Positions 1-64,000 of a DNA stretch of 64,000 nucleotides are shown here, one piece after another. The stretch is taken from positions 37,099,056 to 37,163,055 of the forward strand of contig NC_135187.1 of assembly GCF_041146795.1 (NCBI RefSeq), written 5' to 3'. Below the pieces are notes generated by a model that was not told the DNA's origin, did not search any database, and saw nothing but the letters and a program-made list of their open reading frames with translations. Position 1 is the stretch's first letter, and each line of letters opens with the position of its first letter. The stretch comes from Maylandia zebra. Taxonomy: Eukaryota; Chordata; Actinopteri; Cichliformes; Cichlidae. The position numbers were made by a program, and so were the translations under genes.

Positions 1-748
1 AGCAGATTTCTCCTGTTTTGGCTTCCTGTTAAATCCAGGATTCAAAATCCTGCTCCTCACATACAAGGTCTTAAATAATCAGGCCCCATCTTATCTTAAT
101 GACCTTGTAGTACCATATCACCCTATTAGAGCACTTCGCTCTCGCTCTGCAGGCCTACTTGTTGTTCCTAGAGTATTTAAAAGTAGAATGGGAGGCAGAG
201 CCTTCAGTTTTCAGGCCCCTCTTCTGTGGAACCAGCTTCCAGTTTGGATTCAGGAGACAGACACTATCTCTACTTTCAAGATTAGGCTTCAAACTTTCCT
301 TTTTGCTAAAGCATATAGTTAGGGCTGGACCAGGTGACCCTGAATCCTCCCTTAGTTATGCTGCAATAGACGTAGGCTGCCGGGGGATTCCCATGATGCA
401 TTGGGTTTTTCCTTTCCAGTCATCTTTCTCACTCACTATGTATTAACAGACCTCTCTGCATTGAATCATATCTGTTATTAATCTCTGTCTCTCTTCCACA
501 GCATGTCTTTATCCTGTCTTCCTTCTCTCACCCCAACCGGTCGCAGAAGATGGCCCCGCCCCTCCCTGAGCCTGGTTCTGCCGGAGGTTTCTTCCTGTTA
601 AAAGGGCGTTTTTCCTTCCCACTGTCGCCAAAGTGCTGCTCATAGGGGGTCATATGATTGTTGGGTTTTTCTCTGTATCTATGAAGCGCCTTGAGGCGAC
701 TTTTGTTGTGATTTGGCGCTATATAAATAAAATTGAATTGAATTGAAC
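1..748 (+). mobile_element. 3' end of an L2-type LINE (RT C-terminus plus 3' UTR)
   Basis: A frame from about 46 to 331 encodes the C-terminal tail of a fish L2/Maui-like reverse transcriptase ORF, with phrases such as LLVVPRVFKSRMGG and QAPLLWNQLPVW, ending at a TAG near 331. A small deletion near 40 breaks the frame upstream. The 3' UTR follows and ends at 700-748 with the motif TTGTGATTTGGCGCTATA and short AATTG repeats, typical of LINEs whose 3' end is a microsatellite rather than poly(A). Truncated by the window edge. The clade name is from memory of fish LINE tails. Confidence 0.7.
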
Positions 749-885
749 GTCACCGCAGCCTCCTGTGGCTTCTGCACTGTGGCTGCTGGGGGCTCTCCTC
801 AGCTCTTTCAAGGAGGGTGGCACAGCTGCCCCTCTGTTGACCCTCTTTGGGCTCTTGTGGCCTGGGGGCCTCTGGAGAAAAAAGA
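745..885 (+). repeat. Fragment of the GC-rich retroposon found at 8391 and 31412
   Basis: The stretch with CTCCTCAGCTCTTTC and CAGCTGCCCCTCTGTTG matches 9000-9150 of the long copy, with indels. It abuts the L2 tail directly. Confidence 0.6.
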
Positions 886-1009
886 GGTATATACTGTAAT
901 ATCAAACGGGTTTAGCAGAGGTAGAAACTCTATAGATGCAGTTTTGGAATTTGAAATTAGAAAACCCCAAATAAACAAAAAAGTGTTGCAGCAGTGTTGT
1001 TCAAAAAAG

Positions 1010-1490
1010 CAACATGATACTATGTAGAGAGAAGGCTTATTAATTAAAATGAGGACGATGAGTATCACAGGCCGAATGTACAGGTGGATGAAGGATTTCC
1101 TCTTCAGAAGGCAAATAGTAAGGATAGAAAATGGAACATCACAAGGGAGTTGATGATAAATGTTGTGTTTCATAATATAGACAGTGGAATGGGAGTTTCT
1201 CTTTATGCAGATGACGGCATCATGTGGAGGAGAGGAAGGAACCTAGAGTTTATTACTGGAAAGGTGCAGGAAGCAATTTTTAAAGTCATGAGTGGGTCTT
1301 TACATTTTCAGTGGATAAGACCAAGGTAATGTTTTTCACAAGAAAAAGAACCGGTAAGGTCATTAAGCTAAAGTCATACAAACCATATTATTTGGTTTGA
1401 TGAGAGGGTTACACGGACAAATTCAGAAAAAGTGTGAGAAAGTGTTCAACATCATGAGGGGTTTAACTGGAAGTGACTACATGATATCAC
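1010..1490 (+). pseudogene. Decayed LINE reverse transcriptase fragment
   Basis: Broken frames read GRMYRWMKDFLFRRQIV, IENGTSQGS, GVSLYADDGIMWRRGRN and VDKTKVMFFTRKR. These are RT palm-domain blocks, including the catalytic YADD-type motif near 1203-1217. The part between IENGTSQGS and the YADD block is shortened and there are several stops, so it is dead. It resembles the I/Nimb-like LINEs of fishes rather than the L2-type element just upstream. Confidence 0.6.
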
Positions 1491-1559
1491 ATTGCTTTTT
1501 TGAATAACACTGCTGCAACACTGTTTTGTTTACTTGGAGTTTTCAGTCAGGACTATAGT

Positions 1560-1680
1560 TCAGCAGCAGACACTTTACAGAGGTTTGATCATATTCAGTA
1601 CCGAGTGTCGAGACTTTGTACAGGTGCAGTTAGAACAGCATCAACAGACAGCATCATTACATTGAAAAATGGCACTTAAC
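1560..1680. repeat. Interspersed repeat shared with 6375-6480 and 8248-8292
   Basis: The block with CAGTACCGAGTGTCGAGAC and CAGTTAGAACAGCATCAACA recurs in reverse complement at 6375-6470, and its distal part again at 8270-8292. Family unknown. Confidence 0.6.
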
Positions 1681-1739
1681 AACTAACCTCTGCCCCTCTG
1701 CAGCCAAACAGAGAGCCTGATGAGCCCAGCTGTGAGTAA

Positions 1740-2275
1740 GCTATTAAGACTCGACTGTACGCTGTGTTCGTGTTTCCTCTGAAACAATAAGTTCCGTTGC
1801 AGCAGCCTTTCAACGCCTCTCTCTGTCTCTCGCTAGCAAAGTCGACCCAGACAACAAAGTAAAGCTAGTTTTCAGCTGCGAGCCCGACAAGAACCCGACG
1901 TATCAGCCAGAGGTCCCTTTACTGCGGTTCGGAGCCGCGGACCTGTTTTATATACGCGCGGAATAGTTTTCTATACGAGATCGCTGCAAAAAGTGCAGCC
2001 TTACCTAATGTCCACCTACTGTTACTCATTTTATATCAAGATTTAAACATCTAGTTGGTGTTGGTATGGAGAGTAACCTTCAGTAATAGTAATAAATCAC
2101 ACAGCAATAGCACATTCATGTAGCTGTAAAAAGCATGATCCAAAGTAATCCAAAGTATTTAGAATACGTTACTCTCATTGAGTAACGTAACAGAATACAT
2201 TACAAAATACATTTTGGGGCATGTAATCTGTAATCTGTAGTGGAATACATTTTAAAAGTAACCTTCCCAACACTG
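1740..2275 (-). mobile_element. Half of a hAT-like non-autonomous element
   Basis: The right terminus reads AAGTAACCTTCCCAACACTG. Its reverse complement is the common fish hAT start CAGTGTTGGGAAGGTTACTT, followed by stuttering GTAATCTGTAATC blocks. The opposite terminus is not visible, so this is a one-ended copy; the left limit is approximate. Confidence 0.5.
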
Positions 2276-2289
2276 CATATAAACAGCTA

Positions 2290-2335
2290 ATAATTTCCTT
2301 GGGGGTTATTAAAGTATTCTGATTCTGACACAGAT
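2290..2335 (+). repeat. Short LINE 3' tail (ATTCTGATTCTGA type)
   Basis: TTAAAGTATTCTGATTCTGA resembles the 3' terminus of the LINE at 15824-19130 and the orphan tail at 47607-47642. Confidence 0.45.
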
Positions 2336-2337
2336 TC

Positions 2338-3069
2338 ATGACTGAAATGCACTTTAAAACTAAAAGATTTTAAACTGATAACAAAAATAATGGCAGTTCT
2401 ACCCCTCAGCCTCTTAGATGCACCGTTGGTATCAGTTTGAAAATCCTACGTTGCCTCATTCTTGAATGTCCACGCCACCTGCTGGGGAGACAACAATACC
2501 TCATCAGCTTTTTACGGCTGAGAGCTAAAAAACATTATGTCATATGGTGGGCAGCTAAGTTTAGACTACCAGGTTTTTGCCTGTGAAACAAGATCAACTG
2601 AAAGCGTGACTCCACAGCAGGATGTCTCGCTTGCTTCAAGCACAATGGCCACGAGTGTCAGACAAAAGCTGACGGCCAAACAATCACATGCTGCAGAAGG
2701 CGGACCAGTTGAGACTGAAATCAGAACTGCAAACTGAGATATAATTAATCACCCAGATCCTGGCTTTTGAACATTTTGAACTCATGGAAACCAGTGCCAT
2801 GCAGAGAACGCAAGCGAGATGAGCTGTGTTTTCTTGATATACACCAATCAGACACAACTTTATGACCACCTGCCTAATAATCTCTAAGAAGGCAGCATGA
2901 ATCAGGCACATAAAGCATGAGCCACCAAAAAGCTTTATGTTTCTGGAAACGAGTCTCAGTGATGAACACCTTTTGCTGCACCATCAGGCACCATCAGCCT
3001 GCACTCAGTACAGCCCTCTGCTGGCTCCACCTCCCCTCCTCTCCGTCTGCCCCCGACACTGATTAGCAG
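2338..3069. other. No gene recognised
   Basis: No coding frame with recognisable content. 2838-2885 (CCAATCAGACACAACTTTATGACCACCTGCC region) resembles the end of a widespread fish DNA-transposon repeat, but the fragment is too short to classify. Confidence 0.3.
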
Positions 3070-3204
3070 TCAGGGAGCTCCCAGCTTCTCCATCTCCTCC
3101 TCCTGCAGCGTGCGGATGGTGCGGTCCACGCGCCACAGGATGTCGTCCACTGCGGCGCTGAGCCGCTGGCTGATCAGCAGCTTCAGAGCCTCGAGCCTCC
3201 ACAT
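3070..3204 (-). CDS. Possible first coding exon or relic of a fish C2H2 zinc-finger protein
   Basis: A 44-codon minus-strand frame starts MWRLEALKLLISQRL and ends EEEMEKLGAP before TGA. The pattern of a short hydrophobic helix, Q/ERL-AA, an acidic helix with a T-I pair and then EEE is the usual N-terminal module of many teleost multi-finger proteins, which normally lies in exon 1 ahead of acidic and finger exons. The segment is GC-rich compared with its flanks. Reading leftward, no finger exon lies within the remaining 3 kb, and a clean splice donor is not evident before the stop. It may be a relic or the first exon of a gene lying left of the window. Function would be DNA-binding transcription regulation, by family only. 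Confidence 0.35.
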   Translation of the reverse strand: MWRLEALKLLISQRLSAAVDDILWRVDRTIRTLQEEEMEKLGAP

Positions 3205-4037
3205 CCTCACCTGCACAGGACGTGTCTATTGTGTGATGTTGAACGTCTAACAACCATACACCTACACTTTCGGGTCAGAGTTCAAGTTAAAGGTCTCACC
3301 AGGGTGATCATTACAGACATACACGCACATGCCTCGAAGTGCTGGAAAGCTGAGCTGCTAAACTTCATCTGCGCCTCTTCACTGAGCTTTGCTGCTATTT
3401 GTAGTTCAAATTAAGTTTTTGTTTTTTCTTGTTTTTTTAATAGTTCTCTGCTTTTATTGTGAAGGGCAGCAGAGTTCCAGCTCACTGGAGCTGAGACTGC
3501 CGCAGTTTGCTCCGGATGCTCTTCTTCTTCTTCTTGGTGTTTATTGGCAGTTCACAAACAATGAATTGGTGTGTTACCGCCACCAGGTGGTATGGAGTGT
3601 GGACAGGACTGTCATTAAGGATTAGCTCCTACCATACAGATGTGTTTGTCTAAGATAATATGATAATCAATTAAATCTAGTTTTAGTTTTATTCTGTTTA
3701 GGTTTTAAATCATCGTCATGTTTCTTCCTCACACTTCTGGCACTGTAATATAACAAGCTCTATTGTCTCATCATCTCCACAGTGCTCACATTTTGTATTG
3801 CAGTGTTTCCCTACAGTAAATACTGTGCTCTTTAGCCCAGTGCGCCCAAATCTGAGACATGAAAGGATTGTTTTTCTCTCTCCTCCATTCTGCACTTCTC
3901 ATTTCTACAGTTTTCCTTTGGATTATATAAAACTGCCGCCCTTTCGTTTCTTTCTCCCGTCGTTTTTGACATCTCTCTTTCTCTTTTAATAAACTTTTTA
4001 TTTCTGTTTGACTAAAGCTGATACTCCACCCTTTTCT
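3205..4037. other. No gene recognised
   Basis: Unremarkable sequence with a short CTTCTTCTT run near 3523. No frame with recognisable protein content. Confidence 0.3.
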
Positions 4038-4685
4038 CAGCCGGAAAAGGGTGGAGTGCCCACTCCGGGTCGGGGATGAGTTCCTGCCCCAAATGGAGGA
4101 GTTCAAGTATCTCGGGGTCTTGACAGGAGAAGGGAGGCGGCTCCATCGACAGACGGATTGGGGCTGCAGTGATGCGGACGCTGCACCGGTCCGTCGTGGT
4201 GAAGAGGGAGCTGAGTGTAAAAGCGAAGCTCTCAATTTACCGGTCGATCTACGTCCCTACCCTCACCTATGGCCACGAGCTGTGGGTAGTGACCGAAAGA
4301 ACGAGATCGCGGATACAAGCGGCAGAAATGAGCTTCCTCCGAAGGGTGGCTGGCCTCTCCCTTAGAGATAGGGTGAGAAGTTCAGCCATCCGGGAGGGGC
4401 TCAGAGTAGAGCCGCTGCTGCTCCACATCGAAAGGAGCCAGCTGAGGTGATTCGGGCATCTGACAAGGATGCCTCCTGGGCGCCTCCTGGGTGAGGTGTT
4501 CTGGGCATGTCCCACCGGGAGGAGGCCCTGGGGCAGACCCAGGACACGCTGGAGAGATTATATCTCTCGGCTGGCCTGGGAACGCCTTGGTGTTCCCCCG
4601 GATAAGCTGGAGGAGGTGGATGGGGAGAGAGAGGTCTGGGCCTCTCTGCTTAGGCTGCTGCCCCGATGGATGGATGGATGGATAA
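4038..4685 (+). mobile_element. 5'-truncated Rex3 (RTE clade) retrotransposon
   Basis: Frames encode the C-terminal part of the Rex3 RT protein: FKYLGVL, then AKLSIYRSIYVPTLTYGHEL, FLRRVAGLSLRDRVRSS, PWGRPRTRWRDYISRLAWER and EREVWASLLRLLPRWMDGW. The element ends in the diagnostic (GATG)n tail at 4668-4682. It is inactive: a frameshift lies near 4125, and a TGA at 4448-4450 replaces the Trp of the usual LRWFGHL motif. Rex3 is a LINE widespread in teleosts. Confidence 0.85.
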
Positions 4686-5276
4686 AGCTGATAATGAATT
4701 CCACTGATCTTTTTCCAGAGTCCTGCTCTGCAGCCTTATCTGCCATTTCATTTCCTTGAGACCATAATGTGCTGGTACCCATAAAAAGTTCACCATTAGT
4801 CCCGTTGTGTTTACTCTCTATGGTGTTGAGTTTCTGATGTCTTGTCTACTTTCTGAGTGGTTGCATTGTAAACGTACTAATAATGAACTGGAATCTGAAG
4901 ACTGGTCTTAATGGTCTTGTGTCTTCAACTGTCTGGACAGCTGATAATGTCATAACCATTTCTCCTGTGTGTCCTAAATCTATAATTGATCCTTTTGCTT
5001 ACTTTGATACTAACCTCTGGTAGCTACTCCAACTCTATTTAAATATGTTCTTAGATGTATGTGTATACATTTGTAAATATATGTAATATTTACTAATGTG
5101 TTTCTGTACTGTATGTGAATTTAAAGTAAACTCCTCATCCACATTTCTCCTTTTCTAACAAAGTGAAGTCTACTGTAACATCTGGAGGTATCCACAGCTG
5201 TATCACTGTAATGGTACTGTCTGACTTATATTGACCTGATCTATTCTCAGTTTTCTGAGTCACAATCCAACCAAAA
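4686..5276. other. No gene recognised
   Basis: AT-rich intergenic sequence without a recognisable gene or repeat. Confidence 0.3.
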
Positions 5277-5284
5277 CTCCTCAC

Positions 5285-6277
5285 CAGAGATGGGCAGTAA
5301 CGCGTTACTTGTAATCCGATTACTTTTTTCAAGTAACGAGTAAAGTAAGGGATTACTATTGCAAAAACGGTAATTAGATTACAGTTACTTTCCCGTAGGA
5401 ACGCTGCGTTACTGCGTTACTAAAACCGTGATTTTTTTGCATGACAGTGACGTAAGCGAGTGCGACGTTAGTGACAACAGCTGTGTCCAGATCAACAGTG
5501 GATCACATATCGAGTGTGGGAGAGAGTATGAGCGTGCAGCGTTTAAAGCGTGGAAGTACTGACCTTACTTTGAGTTTGATCCCATAAAAAGTGACAAAAA
5601 CATTAGTGTCCGCTGTGCGTGGGAAGAAAACTTCTTTTTACAGCGAAAAAAACCCCTAAACTTCCAAACAAGCACCGAGTAGCTACGACGTAATGGGAAA
5701 CTCACAGAGAAACTCGCGAATTCTTCCACTGACCGCTGCACACCTGCACCAGGTTAACCCTCCGTCTGCTCCACTCCTGCTTTACAGGTGAAAATAGAGC
5801 AACAGGACCGCTGAGTCTTTGACTTTATTTATTTTCTGCTGTGTTTTACTTGCATCTATTTGAAAGACTGAGTGTAAACACAAAAAATATTTTATCTTAT
5901 GTGCTGGAATGTGCAGAAAATAGGTTTAAATATTAAACAGATTTCTTCCAGTCAGAGAATGTTGCATATAATTAAATCTTTGCTTGATGCATAAAGTTAA
6001 AAGATTAAAACTAATAAAACAAGTTTTAAAAAGAGACTTTTCCATTTGATTACATTTTGTATGATGGATTATGTAGAAAAGTAGAATTGGGCTGAAAGAT
6101 CTATCGCTTTATCACCTGTTCAGGTTGTAAATTGTGTTTTTAAAAGTAACTAAGTAACTAAGTAATTAATTACTTTTGAAAATAAGTAATCAGTAAAGTA
6201 ACGGGATTACTTATTTTTGGGGAAGTAATCAGTAATTAGTTACTGATTACTTTTTTCAAGTAAGTTGACCAACACTG
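5285..6277. mobile_element. Non-autonomous hAT element with perfect 8-bp target duplication
   Basis: The element starts CAGAGATGGGCAGTAACGC and its other end, in reverse complement, starts CAGTGTTGGTCAACTTAC. Both subterminal regions stutter GTAATC/GATTAC. It is flanked by the identical octamer CTCCTCAC at 5277-5284 and 6278-6285, the 8-bp duplication expected of hAT transposition. 993 bp, with no transposase frame inside. Confidence 0.85.
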
Positions 6278-6374
6278 CTCCTCACATCTTTTGCTTCCTT
6301 CTGCCAGCTCGGTCGAACTGTTTCCTGAGATGATCCGTCACTGATGTAAATTTGCCCAGTAAGTTAGTTGTTAA

Positions 6375-6545
6375 GTGCCATTTTTCAATGTAATGATGCT
6401 GTCTGTTGATGCTGTTCTAACTGCACCTGTACAAAGTCTCGACACTCGGTACTGAATATGATCAAATGATCAATGATATATATATATATATATATATACA
6501 TGTATACATATATATACATGTATACATATGTATATATGTATATAT
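6375..6545. repeat. Left arm of an inverted repeat with a TA-rich centre
   Basis: 6438-6480 (GTCTCGACACTCGGTACTGA then TGATCAAATGATCAATG) is repeated in reverse at 8248-8292. The BED-hAT copy at 6546 lies in the TATA/TACATG-rich centre between the arms, so the hAT apparently landed inside this palindrome. Confidence 0.6.
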
Positions 6546-8196
6546 TAGGGGTGCAACGATATTCGTATCGATATTGAACCGTTCGATACAGTGCTTTCGG
6601 TTCGGTACGCATATGTATCGAACAATACAACATTTGTAATTTATTTTATCAACTTTCCTTCTGACGATGCTGTCTGTGTTGAGCGCTCAGTGAATCTGCA
6701 TTCGACTACTCCGCCTAGGCTGCACTGTCGAGCGCAGATCCATTGAGCGCTCAACACAGACAGCATAGTCAGGAGGAAGAGCGCAGGGCAAGCTAGCGAG
6801 ACAGAAGTTAAGCTCTCCTTGCAAGATGGACCTCCCCCACCCTCATTCAGATCTGGCGTTTGGAATTATTTTGGTTTTCATGTGACGTATGACCCTGAAG
6901 GTAAGCGAGTCATGGACTAAAGTAAAACAGTATGTTGGATGTGCCATGCAATGCTTAATTACATTGGTGTGAACTAGTGTGTTAGCGCAGTTAGCTCGTT
7001 AACGTGTTGGCCGTCTAGCCCCATGCACGGGGCGATCGGCGGTAGCTCGTTAACGGAGATTTGCCGTGTTGTGGCGTTAAGGTCATTTCAACGAGATTAA
7101 CCTGAAAGCACTAGTGGGAACACAACGAATATGACTGCACATTTACGCCGACATCATCCTAGTGCAAAGACAAAAACAACAAGCATGCTACTAACTTTAG
7201 CCGAGTCATTTAGACAGCTGTTAGCACAGGATTCTCCTTATGCTGCTGAGAATATAGCCCAGAAGAAGCGGATAGTATAGCTTTTATTTTGGAAAGAGAC
7301 ATTTCTCTGTAATAAACTCTCTTTTCCAAAGATGAGTGATTCCTCAATCAGATACAGGGCTTGCAAAATCGCTAGCCCGACGTCCCGGAGCTAGCGATTT
7401 TTTCAGTCGGGCTACAAAAATCTCTCTGCCCTGCCCGTCGGGCTATTGTAGGAAAAATATATGTCAATGCTTTTGCATTCTTTCAGAAATGTAGCTGGGT
7501 AATTATGTCATTGGCATCGGTGAGCCACTGTCAATATGTGACATATTGAAATCGCGTTTGAATTTGCGCTTGTTTTTTTGCTTTCACTTTGCAATGACAG
7601 CACTGATCTGTGAGTGATGATCATTTGTGCACCAATTCCTCTGACATCGTCTTATTAATCGTTAGCTTACTATGCAAACATGACAAGTGAAATCTCCCGC
7701 AGCTTAAACATGCGAGAGGTTGATCGCGCAGAGAATCGCTGAGCTTATGTGAGTGCGTGTGTAAAAGCAGCACGATATATATTTCAGTTCTGCTGAGCCA
7801 AATAAGACAGGTCAGGGTGAAGAAGTGACAGCCAAAGAAAAGCTTACCACAAAACGGAGAAGTTATGACAAATCAGACTATAAGGCAAAAAGAAAGTGCA
7901 GCTTTATGGTTTCATGGACAAAAGAATTTCTGTGGCTGCAATATGACGAGCTAAATAACCAGGGCTGCACATAAGTGGTCCGCAGGTGCGCATTCGCTGT
8001 CAAAATAAAAAACACGCACAAGGGTTAGGGTTAAATTTAAAAACTGTACTTTTGAGTTAAAATATATATTTATAATTTTAATAAATGACAAATTAAAAAT
8101 GCATGAACATTTTTTTGTATCGAAAAAATATCGAACCGTGACACCAAAGTATCGAACCGAACCGAACCGTGAATTTTGTGTATCGTTGCACCCCTA
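6546..8196 (+). mobile_element. hAT relic with BED zinc-finger exon, copy A
   Basis: Perfect terminal inverted repeats TAGGGGTGCAACGATA and TATCGTTGCACCCCTA. At about 7090-7170 a frame reads SGNTTNMTAHLRRHHP, the second half of a BED-type zinc finger (HxxxxH knuckle) as found at the N-terminus of hAT transposases, followed by LAESFRQLLAQDSPYAA. The catalytic and dimerisation regions are absent. It is a 1651-bp deletion derivative that would need a transposase in trans. The same element recurs at 9815, 34789 and 53042. Every end that can be seen lies in or beside AT-rich dinucleotide sequence. Confidence 0.8.
6655..6782. repeat. Internal palindrome of the BED-hAT family
   Basis: Two arms of about 50 bp (CTGTCTGTGTTGAGCGCTCA and its reverse complement) fold around CCTAGGC. 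It is conserved in the copies at 10597-10715 and 36229-36352, so it belongs to the element rather than to the insertion site. Confidence 0.75.
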
Positions 8197-8390
8197 ATAT
8201 ATATATATGTATATATATGTATACATGTATATATATATGTATATATATATATCATTGATCATTTGATCAGATTCAGTACCGAGTGTCGAGACATATATAT
8301 ATATATGTATATATATATACATATATATACATATATATATATATACACATATATACACATACATATATATCTATATATAGTAGAAGTGCA
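8197..8390. repeat. TA/TATG microsatellite with right arm of the flanking inverted repeat
   Basis: Alternating TATATG/TACATA runs. 8248-8292 holds the inverted counterpart of 6438-6480. Confidence 0.8.
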
Positions 8391-9814
8391 AAGAGTTGGC
8401 CGTCCGACTGCGGTCTGGAGTGTGGGGCCTCCCTGCTGCTGCGGAGTCGGGGCGGTCTGCCTCCCCCCACCGCAGGGAAAAGGGTAACACCACCTGGGTC
8501 TGGGTGCAGTTCCCCCCTCCAGGGGCAAGGGTACCTAGACCCGGTTTGTAGAGTACGCTTGGGGAGTGTGATCGTGTGTACAGCGTCTCTTTATGTCTGT
8601 CTCCACGTTGGTTGAGTGTGGAGTAAGTGCATATGAGAGCATGAGGGTGGGAATGGATGTTTGTATATGTGTGTGTCTGTATTTCTGTGTCTATATGTCA
8701 GGTTGGGTGTCAGGCGCCACCTCTCTGGGGACATCTCAGGCCCTCCAAGGTTTGGAGGCCTATCTCCCCCCACCACCACTTCCCCTGCCAGTGGCGGACT
8801 CCCTCAGACATCGGTGCCTTGGTGGTTCTTTGTGTCCGGGGATGGGTGTCCAGGTACACACCGGCTCACTCCTTGGCGGCCGCTTATCGGGGCCTGGAGC
8901 CTGGGGCTCGCTCGGGCCACTTCGGAGGTGGGGTGCCCCCGGCCTCTCGGCCTGGGGCTCGGTCACTCAGGCACGGCTGGCTGCCGGCGGAGCTCACGGG
9001 CGCGTCACTGCAACTCCCCCTGGCTTCTGCTCCGCGGCTGCTGAGTGAGCCCTCATCTGGGACTCTCCTCAGCTCTTTCTGGGACAGTGGCGCAGCTGCC
9101 CCTCTGTTGGTCTTCCTTGGTCTCTTGTGTTCTGGGGACCTCTGGATGTCTGGAGTTTTGATCTCCTCCATACCTGCTTCATGCCCTGGAGGACGGGGCT
9201 GTGGCCCCCCCCCCCACACCCTCTAGCAGATCATTACATGAAGGAACCTTTTAAAAAACAAAAAACAAGCGCGTCCATGCTCACAGGTGTACACACGGGT
9301 GATCACACCCACAAACTACACCCTTTTTGGCTCCTACCTCAAAGCACACTGTGTTCTGTTGATCTTATGTGCTGCACAATAATGTTTAATATTTAGTATT
9401 TACTGTCATATTCCCATATATCATCGTGATGTTGTTTATTCTATTACTCTTGTTTTCTTCTGCTTGTTTTCTTTTTTCTTTCTCAGCAGGTGATCCAGGT
9501 GATCGATATATGCATTTTTTTCTTCTTTTTTTTTCTGCTCATTCTGTTGGTTTTTGCCCTTCTCCCCCGTCCCTCTTCTCAGCTGTTTCTCTTTCCCTCT
9601 TTCTTTCTCCCCTTCTTTCCCCCAGTCAAGTCTGTCCCGTATTCAGTAAGTGAAAATAAAATGAACAATAAAAGGTGAATCAAATGGACCATTACGGCAA
9701 GGCTGGGATGGTCAATTTGGTAAAGTAAATCCGTTGGGCATCTTTGTTTGCCTTTAGACAACAATTCTGATGCAAAAGAGCCAAACGGGACAGGCAAAAA
9801 AAAAAAAAAAAAAA
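8391..9814 (+). mobile_element. GC-rich retroposon of unknown family, copy 1, poly(A) tailed
   Basis: Starts in GC-rich sequence, passes through a pyrimidine-rich block at 9430-9620, and ends at an A-run (9796-9814). From about 8548 to the tail it matches 31412-32765 on the opposite strand at very high identity, including GTACACACGGGTGATCACAC and the final CAAACGGGACAGGC before the A-run. Overlapping open frames in the first 700 bp are a by-product of GC richness and low divergence; none shows a known domain. The poly(A) end suggests L1-type retroposition. Confidence 0.65.
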
Positions 9815-10827
9815 GATTCACAAAATTCACGGTTCGATATTTTTTCGATACAAAAAAATGTTAATGCCTTTTTAATTTGTCATTTATTAAAATTATAAAT
9901 ATATATTTTAACTCAAAAGTACAGTTTTTAAATTTAATGTTGCTGAAACAACAAAGTAATAAAATAATAAATATATCTGATGGAGAAATCACTCATCTTT
10001 GGAAAAGAGAGTTTATTACAGAGAAATGGCTCTTTCCAAAATAAAAGCTATACTATCCGCTTCTTCTGGGCTATACTTTCAGCAGCATATTAAACATATC
10101 AGGTCCCCATAAGGAGAATCATGTGCTAACGCCTGTCTAAATGACTCGGGTAAAGTTTGTAGCATGCGTGCTTGTTGTTTTTGTCTGCTTCCACGCGTCT
10201 TTGCACCAGGATGATGTCGGAGTAAATGTGCAGTCATATTCGTTGTGTTCCCACTAGTGCTGTCAGCGTTAATCTGAAATGACGTTAACGCCACAACACG
10301 GCAAATCTCCGCTAACGAGCTACCGCCGATCGCCCCGTGCGTGGGGCTGGACGGCCAACACGTTAACGAGCTGACTGCGCTAACGCACTAGTTCCCACCC
10401 ATGTAATTGAGCATTGCATGGCACATCCAACATACTGTTTTACTTTTGTCCATGACGCGCTTACCTTCAGGGTCATACGTCACATGAAAACCAAAATAGT
10501 TCCAAACGCCAGATCTGAATGAGGGTGGGGGAGGCTCAATTTGCCATGTTGCAAGGAGAGCTTAACTTCTGTCTTGCTAGCTTGCCCTGCGCTCTTCCTT
10601 CTGACGATGCTGTCTGTGTTGAGCGCTCAGTGGATCTGCGCTCGACAGTGCAGCCTAGGCGGAGCAGTCGAACGCAGATCCACTGAGCGCTCAACACAGA
10701 CAGCATCGTCAGAAGAAACGTTGATAAAATAAATTTAAAATTTTGTATTGTTTGATACATATGCATACCGAACCGAAAGCACTGTATCGAACGGTTCAAT
10801 ATCGATACGAATATCGTTGCACCCCTA
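9815..10827 (-). mobile_element. hAT relic with BED zinc-finger exon, copy B (one end lost)
   Basis: Inverted relative to copy A. The right terminus TATCGTTGCACCCCTA is intact at 10812-10827. The left terminus is missing its last dozen bases and runs straight into the A-tail of the GC-rich retroposon. The BED remnant SGNTTNMTAHLLRHHPGA is read on the minus strand near 10190-10260. About 0.6 kb of the interior present in copies A and C is missing. Confidence 0.75.
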
Positions 10828-11796
10828 ATATATATATATATATATCAGCCATTAAAGGGATGTTGTCAAAGTTCGGCTTCATGTGAGCCTCACAATCAAG
10901 AAGTGTGCAGACAGTAAAGGTTTTAGACTCGGAATTCTAAATTTATAAATACACATATTCACAAACGGAAAATGTTTCTGCAAGGAAGGAAATTCAGGAG
11001 TCAGGAGGTTTCAAGAGTAAATATTTCAACAGCAGCATCATTCCATGAAAAATCTGTCAGTGGCCAACTTCCTTTAGCACCAGCAGACTTTCTTCTACAT
11101 GGATGGATCAACATGAACGAGCAGCAGCCCCCCTCTAAACTGATGAGAAGCTCAACATTAAGCCCGAGTTCTCTGGGATCCAGAACCTTCAAACAGTCAT
11201 AAAACCTTATTCAGGACGTAATGCTGTTAGGCTGATGTGGTCTGTCCAATCTGTTACACAGAACGTGATTTCACAGGCACGAGTCAGCTTCATAGGGTTA
11301 AAAACTTCCTATATCAGAAAATTATTTTGACACAGAAGGAACTAAGATCACCCTGGTATGAAAAGAGGACTGATTCATCACACTGATGCTGAACTGTGTG
11401 ATGGCTCATGCTGACAAACAGAAACAGATTTGGTCTATAGTCGGTGTTTCCTGCAGTGTCACAGAGTGAAGACCAAATACTTTGAGTTTCTGTAAGTGAA
11501 AATACTCATAGTATGAAAGTAACGTAATTTAACATAGTGTGATTAAATATGCTAAACTCCTGCAGAAGAAGATGAGCTGATTCTGAGGGGGTCAGGTGTA
11601 ACTCATTCAAATTGCAGCATTTTAAACAGGTTTGTTTTTCTTGTATTCAGACAATGATATAATTTTGATGCAATATTTGATAAAACAAATTTAAAAAGTG
11701 AGGCGGATTGTTTTCATGTATGCTCAGCCACAAACATTTAAATCAACATACTCGCTTCTTTGGACAAATCTATTCTACAGGTTCATTATGAAAATA
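10828..11796. other. No gene recognised
   Basis: Short AT run, then apparently unique sequence without a recognisable domain or repeat. Confidence 0.3.
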
Positions 11797-12161
11797 CAGT
11801 AGAACCCCGACTTACGAAATTAATTCGTTCCCGAGGGTCTTTCGTAAGTCGAAAATGTTTGTAAGTCGAAGCACCCATCGCGCCTTTTGAGTGAAAGATA
11901 GGCTATAGGCTAATTGCTAACTACAACAACAATACGTCGTTCAAGTGGAACAGCGAAGCGCAAGTACGAAAGCCAAGGGGGTTGTCACATGATTCGGAAG
12001 GCATTGTGGTTATTGTAGGCATTCTGGGCTCAGCCAATCAGAGCCAGCGGATTTCGTTACGCGAGCATTTTGCTGTAACACGGGCAGAAATATTGCCGTT
12101 AAGTGCCTTCGTAACTTGAATTTTTCGTTAAATGGGGTATTCGTAAGTCGGGGTTCCACTG
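11797..12161. mobile_element. Tigger/pogo-like MITE
   Basis: 365 bp with terminal inverted repeats CAGTAGAACCCCGACTTACG and CAGTGGAACCCCGACTTACG, flanked on each side by TA (11795-11796, 12162-12163), the target duplication of Tc1/mariner elements. The termini resemble the Tigger branch. No transposase. Confidence 0.75.
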
Positions 12162-12374
12162 TATTGCACATCCCAGAGTCTTTTTGTTGCTGTCAGGATG
12201 CAGCACTTAAACCTTATGCAGGAAGATTTAGGCTCAATGCTCTATATTTTCAATATAAATGACAAAAATGTATGTAACACTCAGAAACATACTATGAATC
12301 ACTACAGCTTTAATATTAAGTGACTTATGAATATAAATCTGTGGATGTGATCAGAGCTGATAAAGCGTCCAAGC

Positions 12375-14002
12375 TTAAACACAGGTGTGGTTTTTAATAA
12401 GTAACTTCTTATTGAATCCTTTACCGCAGATGCTGCACTTATAGAGTTTCTCCCCTGTGTGAATTGTCATGTGTTCAGTCAGATGCACGTTTTGTTTAAA
12501 ACTCTTTCCACAAACTGAACAACCAAATGGTTTCTCTCCTGTGTGAATTCTCATGTGTGTCTTCAAATTGCCCTTGAGGCTGAACATTTTACCGCACTCA
12601 GTGCAGCTGAAGGACTCCTTCAGAGGAACTGTCTTCTCACTTTGGTTCTGGCGGAGCTGTGATGGCTCGCCGACACACCTGTGCGTTTTGAGCTGCGTAT
12701 ACCAGGTGAACCTTTTGTCACAAGCGCTGCAGCTGAACCGTTTCTCCTCTGTGTGGACAGACATGTGCAGCGTCATGCGTCTTTTGTGCGCAAATCTTTT
12801 ATCACAAAAAGGGCAGGTGAAGGGTTTCTCTCCCGTGTGAATTCTTACGTGAAGCTGCAGTGTTCCTTTCTGGCTAAAACTCTTCCCGCAGAACGAACAT
12901 TCAAACGGTTTCTCTCCTGTGTGGATTCTCATGTGTGCCAAGATGTTCCCGCTACAGCTGAAACGTTTCTCACAGACTGAGCAGCTGAATGGTTTCTCTC
13001 CAGTGTGCGTTCTCATGTGGCTGATCAGGTGGTCTCTACGGCAGAATGTCCGTCCACACTCAGAGCAGCTAAATGCCTCCTTATCAGTACTTCTTATCTC
13101 ACTCAGAGAGACAGCGTCACTCCTCAGAGAGTTTAAATGGGGCAGAGATTCTCCAGGTTCCTTCAAAGTTTCGTGGTTTGCTTCAGTCTCAGGTTCTGGG
13201 GCTTTAACATCACTTCCTGGTTGTAAGGAAGTGTCTGGATGTAAGCTCCCGCCAGGTCTTGACCTCACATGAATGCCACTGCTGACCATGTCGCTAACCT
13301 TGCTGCGGCCTTTTTTCAGTCCTGTGTGGATTTTCATGTGCCTGCTCACGTCACCACTGTACCTGAAACTTTTCTTACAGATGGAGCAGCTGAAAGGTTT
13401 CTCTCCTGTGTGAAGTCTCATGTGGCTGATGGAGTTTCCTTTCTGAGAAAATGTTTTGCCACAAAAAGAGCAACTAAAAGGTTTCTCTCCAGTGTGAATT
13501 CTCATGTGTGCTTTGAGGTGTGGCTTTCTGCCGAACCTCTGACCACATTCGGAACAGCTGAACGATCGCTCAATGTTACAGTTAATGTCGATAATAGTGA
13601 AGTTGTGGTTTTTCCGGCATTTTTGACCTGACTGAGGTTCCTTGTTCTGCTCCCAGTCACCGTCACTCACCTCGGTCTCAGAAGAGTCTGAAGCTTTGTC
13701 AGTTCCTGGCTCTGAATGGCTTTCTGAGTCTGAGTTCCTGGCTTCTTTTTTCATTCCAGTCTGATGGCGATGAAGCTGCAAGGACTCTGGTTTCTCCTCA
13801 GCATCTTCTTCATTTTTCACGGGACTGAATGTTAATATGGTGACACAGGCCTCCTGCGGACGTCGAAGCTGATCTGCGTCCTGGCTGCTCCAGGCTTCCT
13901 CCTGCTCCTCTTTGATGTGTGTGTGCTCTGAGTCCAGGAGGGGGCTCCACTGTTGCTGCTCTTCTTCACCAACAATCACTTTGCGGACATCTGACGGTAA
14001 AA
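12375..14002 (-). CDS. C2H2 zinc-finger protein, main exon (11 fingers)
   Basis: A predicted nuclear sequence-specific DNA-binding protein. The exon opens after a good acceptor (pyrimidine tract then CAG at the reverse of 14003-14005) with LPSDVRKVIVGEEE, followed by an acidic stretch with HIKEEQEEAW and SPVKNEEDAEEKPES, usual for teleost multi-finger proteins. Three fingers (FSCSECGQRF, FSCSFCGKTF, FSCSICKKSF) are separated by about 110 residues from eight more. Nine fingers have full C2H2 ligands with TGEKPF linkers. Finger 8 (FTWYTQLKTHRC) and the last (LLIKNHTCV) end in Cys instead of the second His. The stop is at 12375. There is no KRAB or BTB domain here; an upstream exon must supply the start (candidate 29895-29958). 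Not assignable to a named orthologue. Confidence 0.85.
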
Positions 14003-14214
14003 CTGAAACACAGATAGGACAGATGCTAACAGCTTGTTAACTGAGTTCTAACATGATGCTTTAAGTTAATCTTTACAGGCCTATAGCAGCGAGGATCTGT
14101 GCAACAACCTGCTAAACTGTTCCTGTATAACAGAAAGAAGAGGCGTCCTGGAAATGTCAGGTATATGATATTAAACTATTAAACTATACTTTGGTGTGGT
14201 TACAAACTCCGATT

Positions 14215-14290
14215 AATTAATTTTTTTCTATATAGTGCCAAATTACAACAACAGTTGCCTCAAGGTGCTTAATACTGTAAGGTACAATAC
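14215..14290 (-). repeat. L2 LINE tail fragment in the zinc-finger intron
   Basis: TATAGTGCCAAATTACAACA is the reverse of the L2 3' motif seen at 700-735 and 41400-41445. Confidence 0.55.
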
Positions 14291-14828
14291 AATAATACTC
14301 AGTAGACAAAGCAGATAAATAAGGAGTCAAACTGTTTCTTGGATACTACAGGCTTTTCTCAAGAACAGATTTTAAATCTGCTGATTATTGATGTTTTTGT
14401 TCTTTTAAGAACAGTTGTCATATACACATATTTGTTTTTAAAAAGAAGATATCTGCAAAAAAGACAGCGCTATTTTATAGGTTATTAGTCAGACGTTATG
14501 TGAAAGTAGGCAAAATGCTTAGAGGGATCTGAAGGCATCCGCGCAGGAAGTGACCAGCAGGACGAAGCAACCAGAGAAATGAAATGAAAGCCAGCGGTTT
14601 CTGGCAACAAAATAATGGTCAGTGACTGAAAGTGAGGCGGCCTCAGGCTGAGATCATGTCAGTTCTGATGTGAGTGATTAAAGAAGCTACCAATAATACT
14701 GACTGACAGTCCAAATCTTACTCTTTCCCTTAGAATGTTCCAGCCCAGTTGTTCTCTGAGGTTTGAAGACTCTGAGAACATCTGGAGCCTGAGCAGGAGG
14801 GGCACAGGAGGTAGTGCGCGGCTCTGAG

Positions 14829-14925
14829 TAGTGATGGATGAAGCGAGGCTTCGTGAAACACTGAAACACTTGGGCTGGAATTCAATCGAGCCACAGAGTG
14901 ACATCTGCTGGCCAATTTGGCCATC
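14829..14925. repeat. hAT terminal fragment (GATGAAGC-type)
   Basis: AGTGATGGATGAAGCGAGGC, then CTTCGTGAAACACTG and a CATCTGCTGG block. It resembles the end of the element at 23716-25016 and the fragment at 51611-51735. Confidence 0.5.
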
Positions 14926-15422
14926 GCTACATCTTAACAATACTTTCCTGTGAAACAGTGATGCACTGGATAACTGTGTCCATCAGTACAAACAAGGACA
15001 GAAAAATAAAGACAGCAATCTGTGACTGAGGATGAGTGTGCTTCAGCAAAATTCTCTATCAAAACATTTGTGTTTCTCACCATCGATGTCTTTATAAAGT
15101 AAAACACACACAGAAGAGACAACTATGTTTACTGTAATAATCACAGGGTTACAGTTGCTTTTGGGCTCAGTTGGCTCAGAGACTCTGGATGTATTTGCTT
15201 GACTTTCAAGATTTCTGGGAGTTAACATCTAACTTAACATCTCATATTCTGACCAATCATAAAAGACTATTTAACACACATCTTTAAATCAGCAACTTCA
15301 ACCTCTAACCATGAAGAAACTTTCCTGAACTTTAAACTGCTCTGGATTTTCCAACATGTAACACTTGCATGGTGTTTTAGTCAGTGTGAGTGTGGCGCTT
15401 CGGTCATAGTGAACCTGCACAA

Positions 15423-15625
15423 TGGGATCAGAACGATGCCACCTTGAAATGAATATGAAAAAAATATTGAAACTGAAATAAATGTACTGAAAAATTGATA
15501 GTGAAAAACAATTGATTGAAACCGTCATTTTTTTTCAGTTTCACTCTGCTGGCACTGTTTTGGCGTCCGGGGGCGCGCTGGGGGGCGGGGATTCCGACCC
15601 GCATATATTTGCATATATTATGATG
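15423..15625. repeat. Long inverted repeat, left arm
   Basis: TGGGATCAGAACGATGCCAC through GGCGTCCGGGGGCGCGCTGG to the GCATATATTTGCATATATTA block. The reverse complement at about 20469-20705 matches across some 200 bp with small indels. Confidence 0.75.
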
Positions 15626-16043
15626 CTGACCAATGACTGGAGAAAACACTGACGTCGCAGCTGCGGTCACGGACAAACTTGCACGTGTCTGTTCGGGAAT
15701 GGCAGCGTTTACATTACCGACTATTTCAAAGTGACAGCCTGAGGTGTTCTTCAGTAAATTGGACTACCAGACAGGAGGACCTGAGGCTCCACCGCATTAT
15801 TTTTGGTAAGCTAAATGTGTTTCAGAATCAGAATCAGAATCAGAATACTTTATTGATCCCTGGGGGAAATTATTTTTTGTTACAGTGCTCCATTTTAAAC
15901 CAACATTAAGACAAGACAGACAATACGCTAACTAAGAATAGTACAATATATACATATATATACATACATACATACATACATAAGTCACTCATAAATAAAT
16001 ATTTGGAAAAGAAACATGTGTAGTTGTAGCAGCAAACAGTGTG

Positions 16044-16646
16044 TTAAGTGGATGCGTTGTACAGGGAGATGGCCACAGGCAGGAATGATTTCCTGTGTCG
16101 TTCAGTGGTGCTTTTCGGTAATCTCAGTCTCTCACTGAACGAGCTCCTGTGACTGACCAACATGTCATGGAGTGGGTGGGAGGTGTTATCCAACATTGTC
16201 TTTATCTTGGACAGCATCCGCCTCTCCGACACCACCTTGAGGGAGTCCAGCTCCATCCCCACAACATTGCTGGCCTTACGGATCAGTTTATTAAGTCTGT
16301 TGGCATCTGCGACCCTCAGCCTGCTCCCCCAGCATGCAACAGCATAGAGGATCGCACTGGCCACCACAGACTCATAGAAAATCCTCAGCATTTTCTGGCA
16401 GATGTTGAAGGACCTCAGTCGCCTCAAAAAATAGAGACGACTCTGGCCCTTCCTGTAAAGTGCTGTGGTGTTTTTAGCCCAGTCCAGTTTATTGTCAATG
16501 TGTACTCCAAGGTATTTATAGTCCTCCACAATGTCAACACTGACCCCCTGGATTGAAACAGGGGTCAAGTGTTTCCTGGTCTTCCTGAAGTCCACGATCA
16601 GTTCCTTGGTCTTTGCCACGTTGAGCTGCAGATGATTCTGCTCACA
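16044..16646 (-). pseudogene. LINE ORF2, RT thumb and C-terminus, after a second frameshift
   Basis: Reads [20 protein letters not shown], then KYLGVHIDNKLDW, RLYFLRRLRSF and ending FLPVAISLYNAS. This is the normal continuation of the RT after the FSDD block. The junction at about 16648-16655 lacks one base relative to the expected TWCEQN, so this part is out of frame with both segments upstream. Confidence 0.75.
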
Positions 16647-19059
16647 CACGTGACAAAGGAGTCGACCACAGCCCGGTACTCTGTCTCATCATCCCTGCTG
16701 ATGCATCCAACCACCGCAGAGTCATCAGAAAACTTCTGAAGATGGAGGTCTTTGTGCAGTGGCTGAAGTCTGTGGTGTAGAGGGTGAAGAGGAAGGGGGA
16801 GAGGACAGTCCCCTGTGGTGCCCCTGTGTTGCTAATCACCTTGTCAGACACACACTGTGGGAGACGTACATATTGTGGTCTTCCTATCAGGTAATCAACA
16901 ATCCAGGACACCAGAGCAGCATCCACCTGCATCGCTGCTAACTTATCACCCAGGAGGGTCGGCCTGATGGTGTTGAAAGCACTGGAAAAGTCAAAAAACA
17001 TGACCCTCACAGTGCTCGCCGGCTGGTCCAGATGGGTGTAGACACGATTGAGCAGGTAGATGATAGCGTCCTCTGTTCCGAGACGAGGCTGATAAGCGAA
17101 CTGAAGGGGATCCAGATGTGGTCTTACTATGGGTCGCAGCTGGTCCAGGATGAGCCTTTCCAGGGTCTTCATGATGTGGGAGGTCAGTGCCACGGGCCTG
17201 TAATCCTGGGGGCCACTGGGACGTGGCGTCTTTGGTACAGGGACGAGGCATGATGTCTTCCACATCACCGGGACCCTCTGCAGACTCAGACTCAGCATAA
17301 ACAGTTTATGAAAGACTCCACACAGCTGGGGGGCACAGGCCTTGAGGACAAGGGGACTCACTCCGTCTGGTCCAGCAGACTTGCCTGAGTGAAGTCTCCT
17401 CATTTGCATCTCAACCTGGTATTGAGTGAAGGTGATGGGTGGGGGAGGGGTGTCAGGAATCTCACAGGAGGCAACATGTGAAGAGAGAGGCTGGCACAGT
17501 GGTGTGGCTCTGGATTCCAGGCTGACTGCAGGTGAGGTTGTGGGGGTGGGAGCAGACACTGTGGTGTCGAATCTATTGAAAAACAGATTCAACTCGTCGG
17601 CTCTATTCTCACCTCCCTCAGCTCCCCTGCTGTTGGTTGGCCTGAATCCAGTGATGGTCTTCATGCCCCTCCACACCTCTCTCATGCTGTTCTGCTGGAG
17701 TTTCCACTCCGGCTTCCTCCTGTAATTGTCCTTAGCCTCTCTGATCTTGTCCTTTAGTAACACCTGGATCTTCCTCACCTCCTCTTTGTTGCCCCCTCTG
17801 AAAGCCCTCTTCTTGTTGTTGAGGAGGGCTTTGATGTCCTTAGTCACCCACGGCTTGTTATTTGGGTAACAATGAACAGTCTGAGCTGGAACAATGGAGT
17901 CGGTGCAGAAAGTTATGTAGCCTGTGATACACTCAGTAAGCCCATTGATGTCCTCGGCGTGAGGCTCACAGAGTGTTTCCCAGTCGGTCACCTCGAAACA
18001 GCCCTGTAGTTCCGCTATTGCCTCCTCTGACCACCTCCTAACAGTCCTGGTGGTCACAGGTTCCCTCCTCACAATTGGCACATAGCGGGGGGTGAGGTGA
18101 ATCAGGTTATGATCTGACCTACCAAGTGGGGGGAGGGAGGAGGAGCTGTATGCATCCTTGACGTTAGCATACAGTAGGTCTAAAGTTTTCTCTCCCCTGG
18201 TGGGACAGTCCACATATTGTTTGAATGTTGGTAGTGTATTGTCCAGTGATACATGGTTGAAGTCACCCGAGATCACAATAAAGGCACTCGGGTGCTGAGT
18301 CTGTAGCCGAGCTATGGCAGAGTGGATAGTGTCACATGCAGCTGTGGGGTTAGCAGAGGGGGGAACATAGACAGCCACCAAGATGACGTGAGAGAATTCC
18401 CTGGGTAAATAATACGGCCTGAGTCCAACAGCCCACAGTTCAGTGTCCGGGCAACAAGTCCTTTCTTTTATTGTTATGTTGGCAGGGTTACACCACCGGT
18501 TGTTAACTAAAACAGCAAGCCCACCTCCTTTACGCTTACCGCTAGCGATGCTGTCCCTGTCCGCCCGAACAGTGTGGAAGCCTTCCACGGAAGCATTCTC
18601 ATCGGGAATGTCCTGGTGCAGCCATGATTCGGTGAAACACATCAGGCTACACTCTCGGTATTCCCTCTGACTCCGTACCAGTGCTGAGAGCTCGTCGATT
18701 TTAATTGCCAACGATCGCACATTTCCCATCACGATAGACGGCAGACACGGTTTAAACCTCCTCCTCGCTTCGAGCCTCCGCTGTCTCACCGTCACCTTTT
18801 TTCTTCTCTTCTGTCCTTGACCTCTGCATCCCCGATGTGTTTTCCTCCAAATTTCAGCTGGTACTTCTGCGGGCCTGGCCAGCGAGCCGGCCGGCATCAG
18901 GGCGATCAGCTGATCTCTGGAGTAAACAGTCCGTGCGTGTAGGAGATGTGCCGCGGTCCCGTTCCATGATAAAAGTAACAGTTCCACGGCCACCAGAAGA
19001 ACAAAAACTCTCTCAATCCACATGATTGAGTAAGAGATAGAAAACGGAGGAAAATACAA
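16642..19059 (-). pseudogene. LINE ORF2, endonuclease and most of RT
   Basis: 805 codons. The first 60 residues include a hydrophobic run (VFVLLVAVELLLLSW) and a basic block. The apurinic-like endonuclease begins near residue 108 (PSIVMGNVRSL), with FTESWL, VISGDFNHVS and the GRSDHNLI motif that carries the catalytic Asp-His. The RT follows: GKSAGPDGVSPLVLKACA, DYRPVALTSHIMKTLERL, MFFDFSSAFNTI and NTGAPQGTVLSP. The frame is lost just before the catalytic block, which is present in another frame (FSDDSAVVG at about 16721-16732). Normal role: target-primed reverse transcription in the nucleus. Confidence 0.8.
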
Positions 19060-19130
19060 GTCAGAAAAAAAAAGAATACGTAAGAAAAAAGAGCTAAACT
19101 AAGAGAAAAGCAGGAGCGACTGTAACAGGC

Positions 19131-19760
19131 TGCACGCTGGTTGGCGTTTGTAAGCTAATCCGTAACTAAGGTCCTTAGCTAGATACCTAGATAGCTAAGG
19201 ACCTAGCTAGCTGAGATGACCACTCGGCTGTCGGGGAAACTAGTTTTGTAAAGTTCGTTTAGCTAACCCGTGCAGGTGAATGAATTTACCCTGACTAAAG
19301 AAATCAAGAGAAACGCACCGGGCTGCTCAGTGACTAACCACGCTTACTGTACTCTTATTATGAGTATTATACTGTAAGAGCAACAGGCTGTAACTCCAAA
19401 ATTAACTGAAGAAAACAGTACAAAGGTTAAAGTACCACATGTGCTGTCAGTGAAAGCTGCAGCTGTTTTATTGATAAATTTAAAGACAAAAAGTCAAAAG
19501 GATTAATCACCCCTGTAACTGTGTCACTATACATCAGCATTAACAGGACCTCAGTTTGGTGTTTCAGGAAACTGCTGATCTCAGACCTGCACAACTATGG
19601 CGTTATTTTTGTGCCACTCTTCTGAGCGCACGTAAAAAAAATTTGCAGGTGCAAGTGTTGCATTTTGAGGAGAAATTTATTTTGAGCGAAGAAAAGCTGA
19701 ATTTGAGTGAACAAAATTCATTACTGCGTGCAAAACATGTATTTCAGTGTTTGCTATTAT

Positions 19761-19822
<62 letters not shown>

Positions 19823-20468
19823 CAGCCCCTCTCACTCAGTTTTTGCATTTGCGCTCGCTCGCAATGTGTTGCTCGCGCTCTCAACATTTCTGCCAGTGCG
19901 CGCTCAACTCTTTCTCTACACCGTTATATTTGTGCCACAAAACCAGCCAATCACAGACTTGGATGCAAAAAAATCTGATTGGCTGTTCTGGTCTCCAATC
20001 AGCTCGAAATGATGAAATGCAATATCCCAGAATGCATTTCGTCCAAAACTCAAACGAGGCAGTGGCGGAGGAACGCAGAGTGGCGGAGTTTGAAATATTA
20101 CTCTGTCTGGGTCACAAAATAAACTTTTAAGATATTTTCATGCGAGAATGTTTCTGTGTAAACTTCTAATATCTGCTCGATTCATCAAGACATCACATAT
20201 TTGCATAAGTGCTCTAATGTCTCCTACAGAGACACGGGTGTCCCTAAATTTAGCAAATATTAGCTTCAGGCTAGCTTGCTACGACGAATAGGCTAATACC
20301 AGCATTTTACCACAACTTCACCAGATGTAGCTAAAAAAACTAAACTAATGTCCAGCCCAGTGGGACAGCAAGGAAAGATGACAAAAATATTTACTTACCT
20401 GCGGTTTAGAGGGTCAAGCTGAAATTGAAGCAGCCATTGAAAGACGGGAAGAGAGAACGATGGCAGCT
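19131..20468. other. Interior of the inverted-repeat pair; (CA)n microsatellite
   Basis: A long CA run at about 19762-19821. The rest has no recognisable gene. Apparent frames through the CA run are repeat translations. Confidence 0.5.
19169..19204. repeat. Hairpin, 13-bp perfect arms
   Basis: AGGTCCTTAGCTA, ten bases, then TAGCTAAGGACCT. Confidence 0.6.
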
Positions 20469-20705
20469 TGGTCAGCACTAGTGGCCTCTATAATGTATGC
20501 AAATACACGCAGGTCAGAATCCCCGCCCCCCCAGCGCGCCCCCGGACGCCACAACAGTGCCAGCAGATTGAAGCTGAAAAAAAAATTTGTTTCAATTAAT
20601 TGTTTTTCACTATCAATTTTATTTTCACTTTCAATACAAGATTTTTCAGTACATTTATTTCAGGTTTTTTCAGTTTCATTTCAAGGTGGCGTCATTCTGA
20701 TCCCA
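20469..20705. repeat. Long inverted repeat, right arm
   Basis: Reverse-complement partner of 15423-15625, ending GGTGGCGTCATTCTGATCCC. The two arms point outward and bracket 5.3 kb including the LINE. Confidence 0.75.
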
Positions 20706-21495
20706 CAGTTTTTGCGTTATTCCCAATAAAAGCATCAGTGGGAATAAAGAAGAAGGAGAAACATACTGAGGATGAAGTCACTGCTGCAAATTACATTTTC
20801 TGTTGAAAGTAGAAAAGATTTGGGAACAGACGAAGGCAAAGCTGTTGTATTTTCTCACTGAAAGCAGAGGCGGTTTTTAGTAAGTTTCCAGTGCAGCGTG
20901 CCTCTCTCTCTGTCTGCTGGAGTGTTGGAGCGCACCCACCAGTCTGTCTGTCTCTAACCTATAAGCTAGTAATCATTCAAATAAGACATTTATATATTAT
21001 GATATATAAATTACATATCGATATAATGTTCTAGATAGTCTAGTCTTCTGGCTACTATTCACAATCCACAGGAAAAATAATAAGAGAGAGAGGGGATTAT
21101 TTTGTTTTGCACATGCACGTATAATTAATTGAAGTTGTAGTATAAAAAAATATGAATTCATTAATTCAGAAGTCCAAACGATTCTGAATGTTTGCTCCCG
21201 GCAATATAACACTGAATATTTCATCAGTGACGTGTGAGGTTACCTTAAACACAGCCCGGCAGTCTTTTTTCTCTTGAACAATAAAATATTAAAAACTGTC
21301 GTGAGTTCACCTGGTGATATTCTCACGCACGAGGCAACTGCGAAAACGGCAAATAAACGAATGTTGTTCACAGCACAGAAAGAGTCAACCATCATTATCG
21401 TTCCCCTCGTGCAGCCTCACAGCTAAAGTGTGCAGGTTACTTTGTGTGCACTCAAATGGAGTCGAGTCAACCAGCGCTACCTGTGTCACAGCCTC
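20706..21495. other. No gene recognised
   Basis: AT-rich sequence without a recognisable coding frame. Confidence 0.3.
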
Positions 21496-23715
21496 CTATG
21501 GAACGCCAGCACTGACATGATGAATTAATTAAATACACCATTAAATAATTAATAAAAATTGGAAATAATTCATTAAATAAATATTTACAACACACTTAAT
21601 TAATTAATAACACATTTAAATCATTATTGACAATTTTAATTATTTAATGATGCATTTAATTCATTTTGGCACTTTTGTCCCCTTCATGTCTCACCTTGAA
21701 ATCATTTCATCTGTCAGCCTCACCCATCAAACTCAGGGGGCGGGGTTAATGCTGCCACTGCAGCTTCTCTAACATTTGATTGGTTGTCGTGCAAAGCAAG
21801 TCAAGACAGGTCGATCCTAGATAATAGATTGCTTGTGTGGACTTGGGGCAGCCAGGTATCCCAGAATGCATTTCAAATCACAGGCAGCAATGGTTTTAAA
21901 ATAACCTGTTTTTCTGTCACCAGCTACACTTTTAACAGTGTTTTCGCCGCGAATGTCACACGTCTGGTCAGGTTGTCAACATAGAACGTGTTTGCAAAAG
22001 TGCTCAGGTGCTTTCAGAGACGTCACTCGCTCTGCGAACAGTCAGCTGACAGAGAGCACCGAGCTCACAGCCCCGGTGTTCCAGCTTCACTGTTTGTTTG
22101 TTTTTGTCTGTTTGTTTGGGGTTTTTTGTTTTTTGGGGGGGGTTACGTTAACCGGTTTGTTTACATATTCCACTCTCCGTGTTCCACATGTTGCATTCGC
22201 AGATTCTCATTTTCACCGAACGATCGTCTCTTTCCGCCTGGTCTTGTGTCTCTGTGCTTCTGTAACATAAAGAACGAGCTGACATTTTTCTCACGAAACC
22301 AGCGATCAGCTCAACAGGCCCTCAGTTTACCTGCATGCATCCTCCTCCTCATCTGTCAGCTGTTTAACACCTGCTGCTAATTCAAGAAACACGCCTACGT
22401 TACCTGGTGATAGTCACAGTTTAACTGGGCAGCCGGTACTCGATATAAAGCAATGTCAGCGCATTTTTCTGCACAAGATAAGTAAATATAGTGTTTTCCC
22501 CGAGCGCAGAGCTGCTGGAGCTTGTTTCCTTACAGAGCACTTTATAGGCGAACAGCTTCATCAGCGGCTGATGTCCAATCACAGCTTTGAAACCTCAGCT
22601 GAGTTTTAGCTCTCAGTGGTTAAACGCTGGACTTCATTCACTCAGGTTCTGTCTGTCGGGTCACGTTTACTTCGCTGTTTTATTTACAACTGAGCAAATC
22701 GGTTTGGCTGAGGTTAAAGTTACGTTTCATAACTGCATAGTTTCACAGACGTTTAATGGTTCACTGGCACATGTGTTAGACTGAACTATTCTGGTGTGTT
22801 TTGGATTTAACAGTGAATTTTGAGATTAAACTGACATTTAAAACGTTTTTATTGAAAGAGGAAAGAGAAGAGAAGGCGCATTTCCACCGAGAGGAGCAGA
22901 GTTTGCAATAGAGATGGCACGATACCACTTTTTTATGACCGATACCGATATCACAAATTTGGATATCTGCCGATACCGATATGAAGCTGATATAGTGTTT
23001 TTTTAATCAATAAAACTGTTTTTTTAATATCTTGCTGCATTTTGTAGAAGTTCATACTCAAGTTTAACTAAACAACAACACTAAAGCTATTCTGTTATAC
23101 CTGTATGTAAAAAACACACTGCACCCAAAATATTTCATAGTTCAGCAAAACTGATCAATCTAATAAACGTAAACCTGCAACATCCTCCCTACTCTGGTAT
23201 TTTAAAGAGTACTTACCAGAAATATTAAACAACCTAACTAATAGGGCTGCAAACTCCCAGCAAAAAGAAAAAATAGGGAACCACCCCCCGCCCTCCACCT
23301 CATGATGCTTAATCGATGTAATCAAATTTAATTTGATGCAGTGTGAAAAAATGCACAGAAATCAATTATTTTTCAAGAATAATTAAACAGATTCAACATC
23401 TTTCTTCAACAGAACTGCAGACTGCACAGATGGTTCCCAAAGGAAAAAGTACTATAGCTTACTAGGGTATATTAGACTTAACAGTTACTATATACAGTAA
23501 TGGACTTCTATATATTTTACATCAGATTAAAACTTTGGGTGTCAGATTCAGATAATTATTTATTAAAAGCTCGACATTTTAAATGAGTGTCAGTTTTGGC
23601 CGGCGGTCATAGGTTCTGTCCAATAATATGACGCGAGACTGGAGTAAAAGACATCCATGGATTGGCCCTTTTATTAAAGAAGGAGCATGATAAGAGCACA
23701 AACACTAACTACAGC

Positions 23716-25016
23716 TAGTGATGTGACGTTCTGTATCGAGGCTTCGGAGCGTGTGTCGAGTAATGGAGGGGGCGTTTCCGCGAAGCGCGTATCGAGGCTT
23801 GCTTCATTTATGGGAGGAGCTGAAAATGATGACGTCCGCAGCCTCGCTGCCCGGCTGTACCACGTGACTGGTTCATGAAGTGGTTCGAACTTTGCCGCGA
23901 GATATGACAGCGATATAAACCCCTCAGACTTCATTCAAAAATGTGGGTGTTTGATGGAGAGTTGCGGTTAGTGAGAGTTTGGAGACCGTATGGAGGTTTA
24001 TGAGAGTGAGGAGAGAAAGTCAGGAGAGAATGGAGCCAGCTAAGAAGAGGAGGATGTCCTCCCCTGTGTGGGAACATTTTGATCTTATTCCTCCCAACAA
24101 GGTATGTAAATTTCTACAGAAGATGTATTTTCATGATACTGATGGTGCAATAAAACTTATGTTGAGCTGTCTTGACTTTTGTACAAGGTGAAGTGTTTGC
24201 TATGTGCCAGGGAGCTGGGATATAACAACAACACCTCATCCATGCTTAGGCACTACAGAGCTTTGCATGAGAATAAGAGGAACACCGATTGTGGAGCAAG
24301 ACCAGGTGAGCCATCAAATGCAATGATAATATAGCATGCAGTAATGTTACTAAATGATATAACAATATTATACAGCTGTAATAAGTTACGTGTGTGATAT
24401 TTATATCTGTGCTTTGTCTTTATTGTCTTTCCTCAGGAGAACAATCTCAAATAGATGAAGACCTGGTCAGCATGGTGATCGAGGACTCCCAGCCATTTAG
24501 CATTGTGGAGGACAAAGGATTCAAAAGATTTGTTAAATCATTAAATCCTAGCTATGTTCTCCCCACTAAAAAGGCCATAAAAGCAGTGAAAATTTAGTTT
24601 TTACAGAATAAAATGTGAACAGGCAGGACTGAGGCTCAAAGCCTCAGTGTGTAGCTGTCCATACCTCAACGTTACAAAAGCACAACTACTGTCCACACCC
24701 CAACCACACCTCACCTCACAGTAAATGATCATTTCCATTTTAAGCATTTCCAAATAATCATTTCCCATACTGCCACTATAAATATACACAGTATACTGCC
24801 ATCACTACAATATAGATGTTTTACACACTCCTTTTGTTGTTGACATTTACAGGCTGTGTGCAAAAGGCCACACTCTTCAAATTCATGCCAGCTATTATTT
24901 TTACGTCCAGTAGGTGTCCTGCTAGAGCAAATGAAGCTTCATGAAGCTTCGCGTTGGGGTGAACCAATTGGATGAAAAGCTTCAGTGCTTCATGGGGCTT
25001 CATCTGCCCATCACTA
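23716..25016 (+). mobile_element. Internally deleted hAT with spliced BED-finger transposase remnant
   Basis: Termini TAGTGATG and CATCACTA, with GAAGC-rich subterminal repeats at both ends. Flanking octamers ACTACAGC (23708-23715) and GCTACAAC (25017-25024) match at 6 of 8 positions, consistent with an aged hAT duplication. 1301 bp. The N-terminal exons of the transposase survive; the catalytic core and hATC domain have been deleted. Confidence 0.75.
24030..24597 (+). pseudogene. N-terminal exons of a BED-type hAT transposase (ZBED-like)
   Basis: Three exons can be read with consensus splice sites: 24030-24101 (MEPAKKRRMSSPVWEHFDLI, donor GTATGT), 24188-24305 (VKCLLCARELGYNNNTSSML then RHYRALHENKRN, donor GTGAGC) and 24437-24597 (EDSQPFSIVEDKGFKRFVKS then YVLPTKKAIKAV and a stop). 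The first two form a BED zinc finger with CxxC and HxxxxH ligands. The third matches the block that follows BED in hAT transposases. The protein stops about 115 residues in, long before the RNase-H-like core. Such a stub might still bind element ends, but that is speculation. Confidence 0.7.
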
Positions 25017-26476
25017 GCTACAACTAAACAAAATGGCTTCCTTTTATACTCTACCTTTTCAGGTGAGCATCCGGAATAGCCCAAGTACGGGGGTTAACTA
25101 ATCAAAATGAACACATAACCCTCCACACAAACAAACATACAATAACATTAAAGCACATCACAAACATATACATATTTCCAACACATACTATAAACAGACC
25201 AATAACATAAGCTTCACTCATTTCTATCTAAATTAAAACCCTCTTTAACCATACTCCCTAACCCGGCACACTGGTCTGCTCCAAGAGCTCTTAAACAGGT
25301 GATTGAGCCGCTTTCACTCTTTTGCTCCACATCCTGCAAGAAGCAACCAGGACAGGTGAGTACCTTTACAAGTTCTCATTTCACATACGTTTAGGTTATT
25401 GATAAATGATTAACTGCAAGCAGCTCTAACTTTGGCTCTTCTCCGACACAGGTAGGATGGCCAGGTCCACTGTCTCTTTTCCGTTACAAGCTGTCAATTT
25501 AATCGTGTGTCAAATAACCTAATAAAAGACTCCATAAGAACTAATGTGTTTTCTTTATTACCCTATTTTAAATTCCCAATCCAACAATTTATTATTAACA
25601 ATACCAACCAGGTAATGGAACCCCTGGTCTCCATTACAATCAGAATAAGAAAGAAAAGTATGTCTTTGTGCCCCCTTTTCCCTGTTCATGCCCTATCGGC
25701 CCCCTTGGCTAAACTTTGCTAGATCCGCCCCTGCACAGTTACCAGCCGTCAGCTGTAGAAAAAGATCCTGGTGTAGAAAGTAATATTAAATAAATCCTAA
25801 CAACAGTCAAGCTTAAACGTGCTGCTGTTGTTCAGCCACTGGTTTCCTCTTTCTGGCGCAAAAACAAAGAAGAGAGACGATCAGCTGATCATTGATCAGT
25901 TTCATGATTGAAGTAGCAGCAGGAGAGAGAGAGAGGCAGTCGCTCCATATATCGGTTGTTAAGCTTAACGCTGGAATGCTTTACAAACATTCAGAGATGA
26001 ACTTACACACTTGCTTTACTTCTCTCTGGGATCACTTCCTCAGAGATGAAATGCCGGTTTGGTAGTGAGGCTACAAACACACAGCCGCTCTATCACGTGA
26101 GCACACTGCTGCGACGTGCTACGGTTATGAGCCGAGTTACGCCGTGTAGTTTAGTGAGGTGCTTTTTTTTATATTTAATGGATCTGATTACATCTTTTAT
26201 TTCTCTCTGATATCCGATCCAGTAATTTGGGTCAGTATCAGACCGATACGTAATATCGGATCGGTCCATCAACAGCGTGTTCATCATGCAGACTGCAACC
26301 TGCACAGAAATATTACATCTGTTTTTTAATAGTTATTCAACTGTATTCTAAGCACAGTTTAGAGTTTACTTAACTAAAAATAAATGAGGTTAACATATGA
26401 TTTGTGTGTTTTTTGGGGTGTTTCGGTCATGTTACGTTTACCTGTCAAAGGCTTGTTAGAAACTATGAAACACATC

Positions 26477-26745
26477 GTGGCTCAAGAGTTGGGAGTTCGC
26501 CTTGTAATCACAAGGTTGCTGGTTCGAGCCCCGGCTTGGACAGTCTCGGTCGTTGTGTCCTTGGGCAAGACACTTCACCCGTTGCCTACTGGTGGCGGTC
26601 AGAGGGCCCGGTGGCGCCAGTGTCCGGCAGCCTCGCCTCTGTCAGTGCGCCCCAGGGTGGCTGTGGCTACAATGTAGCTGCCATCACCAGTGTGTGAATG
26701 ACTGGATGTAGTGTAAAGCGCTATACAAATACAGGCCATTTACTA
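26477..26745 (+). mobile_element. tRNA-derived SINE with intact A and B boxes
   Basis: The tRNA-like head carries an A box TGGCTCAAGAG at 26478-26488 and a B box GGTTCGAGCCC at 26521-26531, the internal RNA polymerase III promoter. The body (TGTGTCCTTGGGCAAGACAC) and tail (TGTAAAGCGCTATACAAATA) match the minus-strand copy at 50763-51090. The tail resembles L2-type LINE 3' ends, which presumably supply the retroposition machinery. Confidence 0.8.
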
Positions 26746-28563
26746 TTTACATCGTGCAGACTTCTGGATGTTAGAAGAAAACTAATACTGCTCATGAAGG
26801 AGACTAAAGGCAGGAAGGTGTCCTTTAAAACTAAACCTGTTAATAGGACCTCCCTATTTATATCACAGTTAATGATATAGCACGTGTATTTCAGTAATAG
26901 CCTGCTGATTTCAGTGGTGAACAGTCACACAGCTCCGTGGGCGTTATCTGTGATACTCCTTAACTATAACTTATCCAAGTTAACTTCAGTTAACCATTCA
27001 GACAGTCAGACGGTTCTTTTGCAATGAAAAATCTAAACACCCATGTCACTGGTAGGTTTCCAGCTGTTTACATTACAGCTGCTTATGCAGTAACCATGGT
27101 AACCACAGACTGTGAGTGGCTGGATCTACGCAGGTCAGGCAACAATTTTACATGTATGATCTTAAAACAGGACACAGCCACTATACGTGCTGGCCTCATA
27201 TCAAATGTGAAGGCAGACTGAGTCTATGTTTGACGTTTTTTATATCTAATCTTCCTCTCAAACATTTAAACAGCAGCGAGTCTGCAGCTGAGGGAATACA
27301 AACTCAAACTGTTCGAACAGGTTTGTTAATTTGGTGATTTATTAAATGTGTAACTGTTATTCTAATCTGCTGCTGAGTCTCTTACACTGATGAAAATGCA
27401 GAAAACACAGATCACACCTGTTCAACCAATCACTTTCATTCCACTTTGATCTGGACAAACTGACGCTTCATCTCTGTTACAGTGTTGCTATATGTTTGTG
27501 TTCTTTATGCTGTAGATTTTCACGTCTCTGGAATAGTTGGCAGTAATAAGGATGATTTTCTGTAAAATCATATAGATATGAGCCGTGACATATTCGTAGA
27601 TGACAGTTAGATAGTCAGCTGGGAAACTCTGTGTTAACTCAGAGCTGAGGATATCGTGGATATGCTGACCTCGCTCCGTGGTGTACAGGGCCGTTTACCC
27701 TCATGATTAATATTCACAATAAAAATATTAGCCGAACATCATGAAGTCTGTATGTGTTTCATAGTGTCGAACAACCTTTGTACAGTTAAAGCCAGCAGTT
27801 ACTACATGACAGAAACACCAACGTTATCTCTTTTATGTGTTTATACACAGGTCACGCTGATTACTGAACAAAAACCTAAAGATCAGCTGTTAATCGAATT
27901 TATTTGCTCTCTCTCCTCCTCAAACATGTTTTTGATGTTAGTTATAATTCAGAATTATACTGAAACACGTAGGACACATAAGAACATCAGGAAATAAAAC
28001 ACCGATAAATATAACCTCAGTAAAAGAAGTCAGCGGGGGTTACTACAGCTGTGTACCGGGGCCTGCGCTTTGTCGGTGGGATTGCTTGCGAGGCGAGCGG
28101 GTCTATCCCACGCTTTGCCGTGAGACTGGGCAGACATCTCCGAAATCATCGAAACACTTTTGCAAAGAGGCTGTATCTTGACAAACCGACCAGACACATG
28201 AAGATTAAACCACTACATTCTCCTCTAAAAAAATATTAAAACGGTATTTGGTAACACACAAACAGGGTTTTTCAAAGCTCAGTTCTGTTAGCTTCCACAT
28301 GCCGGTTGTTGTGTGCTAGAAACAATGGCCACCAGGCCAAAGCAATGGTTTTGACTCGATCAGCGTTAACCCCGCCCCCTGAGTTTGATGGGTGAGGCTG
28401 ACAGATAAAATTATTTCATGGTGAGACCCGAAGGAGTCAACTGTGCCAAAATGAATTAATTAAATGTGTCCAAAATATTTATTTAATTCATTATTTCCCA
28501 TTTTAATTAATTATTTAATGGTGTATTTAAATAATTCATTATGGCATTCCTGGCGTTCCATAG

Positions 28564-29890
28564 CCTACAGCCACATTAACTTGTGACAAGCATCTGCACC
28601 ACGTTTTATTCCTGTTTCATGGACAATACATTTGGAACTTTCAGTGTTTTCTGTTCTTGTGTCTTGCACATAAACCTTAAACCAATGAAATGGTATTGTG
28701 TACTTACTGTCAGCCTACCTACATCAGTAAGAAATGCCGAATTAGGTGATTTCTAGAACTTTGTGTATATAGTTTGGCAAATCGTTTTCAAACTCACCGC
28801 CGTCTTTCGCTACTCAGGTTAAACATGATATATGAGTCACTTAGATAACTTAAAATGTTATTGTTTGGCTTTTTTCAGTATTTTATTTGTTCCTGAGTAA
28901 ATCGGTTTGGCTGAGATTAAAGTTTTTACACAGCTGAATAAACGTCAAGCAGACAGCTGATCATCAGAAGTGTGAGATGCTCAGAGTTTACTCCGGTGTC
29001 CTGTTATATTTTAGATAGAAGGAGTTTATTAAACTTCACCGAAACAATCTGCAGATTTCATTAAACTTTAATAAACTATCATCTTGTCTTTATTTTTAGT
29101 TAGCACCTTAAACACTTAAAGCTGTCAGCTAATGATAGTTATATAAGAGCAGATGCTGCTGGTGCAATAAGCTGTACCTGTACGTCCAATGGATGATGAT
29201 CTGATTAGTCGACTATCAAAATAACCGTTTGTGGCAGCCCTAGTGCGCAGCAATCTGCAGTAACTTTAAGCATGTTCAGCTGCTTCATTCTACAACCTGA
29301 CTTTGGATGAGTGACTGTGGCAAGATACAATTTCTCTACTCGACGTGGTGATAGAGGCAGGTGCAGATGTGTGTTCATCTGGCTGCAGGCTACGGCACTT
29401 GGCCACAGGTACGTGGAGTGCACTCCACCTGAGACTGCTCCAGCTACTGTATGATCCAGCGACAAAAAAAGGACCGTATGCAATTTTTGGAAATTAAATC
29501 ACGAATACTGTTAACTTAGAAAGTTTACGTTTTAAAGCCAACTCGGGTCAAAAGTCAGAAACACACCAGCTGGCACACCTGAGTCACTCGCGCTACGGAG
29601 CAGTGTTTCGAAACATCTGAAGCTGCACAGCGTCTGTGTGCAGCTTCCATCCCCAGCTCTGAGGGGTTAGCCTGCTCCGTGGACTGTCACTTTTCCCCGC
29701 AGCGCCTCTTTGCTCCCTCACGGAGATCGTCAGTGTCTCACTGACTCACTAAACAGCCTCTCATCCAGTAACAAAAGCCTCTGACGGCGGACAGTCGGAC
29801 AAAGACATGTTTTCTTGTCGGACTTTTTGACCACCGTTGTCTTAGCTGGGCAATAGCTTAGCACCGCGGTTCCGGTAGATAAAACCGAGC
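28564..29890. other. No gene recognised
   Basis: 28890-28970 loosely repeats 22660-22740 (GAGTAAATCGGTTTGGCTGA). Otherwise apparently unique sequence. Confidence 0.3.
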
Positions 29891-29894
29891 AAAC

Positions 29895-29958
29895 CTTCGC
29901 CCTGCAGCTTCGGTTCAGGGTCCAGAACCACATCCGGGACTTCACGGTAGCGGTCCAT
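29895..29958 (-). CDS. Weak candidate first coding exon for the 12375-14002 zinc-finger gene
   Basis: On the minus strand, ATG opens MDRYREVPDVVLDPEPKLQGE plus one base before a GTTTGC donor. The phase (one spare base) fits the acceptor at 14003, which needs one base to complete its first codon. A GC-rich region with a CCGGAAGT (ETS-type) site lies just upstream near 30070-30078. The donor is weak, the intron would be about 16 kb, and no transcript evidence is available. Confidence 0.25.
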
Positions 29959-30140
29959 GTCTGCTCCGCTCACAGAACCGCAGAACACCCAGCGGCTGTT
30001 TATCTGTTGTTTGAGAGACGTGGTTTGCTCTGCTGCAGCATCGATAAAACGGGCTGATGTTAGAAAACTACTTCCGGGCGCGATTTTCACAGTAAAATAA
30101 TCTTTCAAGTTTTTTTGTTTTTTTTTCACTTTAGGTTCAA

Positions 30141-30187
30141 GTAAATGAGAGGATGTAAACGAAAGGAGTTTACATCCTCTCATTTAC
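30141..30187. repeat. Perfect hairpin, 20-bp arms, 7-base loop
   Basis: GTAAATGAGAGGATGTAAAC at 30141-30160 is followed by GAAAGGA and its exact reverse complement at 30168-30187. Confidence 0.9.
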
Positions 30188-30258
30188 CACATTTCATTCT
30201 TTGTTTTTTATTATAAGTAATAGTAGTAGTGGGAGTAGTAGTATAATTATTAACAAGT

Positions 30259-30357
30259 AGCTGTCACATATATGTGACAGCTGATACTCAGCTGTCACAT
30301 ATATGTGACAGCTGAGTATCAGCTGTCACATATATGTGACAGCTGATACTCAGCTGC
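30259..30357. repeat. Array of three identical perfect 24-bp palindromes
   Basis: The palindrome with half-site AGCTGTCACATA occurs at 30259-30282, 30290-30313 and 30321-30344. The spacers are GATACTC, GAGTATC and again GATACTC, so successive spacers are reverse complements and the array is itself palindromic. Period 31 bp, no mismatches. Confidence 0.95.
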
Positions 30358-30867
30358 AGTTTGTTACTGTGCTTGTTGGACCTTCTCGTTCAAACACCAG
30401 GTTGATGCTGCCAGCGTCTCCTCCTCCTCCTTCCTGCTACATGTGATAGAAAAGACTGTATATAAAGGACAGAGGCACCGTGAGGTCGCCCACGTTTAGT
30501 GCCTTTGGCTTTGTCTCATGTGAGGGTTACATAAGTTACATTTGAGAAGCGTTAAATGGAAAATGTCAAAATGAATAACAAAGGCATTTTAAACCATTTT
30601 AATCACATTGGTCAATAATGAATCATACTGTGCAGCACCTCAATGTGACGCGTTATACTGCAAACAGACAACAAAGACAGAAAACACTGAAACTAAACCG
30701 ACATTAAACATGAAAACATGTCACTACAAACGATGTTCATGTAACACTAAAGTATGACAAAAACAAACTGGAATGTGTGGCTCACTGTGGGTGCATTATC
30801 CATGATGCAATGACTCAAACATTCATTGCAACCACTTTAGTAAAGTTGAAATCTAAAATAAATCATC

Positions 30868-31060
30868 CGTGCATTTTCTTCCGCTTATCTGAAGTCGGGT
30901 TATGGAGCCGACAGCAGGGGCGACCCGACCCCCCTCTCACCGCCTCCTCAAACTTATCTGGAGAAACATCGAACCTTTCCCAGGACAGCTGACAGACGTA
31001 ATCTCTCCAGAGTGTCCCGGGTCTACGCCGGAGCAAATCAGCTCCTGTTTTTCCGACTAC
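30868..31060 (-). mobile_element. Degenerate Rex3/RTE 3' end
   Basis: The minus strand reads GTLWRDYVCQLSWERFDVSP and DKFEEAVRG, the decayed form of the Rex3 WRDYVSRLAWERLGVPP block, ending near ATCCGTGCATTTTCTTCCGC where the GATG tail would be. Confidence 0.6.
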
Positions 31061-31411
31061 TACTGGAACACAGTCGATGCGGAAGTGCGGAGCAGCTCCG
31101 AGGTAAAAGGAATGCAGCACTAAAGTCAGGTTTAGTGGATGAGTGCTGTTGTGAGTAACTGAAGGAAAGCTGGACATGTTGTTGTGCAGTCTTGACTATG
31201 CGCTCAGAACCAGAGGCAGTACATCATCCCACAGACAGTATCTGCTGTGGGTTGACCTTCTGAGTGGCTCTGATTGGATGCCCCAACATGCACAGAAGCT
31301 TGAGACTGTGACTCTTCACCTTACACTTGGCGCCCTGAGAGGTCAGCGCAAACATCTGCAAACTTTTTCTTCCCTACAAAAATCAAATTAACCACCTGTA
31401 TTCATAAACAT
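31061..31411. other. No gene recognised
   Basis: No recognisable coding or repeat content. Confidence 0.25.
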
Positions 31412-32765
31412 GTTTTTTGGGTTTTTTTTGCCTGTCCCGTTTGGATCTTTAGCCATCAGAATCGTTGTCTGAAGGCCAAGAAAGATGCCAAGTGGATTTA
31501 ATTTACCAAGTGGATCATCATGGCCATATTGGTCCATTTGATTGACCTTTATTATAATTATGAATTTATTTTATTTTCAGTTGCTACAAACGGGACAAAC
31601 ATGACTGGGGGATAGGACGGGGAGAAAGAATGAAAGAAAGAGAGGGAGAGAAAGAAAACCAAAGGGGAGAAGAGACGGCGAGAAGGGGGGGAAGAAAAAA
31701 CAAACAAAACACCTGGATCACCTGTATGGAGATAAAAAACCAGAAGAGAAAACAAACAACAAAGAGCAACATAATAAAAACAGCACCATCACAATAAACT
31801 AGCTAACAATAGATAACAGTAGATACTTTAATTTCACCTGTTGAGAATGAAAAAAGAAAACAAGCAGAAGAGAACAAGAGTAATAGAATAAACAACATCA
31901 CAATGATATATGGGAATATGACAGTAAATACTAAATATTAAACATTATTGTGCAGCACATAAGATCAACAGAACACAGTGTGCTTTGAGGTAGGAGCCAA
32001 AAAGGGTGTAGTTTGTGGGTGTGATCACCCGTGTGTACACCTGTGAGCATGGACGCGCTTGTATTTAAAAGGTTCCTTCATGTAATGATCTGCTAGAGGG
32101 TGTGGGGGGGCCACAGCCCCGTCCTCCAGGGCATGGAGCAGGTATGGAGGAGATCAAAACTCCAGACATCCAGAGGCCCCCAGAACACAAGAGACCAAGG
32201 AAGACCAACAGAGGGGCAGCCGCGCCACTGTCCCAGAAAGAGCTGAGGAGAGTCCCAGATGAGGGCTCACTCAGCAGCCGCGGAGCAGAAGCCAGGGGGG
32301 GTTGCAGTGACGCGCCCGTGAGCTCCGCCGGCAGCCAGCCGTGCCTGAGTGACCGAGCCCCAGGCCGAGAGGCCGGGGGCACCCCACCTCCGAAGGGGCC
32401 CGAGCGAGCCCCAGGCTCCAGGCCCCGATAAGCGGCCGCCAAGGAGTGAGCCGGTGTGTACCTGGACACCCATCCCCAGACACAAAGAACCACCAACGCA
32501 CCGATGTCTGAGGGAGTCCGCCACTGGCAGGGGAAGTGGTGGTGGGTGGAGATAGGCCTCCAAACCTTGGAGGGCCTGAGATGTCCCCAGAGAGGTGGCG
32601 TCTGATACCCAACCTGACATATAGACACAGACATACAGGCACACACAGACACAGACATCCATTCCCACCCTCATGCTCTCATATGCACTTACTCCACACT
32701 CAACCAACGTGGAGACAGACATAAAGAGACGCTGTACACACGATCACACTCCCCAAGCGTACTCT
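31412..32765 (-). mobile_element. GC-rich retroposon of unknown family, copy 2
   Basis: Reverse-strand copy of 8548-9814, with its A-tail seen as a T-run at 31413-31430. Similarity stops at 32765 (CCCCAAGCGTACTCT), so this copy lacks the first 150 bp or so of copy 1. A 151-codon frame occurs at the same place in both copies but has no recognisable domain. Confidence 0.65.
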
Positions 32766-33089
32766 AAGCATAAACATGTTAAGGTACCAGAGTCTGTTGC
32801 TGGTGTGCTTCCAGATCAGTTACCAGCTCTTGTCTTATGGCTCCTTTCTACATGTAGTGACAGGCATGGCTGTTGGAGGTGATTTAAACTGGAAGTCTTT
32901 TACCCACGTTTGATAGTGGACAAAGATTTATTAAAGTTATTCTAAAACCTCTGATTCTTTTTCCCTTTGTGCCCTCTCCTGTGTGGACTATCAGCCCACT
33001 CAGGTACTATGAAACAGTAACTGTGCCATGCTGCTGCTGGTAACACTGCCTAAGAGAAAATGCAAAGACTGTCTTTAAATCTCACTATA
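32766..33089. other. No gene recognised
   Basis: Apparently unique sequence. Confidence 0.25.
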
Positions 33090-34440
33090 TTTAGCAGCTA
33101 ACTGTAACACGTACAAGCCAAAAGGCGGATTCTGTTCATCTGGCTGCAGCGTTTGCAGTGAGAGAAACGTTTCATCATCATTCAAGTCGGTCAGAAAACG
33201 CTAATCCAGATGAACAGAATCAGCTTTTTAGGATTTCCTTACCTGGATGGTTGAGCATGCATCCAGACAACATGTAGCATGTTTTGCAGCGATAAAATCA
33301 TTACATTTAGTGTGAAACTGATGAGCAAGCCTGAAAAGAAAACAGCATTTTTCGAATCGACCGCCTCACTCTCTAAATGAGATTCTTGGTGTAAAGGCTT
33401 TTTAAGAATGAAAATGTCTCCTGCACTTCAACAATAATTAAAAATCATTCAATTCTGCCCAACTCCCGTGTACTTCCTGCAACTAACTGATAATGTTCAC
33501 AGAATGAAAGTTAAACCTTTAATGAACATTTACAAACTGTGGTGTCTGTTATGAACCCGCCCCTCCTTTTACCCCATCGGCCTTTAACAGCTGAGGGGTA
33601 AGAGCAGCTGATCCTGAAGGTTCAGAGGGGAGGAACTCAGATTGTCGATGAAACGACCCACACTGGATTGATTCATGTCCTCCATCTTTATTCTTTTGAT
33701 GTCTCTGTTTCAGAGGCATTGATATGGAGAAGCTTACTGACAGCCACTGATTCAGCTTCATTTGAAAACAAAAAGAGGAAAAGTGGTTGAAATCTTCACA
33801 GAAAGCTCCAAAATTATGTTTCTGTGACTTGACTTCAGTGGTTTTTGTTCTTGACTTTGTGTTTAGTGTGAAAGACTGTTGCCTACTGAATGTCCTGGTG
33901 CATGCTCGGTCATCCAGGTAAGGAAATCCTAAAGTTGATTCTGTTCATCAGGACGTTTTCAGTGGGAGAAACGTTTCATCATCATCAGGTGACGTCTTCA
34001 GTCTCAGCTGACTGCAGGTTTCCAACCTTTAAACAGGACATTTGCACAATGACTGAAACCAGCCCACTGAAGGAACAATGGGCTGGGAGGTCAGTTCCTT
34101 AATCTTAATTATGCAAATTGTCATGATCATTGATCAACAACCATGAGTCCCATTCACAGAGAGCTGGGGAATGGCTGCAATCACAGCATGTAAGATGGTG
34201 ACAGATGTACCCTTAGGCCCCTCCTCCATTCAGAGATGGTCTTTCCCTTTACACGTAAATGGCCTCCTTGACTCCGCCCTCAAACCAGCCTTCCTCCCTG
34301 TCCAGGATGTTACATCCTCATCATTGAAAGAGTCCACTGGCCTGTAGGTGTAAATAGACTGCAGAGTCCTGGCATCTTTACCACAGTGAATGCTTAAATT
34401 GTATTTATTGGCATATACCTGACATTCAAAGCTAAGATTC
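33090..34440 (-). mobile_element. Penelope-like retroelement remnant
   Basis: The minus strand near 34200-34320 reads NILDREEGWFEGGVKEAIYV then RERPSLNGGG, the C-terminal block typical of fish elements with a GIY-YIG nuclease, broken by stops. Segments at 33126-33260 and 33890-34000 (GAGAAACGTTTCATCATCAT and TAAGGAAATCCTAAA) are inverted copies of each other, as expected for the complex terminal repeats of Penelope-like elements. The reverse transcriptase core is absent. Confidence 0.5.
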
Positions 34441-34445
34441 AGCAC

Positions 34446-34788
34446 ACTGTGTTAGAGGCTGGGACTTGATGAATTCATCAAACATCCATCTTTTAAGTAT
34501 TAAATTTCAAATTGCATTAATAAACAGCCATCATGTCAAAAATAAAACTGGATCATTATTTATGTCCAGCTGAGAATGAATCTGGGCGCTCATGTTACAA
34601 TAAATTAACTCAAATCAAATCTACAGTCTTAGCAGCGCACAGTGATACAAGGGATGAGAGAACTGACAGCTATTACTTTAATCACCCCGTCTCAGTTTTG
34701 TGATGTAATGTGGTAACATCTGGACTGCTGTGTTTACTCTCACCATTTTTATTGCTAGTTTAAAGGCTGTATATATATATATATATAT
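34446..34788. other. No gene recognised; short (TA)n run at 34770-34788
   Basis: The TA run is the insertion site of the hAT that follows. Confidence 0.4.
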
Positions 34789-36458
34789 TAGGGGTGCAAC
34801 GATACACAAAATTCACGGTTCGGTTTGGTTCGATACTTTGGTGTCACGGTTCGATATTTTTTCGATACAAAAAAATGTTCATGCCTTTTTAAATTTGTCA
34901 TTTATTAAAATTATAAATATATATTTTAACTCAAAAGTACAGTTTTTAAATTTAACCCTAACCCTTGTGAGCGTTTTTTATTTTGACAGCGAATGCGCAC
35001 CTGCGACCACTTATGTGCAGCCCTGGTTATTTAGCTCGTCATATTGCAGCCACAGAAATTCTTTTGTCCATGAAACCATAAAGCTGCACTTTCTTTTTGC
35101 CTTATAGTCTGATTTGTCATAACTTCTCCGTTTTGTGGTAAGCTTTTCTTTGGCTGTCACTTCTTCACCCTGACCTGTCTTATTTGGCTCAGCAGAACTG
35201 AAATGCTTTTACACGCACTCACATAAGCTCAGCGATTCTCTGCGCGATCAACCTCTCACATGTTTAAGCTGCGGGAGATTTCACTTGTCATGTTTGCATA
35301 GTAAGCTAACGATTAATAAGACGATGTCAGAGGAATTGGTGCACAAATTATCATCACTCACAGATCAGTGCTGTCGCTCTCTATACACAGTTCGCACGAT
35401 TGCAAAGTGAAAGCAAAAAAACAAGCGCAAATTCAAACGCGACTTCAATATGTCACATATTGACAGTGGCTCACCGATGCCAATGACATAATTACCCAGC
35501 TACATTTCCAAAAGAATGCAAAAGCATTGACATATATTTTTCCTACAATAGCCCGACGGGCAGGGCAGAGATAGATTTTGGTAGCCCGACTGGAAAAATT
35601 GCTAGCCCCAGGACGCCGGGCTAGCGATTTTGCAAGCCCTGTATCTGATTGAGGAATCACTCATCTTTGGAAAAGAGAGTTTATTACAGAGAAATGGCTC
35701 TTTCCAAAATAAAAGCTATACTATCCGCTTCTTCTGGGCTATATTCTCAGCAGCATATTAAACATATAAGGAGAATCATGTGCTAACAGCTGTCTAAATG
35801 ACTCGGCTAAAGTTAGTAGCATGCTTGTTGTTTTTGTCTTTGCACTAGGATGATGTCGGCGTAAATGTGCAGTCATATTCGTTGTGTTCCCACTAGTGCT
35901 TTCAGGTTGATCTCGTTGAAATGACCTTAACGCCACAACACGGCAAATCTCCGTTAACGAGCTACCCCTGATCGCCCCGTGCATGGGGCTAGACGGCCAA
36001 CACGTTAACGAGCTAACTGCGCTAACGCACTAGTTCCCACCCATGTAATTGAGCATTGCATGGCACATCCAACATACTGTTTTACTTTAGTCCATGACTC
36101 GCTTACCTTCAGAGTCATACGTCACATGAAAACCAAAATAATTCCAAACGCCAGATCTGAATGAGGGTGGGGGAGGTTCATGTTGCAAGGAGAGCTTAAC
36201 TTCTGTCTCGCTAGCTTGCCCTGCGCTCTTCCTCCTGACTATGCTGTCTGTGTTGAGCGCTCAGTGGATCTGCGCTCGACAGTGCAGCCTAGGCGGAGTA
36301 GTCGAACGCAGATTCACTGAGCGCTCAACACAGACAGCATCGTCAGAAGGAAAATTGATAAAATAAATTACAAATGTTGTATTGTTCGATACATATGCGT
36401 ACCGAACCGAAAGCACTGTATCGAACGGTTCAATATCGATACGAATATCGTTGCACCC

Positions 36459-36461
<3 letters not shown>
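34789..36461 (-). mobile_element. hAT relic with BED zinc-finger exon, copy C
   Basis: Both termini intact (TAGGGGTGCAACGATA and TATCGTTGCACCCCTA), with TA repeats on either side. The minus strand at 35770-35920 encodes STSGNTTNMTAHLRRHHPSA and LAESFRQLLAHDSPY, the most readable copy of the BED remnant. Contains the family palindrome at 36229-36352. Confidence 0.8.
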
Positions 36462-36493
<32 letters not shown>

Positions 36494-36778
36494 ATGATCC
36501 AGTGTTGTGTTTGTTTTGTGTTACTCTTCCCACCAGAGGATGGCTGTGGGTTTTTGTTTTCCCCTTTTCTCTCTTAGGAGGTGGACACCTGGGCGTGCCT
36601 GCTGGGGATCTGGGTGGAGTCTCGGCCTATCCTCGGATTGGATAATTGACTAATAACCTCCAGTTTTTAACTACCAGATGACAGCCACCTGGTTCCTCTC
36701 TCCTAACCTCCACCATTCAACCAAGAATCGTTACAGTGTAGAGTTTCTTTGACAAAGTGATTAGCCATATATATATAT

Positions 36779-36815
<37 letters not shown>

Positions 36816-37300
36816 CATATATATATACACACACACACACATATATAAACAGGTGAAATTAATTTTCGATATGAAGTATTTATTAATGGATTGATAATTC
36901 ATTTTGAAATATTGATTTAAAAATAGTGTTTTTATTTTAAATGATAAAATAATAAATTACTTTAGTAATGTTTCGATACACGTGGCTCTTGTGGTCCTCC
37001 ATAGCTGATGAGAGTGAGCGATGATGCTAATGACATCAAGATGTTTTCATTACTTCTGAACTTCATAAATTTGCCTCCAACAAACCCCCCAAAAAGAAAT
37101 CCAGAACTAAACGTGAATCTGAGCATTTTTAAAGAACACACACTGAAAAGACACTCAAGTAAAAAAAAAAGAAAAAAAGTTTCTTCCTGTCTGAAGTTAG
37201 TCGTTGACCAATGAAAACGCTCTGAGCATTTAATTCATCAAAGAAACATGAAATCATGATTATGTTTGAAATAAACTTCATAACTCAGCCGCTGAAATCA
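36462..37300. other. Microsatellites; no gene recognised
   Basis: TA runs at 36462-36489 and 36765-36840 and a CA run at 36830-36842. The rest is downstream of the zinc-finger stop codon at 37301 and may include its 3' UTR. Confidence 0.4.
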
Positions 37301-38154
37301 CTAGGTGAAGTGTACAAACACAACTACTTTGTCATTGTGAGGCCGAGGCATTAGCACTCGGTTTCGGGCTGGTTTCGGACTGATACACTTGTGTCTGTTC
37401 AGCTGATAATTCCAGGTGAACGTCTTGAGACAAGTACTGCAGCTGAAGTTCTTCTCCCCACTGTGAATTTTCATGTGAGCGTTCAGGGCCGAGCGGCAGC
37501 TGAAGGGCTTGCTGCACTCGGAGCAGCTGAACGGTTTCTCTCCCGTGTGAAGCGTCATGTGGTTCGTCAGCGCCGCCTTCTCCATGAAGCATCGGCCGCA
37601 CTCGGAGCAGCTGAACGGTTTCTGGCCCGTGTGAGTCCAAAGGTGTTTTTTAAGACTTCCGCTCTGAACGAATCTTTTGTCGCACTTCGGACAACCGAAC
37701 GGTTTCTCTCCTGTGTGGCTCCGTTTATGCCTTAACAGGTGTGCCATGCGCTTAAACGATTTCCCACATTCGGTACAGATGAGCGCTTCTTCGCCCGAGA
37801 CACATTTCATATCCCCTGCGAGCACTTTGCTTTCTTCCGAGCTTGAAGGTTCACTGCTCTCCTCCAGATCTCCTTCATGGACCTCCGTCTCCATGTCCTT
37901 GTCCTCAGGATCTAAACCTGGATCTGGTGCTGGTCTGCCAGCATCCTCTCCTCCCACAGAGTCTCTGCGCTTCTCAGTCAGGGTGTGATGAAGCTTAGAG
38001 GACTCAGGTTTCTCTTCATCCTCTTCACTTTTTACAGCAACAGGACTGAATGTGAACTTGATGATGTCGACCTCCTCCTGTTCCTCTTTGATGAATACTC
38101 CCTCCTGCTCCTCTTCATCACCAACTATTACCTTCTGGACATCTGGAGGTAAAC
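37301..38154 (-). CDS. C2H2 zinc-finger protein, main exon (5 fingers)
   Basis: Predicted nuclear DNA-binding protein. The exon follows a clean acceptor (TGTGTTTCAG, reverse of 38155-38164) and begins LPPDVQKVIVGDEEE, closely parallel to LPSDVRKVIVGEEE in the exon ending at 14002, so the two are paralogues. An acidic region (FIKEEQEEVDIIKF, KSEEDEEKPESS) precedes four canonical C2H2 fingers (LICTECGKSFKR, FGCPKCDKRFVQ, FSCSECGRCFME, FSCSECSKPFSC). A fifth finger ends FTWNYQLNRHKC, where Cys replaces the last His, as in FTWYTQLKTHRC of the other gene. The TGEKPF linkers are partly altered (TGQKPF, SGEKNF). The start must come from an upstream exon (see 45557-45575). Confidence 0.85.
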
Positions 38155-38419
38155 CTGAAACACAGACATTAACACTGACATTACTCAGTGTCACTGAAAC
38201 CACAAATACTACATGCAGATGATTTGTGACAGCTTGGACTTGTTATTAATCTGCTTGGTTGCACTGTATTCACCATCTGCTTTAACACAGTTTGCAGACA
38301 CAGCAGTGGACACAGGAGGGAAGTAAAGCAGACGCCCAAGAAACACTTCCACTCAGACGTAGAGTGGCACAAATGTGTTTCATACACTGAGCACACATAC
38401 AGGTTTTATTGAGATTACT

Positions 38420-39040
38420 TATTTTATGTTTCTATGATGAAGTGAAGAATGATCAGAAGCATTTCATAAGATTCAAAGACCTTTATTGGAAAATAGAGCC
38501 AGGATTTACAGTGGTGAACCCTCTTCTTAACTTCAGCTGGATATCAGCTTCACGACCAAGTCCTGATTGATGGACATCATTCCTGCCTCCTCAGAGCTCC
38601 AAGCTGATCTTAGTTTTCCTTTTAAAGGAATGCTTGGCTCAGCAGAGCTCTGACTGTTTGTCAGCCTGGCTACAGTGCTGCAGAGAAATCTAGGCTTGTT
38701 CTTATTTCCTTCAATCAGTGAGATGTTCTAGGTTTAAAGGGGGCTTTTTTATGAAGCAGCAAACTGGCTCTCCAGGCTAAATGATGATCTTCTAAATTAG
38801 CATGACGCCATTTCTTCTCCAGATGCGCATTTGAGAATTATACCAGGGTCAAGTACTTCTAATTTGAGGCTTTCTTTTTCACAGGAGCTACAGTATCTAG
38901 AGTTGTACGCAGTGAAGAAGTAAAACTATTAGCAAGATAATCGACCTTTGTGGGAGTTCTAGCTGCTCTACACTGTGTTGGCACGAGGCACTGAAGATCA
39001 CAACAGTGGAGGAAATATATCCTTACACTTAGTTACAGCG
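38420..39040 (-). mobile_element. L2-type LINE fragment (endonuclease-RT linker)
   Basis: Broken minus-strand frames include ARLTNSQSSAEPSIPLKGKL and SAWSSEEAGMMSINQDLV, with LDTVAPVKKK-like sequence to the right. This is the linker that joins endonuclease and RT in fish L2-like LINEs. Frames are interrupted. Confidence 0.5.
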
Positions 39041-39054
39041 CTTTCAGAAAGACA

Positions 39055-39806
39055 TCTTCTTTCTCTCACCCCAACCAATCACAGCAGATGGCCCCGCCCC
39101 TCCCTGAGCCTGGTTCTGCTGGAGGTTTCTTCCTGTTAAAAGGGAGTTTTTCCTTCCCACTGTCGCCAAAGTGCTGCTCATTAGGGGTGGGGGGAAAAAA
39201 TCAATACTGTGTAGTATCGTGATATTTTGTTTGCTAATGATGTATCGATACAGGGACAGCAGAAATCGATATTTTGTTACAAAAAAGGTTTTTGTGCTCT
39301 GACTTCAGAGCATGTTGATCCTTTTTCTGAGCAAGAATCCTGACATTCCTTCACTGTCCAAATGTGTTTAACTTTTTTTTGGCAGCAATAAACATGACAG
39401 TTTACTTATTTTAATTTAAGACATGTCTTATTTTAATTAAGTTTAAAACTTTTTTATTTAATGTAAAATTATATTTTGTTTTAATTTACTTTCAAATTCT
39501 TCAGTTGCTGAATGGGCTGCATAGTTTTCATAAATAAATAATAATAATATAATATATTATATTATTATAATAATATAATAATAATAATAATAAATAAATA
39601 AATAAAATTGCAATAATATCGTATCGTGCGTTAAGTATTGTGATAATATCGTATCGTGGGATGTATAGTGATTCCCACCTCTATTGTTCATAGGAGGTCA
39701 CATGATTGTTGTATGTATGTATTATTGTAGGGTCTACTGTACAATATATAGAACCTTGAGGGAACTGTTCTTGTGATTTGGCGCTGTGTAAATAACAGTG
39801 AATTGA
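39055..39806 (+). mobile_element. L2-type LINE 3' UTR split by a small hAT
   Basis: 39055-39181 matches 520-645 (CCCGCCCCTCCCTGAGCCTG, TTTTTCCTTCCCACTGTCGC). It resumes after the insertion at 39684 and ends GATTTGGCGCTGTGTAAATA then GAATTGAAT. Confidence 0.75.
39182..39683. mobile_element. 502-bp hAT MITE inserted in the L2 tail
   Basis: Termini TAGGGGTGGGG and CCCACCTCTA with TATCGTATCGTG-rich subterminal sequence. Flanking octamers CTGCTCAT and TTGTTCAT differ at two positions. An AT-rich (ATAAT)n stretch lies at 39530-39605. Confidence 0.65.
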
Positions 39807-40154
39807 ATCTACTCCTGTGTAATCCAAAAATATAAAAATAAAATACATGTTATTGCATTAAATCTTCTTTTCTTCTATTTTCCTGCTGGAGAAGATCCAG
39901 TATAACCTTTTCCCTCCTCCTTAGGATTTCTGTGACCAAAACTCTCTAATATCAGCTGAACTTAAGTAAACACTGAATAATCACAATCCTAAAAGCTGCA
40001 ATACAAAAACAGACATTACTAATGCAAACTAAAACATACAGAGCCCTACAGAAACTTTGACCAGGCGTTTGGACCTGCCTCAGTCTGGAATAGCCAAACT
40101 CAAAATGTACCCATCTGGACAGCATGATGGAGCTCTCTGTGTTATTGTTGGGTC

Positions 40155-40893
40155 TAGAGCAGGGCGATATGACCAAACATATTTATCACGATATACATTT
40201 GAAAATTTGCGATAACGATATAACTGACGATATAATTGACACTAGACAAAATACTTTACAACTCCACAACTTTATTAGTGCAAAAAACCCATCAATGTAT
40301 TTTCACTTAAACAAGCAGCTGTTTTTTATGTGCATTAAAGTTATATAAAAATGTAACAGTGCAAATTCTTTGCTGACAGTTTAACCAAAAGGCATTTCCA
40401 GTGGAAACTGGCCGACACATCCTCAGCATAACCATGTATAACATCCACAAAACTTAAAAAGAGGTTATACACACACAATATGGTAATATTATGTTGAAGC
40501 ACAGTACGTATCACTCCGCGAGGCTCCGCCTACGATGCCGTAATGCTCCCACAATCCATCAAGCGGTGCGGCTTCGTAGCTTAGCAAAGTTTTACTAAAA
40601 CATTTGACAGATTTTCGAGCTCCGTGCACATAAAATCGTTTCCAGGTCAGTAAACACAACCAGAGTTCATACATAAGGCACACGGGATTATAAGGGGCTC
40701 TGTCGACTTTCAGAAAAATCAAAGGATTGATTCTACGTGCGCCGTATTTTCCAAACAACACAGTAATAACGACGGCCCGCTAAGATAAGATAAGATAAGA
40801 TAGAACTTTATTAATCCCTCGGGTGGGTTCCTCTGGGAAATTTGATTTCCAAAAAAGCACAGCACCGACAGAAGTTACAGAGTTACAGAATAT

Positions 40894-40953
<60 letters not shown>

Positions 40954-41358
40954 AATACAGAGACAATATAAATAAAATATACGAAGGGGATAAATAGAAT
41001 AAATAGGAATAAAAAATAAAAATACAAGTGAATTGCACATTTCAAGTATTGAGGTCTATTGCGCTAGCATGCGCTACCAAAAATAGTGCTTTGTTGTGTA
41101 TCTGACGGACGAAAGCTAAACCAGTTCCACACCACTGAAGCTGCAGCATTTTTACAAACCAGTTCTGGTTCATCCGTTTCATTCAACGATCCGCTTTCAC
41201 CCTTCTCATTCTCTGTTGCCGCCATGCTTTTTCCGCCATGTGTGTATGAAAACAAAGGCTCTGCACATGCGCGTTTTACCCATATTCTATTTTATATTTC
41301 CTTTTCTTATCGTTGCCCAACATTACGATATGGTACGGTATGATATGTCCCAGCCCTA
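40155..41358. mobile_element. hAT element (GGGCGATATGACC type) inserted in an L2 tail
   Basis: Termini TAGAGCAGGGCGATATGACC and GATATGTCCCAGCCCTA. Flanked by GTTGGGTC (40147-40154) and GTTGGATC (41359-41366), an 8-bp duplication with one mismatch. The L2 3' UTR continues after it. The interior carries a LINE 3' end at 40780-41050. Confidence 0.75.
40780..41050 (-). mobile_element. LINE 3' end with (TTATC)n tail and CA microsatellite
   Basis: Starts with GATAAGATAAGATAAGAT then AACTTTATTAATCCCTCGGG, the reverse of a LINE 3' terminus. CA run at 40902-40948. It interrupts the surrounding hAT element. Confidence 0.6.
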
Positions 41359-41447
41359 GTTGGATCTTTAACTTACTGTATAAAGCACCTTAAGGCAACT
41401 GTTGTTGTGATTTGACACCATATAAATAAAATTGAATTGAACTGAAA
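41359..41447 (+). repeat. End of the L2 3' UTR
   Basis: TTGTTGTGATTTGACACCAT then AAATTGAATTGAACTGAA. Confidence 0.65.
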
Positions 41448-42169
41448 AACGCAAAAGTGATAACTAAATGGCTCAGAGATTTAACATTTGGATCCATGGC
41501 CTGGAAACTCCCAACATCTTAATCATCAATCATAATTAAACCAGTATTTAAAAAGCAGAAGCCCAACTGAGGCAGCAATGATCTCCACTCAAGAAAGGTC
41601 AGCACTGTAAACACAGATTCTTCACACCATACCTGTGCGATATGACCAAAATCTCATATCCCGATATAAAATATTTATCATCCCAACAGCGATTGCATTT
41701 GTCTCTAACCATCAGGAACCTTCACGTTAACTTTTATCGAATGGAAAAGTGTTAGCGTTCATCCTGCAGCTTCACTGTGTTTGTTATGCTAACATAGCTG
41801 TGTCGCTAGCGATCACGTGGCACATCATTATATAGCAGCTAGCCCAACTTCAGTAACCCTACAAACGTCACTGCTGTTTAGTTTCCTGTCTTCATTTATG
41901 TTGGAAGTGACAGCAGAGCTGTACATTTGAATGTTTCAGAAATCTCTCAGTCAGAACATGCTTTAACATGCTTAGGTAACTAACGAAACTAGTGAGCTAA
42001 CTTCCGCTAGCTTCCTGCTAACTTCTAACTCTGTTAAATGTCATAAATTCTGTTTTCATGGATGCCTGGAAGTTAAACTGAATTGTTACACCTGGTAAAG
42101 CAGCAATGCTGATCATTTTATTAAAGATGAAAGAATTTAGACAGTTTTTAACTCTCAGTGATGCCGCAG

Positions 42170-44056
42170 TGTTCGTTTGACTTTGGGACCTGAAGAGACG
42201 GAGTTTAGGACCCAGATTACCATGAGACCGGACAGTGTGCGCACCGCGGATGACGTCAGTGCGCACACTGTGTCTGAGGAGGATGTGCGGAAGTGCTTCA
42301 GGAAGGTGAACGCGCGCAAAGCTACTGGTCCGGACGGGATTCCCGGCCGCGTCCTCAAGTCATGCGCGGCTCAGCTGGCTGGAGTGTTCACGCACATCTT
42401 CAACCTTTCCCTCTCTCTGTCTGTAGTCCCAGCCTGCTTCAAATTGGCCACCGTCGTCCCTGTACCCAAATCCTCCACCATCTCCTCATTGAACGACTGG
42501 CGACCTGTAGCCCTGACCCCCATCGTAAGCAAATGCTTCAAGAAGCTGGTCAGGGACTTCATCTGCTCTGCACTACCCGACTCACTGGACCCTCTACAGT
42601 TTGCATACCGCCACAACAGGTCCACTGATGATGCCATAGCCCTGACACTACACACTGCCCTGTCACACCTGGAGAAGAGAGACACGTATGTGAGAATGCT
42701 GTTTGTAGATTACAGCTCAGCATTCAATACCATCGTTCCCTCGAAGCTGGACAGGAAACTGCAGGATCTAGGACTGAGCAGCTCCCTCTGCAGCTGGATC
42801 CTTAGCTTCCTGTCTGACAGACGCCAGGTGGTCAGACTGGGCAGCATCACCTCATCCCCCGTCACACTGAACACTGGTGCTCCACAGGGGTGTGTACTGA
42901 GCCCTCTCCTGTACTCACTCTACACCTACGACTGCACAGCCACTAACAGCTCCAACATCATTGTGAAGTTTGTGGACGACACTACAGTGGTGGGTCTTAT
43001 CACCAACGGTGATGAGACGGCTTACAGGGAGGAGGTCAGCGCCCTGACCCACTGGTGTCAAGACAACCATCTCACCCTCAACGTCGCAAAGACAAAGGAG
43101 TTGATAGTGGACTTCCGGAGGTGCAGAGAAGTACACACCCCCATCACCATCAACGGCGCTGCTGTGGAGAGAGTGAGCAGCTTCCGCTTCCTTGGTGTAC
43201 ATCTGGCTGAGGATCTTACGTGGTCAGTACACACAAACAAAACAGTGAAGAAGGCGCAGCAGCGCCTCTTCTTTCTCAGGAGACTGAAAAGATTCGGCAT
43301 GAGCCCCCGCATCCTCAGGACCTTCTATCACTGTGCCATTGAGAGCATCCTCACTGGATGCATCACCACCTGGTACGGCAACAGCACCGCCTACAACTGC
43401 AAAGCTCTCCAGCGAGTAGTGCGGTGCTCTGAACGGATAATTGGAGGTGAGCTTCCCTCCCTCCAAGACATCTACAGGAAGCGCTGCCTGAGGAAAGCGG
43501 GGAGGATCATCAAGGACTCCAGTCACCCCAGCCATAAACTGTTCAGACTGCTTCCATCAGGAAGGAGGTTCTGCAGCATCCGGTCCCGTACCAGCAGACT
43601 GAGAGACAGCTTCTTCCACCAGGCCATCAGACTGCTGAACACGTCATAGACACCTCAGCTTCACTACTGGAACTTCAACATTATGCACTCCACACTGTAT
43701 ATAAATGCCACTTGTTTTGCACATATTCAACTCTGTATATTTTATATATTTTATTATTATTATTATTATTATTTTTTTTTTTTACTATTTAATTTGTAAA
43801 AATGTGTACACACACACACACACACATGTAGGAAAATATTTAGTATACACATCCAGAAATGCATACACTATTATATATTGCACATATATTTATTAGTTTC
43901 AGGTTGGCCATTCTTGTATTTTGCTCGTTTGTGTTGTTGTGTTTGCACATCTCTGTTGCTTGTGGGGCTCGCACACAAGAATTTCACTCGCATGTGCTGT
44001 GCCAGTGTGCCTGCACATGTGATGTGACAATAAAAGTGATTTGATTTGATTTAGAT
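42170..44056 (+). mobile_element. 5'-truncated non-LTR retrotransposon with open RT frame
   Basis: Begins abruptly in the linker before RT and ends with GACAATAAAAGTGATTTGAT and GATTT repeats. Inserted into the hAT element around it. Confidence 0.8.
42177..43649 (+). CDS. LINE reverse transcriptase, N-terminally truncated, frame intact
   Basis: 490 codons without a stop. RT blocks in order: [15 protein letters not shown] (about residue 50), [56 protein letters not shown] and the catalytic [11 protein letters not shown] (FVDD at about 42969-42980), then [17 protein letters not shown] and a C-terminus ending [12 protein letters not shown]. The catalytic aspartates are present. The endonuclease is missing through 5' truncation, so it cannot retrotranspose by the normal route. 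There is no host promoter in evidence. The lack of damage suggests a recent insertion. Confidence 0.8.
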
Positions 44057-44534
44057 TACTCCCAGATTTAAGAGCACCTTAGTCCGACAAATACGACAAT
44101 AACGATGGCCGCTTGCATGTTCTGCAAAAAAATGTGCTTTGTCGTGTATCTGACGGACAAACACCAAACCAGTTCCACATCACTGAAGTTGCTCCATTTT
44201 TACAAACCAATTCTGGTTCATCTGTTTCACTCAACAATCGGCCATGTGCGTATGAAAACAAAGGAACTGCGCATGCACGTTTTACCCATATTCTATCGCG
44301 ATATTTCATTTTCTTTTCGTTGCCTAACATTGTACCGGTATTACTGTAAACAGTATAATATGGCCCAGCCCTAATTACATCCTTTACTGGAAAAAGCTGG
44401 CAGGACCCAGAGCACCTGATTAACAAACTCTGATGTTAATTTTGTAGCTGCTCTATCCACCGCCGTTTGTTTTACAGAGAAAAATCTGCAGAAAATCTCC
44501 AGTCGTATTAACATATATTCAACTTAACTTAATA

Positions 44535-45064
44535 TTAATCAACATATACACCATCAGTGCTGGCCTCTCTGCACTGGCTGCCTGTGTCTTTTAGAGTTAA
44601 TTTTAAAATTCTTATGTTTGTTTTTAAATGCCTTCACAGTCTTGCCCCGCCTTACCTCTCTGAGCTTCTTCATCCCCACATACCCTGTCGGTCTCTCAGG
44701 TCAGCTGACCAGCTGCTCCTGGAGGTACCGAGATCCAGGAGGAAGCTCAGAGGGGGCGGGGCCTTCTCTATTGTGGCTCCAAAATTATGGAATAATTTGC
44801 CCATGCATGTTAGAGAGGCCCCTTCACTGTCCACTTTTAAATCACGTCTTAAAACCCACTTTTATTCCTTGGCTTCTAACCTCAGTGAGACTTAGTTTCT
44901 TTTTTAATGCAGTAGTTATTTAATTAATGATTTCACTCTTCTTTTATTTGTTTTTTATTTATATCTCATGTAATTTTATTTTACAGTTCCAATGTACAGC
45001 ACTTTGTGTCAGCTGTGGTTGTTTTAAAGTGCTTTATAAATAAAGTTGATGATGATGATGATGA
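44535..45064 (+). mobile_element. L2/Maui-like LINE 3' end
   Basis: Codons from 44557 to 44895 read SLHWLPVSFRVNFKILMFVF, LSELLHPHIPCRSLRSADQL and WNNLPMHVREAPSLSTFKSR, the C-terminal RT tail. The 3' UTR ends with GCTTTATAAATAAAGTTGAT and GATGAT repeats at 45047-45064. Confidence 0.75.
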
Positions 45065-45556
45065 TAACAGTTTTTGGACAGCACAAAAAGCACAGGACAA
45101 ACTTCAGAATGCTTGCTTGTGGTCTCTGGTTATCACCGACGCTTGTGGCACACATAGAGGCTTTAATGTTAGAAAGTGCTTGAACAGGTGCGATCGAAGC
45201 TTGTAGTAGATCACTTTATCATATACTAGCAGGTCTGTGCTGCTGTTCGTGGAAACTGCGGATGCCACAGTTGGAACACGAGTATATATAAACAAATGGC
45301 AGCATTTTAAGTATAATAGGGAGGCATCTGTGAGGCTCCGGCCTTCGGGCTGACAACGAGACTACACCCCACACTGAAGATAATCACTCTTTGACCTGCT
45401 GTCTTTAAATCCCCGACACGTTCTGCCGTGACTTCCTGAAATGTTCTGTTTACTGCTGCTGAACCCGACAGCCGCATCTGTAGCACGATGCTAACGTTAG
45501 CTTAGCAGCACTAGCACAACACTGAGCCTGTTTCCAGCAGCAGCGACTAAACTAAC

Positions 45557-45575
45557 CTTCTCTTCTTGCCTCCAT
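45557..45575 (-). CDS. Proposed first coding exon of the 37301-38154 zinc-finger gene
   Basis: The minus strand reads ATGGAGGCAAGAAGAGAAG followed by a GTTAGT donor. The exon leaves one spare base, and the acceptor exon at 38154 begins with two, giving the continuous reading MEARRE-G-LPPDVQKVIVG. The region just upstream (45580-45760) is less AT-rich and has a CCGGAAGT (ETS-type) site at about 45725-45733, usual for TATA-less promoters of such genes. The intron would be about 7.4 kb and filled with mobile elements. Splicing is inferred from phase and sites only. Confidence 0.4.
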
Positions 45576-45579
45576 TTCC

Positions 45580-45760
45580 GCTTTTAAATCCACATCCGGT
45601 GGTTCACTGTGTCAGTCCACCTCTGCTCCGTCCACAGAACTGGACTCTGGAGAACTTTCTGGTTCCAGCTGTAATTCTCTCTGCTAAGCGAGAACAGCGT
45701 GAAGTCCGCTCAACTGGCCGCTATCACTTCCGGCACATTTTTCAAAATAAAACCACAACG
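45580..45760 (-). promoter_or_regulatory. Putative TATA-less promoter and 5' UTR of the zinc-finger gene
   Basis: Contains CCGGAAGT (reverse of ACTTCCGG near 45727) and a leader before the proposed ATG at 45575. No TATA box seen. Confidence 0.3.
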
Positions 45761-45778
45761 CTAAAGCAAGCCCATGTC

Positions 45779-46390
45779 ATCAGAATCCTTTATTAATCCA
45801 CATGATCCCTAAGGAAATCATGTGGTTACTGTTGCTCCGAGACAACAACAGTAACAACCTGGACTAAGTTAAATATTACAATAAATTACAAAGTTGCAAA
45901 ATTTAAGAAAGAGCTTAAGAAAAAGCTCTAATATATACAAAAAAAAGCTTTATTATAAAAATCCAGAATATTACAGAGATTAAATATATATTATTGTCAT
46001 TTTACTCTCAACTGTAAAACTTTGTTATTTTGTTATTTTGACTGGTAGAGGATGTGCAGATATTAAGGGTGTGCATTAGATGGAGATAGAGCCACAGGCA
46101 GGAGTGATTTCCTCAGTGGTGCATTTGGAAAATCTTAGTGTCTCACTGAACACACTCCTGTGACTGGCCAGCACCTCATGAAGTGTGACGCCACCTTATT
46201 AAGAGAATCCAGCTCCATCCCCACAACATCACTGGCCTTTCAGATCAGCTTTTCCTGCTGCCCCAGCATGACACAGCATAGAGGATGGACTCATAGAAAA
46301 TCCTGAGCATTGGCTGAAAGAACAGCCTCAGCCCCTCAGAAAATAGAGTCCCTGTGAGAAAATAGAGTCCCTGTGAGTACCTGTTTGTGC
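45779..46390 (-). mobile_element. Degenerate LINE 3' part, same family as 15824-19130
   Basis: 46080-46340 is a decayed match to 16060-16400 (GGCCACAGGCAGGAATGATT, CTCCTGTGACTGACCAACA, CAGCTCCATCCCCACAACAT), with internal deletions. The 3' tail lies near 45779. Confidence 0.7.
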
Positions 46391-47196
46391 ACACAGGTGT
46401 ACACACAGGTACACCTAAGTACCTTTGTGTACCTGAATTAATGAAGTCTTGTTCTTTCAGTAATAATGTGTTAAATTTCCAGCTCCTAATTAGTGGTCTG
46501 ACTCTTTTCTGTGTAAGAGAGATAGATTCTGGTGCAGGATCACTGACAATGACAGGATGAATCTGAATGCCTGTGATGCTCAGGCACGTGCAGAGGGGGG
46601 GCTAGAGGGGCTTGAGCACCCGCCCCTTTCCTGATGGGTGCCCAAAGTGCACTTTTGTTGAGGCAACTTTTAAATTTTTTTTATTTATTTATTTATTTTT
46701 TTATGTGTGTGTGCGTGCGGAGTCCTGTCTGTGCCCCTCAACAATAATATTTAACTATTAATCACAGTTTTGCTAAATAAAAGGATCTGGCTTGCATCAG
46801 TCACATGACCACATTTAACCAATGATCGCCCTCGACGGCAGAACGCGCTGGTTACGAGCCGGGAACGAGCTCACAAAGAGCACGCGCATTTTTTGCGGTC
46901 CGGAGCTGCAGGAGAAACACAAGTTAACTCAGAGACACAGACTGATGCGACACAACCAGTAAGTAGGTGTACAGCGTACACTGTAGTGTGTAGCACCCAG
47001 GAGTATCAGCTTATTACGTACACGTTGGTAAGCTGTCTTGTTGCAGCTGACGAACTGAAACAAACGAGCGTGCTGTGTGTGCAACAGCGCGACAAACATT
47101 ACCTGTCCTTTTATTAACTGCACAAGTAGTGCTGGTCACAGCTGCTGGCTACCTGTGTAAGGCTGTCATGGGTCTGTAGCTCTGTCACCGTTTTAG

Positions 47197-47459
47197 GGAA
47201 CATATTTCGTTTTAAAGTATTTAGAACATATTTAGTTTTAAAGTATTTAGAAACATATTTAGTTTTAAAGTATTTAGAAACATATTTAGTTTTAAAGTAT
47301 TTAGAAACATATTTAGTTTTAAAGTATTTAGAAACATATTTAGTTTTAAAGTATTTAGAACATATTTAGTTTTAAAGTATTTAGAAACATATTTAGTTTT
47401 AAAGTATTTAGAAACATATTTAGTTTTAAAGTATTTAGAACATATTTAGCTTTAAAGTA
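47197..47459. repeat. Minisatellite, about ten units of 25-27 bp
   Basis: Unit ACATATTTAGTTTTAAAGTA plus TTTAGAA, repeated nearly perfectly with single-A length changes. It lies inside the outer hAT. Confidence 0.9.
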
Positions 47460-47606
47460 AGTTTCCGGGCTTTTCCGGACTTTCTGGAGGGAATATATTT
47501 CACTAAAAAACGATCTAATATGCATGTCTACATAATTATGCATTATTATAATTATAATATATTAAAAACACACGCTGTATTTTAAAGAACATACATTAAG
47601 AAGCAG

Positions 47607-47642
47607 ATCCCCCCAGGGATCAATAAAGTATTCTGATTCTGA
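47607..47642 (+). repeat. Orphan LINE tail
   Basis: CCCAGGGATCAATAAAGTAT then TCTGATTCTGAT matches the 3' terminus of the LINE at 15824. Confidence 0.6.
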
Positions 47643-48430
47643 TATTAGATTTATATTTTAAATTAGACAAAATTTAGATTTTACAGCAGTAAAATGATTG
47701 TATCTCTAGTTTAAAAATGTAATAAGCTTTGCCCTGCACAGAGTGGATAGTGAAACAAATGCAATCATCATAAATACATTATTTCATATTTATTACTTCC
47801 CCCTCCTCATTGCTTTATTATTGTAGCTCTAGTAATAAATAATAATGTAAGGATGCCCATAGTATATACAGTATTCTGAAGAAGGTCTAAAATGTCACTG
47901 TGCGTGCATGTGTGTTTTATTTAGATGGATTTTTAAAAAAAAGTATTACTCATGATATAATATTGTGCAGACATGCCTGGTAAGGACATGAGGAGGAAAC
48001 AGTAGGACAGGGCCGTTGCTAGCCATTTGGGTGCCCTAAGCACAAATGCTTTATGGTGCCCCCCCCCCCCCCCCGCCACTGAAAAAAAAAAAAAAAATAA
48101 TACTTTTGAATTTCTCAGTGGAATTTGTTTAATTAAATAACAACAAACATGACAGTTAAACAAATAAATAAGGTTAAAGGAGGTTAAAAATACTGTTACA
48201 AATAAATACTGAAACAAAAATTGAACATTGGAACAAGAACAAAGAGCCTGGCAATAATGTGTAATTGTTTTTATAAAAAAATAATATATATAATATAATA
48301 GTATTATTATTAATATATTTACAAATAGTTTCACAATAGAATTTAAATAAGAAACTTAAATAAGAAAAATAAGAATTTGAACACAAAAGCCACATTCCTT
48401 AAGTAACTATATTAAACATTTTTACAATTC

Positions 48431-48473
48431 GTTGTCAGAGTATGCCCTAGACTCTAGGGCATACTCTGACAAC
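48431..48473. repeat. Near-perfect palindrome, 21-bp arms, 1-base loop
   Basis: GTTGTCAGAGTATGCCCTAG plus A, then C, then the exact reverse complement. Confidence 0.9.
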
Positions 48474-48539
48474 CAGAAAATGCAGGCGTGGTGTGCCTCT
48501 CTAGGGCCTAGAGAGGCACACGCCTGCATTTTCTGGTTG
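48470..48539. repeat. Second palindrome, 33-bp arms with a 3-base bulge
   Basis: CAACCAGAAAATGCAGGCGT pairs with ACGCCTGCATTTTCTGGTTG; the inner TGCCTCTCTAGG pairs with CCTAGAGAGGCA around one G. It abuts and slightly overlaps the palindrome at 48431. Confidence 0.9.
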
Positions 48540-49068
48540 CAAAATCAGCTATAAGGTCATCATATGATAGCTTCTGAGCCACGTCACCATTGATGCTGAT
48601 AACAGCTAGACCACTTAAACGTTCCTGCCCCATTGATGAACGCAGGTACGTTTTAATGAGTTTGAGCTTTGAAAAGCTTCGCTCAGCAGAGGCAACTGTG
48701 ACAGGCAGGGTCAGTGCAATACGCAGAGCAATCCACAGATTGGGATATACCTCTTGAAGCTGATTGTCATGTAAAAATGACAGCATTTCCAAAGCAGACG
48801 TCTGTGGTGGCAGCTGAGGAAGGTTGATGATTTCCTGCATCATCTCAGGTCCATCAATGTCAGCTACTCCCTTATCTGTCAGTGTCTTCTGTACTTCAGT
48901 GCAGTGTTTTTTTAAATCCTCCTTGGACATCCCATTCACTTTGCTGAAATCAAGCAGCACTCCATATTTCTCCTTCACTTGATTCATGGTCTCAAACCTC
49001 TCCTGTAGGGAGATTAAAGCAGAGTCCACAACACAATTGAAAAATGTGACCTCAAGCTTTCTCTGCAT
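48508..49068 (-). pseudogene. hAT transposase C-terminus (hATC dimerisation domain)
   Basis: 186 codons. The N-terminal third is helical (SLQERFETMNQVKEKYGVLL). The C-terminal part reads YPNLWIALRIALTLPVTVAS, AERSFSKLKLIKTYLRSSM and LSGLAVISINGDVAQKLSYD, the hATC domain as in TTF-type/ZMYM1-like transposon proteins. The DDE/RNase-H core and N-terminal zinc finger are not found in the rest of the element. The last codons run into a long hairpin (48470-48539), so the natural C-terminus may have been altered. Confidence 0.8.
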
Positions 49069-49576
49069 ACAAGAGAAAATATTCAGGGATTTTACAGAAA
49101 TACAATTTTGAATCTACAGTAGGCCTACGAAAGATTGCATTATAAGACTAATAAATTAAGTAAGTCACTGGTACATTTAAAAATTACTAACTATATTTTA
49201 CATGTATAGATTTTCATAATGGCAAATGGCAATATAAACATGCTGTACATAATTTGATATAAATGCGCAAGTAGGAAATCTATATTACTGGAAGATATAG
49301 GTTTCATATTACAGTTTCACCAACAGATGTCGCCCTTGATCTATGAACCTAAAGAAAGACGAGAACTATTTATGTGTTCAGACGTCAATGGCATAAATAA
49401 GATATGCGTCTTTATAGATATCCTGAAATGCAGCAACATACAAAGTAATCTTGTCTAATCTGATAATAATACTTGACTGCATCACTGACCTATCCCAAAG
49501 TTAAGGTTAATCAGTAGCATGCATGACGTTAGCCAGCTAGCAACCTGAGGAGGGAAATGCTAGTCTCACGAATCAC

Positions 49577-49617
49577 GATAACGTTAGCAATCGTGAGTCA
49601 CGATTGCTAACGTTATC
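49577..49617. repeat. Perfect hairpin, 19-bp arms, 3-base loop
   Basis: GATAACGTTAGCAATCGTG, AGT, then CACGATTGCTAACGTTATC. Confidence 0.9.
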
Positions 49618-50762
49618 TGAAAACCGTCAATTGAGTGACCATGATGAGTTGCTTTTAGTAGTCCATTCTATATTCATATCCACAACGTAAACAAACTACC
49701 CAACATCAATCATTTGCAACATTTGTTAACACAGTATGAACACTGCTAACAGGAGCTATCACAGAGTTGACGGACATGAGCGTGCAAGCAAGGGCTACAA
49801 TAATGAACTTTTTTTATTATTATTATTTAAACATTGCCTTACCGGCAAGCGACGCCTGAGTTTCATCACGCTTCCTCTTCTTCTTTCTTTTCTCCGCTCC
49901 CGACTCCTGTTGCCGTTTCGAGGCCATGTTCAAACAGGTGTTTACCAATTATAGAACAGACCACTGGGAGTGGGGGGTCACCAGGAGGAGACTGGAGACA
50001 GGGCACAAAGCAGATTCACCCCTTTTCTCGGGAAAATTGTTTTATGTTGCTTTTGTATTGTTTAACCATATTAATGCATATGATATTTATAGTATTAATA
50101 TGGTTTACTTTTTTTTTTTACGACCCTGATTTTTTTGGTGCCCTACCGGCCATTTGGTGCCCTACGCAGTGTGCGTTATGTGCGTTTGCGGAGCTACGGC
50201 ACTGCAGTAGGAGCTGTGTGAGGCTACTAAAGGCAGGGCTATAACATTTTTCTGTCATCATTTTATTTTAGATTAAGTGCTGGAGTTGTTAGGTGTGGAT
50301 AATTAGATTATAGTTTATTGCAATAGCAAGTAGTGCCTTGTTCTCAGATAGCAAGTGGAGAGTGATATATGAAATGATGGGAAGGAAGGAAGAAGAGAAG
50401 CAAAGAGTGATTCACAGGCAGAGCCTAAATTATTTCTCACAGTTTTTTGTTGCCTTATGGTTCCAAGCGCTGTCACCAATCTTTGCATTTTGTTATTATC
50501 TCATGACACTTGTTTAATCAGCTACCATCTCTCCTATGGACTTTTTAATGTCTACAGTCTCAGATCAACACAGCCCTGCCCTTCCCATATTAGATTCTTG
50601 ATGAATGTGTGTTGTTGTTATTCAGCCTGGTTCAATGTGCCCCTTTTTAACTTTGAGCACCCGCCCCTTTAAACCTCTCTGCACGTCCCTGGTGATGCTG
50701 CTAACTAAAAAAACAGCCTAAACCAGATTATGAGTGGTGTAGTCGTAAAAGCAAGGTAATGG

Positions 50763-51090
50763 ATTGGATTTATATAGCGCTTTTCAAGGCACCCAAAGCG
50801 CTTTACAATACCACTATTCATTCACTCTGACACACTGGTGGAGGCAAGCTACAGTTGTAGCCACAGCTGCCCTGGGGCAGACTGACAGAAGCGAGGCTGC
50901 CATATCGCACCATCGGCCCCTCTGGCCAACACCAGTAGGCCTGTGAAGGTTCTCAGTCATCCAGGCAAGTAGGCAAGTAGGGTAAAGTGTCTTGCCCAGG
51001 GACACAACGACCAGGACAGAGAGCCCAGGGATCGAACCGGCGACCTTCCGGTTACAGATGCGATTCCCAACCCCCTGAGCCACGGTCGCC
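50763..51090 (-). mobile_element. tRNA-derived SINE, minus strand, intact A and B boxes
   Basis: Minus-strand head GGCGACCGTGGCTCAGGGGG contains the A box TGGCTCAGGGG; the B box GGTTCGATCCC lies at 51028-51038. The body TGTGTCCCTGGGCAAGACAC and tail TGTAAAGCGCTTTGGGTGCC match the SINE at 26477. This copy has an extra segment of about 31 bp near 50940-50975. Confidence 0.85.
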
Positions 51091-51098
51091 CACGTGGC

Positions 51099-51135
51099 TC
51101 ACCCCACTCTCACGTGTCCCTGAGAGTGGGGTGAT
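51099..51135. repeat. Hairpin, 13-bp arms
   Basis: CACCCCACTCTCA, a short loop, then TGAGAGTGGGGTG, next to the SINE head. Confidence 0.7.
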
Positions 51136-51610
51136 GTGAAAGCCAAGCATCGCAAAGACCAAAATTACTCATGTATTGTTTAAGAACATCCTTTGACTCA
51201 CTGCTGTACTGAGCCTGTCAATTTCTGGATTAAATACGAGGATAAAGTCTCCTCCTATTATAAAGTGTGGTGTCAGAGTCATCCGACAAGGAAGAAAAGA
51301 AATAATGAAAAAAGGAGGAGTTAACAACATTTAGAACTTTTATTTTGAAAATGTATATATTTCTGCTAATTAAAATGGCTATGCCTCTTTATTTTAAATT
51401 GTAACAGGCTGAGTACGTTTGAGGGAACTGTGGAGAAGTGACTGTGTGTACAAATGTTTTGGACATACGTGTCTCCTGTCTGCCTGTAAGTCATCTAATC
51501 GGTTAGTAATTTTAAGCCTCTTTTCCCTTGAACCAACTCCACGTATTATCCATGTGACAAACCTCAGTGTGGTCATGTTTGAACTAACTAGTTGAGTGTT
51601 AGGTTTTCAC
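51136..51610. other. No gene recognised
   Basis: Apparently unique sequence. Confidence 0.25.
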
Positions 51611-51735
51611 TAGGGATGGGTAGATGAGGCCTCGTGAAGCGTTTCAGCACATTCCCCAAACTGTATCGACACTGTGTCGACACAGTTTTGCTGTTTTGCT
51701 CCATACTGACACCTGCTGGACCTTAAATATCATTG
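51611..51735. repeat. hAT terminal fragment (GATGAAGC-type)
   Basis: TAGGGATGGGTAGATGAGGC, CTCGTGAAGCG and a CTGACACCTGCTGG block, the same type as 14829-14925 and the 23716 element. Confidence 0.5.
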
Positions 51736-52093
51736 CAGGCAACTTACTTGAGACGCACAACAGACACTGATTCAATGACCTAGTCATACTTATATACAAG
51801 GCTGGACTGGGACAAAAAATCGGCCCGGGCATTTTGACTAGAGACCGGCCCACCACGATAAAGATTGAAAATGTGACGTCATTCAGGGGTAAAACCGCAA
51901 AGGATTCTGGGAACTTGTGGCAAGAGGTACTAGCGCACGCAGGCTTTCAATAGAGATTGACAGACCACGTGACTTTCGCGCATTGCATGCCGTGAACTCG
52001 TGGCAAAACAATCCAAGTACCTGCATCAAATGCAAGCATTTGCAGCACCGCAAAACGTTCATTCTTCGGTTCCAATAAATTCTTGCTTTTTCT

Positions 52094-52425
52094 TTGCCCC
52101 CCAAAAAGGTTCTGTACAAAACGAAGGAGAACAATGCCGGTCCGTACAAAGACAGACTTGATGAAAAGTCAAAGAAAAGATACGAGGAAAAAATCAAAGG
52201 TGTGAAAGGGTCAGACCCTTACGAGCACACAGAGGGACAAAAGACGTCAGCGTGCTGCCCAACTTTCACCACGCTCATATTTATAATCATACGGTTCTTG
52301 GAGTGAGTGCATACACTCGTGAAGTTGAGTAACTTCAGGTCACTGCAACAAGCCCAGGTACAGTTTACCGACGGATGGGTGCAGGACCTTGAAATGCACC
52401 GTGTAGAAAGTAAAGACCATCGTAC
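52094..52425 (+). pseudogene. Remnant of a YqaJ/SWIM-type mobile gene
   Basis: Successive frames read GPYKDRLDEKSKKRYEEKIK, GSDPYE, then in another frame SVLPNFHHAHIYNHTVLGVS and AYTREV, then LSNFRSLQQAQVQFTDGWVQ and DLEMHRV. This is the N-terminal part of a repeated fish protein family that carries a SWIM finger and a YqaJ-like exonuclease, associated with ISL2EU-type DNA transposons. At least two frameshifts, and the nuclease itself is missing. Family recalled, not searched. Confidence 0.45.
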
Positions 52426-52629
52426 GTATCATAAGTTTACCAGTCTCACAAATCATCTTCATAAATACACATTCGTTAACCGTTTATTAATAGGACCTTT
52501 GAGCTCAACGGTAATTAATTAGTAGTAGAAATAATTTCTGGTAGCATCACAGAAATGTAGCAGTGACAATAATATTGTATGCTGTAATCGCACTGGGCAA
52601 TTAGTGATACAAAACAACTGTTTTATCCT

Positions 52630-53040
52630 GTGAATAAAACTATATGTTTTTGTCAGTGTACCATAATAACAGAAGCGAAACGCAATATTGTGTCGGATTA
52701 AGTCCTTGAAGAGAAATTTTTTAAGCCATGTTTCCGAAGTAAGAGCCGACGGATGGTCTGGATATACCAAATATAACGTCTCAGAACCCTCCAGCTCACA
52801 TGTTAGTCTGCTCCAAGCATTCCCACAAAGGTCAGAGTTTTGTAGTAGTTAATACGTCATTTTTCTTAACATAATTGGTGATATAGGTTACAAGCAAGTC
52901 TGGCGCTGAACAGAAATTGTTGCACTATGCTCCTTTGTTTATTGTGTTTATTGTGCATAAATAGTGAATTGTCCTGACACAATATTGCGTTTCGCTTCTG
53001 TTATTATGGTACACTGACAAAAACATATAGTTTTATTCAC
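52630..53040. repeat. Inverted repeat with identical 65-bp arms
   Basis: Arms at 52630-52694 and 52976-53040 are exact reverse complements (outer ends GTGAATAAAACTATATG; inner ends GCAATATTGTGTC), separated by 281 bp. The right arm ends where the BED-hAT fragment begins. Confidence 0.95.
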
Positions 53041-53041
53041 G

Positions 53042-53443
53042 CTGCTGAGCCAAATAAGACAGGTCAGGGTGAAGAAGTGACAGCCAAAGAAAAGCTTACC
53101 ACAAAACGGAGAAGTTATGACAAATCAGACTATAAGGCAAAAAGAAAGTGCAGCTTTATGGTTTCATGGACAAAATAATTTCTGTGGCTGCAATATGACG
53201 AGCTAAATAACCAGGGCTGCACATAAGTGGTCCGCAGGTGCGCATTCACTGTCAAAATAAAAAACACGCACAAGGGTTAGGGTTAAATTTAAAAACTGTA
53301 CTTTTGAGTTAAAATATATATTTATAATTTTAATAAATGACAAATTAAAAAGGCATGAACATTTTTTTGTATCGAAAAAATATCGAACCGTGACACCAAA
53401 GTATCGAACCGAACCGTGAATTTTGTGTATCGTTGCACCCCTA
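53042..53443 (+). mobile_element. BED-hAT family, copy D, right-end fragment
   Basis: Matches 7790-8196 of copy A almost base for base (CTGAGCCAAATAAGACAGG to TATCGTTGCACCCCTA). The left three quarters are missing. Confidence 0.85.
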
Positions 53444-53444
53444 A

Positions 53445-53448
<4 letters not shown>

Positions 53449-53478
<30 letters not shown>
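53449..53478. repeat. (TC)n microsatellite
   Basis: Uninterrupted CT dinucleotides next to the hAT terminus. Confidence 0.9.
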
Positions 53479-53479
<1 letters not shown>

Positions 53480-53481
<2 letters not shown>

Positions 53482-54791
53482 ATGGAGCATTATGGCAAAA
53501 ATGATAATCACGATTATTTTCACTGAAATTGAGATCTCGATTATTTGACGATATTTATTTAACTCTTCAAGTCCTACCATAGAACCAAGTCCGCCAGAGC
53601 TTATATTGTTTTTTTACATGTTGTAGTGCCATTTGTGGGAGCATTTCAAGTTGCTATACAACTTTTATAGCCCATATTTTAATAATATGTCTCCATTAAG
53701 TCCATAGTAACTACATTAATTGCAAAAAAGTGCAATAAACTACAAAAAAATTTGAAAATCGTTTTTGTTTTTTGTTTACATATATTTCTACTTGGAGAAA
53801 TTTAAGAGGTTTATCCCTCAAAACTTTAAATACAAAAAAGTTGCAAAAAATAGTTTACAACAACAGGAAATTTATTTTGAGTGTCTTCATAGTTTTATTT
53901 TGGAGATACACCAATTTTTATATACTGCAGGAAAAACGAAAAAACAATCCTATGATACAAATTTGCAAAGAAAACAGCATGTGCATCAAAATAAACTATT
54001 TCCAGCAGTGCAATTCGAGTTCTAAGCATCCCAGAAACTATTCAGAAAAGTCAAACATGACCAGTACAGGCTTTTAAGGCCTACAAGTAAAAAACTACAA
54101 TTTCCGCGAAAATGACGTCACTTCCGGTATCGGCCAGGAAATGGCGGACATGCGATAGTTCGCGCTGACCTCTGTTTCACTGTGGGAAGTGTTACGAACA
54201 GCTGATAGGATCGGCAAAGCGTGTTTCTGGAATATTATGTTTTTGTTCCTGCAAGCGCTTTTTAGGCAATTTTTGCAAAGCTTTATGTGGAAGGAAACCG
54301 TGACCGAGGACAAGCTGATGGCATCAGATGTAAGTACAGCTCCTCCGGTTTCATATGCAAAACAAATTATTGCGCTAGCTTACACGGTTCAGGTTCTACA
54401 GGGATTTAACAATAGTTAAACAACACGGAGCGTGCTGCTCTGACCGGCTTTAAAGGGTTAACAATGACTTTAAAAAAATAATATAAAATAGTGTGCAACA
54501 CCACTGAAGTTTTTTTTTTTTTAACTCTCTTTTCAACCAACAGCAGTCACTCTCCTCTCCAAATAACTTCTGCTTAGCTTTCCGAGCTTCCCTCGGGTCC
54601 TCTTAATCAGCGGTCTCCAACCTTTTTTGCGCCACGGACGGTTTATGCCCGACAATATTTTCACGGACCGGCCTTTAAGGTGTCGCGGATAAATGAGGGA
54701 GGGGCTAATAATCGGCTCAGTCATTTTTAATGATCGTTGAAAGCCCAGATCGTAATCGTGATTAAAATTCGATTAATTGAGCAGCCCTAAA
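53480..54791. mobile_element. hAT-like element (ATCGTGATTAAAATTCGATT type)
   Basis: The right end CGATTAATTGAGCAGCCCTA is, in reverse, a common fish hAT terminus. The left end has AATGATAATCACGATTATTT. 54606-54710 carries a CAGCGGTCTCCAACCTTTTT fragment of another element. No transposase. Confidence 0.5.
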
Positions 54792-54799
54792 TTATAATA

Positions 54800-54893
54800 T
54801 TTCTGACTGTCTGAGGCTAAGTTGAATCGAATCGGGACTTTGAAAACCGGAATCGAATGGATTATAGAAATCAGTGATGATACCCAGCCCTAG
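54800..54893. repeat. End of another hAT-like element
   Basis: GAATCGAATCGGGACTTTG to TGATACCCAGCCCTA. Confidence 0.45.
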
Positions 54894-55315
54894 TGAGCAG
54901 CCTAGGCAGGACAGAAGTGGATGTAGCTGTAATAGGAAAAGAACTATTGCTAACTTTTCTGTTAAGGCCTGATGCTTCTGAAATTCATAGCCAGCTCTGA
55001 CACGGTGTCATCAATCTTTGAATGCTGAAAAACCACAGTGTATTCGTTACGCCATTTTTCTCTACACCAACAACAACTCTTCGCGGGCAACAGTACTCTC
55101 GCGATATAAGAGAAAATAACAAGTTAACATGTACATTCTAGTTCCCATAAAGATTGCCTACAAGTAAAGACAAAATCGTTCTAGACTCGGCTACTATGGA
55201 TGTTTTCCCCGTGTTCAGTTTTTGAGCATGGTTAAAAACCTCATTTGTTCTGTTTGCTGTTTTTAATCTTGTGGGCTATTTGTTAGCTTTTTTTCTTGCC
55301 ATTTATAAAATGGGA
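54894..55315. other. No gene recognised
   Basis: I looked here for dynein exons upstream of 55612 and found none. Confidence 0.3.
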
Positions 55316-55370
55316 ATCAGAATGTCTTTATTGTCATTGTCGCAGGTACAACGAAATTAAAAGTGGTCTG
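55316..55370 (-). repeat. LINE 3' tail fragment
   Basis: GTCTTTATTGTCATTGTCGC then TACAACGAAATTA, the reverse of the tail also seen at 57885-57930. Confidence 0.5.
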
Positions 55371-55611
55371 TGATCAGTGCATCATCCATAGAATGTTTAC
55401 TACCTTAACTTGTGCTATACAAACACACATATACACACAGGCACAACTGATTTTAGAACATTTCTGTACTGTCTTTAAATGCCCCACACAAGGAACCCCT
55501 CATCTTAAATGGAACATTTTATTGTCAATGGTGACATGTCAGGAAAAAGTAACATACTAGCGTTTTATCAGCTGTTTAGTAGTCCCTTTATTCTTTCTTT
55601 TTCTTCTCAGG

Positions 55612-55633
55612 AAATGACCATTACAGCAGCATT
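55612..55633 (+). CDS. dnah6: Dynein exon 1, left part
   Basis: After acceptor TTCTTCTCAG it reads EMTITAA and the first base of the next codon; the sequence then breaks at the retroposon. Confidence 0.7.
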
Positions 55634-56858
55634 ATGGATTTGATCAACTGGTCTCTGAATGCTATTGACACCCTTTAACGAGAAGTCTGGGCTCGGGAGA
55701 GCCCGAGTGCCCTGGAGGGACTTTCCCTGCCGGATACACGATGGACGGGTGGCAGAGGATCGTGTGCTTGGCGGGACTGTCGATCGAGGACGCTGAAGAT
55801 ATCTACCTATTTGGAACCATGATAACAGGGTTCATGCTGATCGGAGCTGGCTTGGCCCTGGCTTATCGGAGAATTAAGAGAGCGGAACCGGCTGTTCAAA
55901 CCCCCACAAGGCTGCCCGCTGGGATTGGAACGACAGGTGCGACTTCTCATAAAGGGCTCACTGAAGGCAGCATGGTTAAGAGCTTGGAGGCGCTAACGGC
56001 TGCAGTGAATGCTCAGAATAACACCTTTGAGCGTATGTATGTTGGATTACATCAGGAAAGAATCAACTCAGAACAACATCTCTGGGCGGAGCTGGATTAC
56101 ACCTCGGATCAGTTGGCTGCGGTCGTGAGGTCTCAGAATCTGCTATGTGAGCAAAAAGAGTGACAAGTCCACAGAATCGACGGCTAATAACATCACGGAG
56201 AAGCTCGCAGCTATTAACGGGAGACTGAGAGATCAGTGTCGGAGTGTTAAAAACAGCTTGAAATTCTCAATTACCATCATAACCCGGCTACCCCTTCGGC
56301 GCCAGCTCAAGGCTGGAGCCGAACAACAACTCCCTGATAACGACTGTGTTGAGTCTGTTCCTTCCCATTCCCTGCAAGGCCACCTGGGTTGGCTGGAAGA
56401 CTGTTTACTTAGCCTGGCAGGGCGAAGGACACTGTCTCAGCTGAACTATGGACACGCACACACATGCATATACTGATACTGATAAGCACTCACCGACGCA
56501 TCACCCTCCCTACCCCGGATCCAACGCCACCTCCAACGCTTACCTCCCCTCTGATGTGGACATCAGGTCAGCTGGAGGTGCAGTCGAAGATTGCAGCGGT
56601 CCCAGATCAGATGTCCACACTGGAACTCTTTCCCATGTTGCTGTCTGTGTTTATTGTGCTGTGGTGTGTTGATATCTGTGCATTCCTGTATTATCCTTCT
56701 GTGTTGCACATTTCAATGTTTTTTTTCCTCACTACCTGGCCTGACCTGTCTCCCCAATGTGATGTTTGTATTGTATGTATGGTCGGCAAGGTCTGTCATC
56801 TCGGTTGTGGGCAAAAGACCTGCAGCTGACAAATAAAGGCTATCTCATCTCATCTCAT
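55634..56858 (+). mobile_element. Retroposon inserted within the dynein exon
   Basis: 1225 bp. Removing it joins ATTACAGCAGCAT to GTGCTCCTCC and restores EMTITAA-CAPPGGGRNPVTP. It ends ACAAATAAAGGCTATCTCAT with (ATCTC) repeats, a microsatellite-type 3' end, so it is a retroposon moved by target-primed reverse transcription. Target duplication is at most CAT. Encodes a small membrane/coiled-coil protein (55741-56163) and no reverse transcriptase. Family not recognised. Confidence 0.75.
55741..56163 (+). CDS. Retroposon-encoded putative membrane protein with coiled coil
   Basis: 140 codons starting MDGWQRIVCLAGLSIEDAED. Residues about 21-44 (IYLFGTMITGFMLIGAGLAL then AYRR) form one good transmembrane segment followed by positive charges, suggesting a cytoplasmic C-terminus. 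Residues about 75-140 (SLEALTAAVNAQNNTFERM, then QERINSEQHLWAELDYTSDQ) are helical with coiled-coil character. A short frame encoding MDLINWSLNAIDTL lies upstream at 55635-55676. A further helical frame follows from 56147, shifted by one, and may be the original C-terminus. No known domain recognised; whether it is translated is unknown. Confidence 0.4.
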   Translation: MDGWQRIVCLAGLSIEDAEDIYLFGTMITGFMLIGAGLALAYRRIKRAEPAVQTPTRLPAGIGTTGATSHKGLTEGSMVKSLEALTAAVNAQNNTFERMYVGLHQERINSEQHLWAELDYTSDQLAAVVRSQNLLCEQKE

Positions 56859-56969
56859 GTGCTCCTCCAGGAGGGGGGCGAAATCCTGTGACCCCCCAGA
56901 CTTATTCGCCACTTCAGCATGTTGTGCCTGCCAACACCCTCGGACACCAGCCTCAAACAGATCTTCAAA
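56859..56969 (+). CDS. dnah6: Dynein exon 1, right part (AAA3)
   Basis: CAPPGGGRNPVTP, then after one extra C in the C-run at 56892-56897, RLIRHFSMLCLPTP and LKQIFK, followed by donor GTCAGG. Confidence 0.75.
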
Positions 56970-57291
56970 GTCAGGAGTCCTCCAAAATACTGACACACAC
57001 ACACACGTATGTACAGAATTACATTTTAGGGAGTAGTGTTTACAGTTCAAAAGATATCATGTCCGTGCTTATTTATTATTAGTTTAAGTTAATCTTTATA
57101 GATTAAGAATTTCTATTGAGCAGTCTGTATGTGTTATATCCATGAACTTCTCTCTATGAGATGTTGCGCTTACTTTAAATGTTTTAATTTTTCCATTTCC
57201 TGCTCCGCCAGTATATGTAATTTTCAGTATACCCCTCTTCATGCCCTCTCATTTGTGTTACAACCACTTTTCATACCCAACCTCCTTCCAG

Positions 57292-57460
57292 GCTATACTG
57301 AACGGTTTCCTCTGAGTTTTCCCGGGCAGTGAAGGACTGTGCCGGACAGATTGTGCATGCAGCTGTGGAGATTTATAACTGTTTAAGTGTGGATCTGCTG
57401 CCCACCCCAGGAAGTCCCACTATGTTTTTAATCTCCGGGACCTCTCCAAGTGTGTCCAGG
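57292..57460 (+). CDS. dnah6: Dynein exon 2 (AAA3)
   Basis: AILNGFL, a frame change near 57312-57326, then AVKDCAGQIVHAAVEIYNCL and SVDLLPTP, one base missing near 57409-57412, then KSHYVFNLRDLSKCVQ-like sequence. Exon length is still in phase, so the two changes compensate. Confidence 0.75.
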
Positions 57461-57856
57461 GTGAGTATTCCTTTGGTCTTTGGCTGCTTTTTCAGTCATT
57501 GGCAATCCAGTCCTTGTATCTGACTATTTTCAGAAGAATTATTTTCTTGGTTTGTTAAGTGGCTTAACACTGACCTGTGAACCATTCAAGCAGGAAAAAC
57601 GCCCCTAACTCGAGAGCTGAACCAGCACAAGTCTACACATAACAAACTTCACAAAGAACCAATTTCAGATTGTATCTTCGGGCACTTTGTTACTAGCAGC
57701 CTGTTGCAAAAACTTTGTTGCCATCTCTTGAATCTATGAGAAATGCCAAAAATAACACAACTTGACCATCATAAAATTTTCTTTTACAATGACAAGGTGA
57801 GTCGCAGATTATTAACTGAATTTGACCTATCTCAGGATGGTGTGCCCTTAAATAAT

Positions 57857-58616
57857 AAGATAAGATAAGATAAGATAACTCTTTATTGTCATTGCACAGT
57901 CATACATAGTACAGTAGTACAATGAAATTGGAAAAACTGTCCTACGTCGGCACTACATATAACACAACACGACACGATATGACACATCACAACGTAACAA
58001 ACAACACAACACAGTATATTAACTTAGTATAAAAAAGAAGAATAAGTGTATGTGTATTGCACACTGTTATTATTGCACATTAATTATTATTGCACCTTGT
58101 TATAAATATAAATATTATTATTGTTATCGTTTTAAACATTGTTACCTCCCCCTAAAAAGTCCAGGGAGGTATCCAGTCAGGTCAGCTATTTACATTGATC
58201 AGGGCTATTGCCCTGTTGTAAAAGCTGTCCTTGAGTCTATTTGTTCGGGACCTCAGCAGCCTGAACCTCCTGCCAGACGGCAGCAGCTTAAACACCCGGT
58301 GTCCTGGGTGTGTGCAGTCCCGTAGGATGCTGCGTGCCCTCTTGAGACAGCGAGTGCTGTACAGGTCCTTCAGGGAGGGAAGAGGATGTCCAATGATTTT
58401 TTGGGCCATGTTGATGACCCTCTGGAGTGCCTTTCTGTGTGCTGTGGTGCAGCTGGAGAACCACACACCGATGCAATATGTCAGCACACTTTCAATGGAG
58501 CAGCGGTAGAAGACGGTCAGCAGCTCCTTCTTCAGGTCCATTTTTCTGAGGATTCTCAGAAAGTGGAGACGCTGTTGGGCCTGGGGAAACAGGACAAGTA
58601 GAGCACAAAAGAACAA
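57857..58616 (-). mobile_element. LINE 3' part in a dynein intron
   Basis: Begins with (TTATC)n reversed as GATAAGATAAGATAAGATAA. The minus strand at 58182-58590 encodes AQQRLHFLRILRKMDLKKEL, CSIESVLTYCIGVWFSSCT and [20 protein letters not shown], ending YNRAIALINVNS, the C-terminus of a Jockey-superfamily RT. The catalytic domain is missing by 5' truncation. Confidence 0.8.
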
Positions 58617-59062
58617 CCTACTTCAGATATAGTATCTAAATGTCCCTAAGAAATAGAAAAAATAAGCAGGAAAGTCCCGACACAGGACCTGAGAGATGCA
58701 TTTCAGTTTTTATCAGAAGTGGTCTCGTTGGAAGGGTGGGTCTCAAAAAGAATCCCGTTTTAAGAGAGGGAGAAATGGTTAAGGTTTGCTAAATTACACA
58801 AGAACTGGATTCCTCAGAGTTTGTACCTTGACATTATTGAAGTAGTGTGGGATCATCTATACAGGGAATGGAACAAGAGGAAGTCAAGCTATAAATAAGA
58901 GCTTTGAATACAAACCTGAAGAACTAATCCTGAAGACTACTTTCAAAAACTGCAAGAAGCTTACCTAAATGTTCAGACTGTGTTGAAGAATAAAGATAGT
59001 CTTACCAAATGTTGATTTTCAAGCTTGTTGTGAGTATATAGATTCTCTCTGTTGCTTACCAG

Positions 59063-59209
59063 GCATACTGCAGTGTGAGCCAAGTCAAGTAAGAGACAAG
59101 ACCCAGATCTTCCGCCTTTTCTGCCATGAATGCCAGCGCGTATTTCATGACCGACTCATCAACACCCAAGATAAGACCTACTTCAACACCATCATCTGTG
59201 AGATGGCCA
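59063..59209 (+). CDS. dnah6: Dynein exon 3
   Basis: GILQCEP, IFRLFCHECQRVFHDRLINT and TYFNTIICEMA, frame intact. The first codon is shared with the previous exon. Confidence 0.8.
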
Positions 59210-59328
59210 GTAAGAACTCTCACAGTCCAGCCTCAGACTTTATTTTCTGAATGCTCAGTTAATTGTTATCAGCTCAAAATCTATATTTTGGCTTTATGGG
59301 TTTAAGATAGACCTCTCTTTTTTGCCAG

Positions 59329-59400
59329 GGCGATATTTTGACATCCACTTAGTCTTCACATTTTGTGTCTCATCCCATAATATTTGGGGACTTCATCAAG
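59329..59400 (+). CDS. dnah6: Dynein exon 4, frameshifted
   Basis: RYFDIHL, then a shift of one base near 59349-59353, then SHPIIFGDFIK before donor GTCAGG. Confidence 0.65.
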
Positions 59401-59503
59401 GTCAGGTTTTCCTCCAAGCAACTTATTTACAGGTCGACACAAAAATACTGCACATTATTTACTGATTTGCAGTTTTGTTCTGTGTCCACCATCATCCACA
59501 TAG

Positions 59504-59655
59504 ATGCATGCAGAAAAAGATCGCCTGTATGAAGACCTGACAGACATGAATAAGATCCAGACTGTACTTCAGGACTATCTTGATGATTACAACATGACCT
59601 TCTCCAAGGAGATCAAGCTGGTTTTCTTCCAGGATGCCATTGAACATGTCTCCAG
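59504..59655 (+). CDS. dnah6: Dynein exon 5 (approach to AAA4)
   Basis: MHAEKDRLYEDLTDMNKIQT, LQDYLDDYNMTFSKEIKLVF and FQDAIEHVS, intact. Confidence 0.85.
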
Positions 59656-60069
59656 GTGAGTGAATTTAACTTGTTTTTGTGTAGTTTCTTAACAGGTAGT
59701 TGATTTATTTTAGCTGTAGTTGGGACAAACTGAGTCACCCAAAGGGCAGTAGCAATACGAGTGATTGTGTTTTATTGGTTTTAAAATAGAACATGCAATG
59801 CCTGTGATATGAACTGTAAGGATCATTTATCCATAATAATAATTACTTGCATGTCTAATTAGCAGACATACCTTCCACATAAGTAAAATGCAGGCACTCT
59901 TTCTTATTTTAACGTCAGTAATAAAATTTAACTGCACATCTTCCGATTTTTTTTTTTTTAAAGGTAGTGTCATATCAAGTGATTTGATCTGATTATAGCT
60001 AGCAGTACATTTTCTAAATGACACGATGCATGTGCCATATGGAACGAAATAATCTTATTATTTTTTTAG

Positions 60070-60301
60070 GATTGCTCGTATAATTCGCCAGGAGCGAGGC
60101 AATGCCTTGTTAGTCGGGGTGGGAGGTACAGGCAAGCAGTCACTCACTCGCTTGGCAGCCCACATGTGTGGGTGCCGCTGCTTTGAGATTGAGTTGAGCG
60201 GAGGGTACAACTATGACAGCTTCCATGAAGACTTGAGGAGGCTCTACAAGATGGCTGGTGTGGAGGGCAAAGATATGGTGCTCCTCTTTACAGATACTCA
60301 G
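60070..60301 (+). CDS. dnah6: Dynein exon 6 (AAA4 P-loop)
   Basis: RIARIIRQERGNALLVGVGG and TGKQSLTRLAAHMCG give the Walker A loop GVGGTGKQS; then YNYDSFHEDLRRLYKMAGVE and LLFTDTQ. Intact. Confidence 0.9.
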
Positions 60302-60388
60302 GTATTGCAAAAAGATTGAGCCACAAAAATACTTACAGTATTTAAGTTTCTGTGTACTTACTGTGTTTAACTATTAAATCTGTTGTAG

Positions 60389-60542
60389 ATTGTAGTAGAA
60401 GATTTTTTGGAGGATTTAAACAACATGCTTAAACTCTGGTGAGGTGCCTAACCTCTTTGAAAAAGATGAGCTAGAACAAGTGCTTGCTGCTACCCGCCCT
60501 AAAGCCAGAGAGGCTGGAATCAGTGAAGAGAGCAGGGATGAG
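60389..60542 (+). CDS. dnah6: Dynein exon 7, one extra base
   Basis: IVVEDFLEDLNNML, then an A-run at 60431-60433 with one A too many, giving an early stop in place of NSGEVPNLFEKDELEQVLAA, which continues in the next frame. 154 bp instead of the 153 that phase requires. Confidence 0.85.
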
Positions 60543-61169
60543 GTATGTACGGTACTTATGTAAATACATAAGGTTTATAAAACATGTGTCATTTAAGCAG
60601 TAACTTTTAAATACAGCATATCTGCATTATTTGTCAGAAAATAAATGAATTAAAATTTTCTGTGAAAGTTAGGATAAAGTTACAGTTAGCAAAAATGAAA
60701 AATACAATCTCGACACAGAACTTTGTTTTGGATACGACCCAAAGTGTTTAACAAATTAGAATGTGGGACGAACGTGGAGTCACGAATGTTCATATCCTGA
60801 AAAGTGTTGTGGCTTTTCTTAAATGTAGGAAATCATTCTTTAACTACCAGATATAATCACTTAGTGTTTTCAGCGACAGTACATAGATCTTCAACAAGAT
60901 AAAAAAAAATGAAATTAAACATTAATTTCTAATATGAGAGAAGGATGATGAAGCCTGACCTTTGAGTTGTTTAAAGAAGATAATAAACACCTAGCAAAGC
61001 ATCTGAGATTCCCACTATGGGCTAAAATTTCCACAGACTGTATGAAAGCAGACAGTTAAAATCAGTGTCCCAGGCAAAAGGAAAGAACACATGAGAGCTG
61101 ATGCTGTTTGCCTGTTGTGATCTTCTATGTGCGTGTGTCTTTTTTACATGTCTGTCATGGTGCGTTCAG

Positions 61170-61310
61170 GTGTTCCAGTTTTTCATCTCCCGTGTTCAAG
61201 AAAAACGACACATTGTGCTGTGTATGAGCCCTGTGGGCGATGCTTTCAGGTCCCGATGTCGCATGTTTCCTTCACTGGTTCACTGCTGCACTATTGACTG
61301 GTTTGTGCAG
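61170..61310 (+). CDS. dnah6: Dynein exon 8 (AAA4)
   Basis: VFQFFISRVQEKRHIVLCMS and PVGDAFRSRCRMFPSLVHCC, then TIDWFVQ. Intact. Confidence 0.9.
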
Positions 61311-61731
61311 GTATACTGATATATATGAATCACTCAGTATATACGTCACTACCCTTGTCGATGGAATCACTCTTGTTCATGTAAAATATTTCTAAAATAA
61401 CCCTTTTTTTTTATTTACACCACCGTCCCTTTAGATTGAATTCTTTTTCATAATCTATAGCTTTAAGGTAATCCTATTCATGTCCCTTTTTATAGAAAAA
61501 AATAGTTTCATCATCGTCATGAAAGTTGTAGTTTATATTTTTTAAGCTTCTTTTGAACTTATTACTTTAAAAAAATCTTTTTACAATTTCTATTTTTAAA
61601 TAAATGTTTTATGTCCATCTGCTGAATAACTGTTCAGTTGACAGGAGCTAAAGGTCAAAGCTACAAATCGTTGTCCTCGCTGCTAACTTTATGTCACTTT
61701 CCTCTCTTTCGCTGTACGTTCTGGTGCTCAG

Positions 61732-61974
61732 TGGCCCCGGGAGGCGCTGCGCTCTGTCTCTGAGGCCTTTTTCCAGAATGTGGACTTTGGCAATGAGAAG
61801 CTGAAGCAGAACATCTCTGCGATGTGTGTCGAGATACACGTTAGTGTCACTGAAATGGCTGAGTGCTTCTACTTAGAGCTGAGACGCCGGTACTACACCA
61901 CACCTACCTCCTATCTAGAGCTTATCAACCTCTACCTCAGCATGCTTGGCAACAAGAGACAGCAGTTAGTTCTG
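61732..61974 (+). CDS. dnah6: Dynein exon 9
   Basis: [20 protein letters not shown] to [20 protein letters not shown] and QLVL. Intact. Confidence 0.9.
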
Positions 61975-62182
61975 GTATGTCAACACAATTATGGGCGATT
62001 TTTCACATATGTTGTTGATGATGAATCGTTACCTGATATTGTGTAGGAAAAATAGCAGCTAGAGACATTAGCTGGTGGTGAGTACTCATAGTCAGTTTTA
62101 TTTTTACTGTGACTGTAATGCATCATGAGTTATGTCAATAATATCAAACATGATAATTATGTATGCGTGTGTTACTGTATAG

Positions 62183-62350
62183 GCCAGGGATCGTGTAAAG
62201 AATGGTGTCACTAAGCTGCTGGAGACCAATGAGCTTGTAGACAAAATGAAGGTGGACCTTTCTGCTCTGGAGCCAGTCCTCAAACAAAAATCTACTGATG
62301 TCGATGCCCTCATGGAGAAATTGGCTGTAGGTCAAGACAAGGCTGATGAG
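62183..62350 (+). CDS. dnah6: Dynein exon 10 (start of stalk helix)
   Basis: [20 protein letters not shown] to [16 protein letters not shown], the coiled-coil stalk start. Intact. Confidence 0.9.
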
Positions 62351-62477
62351 GTCTGTCTGTGTTTTATCACAAAACTTTCAAAAACGTGTCTGATGTTGCC
62401 TATATTTCAATTATAAATCATGGTAACTCTTTGTCATTACTTCATGAGCATAACTAAAATAATTCTCCTTGTCACAG

Positions 62478-62712
62478 GTACATAAAGTAGTAGAAGAAGA
62501 TGAGGCACTGGCCCGAGTTAAGGCTGAAGAAACCCAGGCCATTGCAGATGATGCACAGAGGGACTTAGATCAGGCTCTGCCAGCTTTAGAGAGTGCCAAC
62601 CAGGCCCTCAGATCTCTTAACAGGGCTGACATCTCTGAGATCAAGATGTTCACTAAACCCCCAGCCCTGTGATGACTGTCATGGAGTCTGTCTGCATCTT
62701 GCTTGATTGCAA
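62478..62712 (+). CDS. dnah6: Dynein exon 11, one base missing
   Basis: [20 protein letters not shown] to [12 protein letters not shown], then a G is missing near 62669, giving TGA in place of [14 protein letters not shown], which follows in the next frame. Confidence 0.85.
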
Positions 62713-63140
62713 GTGAGTGTGCACTATTTTCTTAAAAAAATAATAGATAAATAAATAGCTTCTTAACATGTTACACTTTTATTAGGTATCCACCCTGCAC
62801 TGGTGATGGTTTCTAAAAGTGCAACTCTTTATAATCACAATAATGTAATAACTTTATCACTCCTTCACTTCAACGGGACTATTTTTTCAATCTTATGTAT
62901 TTTGCGTTAAACAGAGATGACTTGCAGATTTCACCATTCACTAATCTACTGCATTGTTGATCTGAATTAAATCTTCACAATATCCTCTTTGGGATTTTGA
63001 AACTTGCTGTTCTGCCCAAAGAATTTTCATTACTTTGAAAAGCTCAACTAATGTCACGGTCTAATGTATCGAGCAACCGTGACATTTCTTTAGTCCTTAT
63101 TTGTTAACAGTGTCTCACTAACTTTCTTCTCTCCTAACAG

Positions 63141-63285
63141 ACCAGACTGGCTAAGTGCCAAGCAATTACTGGGCGATCCCAACTTTCTCAGGCGTCTGAC
63201 AGAATATGACAAGGACAATATCAAACCTAGGATCCTGCTGAAACTACAAAAATACATCAATGACCCTAATTTCATGCCTGAAAAG
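63141..63285 (+). CDS. dnah6: Dynein exon 12
   Basis: [20 protein letters not shown] to [17 protein letters not shown]. Intact. Confidence 0.9.
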
Positions 63286-63471
63286 GTCAGTTTGGATATT
63301 TTGGCAGATTAAAAAATGTCAAAGTACAAACAGAGCCAGTGAAAATAACATCTTCTTACTGTATCATTATGACTAAATGTGGTTTTTCAGATAGTATAAC
63401 CTATCAGAAATTCTGAAATGTTTCAGTATGTTTTTGCTTGGCCTAGTTTCTTATTGTGTCGCTCTTATTAG

Positions 63472-63521
63472 GTGGAAAAGGCATCAAGGGCGTGCAAGTC
63501 CATGTGCATGTGGGTCAGAGC
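63472..63521 (+). CDS. dnah6: Dynein exon 13, cut by a hAT
   Basis: VEKASRACKSMCMWVRA, then TAGGGATGGGTACCGG of the transposon replaces the expected continuation. Confidence 0.8.
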
Positions 63522-64000
63522 TAGGGATGGGTACCGGTGTCCGGTGCCATGATGGCACCGGTTCTGACATAAACGGTAGTAACCAGACCGAAAAGCAGCG
63601 CACATTTCGGTGCTTTTTTTTTCCTGAGATGTCACACACTTTGGATTCTAGCCAATCATTTTACGTTTCCGAGGATAGTAGGCGGGCCCAGGTACGTACG
63701 TTCTTTTAGAGCAGAGCTACAGATTAAAAATGCCCAAGGCGAAGCGGTTAAAAGTCTGGCTGTACTTCACAGCAAAATATGCAAACTCAGCAGCAACAAG
63801 TGCTTTAAGCTGATACTGTGATACTGTCAAAGGAGGTAACACCTCAAATCCGATGAAACACCTGGCGACGCATAGAGTTTTTTTTAAAAGCCCAGAAATG
63901 CGCCGTATTTGATAGCTTGCTGCGAGACCTCACACCGAGCACATCTACTGCGGGTGTGGTGCCTGTTATCGAGTTAGCAACATCCCCCAAAAACACGAAG
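63522..64000 (+). mobile_element. BED-type hAT inserted within the dynein exon (left part)
   Basis: Begins TAGGGATGGGTACCGG, a hAT-like terminus. From 63731 it encodes MPKAKRLKVWLYFTAKYANS, and after a stop and frame change KGGNTSNPMKHLATHRV (second half of a BED finger), then LKAQKCAVFDSLLRDLTPST. This is the N-terminus of a hAT transposase, already decayed. The candidate target octamer GTCAGAGC precedes it; the right end is outside the window. Confidence 0.75.

Follow-up and report, generated by a model that had tools for sequence, protein, structure and literature searches.

A retroposon-interrupted exon in a partial second copy of DNAH6 in the genome of Maylandia zebra

The interrupted exon and its uninterrupted counterpart

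The stretch of DNA analysed here (64,000 nucleotides of contig C21, referred to as the window) carries on its forward strand a coding exon of a dynein heavy chain that is split into two pieces. The 5′ piece (55611–55632, +, reading EMTITAA) is identical to C6:41257087–41257108, with 0 differences, and the 3′ piece (56859–56969, +) has one extra base near position 56891 in comparison with C6; the splice acceptor TTCTTCTCAG and the donor GTCAGG flanking the interrupted exon have both been kept. Between the pieces lies an insertion of 1226 bp (55633–56858, +), a 5′-truncated retroposon that belongs to a dispersed repeat and is missing at the corresponding empty site on C6. The preliminary description of this locus had proposed a 1.2-kb retroposon within a dynein heavy chain exon with acceptor and donor still present; the two splice sites are seen in the sequence, and the insertion is confirmed by the empty site together with the dispersed copies described below. 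The right end of the insert and the end of the exon were also placed correctly, but the insert starts at 55633 instead of 55634 and the exon at 55611 instead of 55612; since 55633 is a second T, the earlier left boundary of the insert fell one base short. Three bases, CAT, are common to both flanks of the insert; they may be a target-site duplication but are equally attributable to the tail of the element.

With the 434-base left flank of the insert as query, the whole genome yielded one long second copy, the remaining matches being pieces of about 60–160 bases. The window segment 55324–55632 corresponds to C6:41256800–41257108 with 98% identity over the 309 bp of the left flank, and on the other side of the insert positions 56856–57856 align to C6:41257106–41258140. 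As the preliminary description had contemplated, the genome thus holds a second DNAH6 in which this exon is found uninterrupted: on C6 it occupies 41257087–41257218 (132 bp) and reads EMTITAACAPPGGGRNPVSPRFIRHFSMLCLPTPSDTSLKQIFK, and its stop-free segment C6:41257084–41257188 matches a portion of the AAA_7 domain.

For the identity of the gene, a query of 405 amino acids was joined by the authors from the C6 exons. Its best matches were three DNAH6 chains, with E values of 1e-225, 7.7e-224 and 1e-222, far ahead of the next dynein at 2.5e-146. The chains concerned (9d2f_T, 8j07_g5 and 9fqr_Xz) are presumably from mammalian axonemes, and the C6 exons align continuously to residues 2152–2560 of 8j07_g5; the window copy, in contrast to DNAH6, has exons only from this region onward and carries frameshifts in addition to the insert. 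Searched against the whole genome, the same 405-residue piece matched the C6 locus at 65–98%, C21 at 56–88% and other places at no more than 62% (89 of 89 candidates scored). Judged by its sequence, the interrupted gene is DNAH6 (dynein axonemal heavy chain 6), in agreement with the earlier assignment. It should be noted that the C6 exons, as well as 14 upstream pieces, were selected as open, dynein-like frames on C6, so that their presence and openness on that contig is given by construction; independent support for the chosen exons comes from the continuous DNAH6 alignment for seven of them and from family matches for some others, and an open frame counts as independent evidence only in those that align continuously to DNAH6.

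The preliminary description had also allowed for the segment being an intron with fortuitous peptide similarity at its flanks, and a related reading would have the insert spliced out to leave a working exon. Since the exon runs straight through on C6, the 1.2 kb is inserted sequence in comparison with that contig, not an intron. The peptide is continuous with DNAH6 on both sides, a GT start and an AG end were not found at the insert boundaries, and the frame is disrupted downstream, so both versions are considered to have next to no chance of being correct. Excision of the insert does restore the continuous dynein reading claimed earlier, but only up to VTP; after this motif the frame of the window exon is broken again by the additional base near 56891.

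The inserted element and its relatives

When the insert was compared with the genome, 40 of 1723 candidates were scored and yielded 46 matching pieces, among them that of the window itself; of the other places in this set, the best seven match nearly the whole 1225-bp query at 95–97%; these pieces and near-full-length places together show that the match is not due to chance. A search of a phage collection with the insert gave no match and was uninformative. The window copy and seven others were fetched with their flanks and aligned. Six of the seven begin at a common 5′ point, about 145 bp upstream of where the window copy begins; in the seventh the beginning lies about 17 bp further downstream than in these six. 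In all eight copies AATAAAGG precedes a terminal series of variable CTCAT/ATC repeats, which is shortest in the copy L008; in the window this 3′ end, with AATAAA and a (CTCAT)n tail, is located at 56832–56858 (+), as seen in the sequence and in the eight-copy alignment. Neither long terminal nor terminal inverted repeats of at least 10 bp were present at the ends of the insert. A common 3′ end, variable 5′ ends and a simple-repeat tail without terminal repeats characterize a non-LTR retroposon, and the dispersed copies and the tandem-repeat 3′ tail bear out the earlier view that the insert is a retroposon.

No reverse transcriptase family was recognized in the three open reading frames of the window copy or in the two of copy L005. 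ARAGORN predicted 0 tRNA genes in six loci (6 of the 8 copies), a degenerate tRNA-like head being conceivable, and Rfam gave no match in the window at the gathering score. The insert looks like a 5′-truncated copy of a dispersed, non-autonomous non-LTR retroposon of 1.4 kb, for which another element would presumably have acted as enzyme donor.

A separate LINE-like fragment with a TTATC/CTTAT-repeat tail is found in the following intron on the opposite strand (57860–58622, −). Recognized from its ORF, its sequence and Pfam, it is foreign to the DNAH6 copy, and the alignment of C21 with C6 is interrupted around it at 57856–58627. Its ORF matches the Pfam family ALKBH8_N, which is often matched by the C-termini of fish LINEs. 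A 3′ end borrowed by the retroposon from this fragment was considered and rejected: the alignment score of 21 is also reached by 17 of 2700 window pieces and is therefore not evidence for such borrowing. No partner L2/CR1 LINE sharing the 3′ end of the element was found.

Two known systems may be compared with the element. HAL1 (half-L1) has ORF1 without ORF2; the present element resembles it as a retroposon that keeps a first ORF without a reverse transcriptase, but its tail is different and no parent LINE was found. In fish, L2-type LINEs mobilise SINEs, HAmo LINE2 and HAmo SINE being an example (PMC2653535). The element is similar in its short tandem 3′ repeats and in that no reverse transcriptase was seen, and it is unlike these systems in its length of about 1.4 kb, in having no tRNA head in six loci and in the ORF of about 200 codons found in its relatives.

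The ORF of the window copy (55741–56163, +; 140 codons, MDGWQR...CEQKE) contains a hydrophobic stretch and is a shortened member of a wider ORF set. In L005 the frame has 177 codons (L005:1501–2031), of which the window copy keeps 140, and four bases near its start are missing in seven of the eight copies. Compared with the genome, the L005 ORF gave 1443 candidates; among the 150 scored, many were open over approximately 205–214 codons at 69–82% identity, and all five relatives fetched (L040–L044) carry an ORF of 202–211 codons. Among these relatives, the family scan covered eight ORFs of L040, L042 and L043 and detected no reverse transcriptase family; L041 and L044 have no further long ORF in the orientation of the element, and in L040–L044 no ORF of reverse transcriptase size follows downstream on that strand within the 2.5–6 kb examined. 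The length of about 1.5 kb is based on L040, L041 and L042, the 3′ end of L043 not having been located and the 5′ end of L044 being cut by the slice.

The tail repeats differ among these elements: GATACT in L040, CTTGAA in L041, GATTCT in L044 and CTCAT in the window family. L040 and L042 are 79% identical, and L041 and L042 88% identical, over 1.5 kb with the 3′ regions included, and the differing tails need not mean an exchange of 3′ ends. L005 matches L040–L043 well over its first 1010–1140 bases; beyond that, three of the four match it only in some 100 bases at close to 70%, and L043 has no match.

No Pfam family scored above the cut-off for the ORF; coiled-coil families gave the highest of the weak scores, and the best PDB match (E 0.12) was taken as chance. 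In the predicted protein of about 200 codons, the N-terminal half would be conserved and contain a single hydrophobic stretch resembling a membrane helix, and the C-terminal half would be variable and may form a coiled coil. Pairwise dN/dS values of the ORF were 0.58–1.14 (five copies, 10 pairs, L044 left out), with 0.32–1.51 in the first 100 columns and 0.46–1.30 in the remainder; selection on the protein of the element seems possible but unproved. The ORF set may represent either remnants of the first ORF of a LINE or a lineage of its own.

The broadest reading would make the insert a member of a large superfamily of retroposons of approximately 1.4–1.5 kb, lacking a reverse transcriptase and having one open frame of about 200 codons, whose branches carry different 3′ tail repeats and whose protein might therefore allow several LINE partners. 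This is regarded as unlikely, and was placed slightly lower than it would otherwise be because in three relatives the 3′ regions are common to all except for the tail repeat; the part concerning tail exchange is therefore weakened. If it is true that a retroposon lineage without reverse transcriptase keeps a selected protein, the question arises what a membrane-type protein does for a LINE parasite. The ORF set is the only part of the locus that might reward more work. Among the titles listed in the literature searches, none concerned a fish retroposon without reverse transcriptase and with such an ORF; the element may already be catalogued, for example in Repbase.

Extent, decay and probable history of the C21 copy

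For the extent of the duplication, 124 kb of C21 were aligned with 140 kb of C6. Collinear blocks, introns included, start at window position 55130 (C6:41256337), where the homology has a sharp left edge within the intron preceding the interrupted exon. In the window the segmental duplicate covers 55130–64000 (+; blastn blocks), that is, the middle and 3′ part of DNAH6, the other copy being C6:41256337–41281914. It runs past the window to at least window-equivalent position 106387 (C6:41281914), which is a lower bound, the right end not having been reached with certainty. In the 17 blocks that reach as far as 103971, the two copies have 542 differences in 17373 aligned bases, a divergence of about 3.1%. 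Long dissimilar stretches separate one collinear block from the next, and what takes up about 24 kb on C6 extends over about 49 kb on C21. Introns retained at this divergence indicate duplication as DNA and rule out an mRNA retrocopy of DNAH6.

None of the 14 upstream exon pieces read from C6, which cover AAA1, AAA2, the linker and the tail, is present on the 124-kb slice of C21, although this slice reaches 75 kb further upstream. Among the downstream pieces read from C6, 7 of 10 are found on the slice and an eighth (piece C8) matches in the next 7 kb; pieces C1 and C9, of which C9 encodes the C-terminus, had no match in the part of C21 that was retrieved.

The preliminary description had offered two meanings, a null allele or a non-functional duplicate. 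If the insertion were a null allele of the only DNAH6 of the species, with C6 as the other haplotype, the 98% identity beside the insertion would be expected; C21 and C6, however, are separate contigs of 38 and 45 Mb, the homology ends abruptly at 55130 with the upstream pieces missing, and the 3.1% divergence, the long differing stretches and the twofold spread of the C21 sequence do not suit two alleles. This alternative is judged extremely unlikely, and the duplicate is the alternative that has support: C6 has the exon uninterrupted, and C21 lacks the upstream exons and carries additional frameshifts. The characterization of the exonic insertion as strongly disruptive is not applicable, because the copy is without its upstream exons in any case.

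The decay of the copy was followed by comparing 17 exons (2796 bases, 12 of the exons in the window) between C21 and C6, which are 96–100% identical when 30-bp borders are included and the insert is set aside. Six frameshifting indels, not counting the insert, occur in 5 of the 17 exons of C21; two of them, small deletions near 57313 and 57412, are in the next DNAH6 exon (AILNGFL...SKCVQ; 57292–57459, +). That all six involve 1–2 bases, and that one lies in a run of C, would be in keeping with sequencing or assembly errors, but the other five do not fall in any run of at least four equal bases, and this explanation is held to be very unlikely. The conclusion is in any case independent of the frameshifts, because the upstream exon pieces are missing.

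Substitutions over the 17 exons comprise 33 non-synonymous and 20 synonymous changes, a ratio of 1.65 compared with the approximately 2.44 to 1 expected without selection on either copy, which fits one constrained and one free copy. No stop codon arose by substitution in the 17 exons, where about 1.7 would be expected among 53 changes without selection. This, the several C21 exons still in frame and the modest age implied by the divergence could speak for a young functional gene encoding a truncated dynein or a regulatory RNA. Such a gene, however, would have to manage without the AAA1, AAA2, linker and tail pieces missing from the slice and with six frameshifts and an insert in its first remaining exon, and the substitution ratio is like that between a constrained copy and a free one; it is accordingly held to be very improbable. 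With or without the insert, the window copy, to go by its predicted coding capacity, could not make a whole dynein. Its introns are retained, it has disabling lesions and its relative in the same genome is free of them. From an ordinary duplicated (non-processed) pseudogene, with kept introns, a partial gene, frameshifts and an uninterrupted relative, it shows no notable difference.

The DNAH6 copy on C21 is very probably an upstream-less, decayed segmental duplicate carrying a retroposon insertion, the uninterrupted gene being located on C6. In the history proposed here, a DNAH6 stretch that starts within the intron preceding the interrupted exon and nearly reaches the end of the gene would have been copied as DNA, in the direction from C6 to C21, as we infer. 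Because its upstream exons were left behind, the C21 copy would have been non-functional from birth, and would then have decayed through the six small frameshifts in the examined exons and many further insertions. The non-autonomous retroposon would have inserted itself into the foremost exon left in the copy through target-primed reverse transcription, presumably using the enzymes of another element, and would have been 5′-truncated on insertion, leaving its repeat tail at the 3′ junction. In the 1192 columns of the eight fetched copies, 18 differences (1.5%) are private to the window copy, whereas the duplicates differ by 3.1%, a comparison that loosely bounds the age of the insertion and gives no ordering relative to the frameshifts.

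The insertion of a retroposon into a DNAH6 duplicate that is headless and frameshifted is a real and ordinary finding of genome decay, and no paper on a fish DNAH6 pseudogene was among the titles listed in a literature search. The locus illustrates that a disrupted exon of a motor gene, read in isolation, can belong to a decayed duplicate, and the C21 copy could mislead annotation of the genome into a false second DNAH6.

Two further observations concern the dynein sequences of this genome. One exon with its borders (window 63112–63318; 207 bp) shows 100% identity of C21 to C6 in a surrounding block that is about 3% different, which may be due to chance or to local gene conversion. Another dynein heavy chain is present in three copies with equal or nearly equal AAA_7 and DHC_N2 exon scores (C12:7669103–7669519, +; C12:7777729–7778145, −; C11:11768122–11768538, −); the two copies on C12 are in opposite orientation, and the threefold occurrence may reflect either a recent duplication or an effect of assembly.
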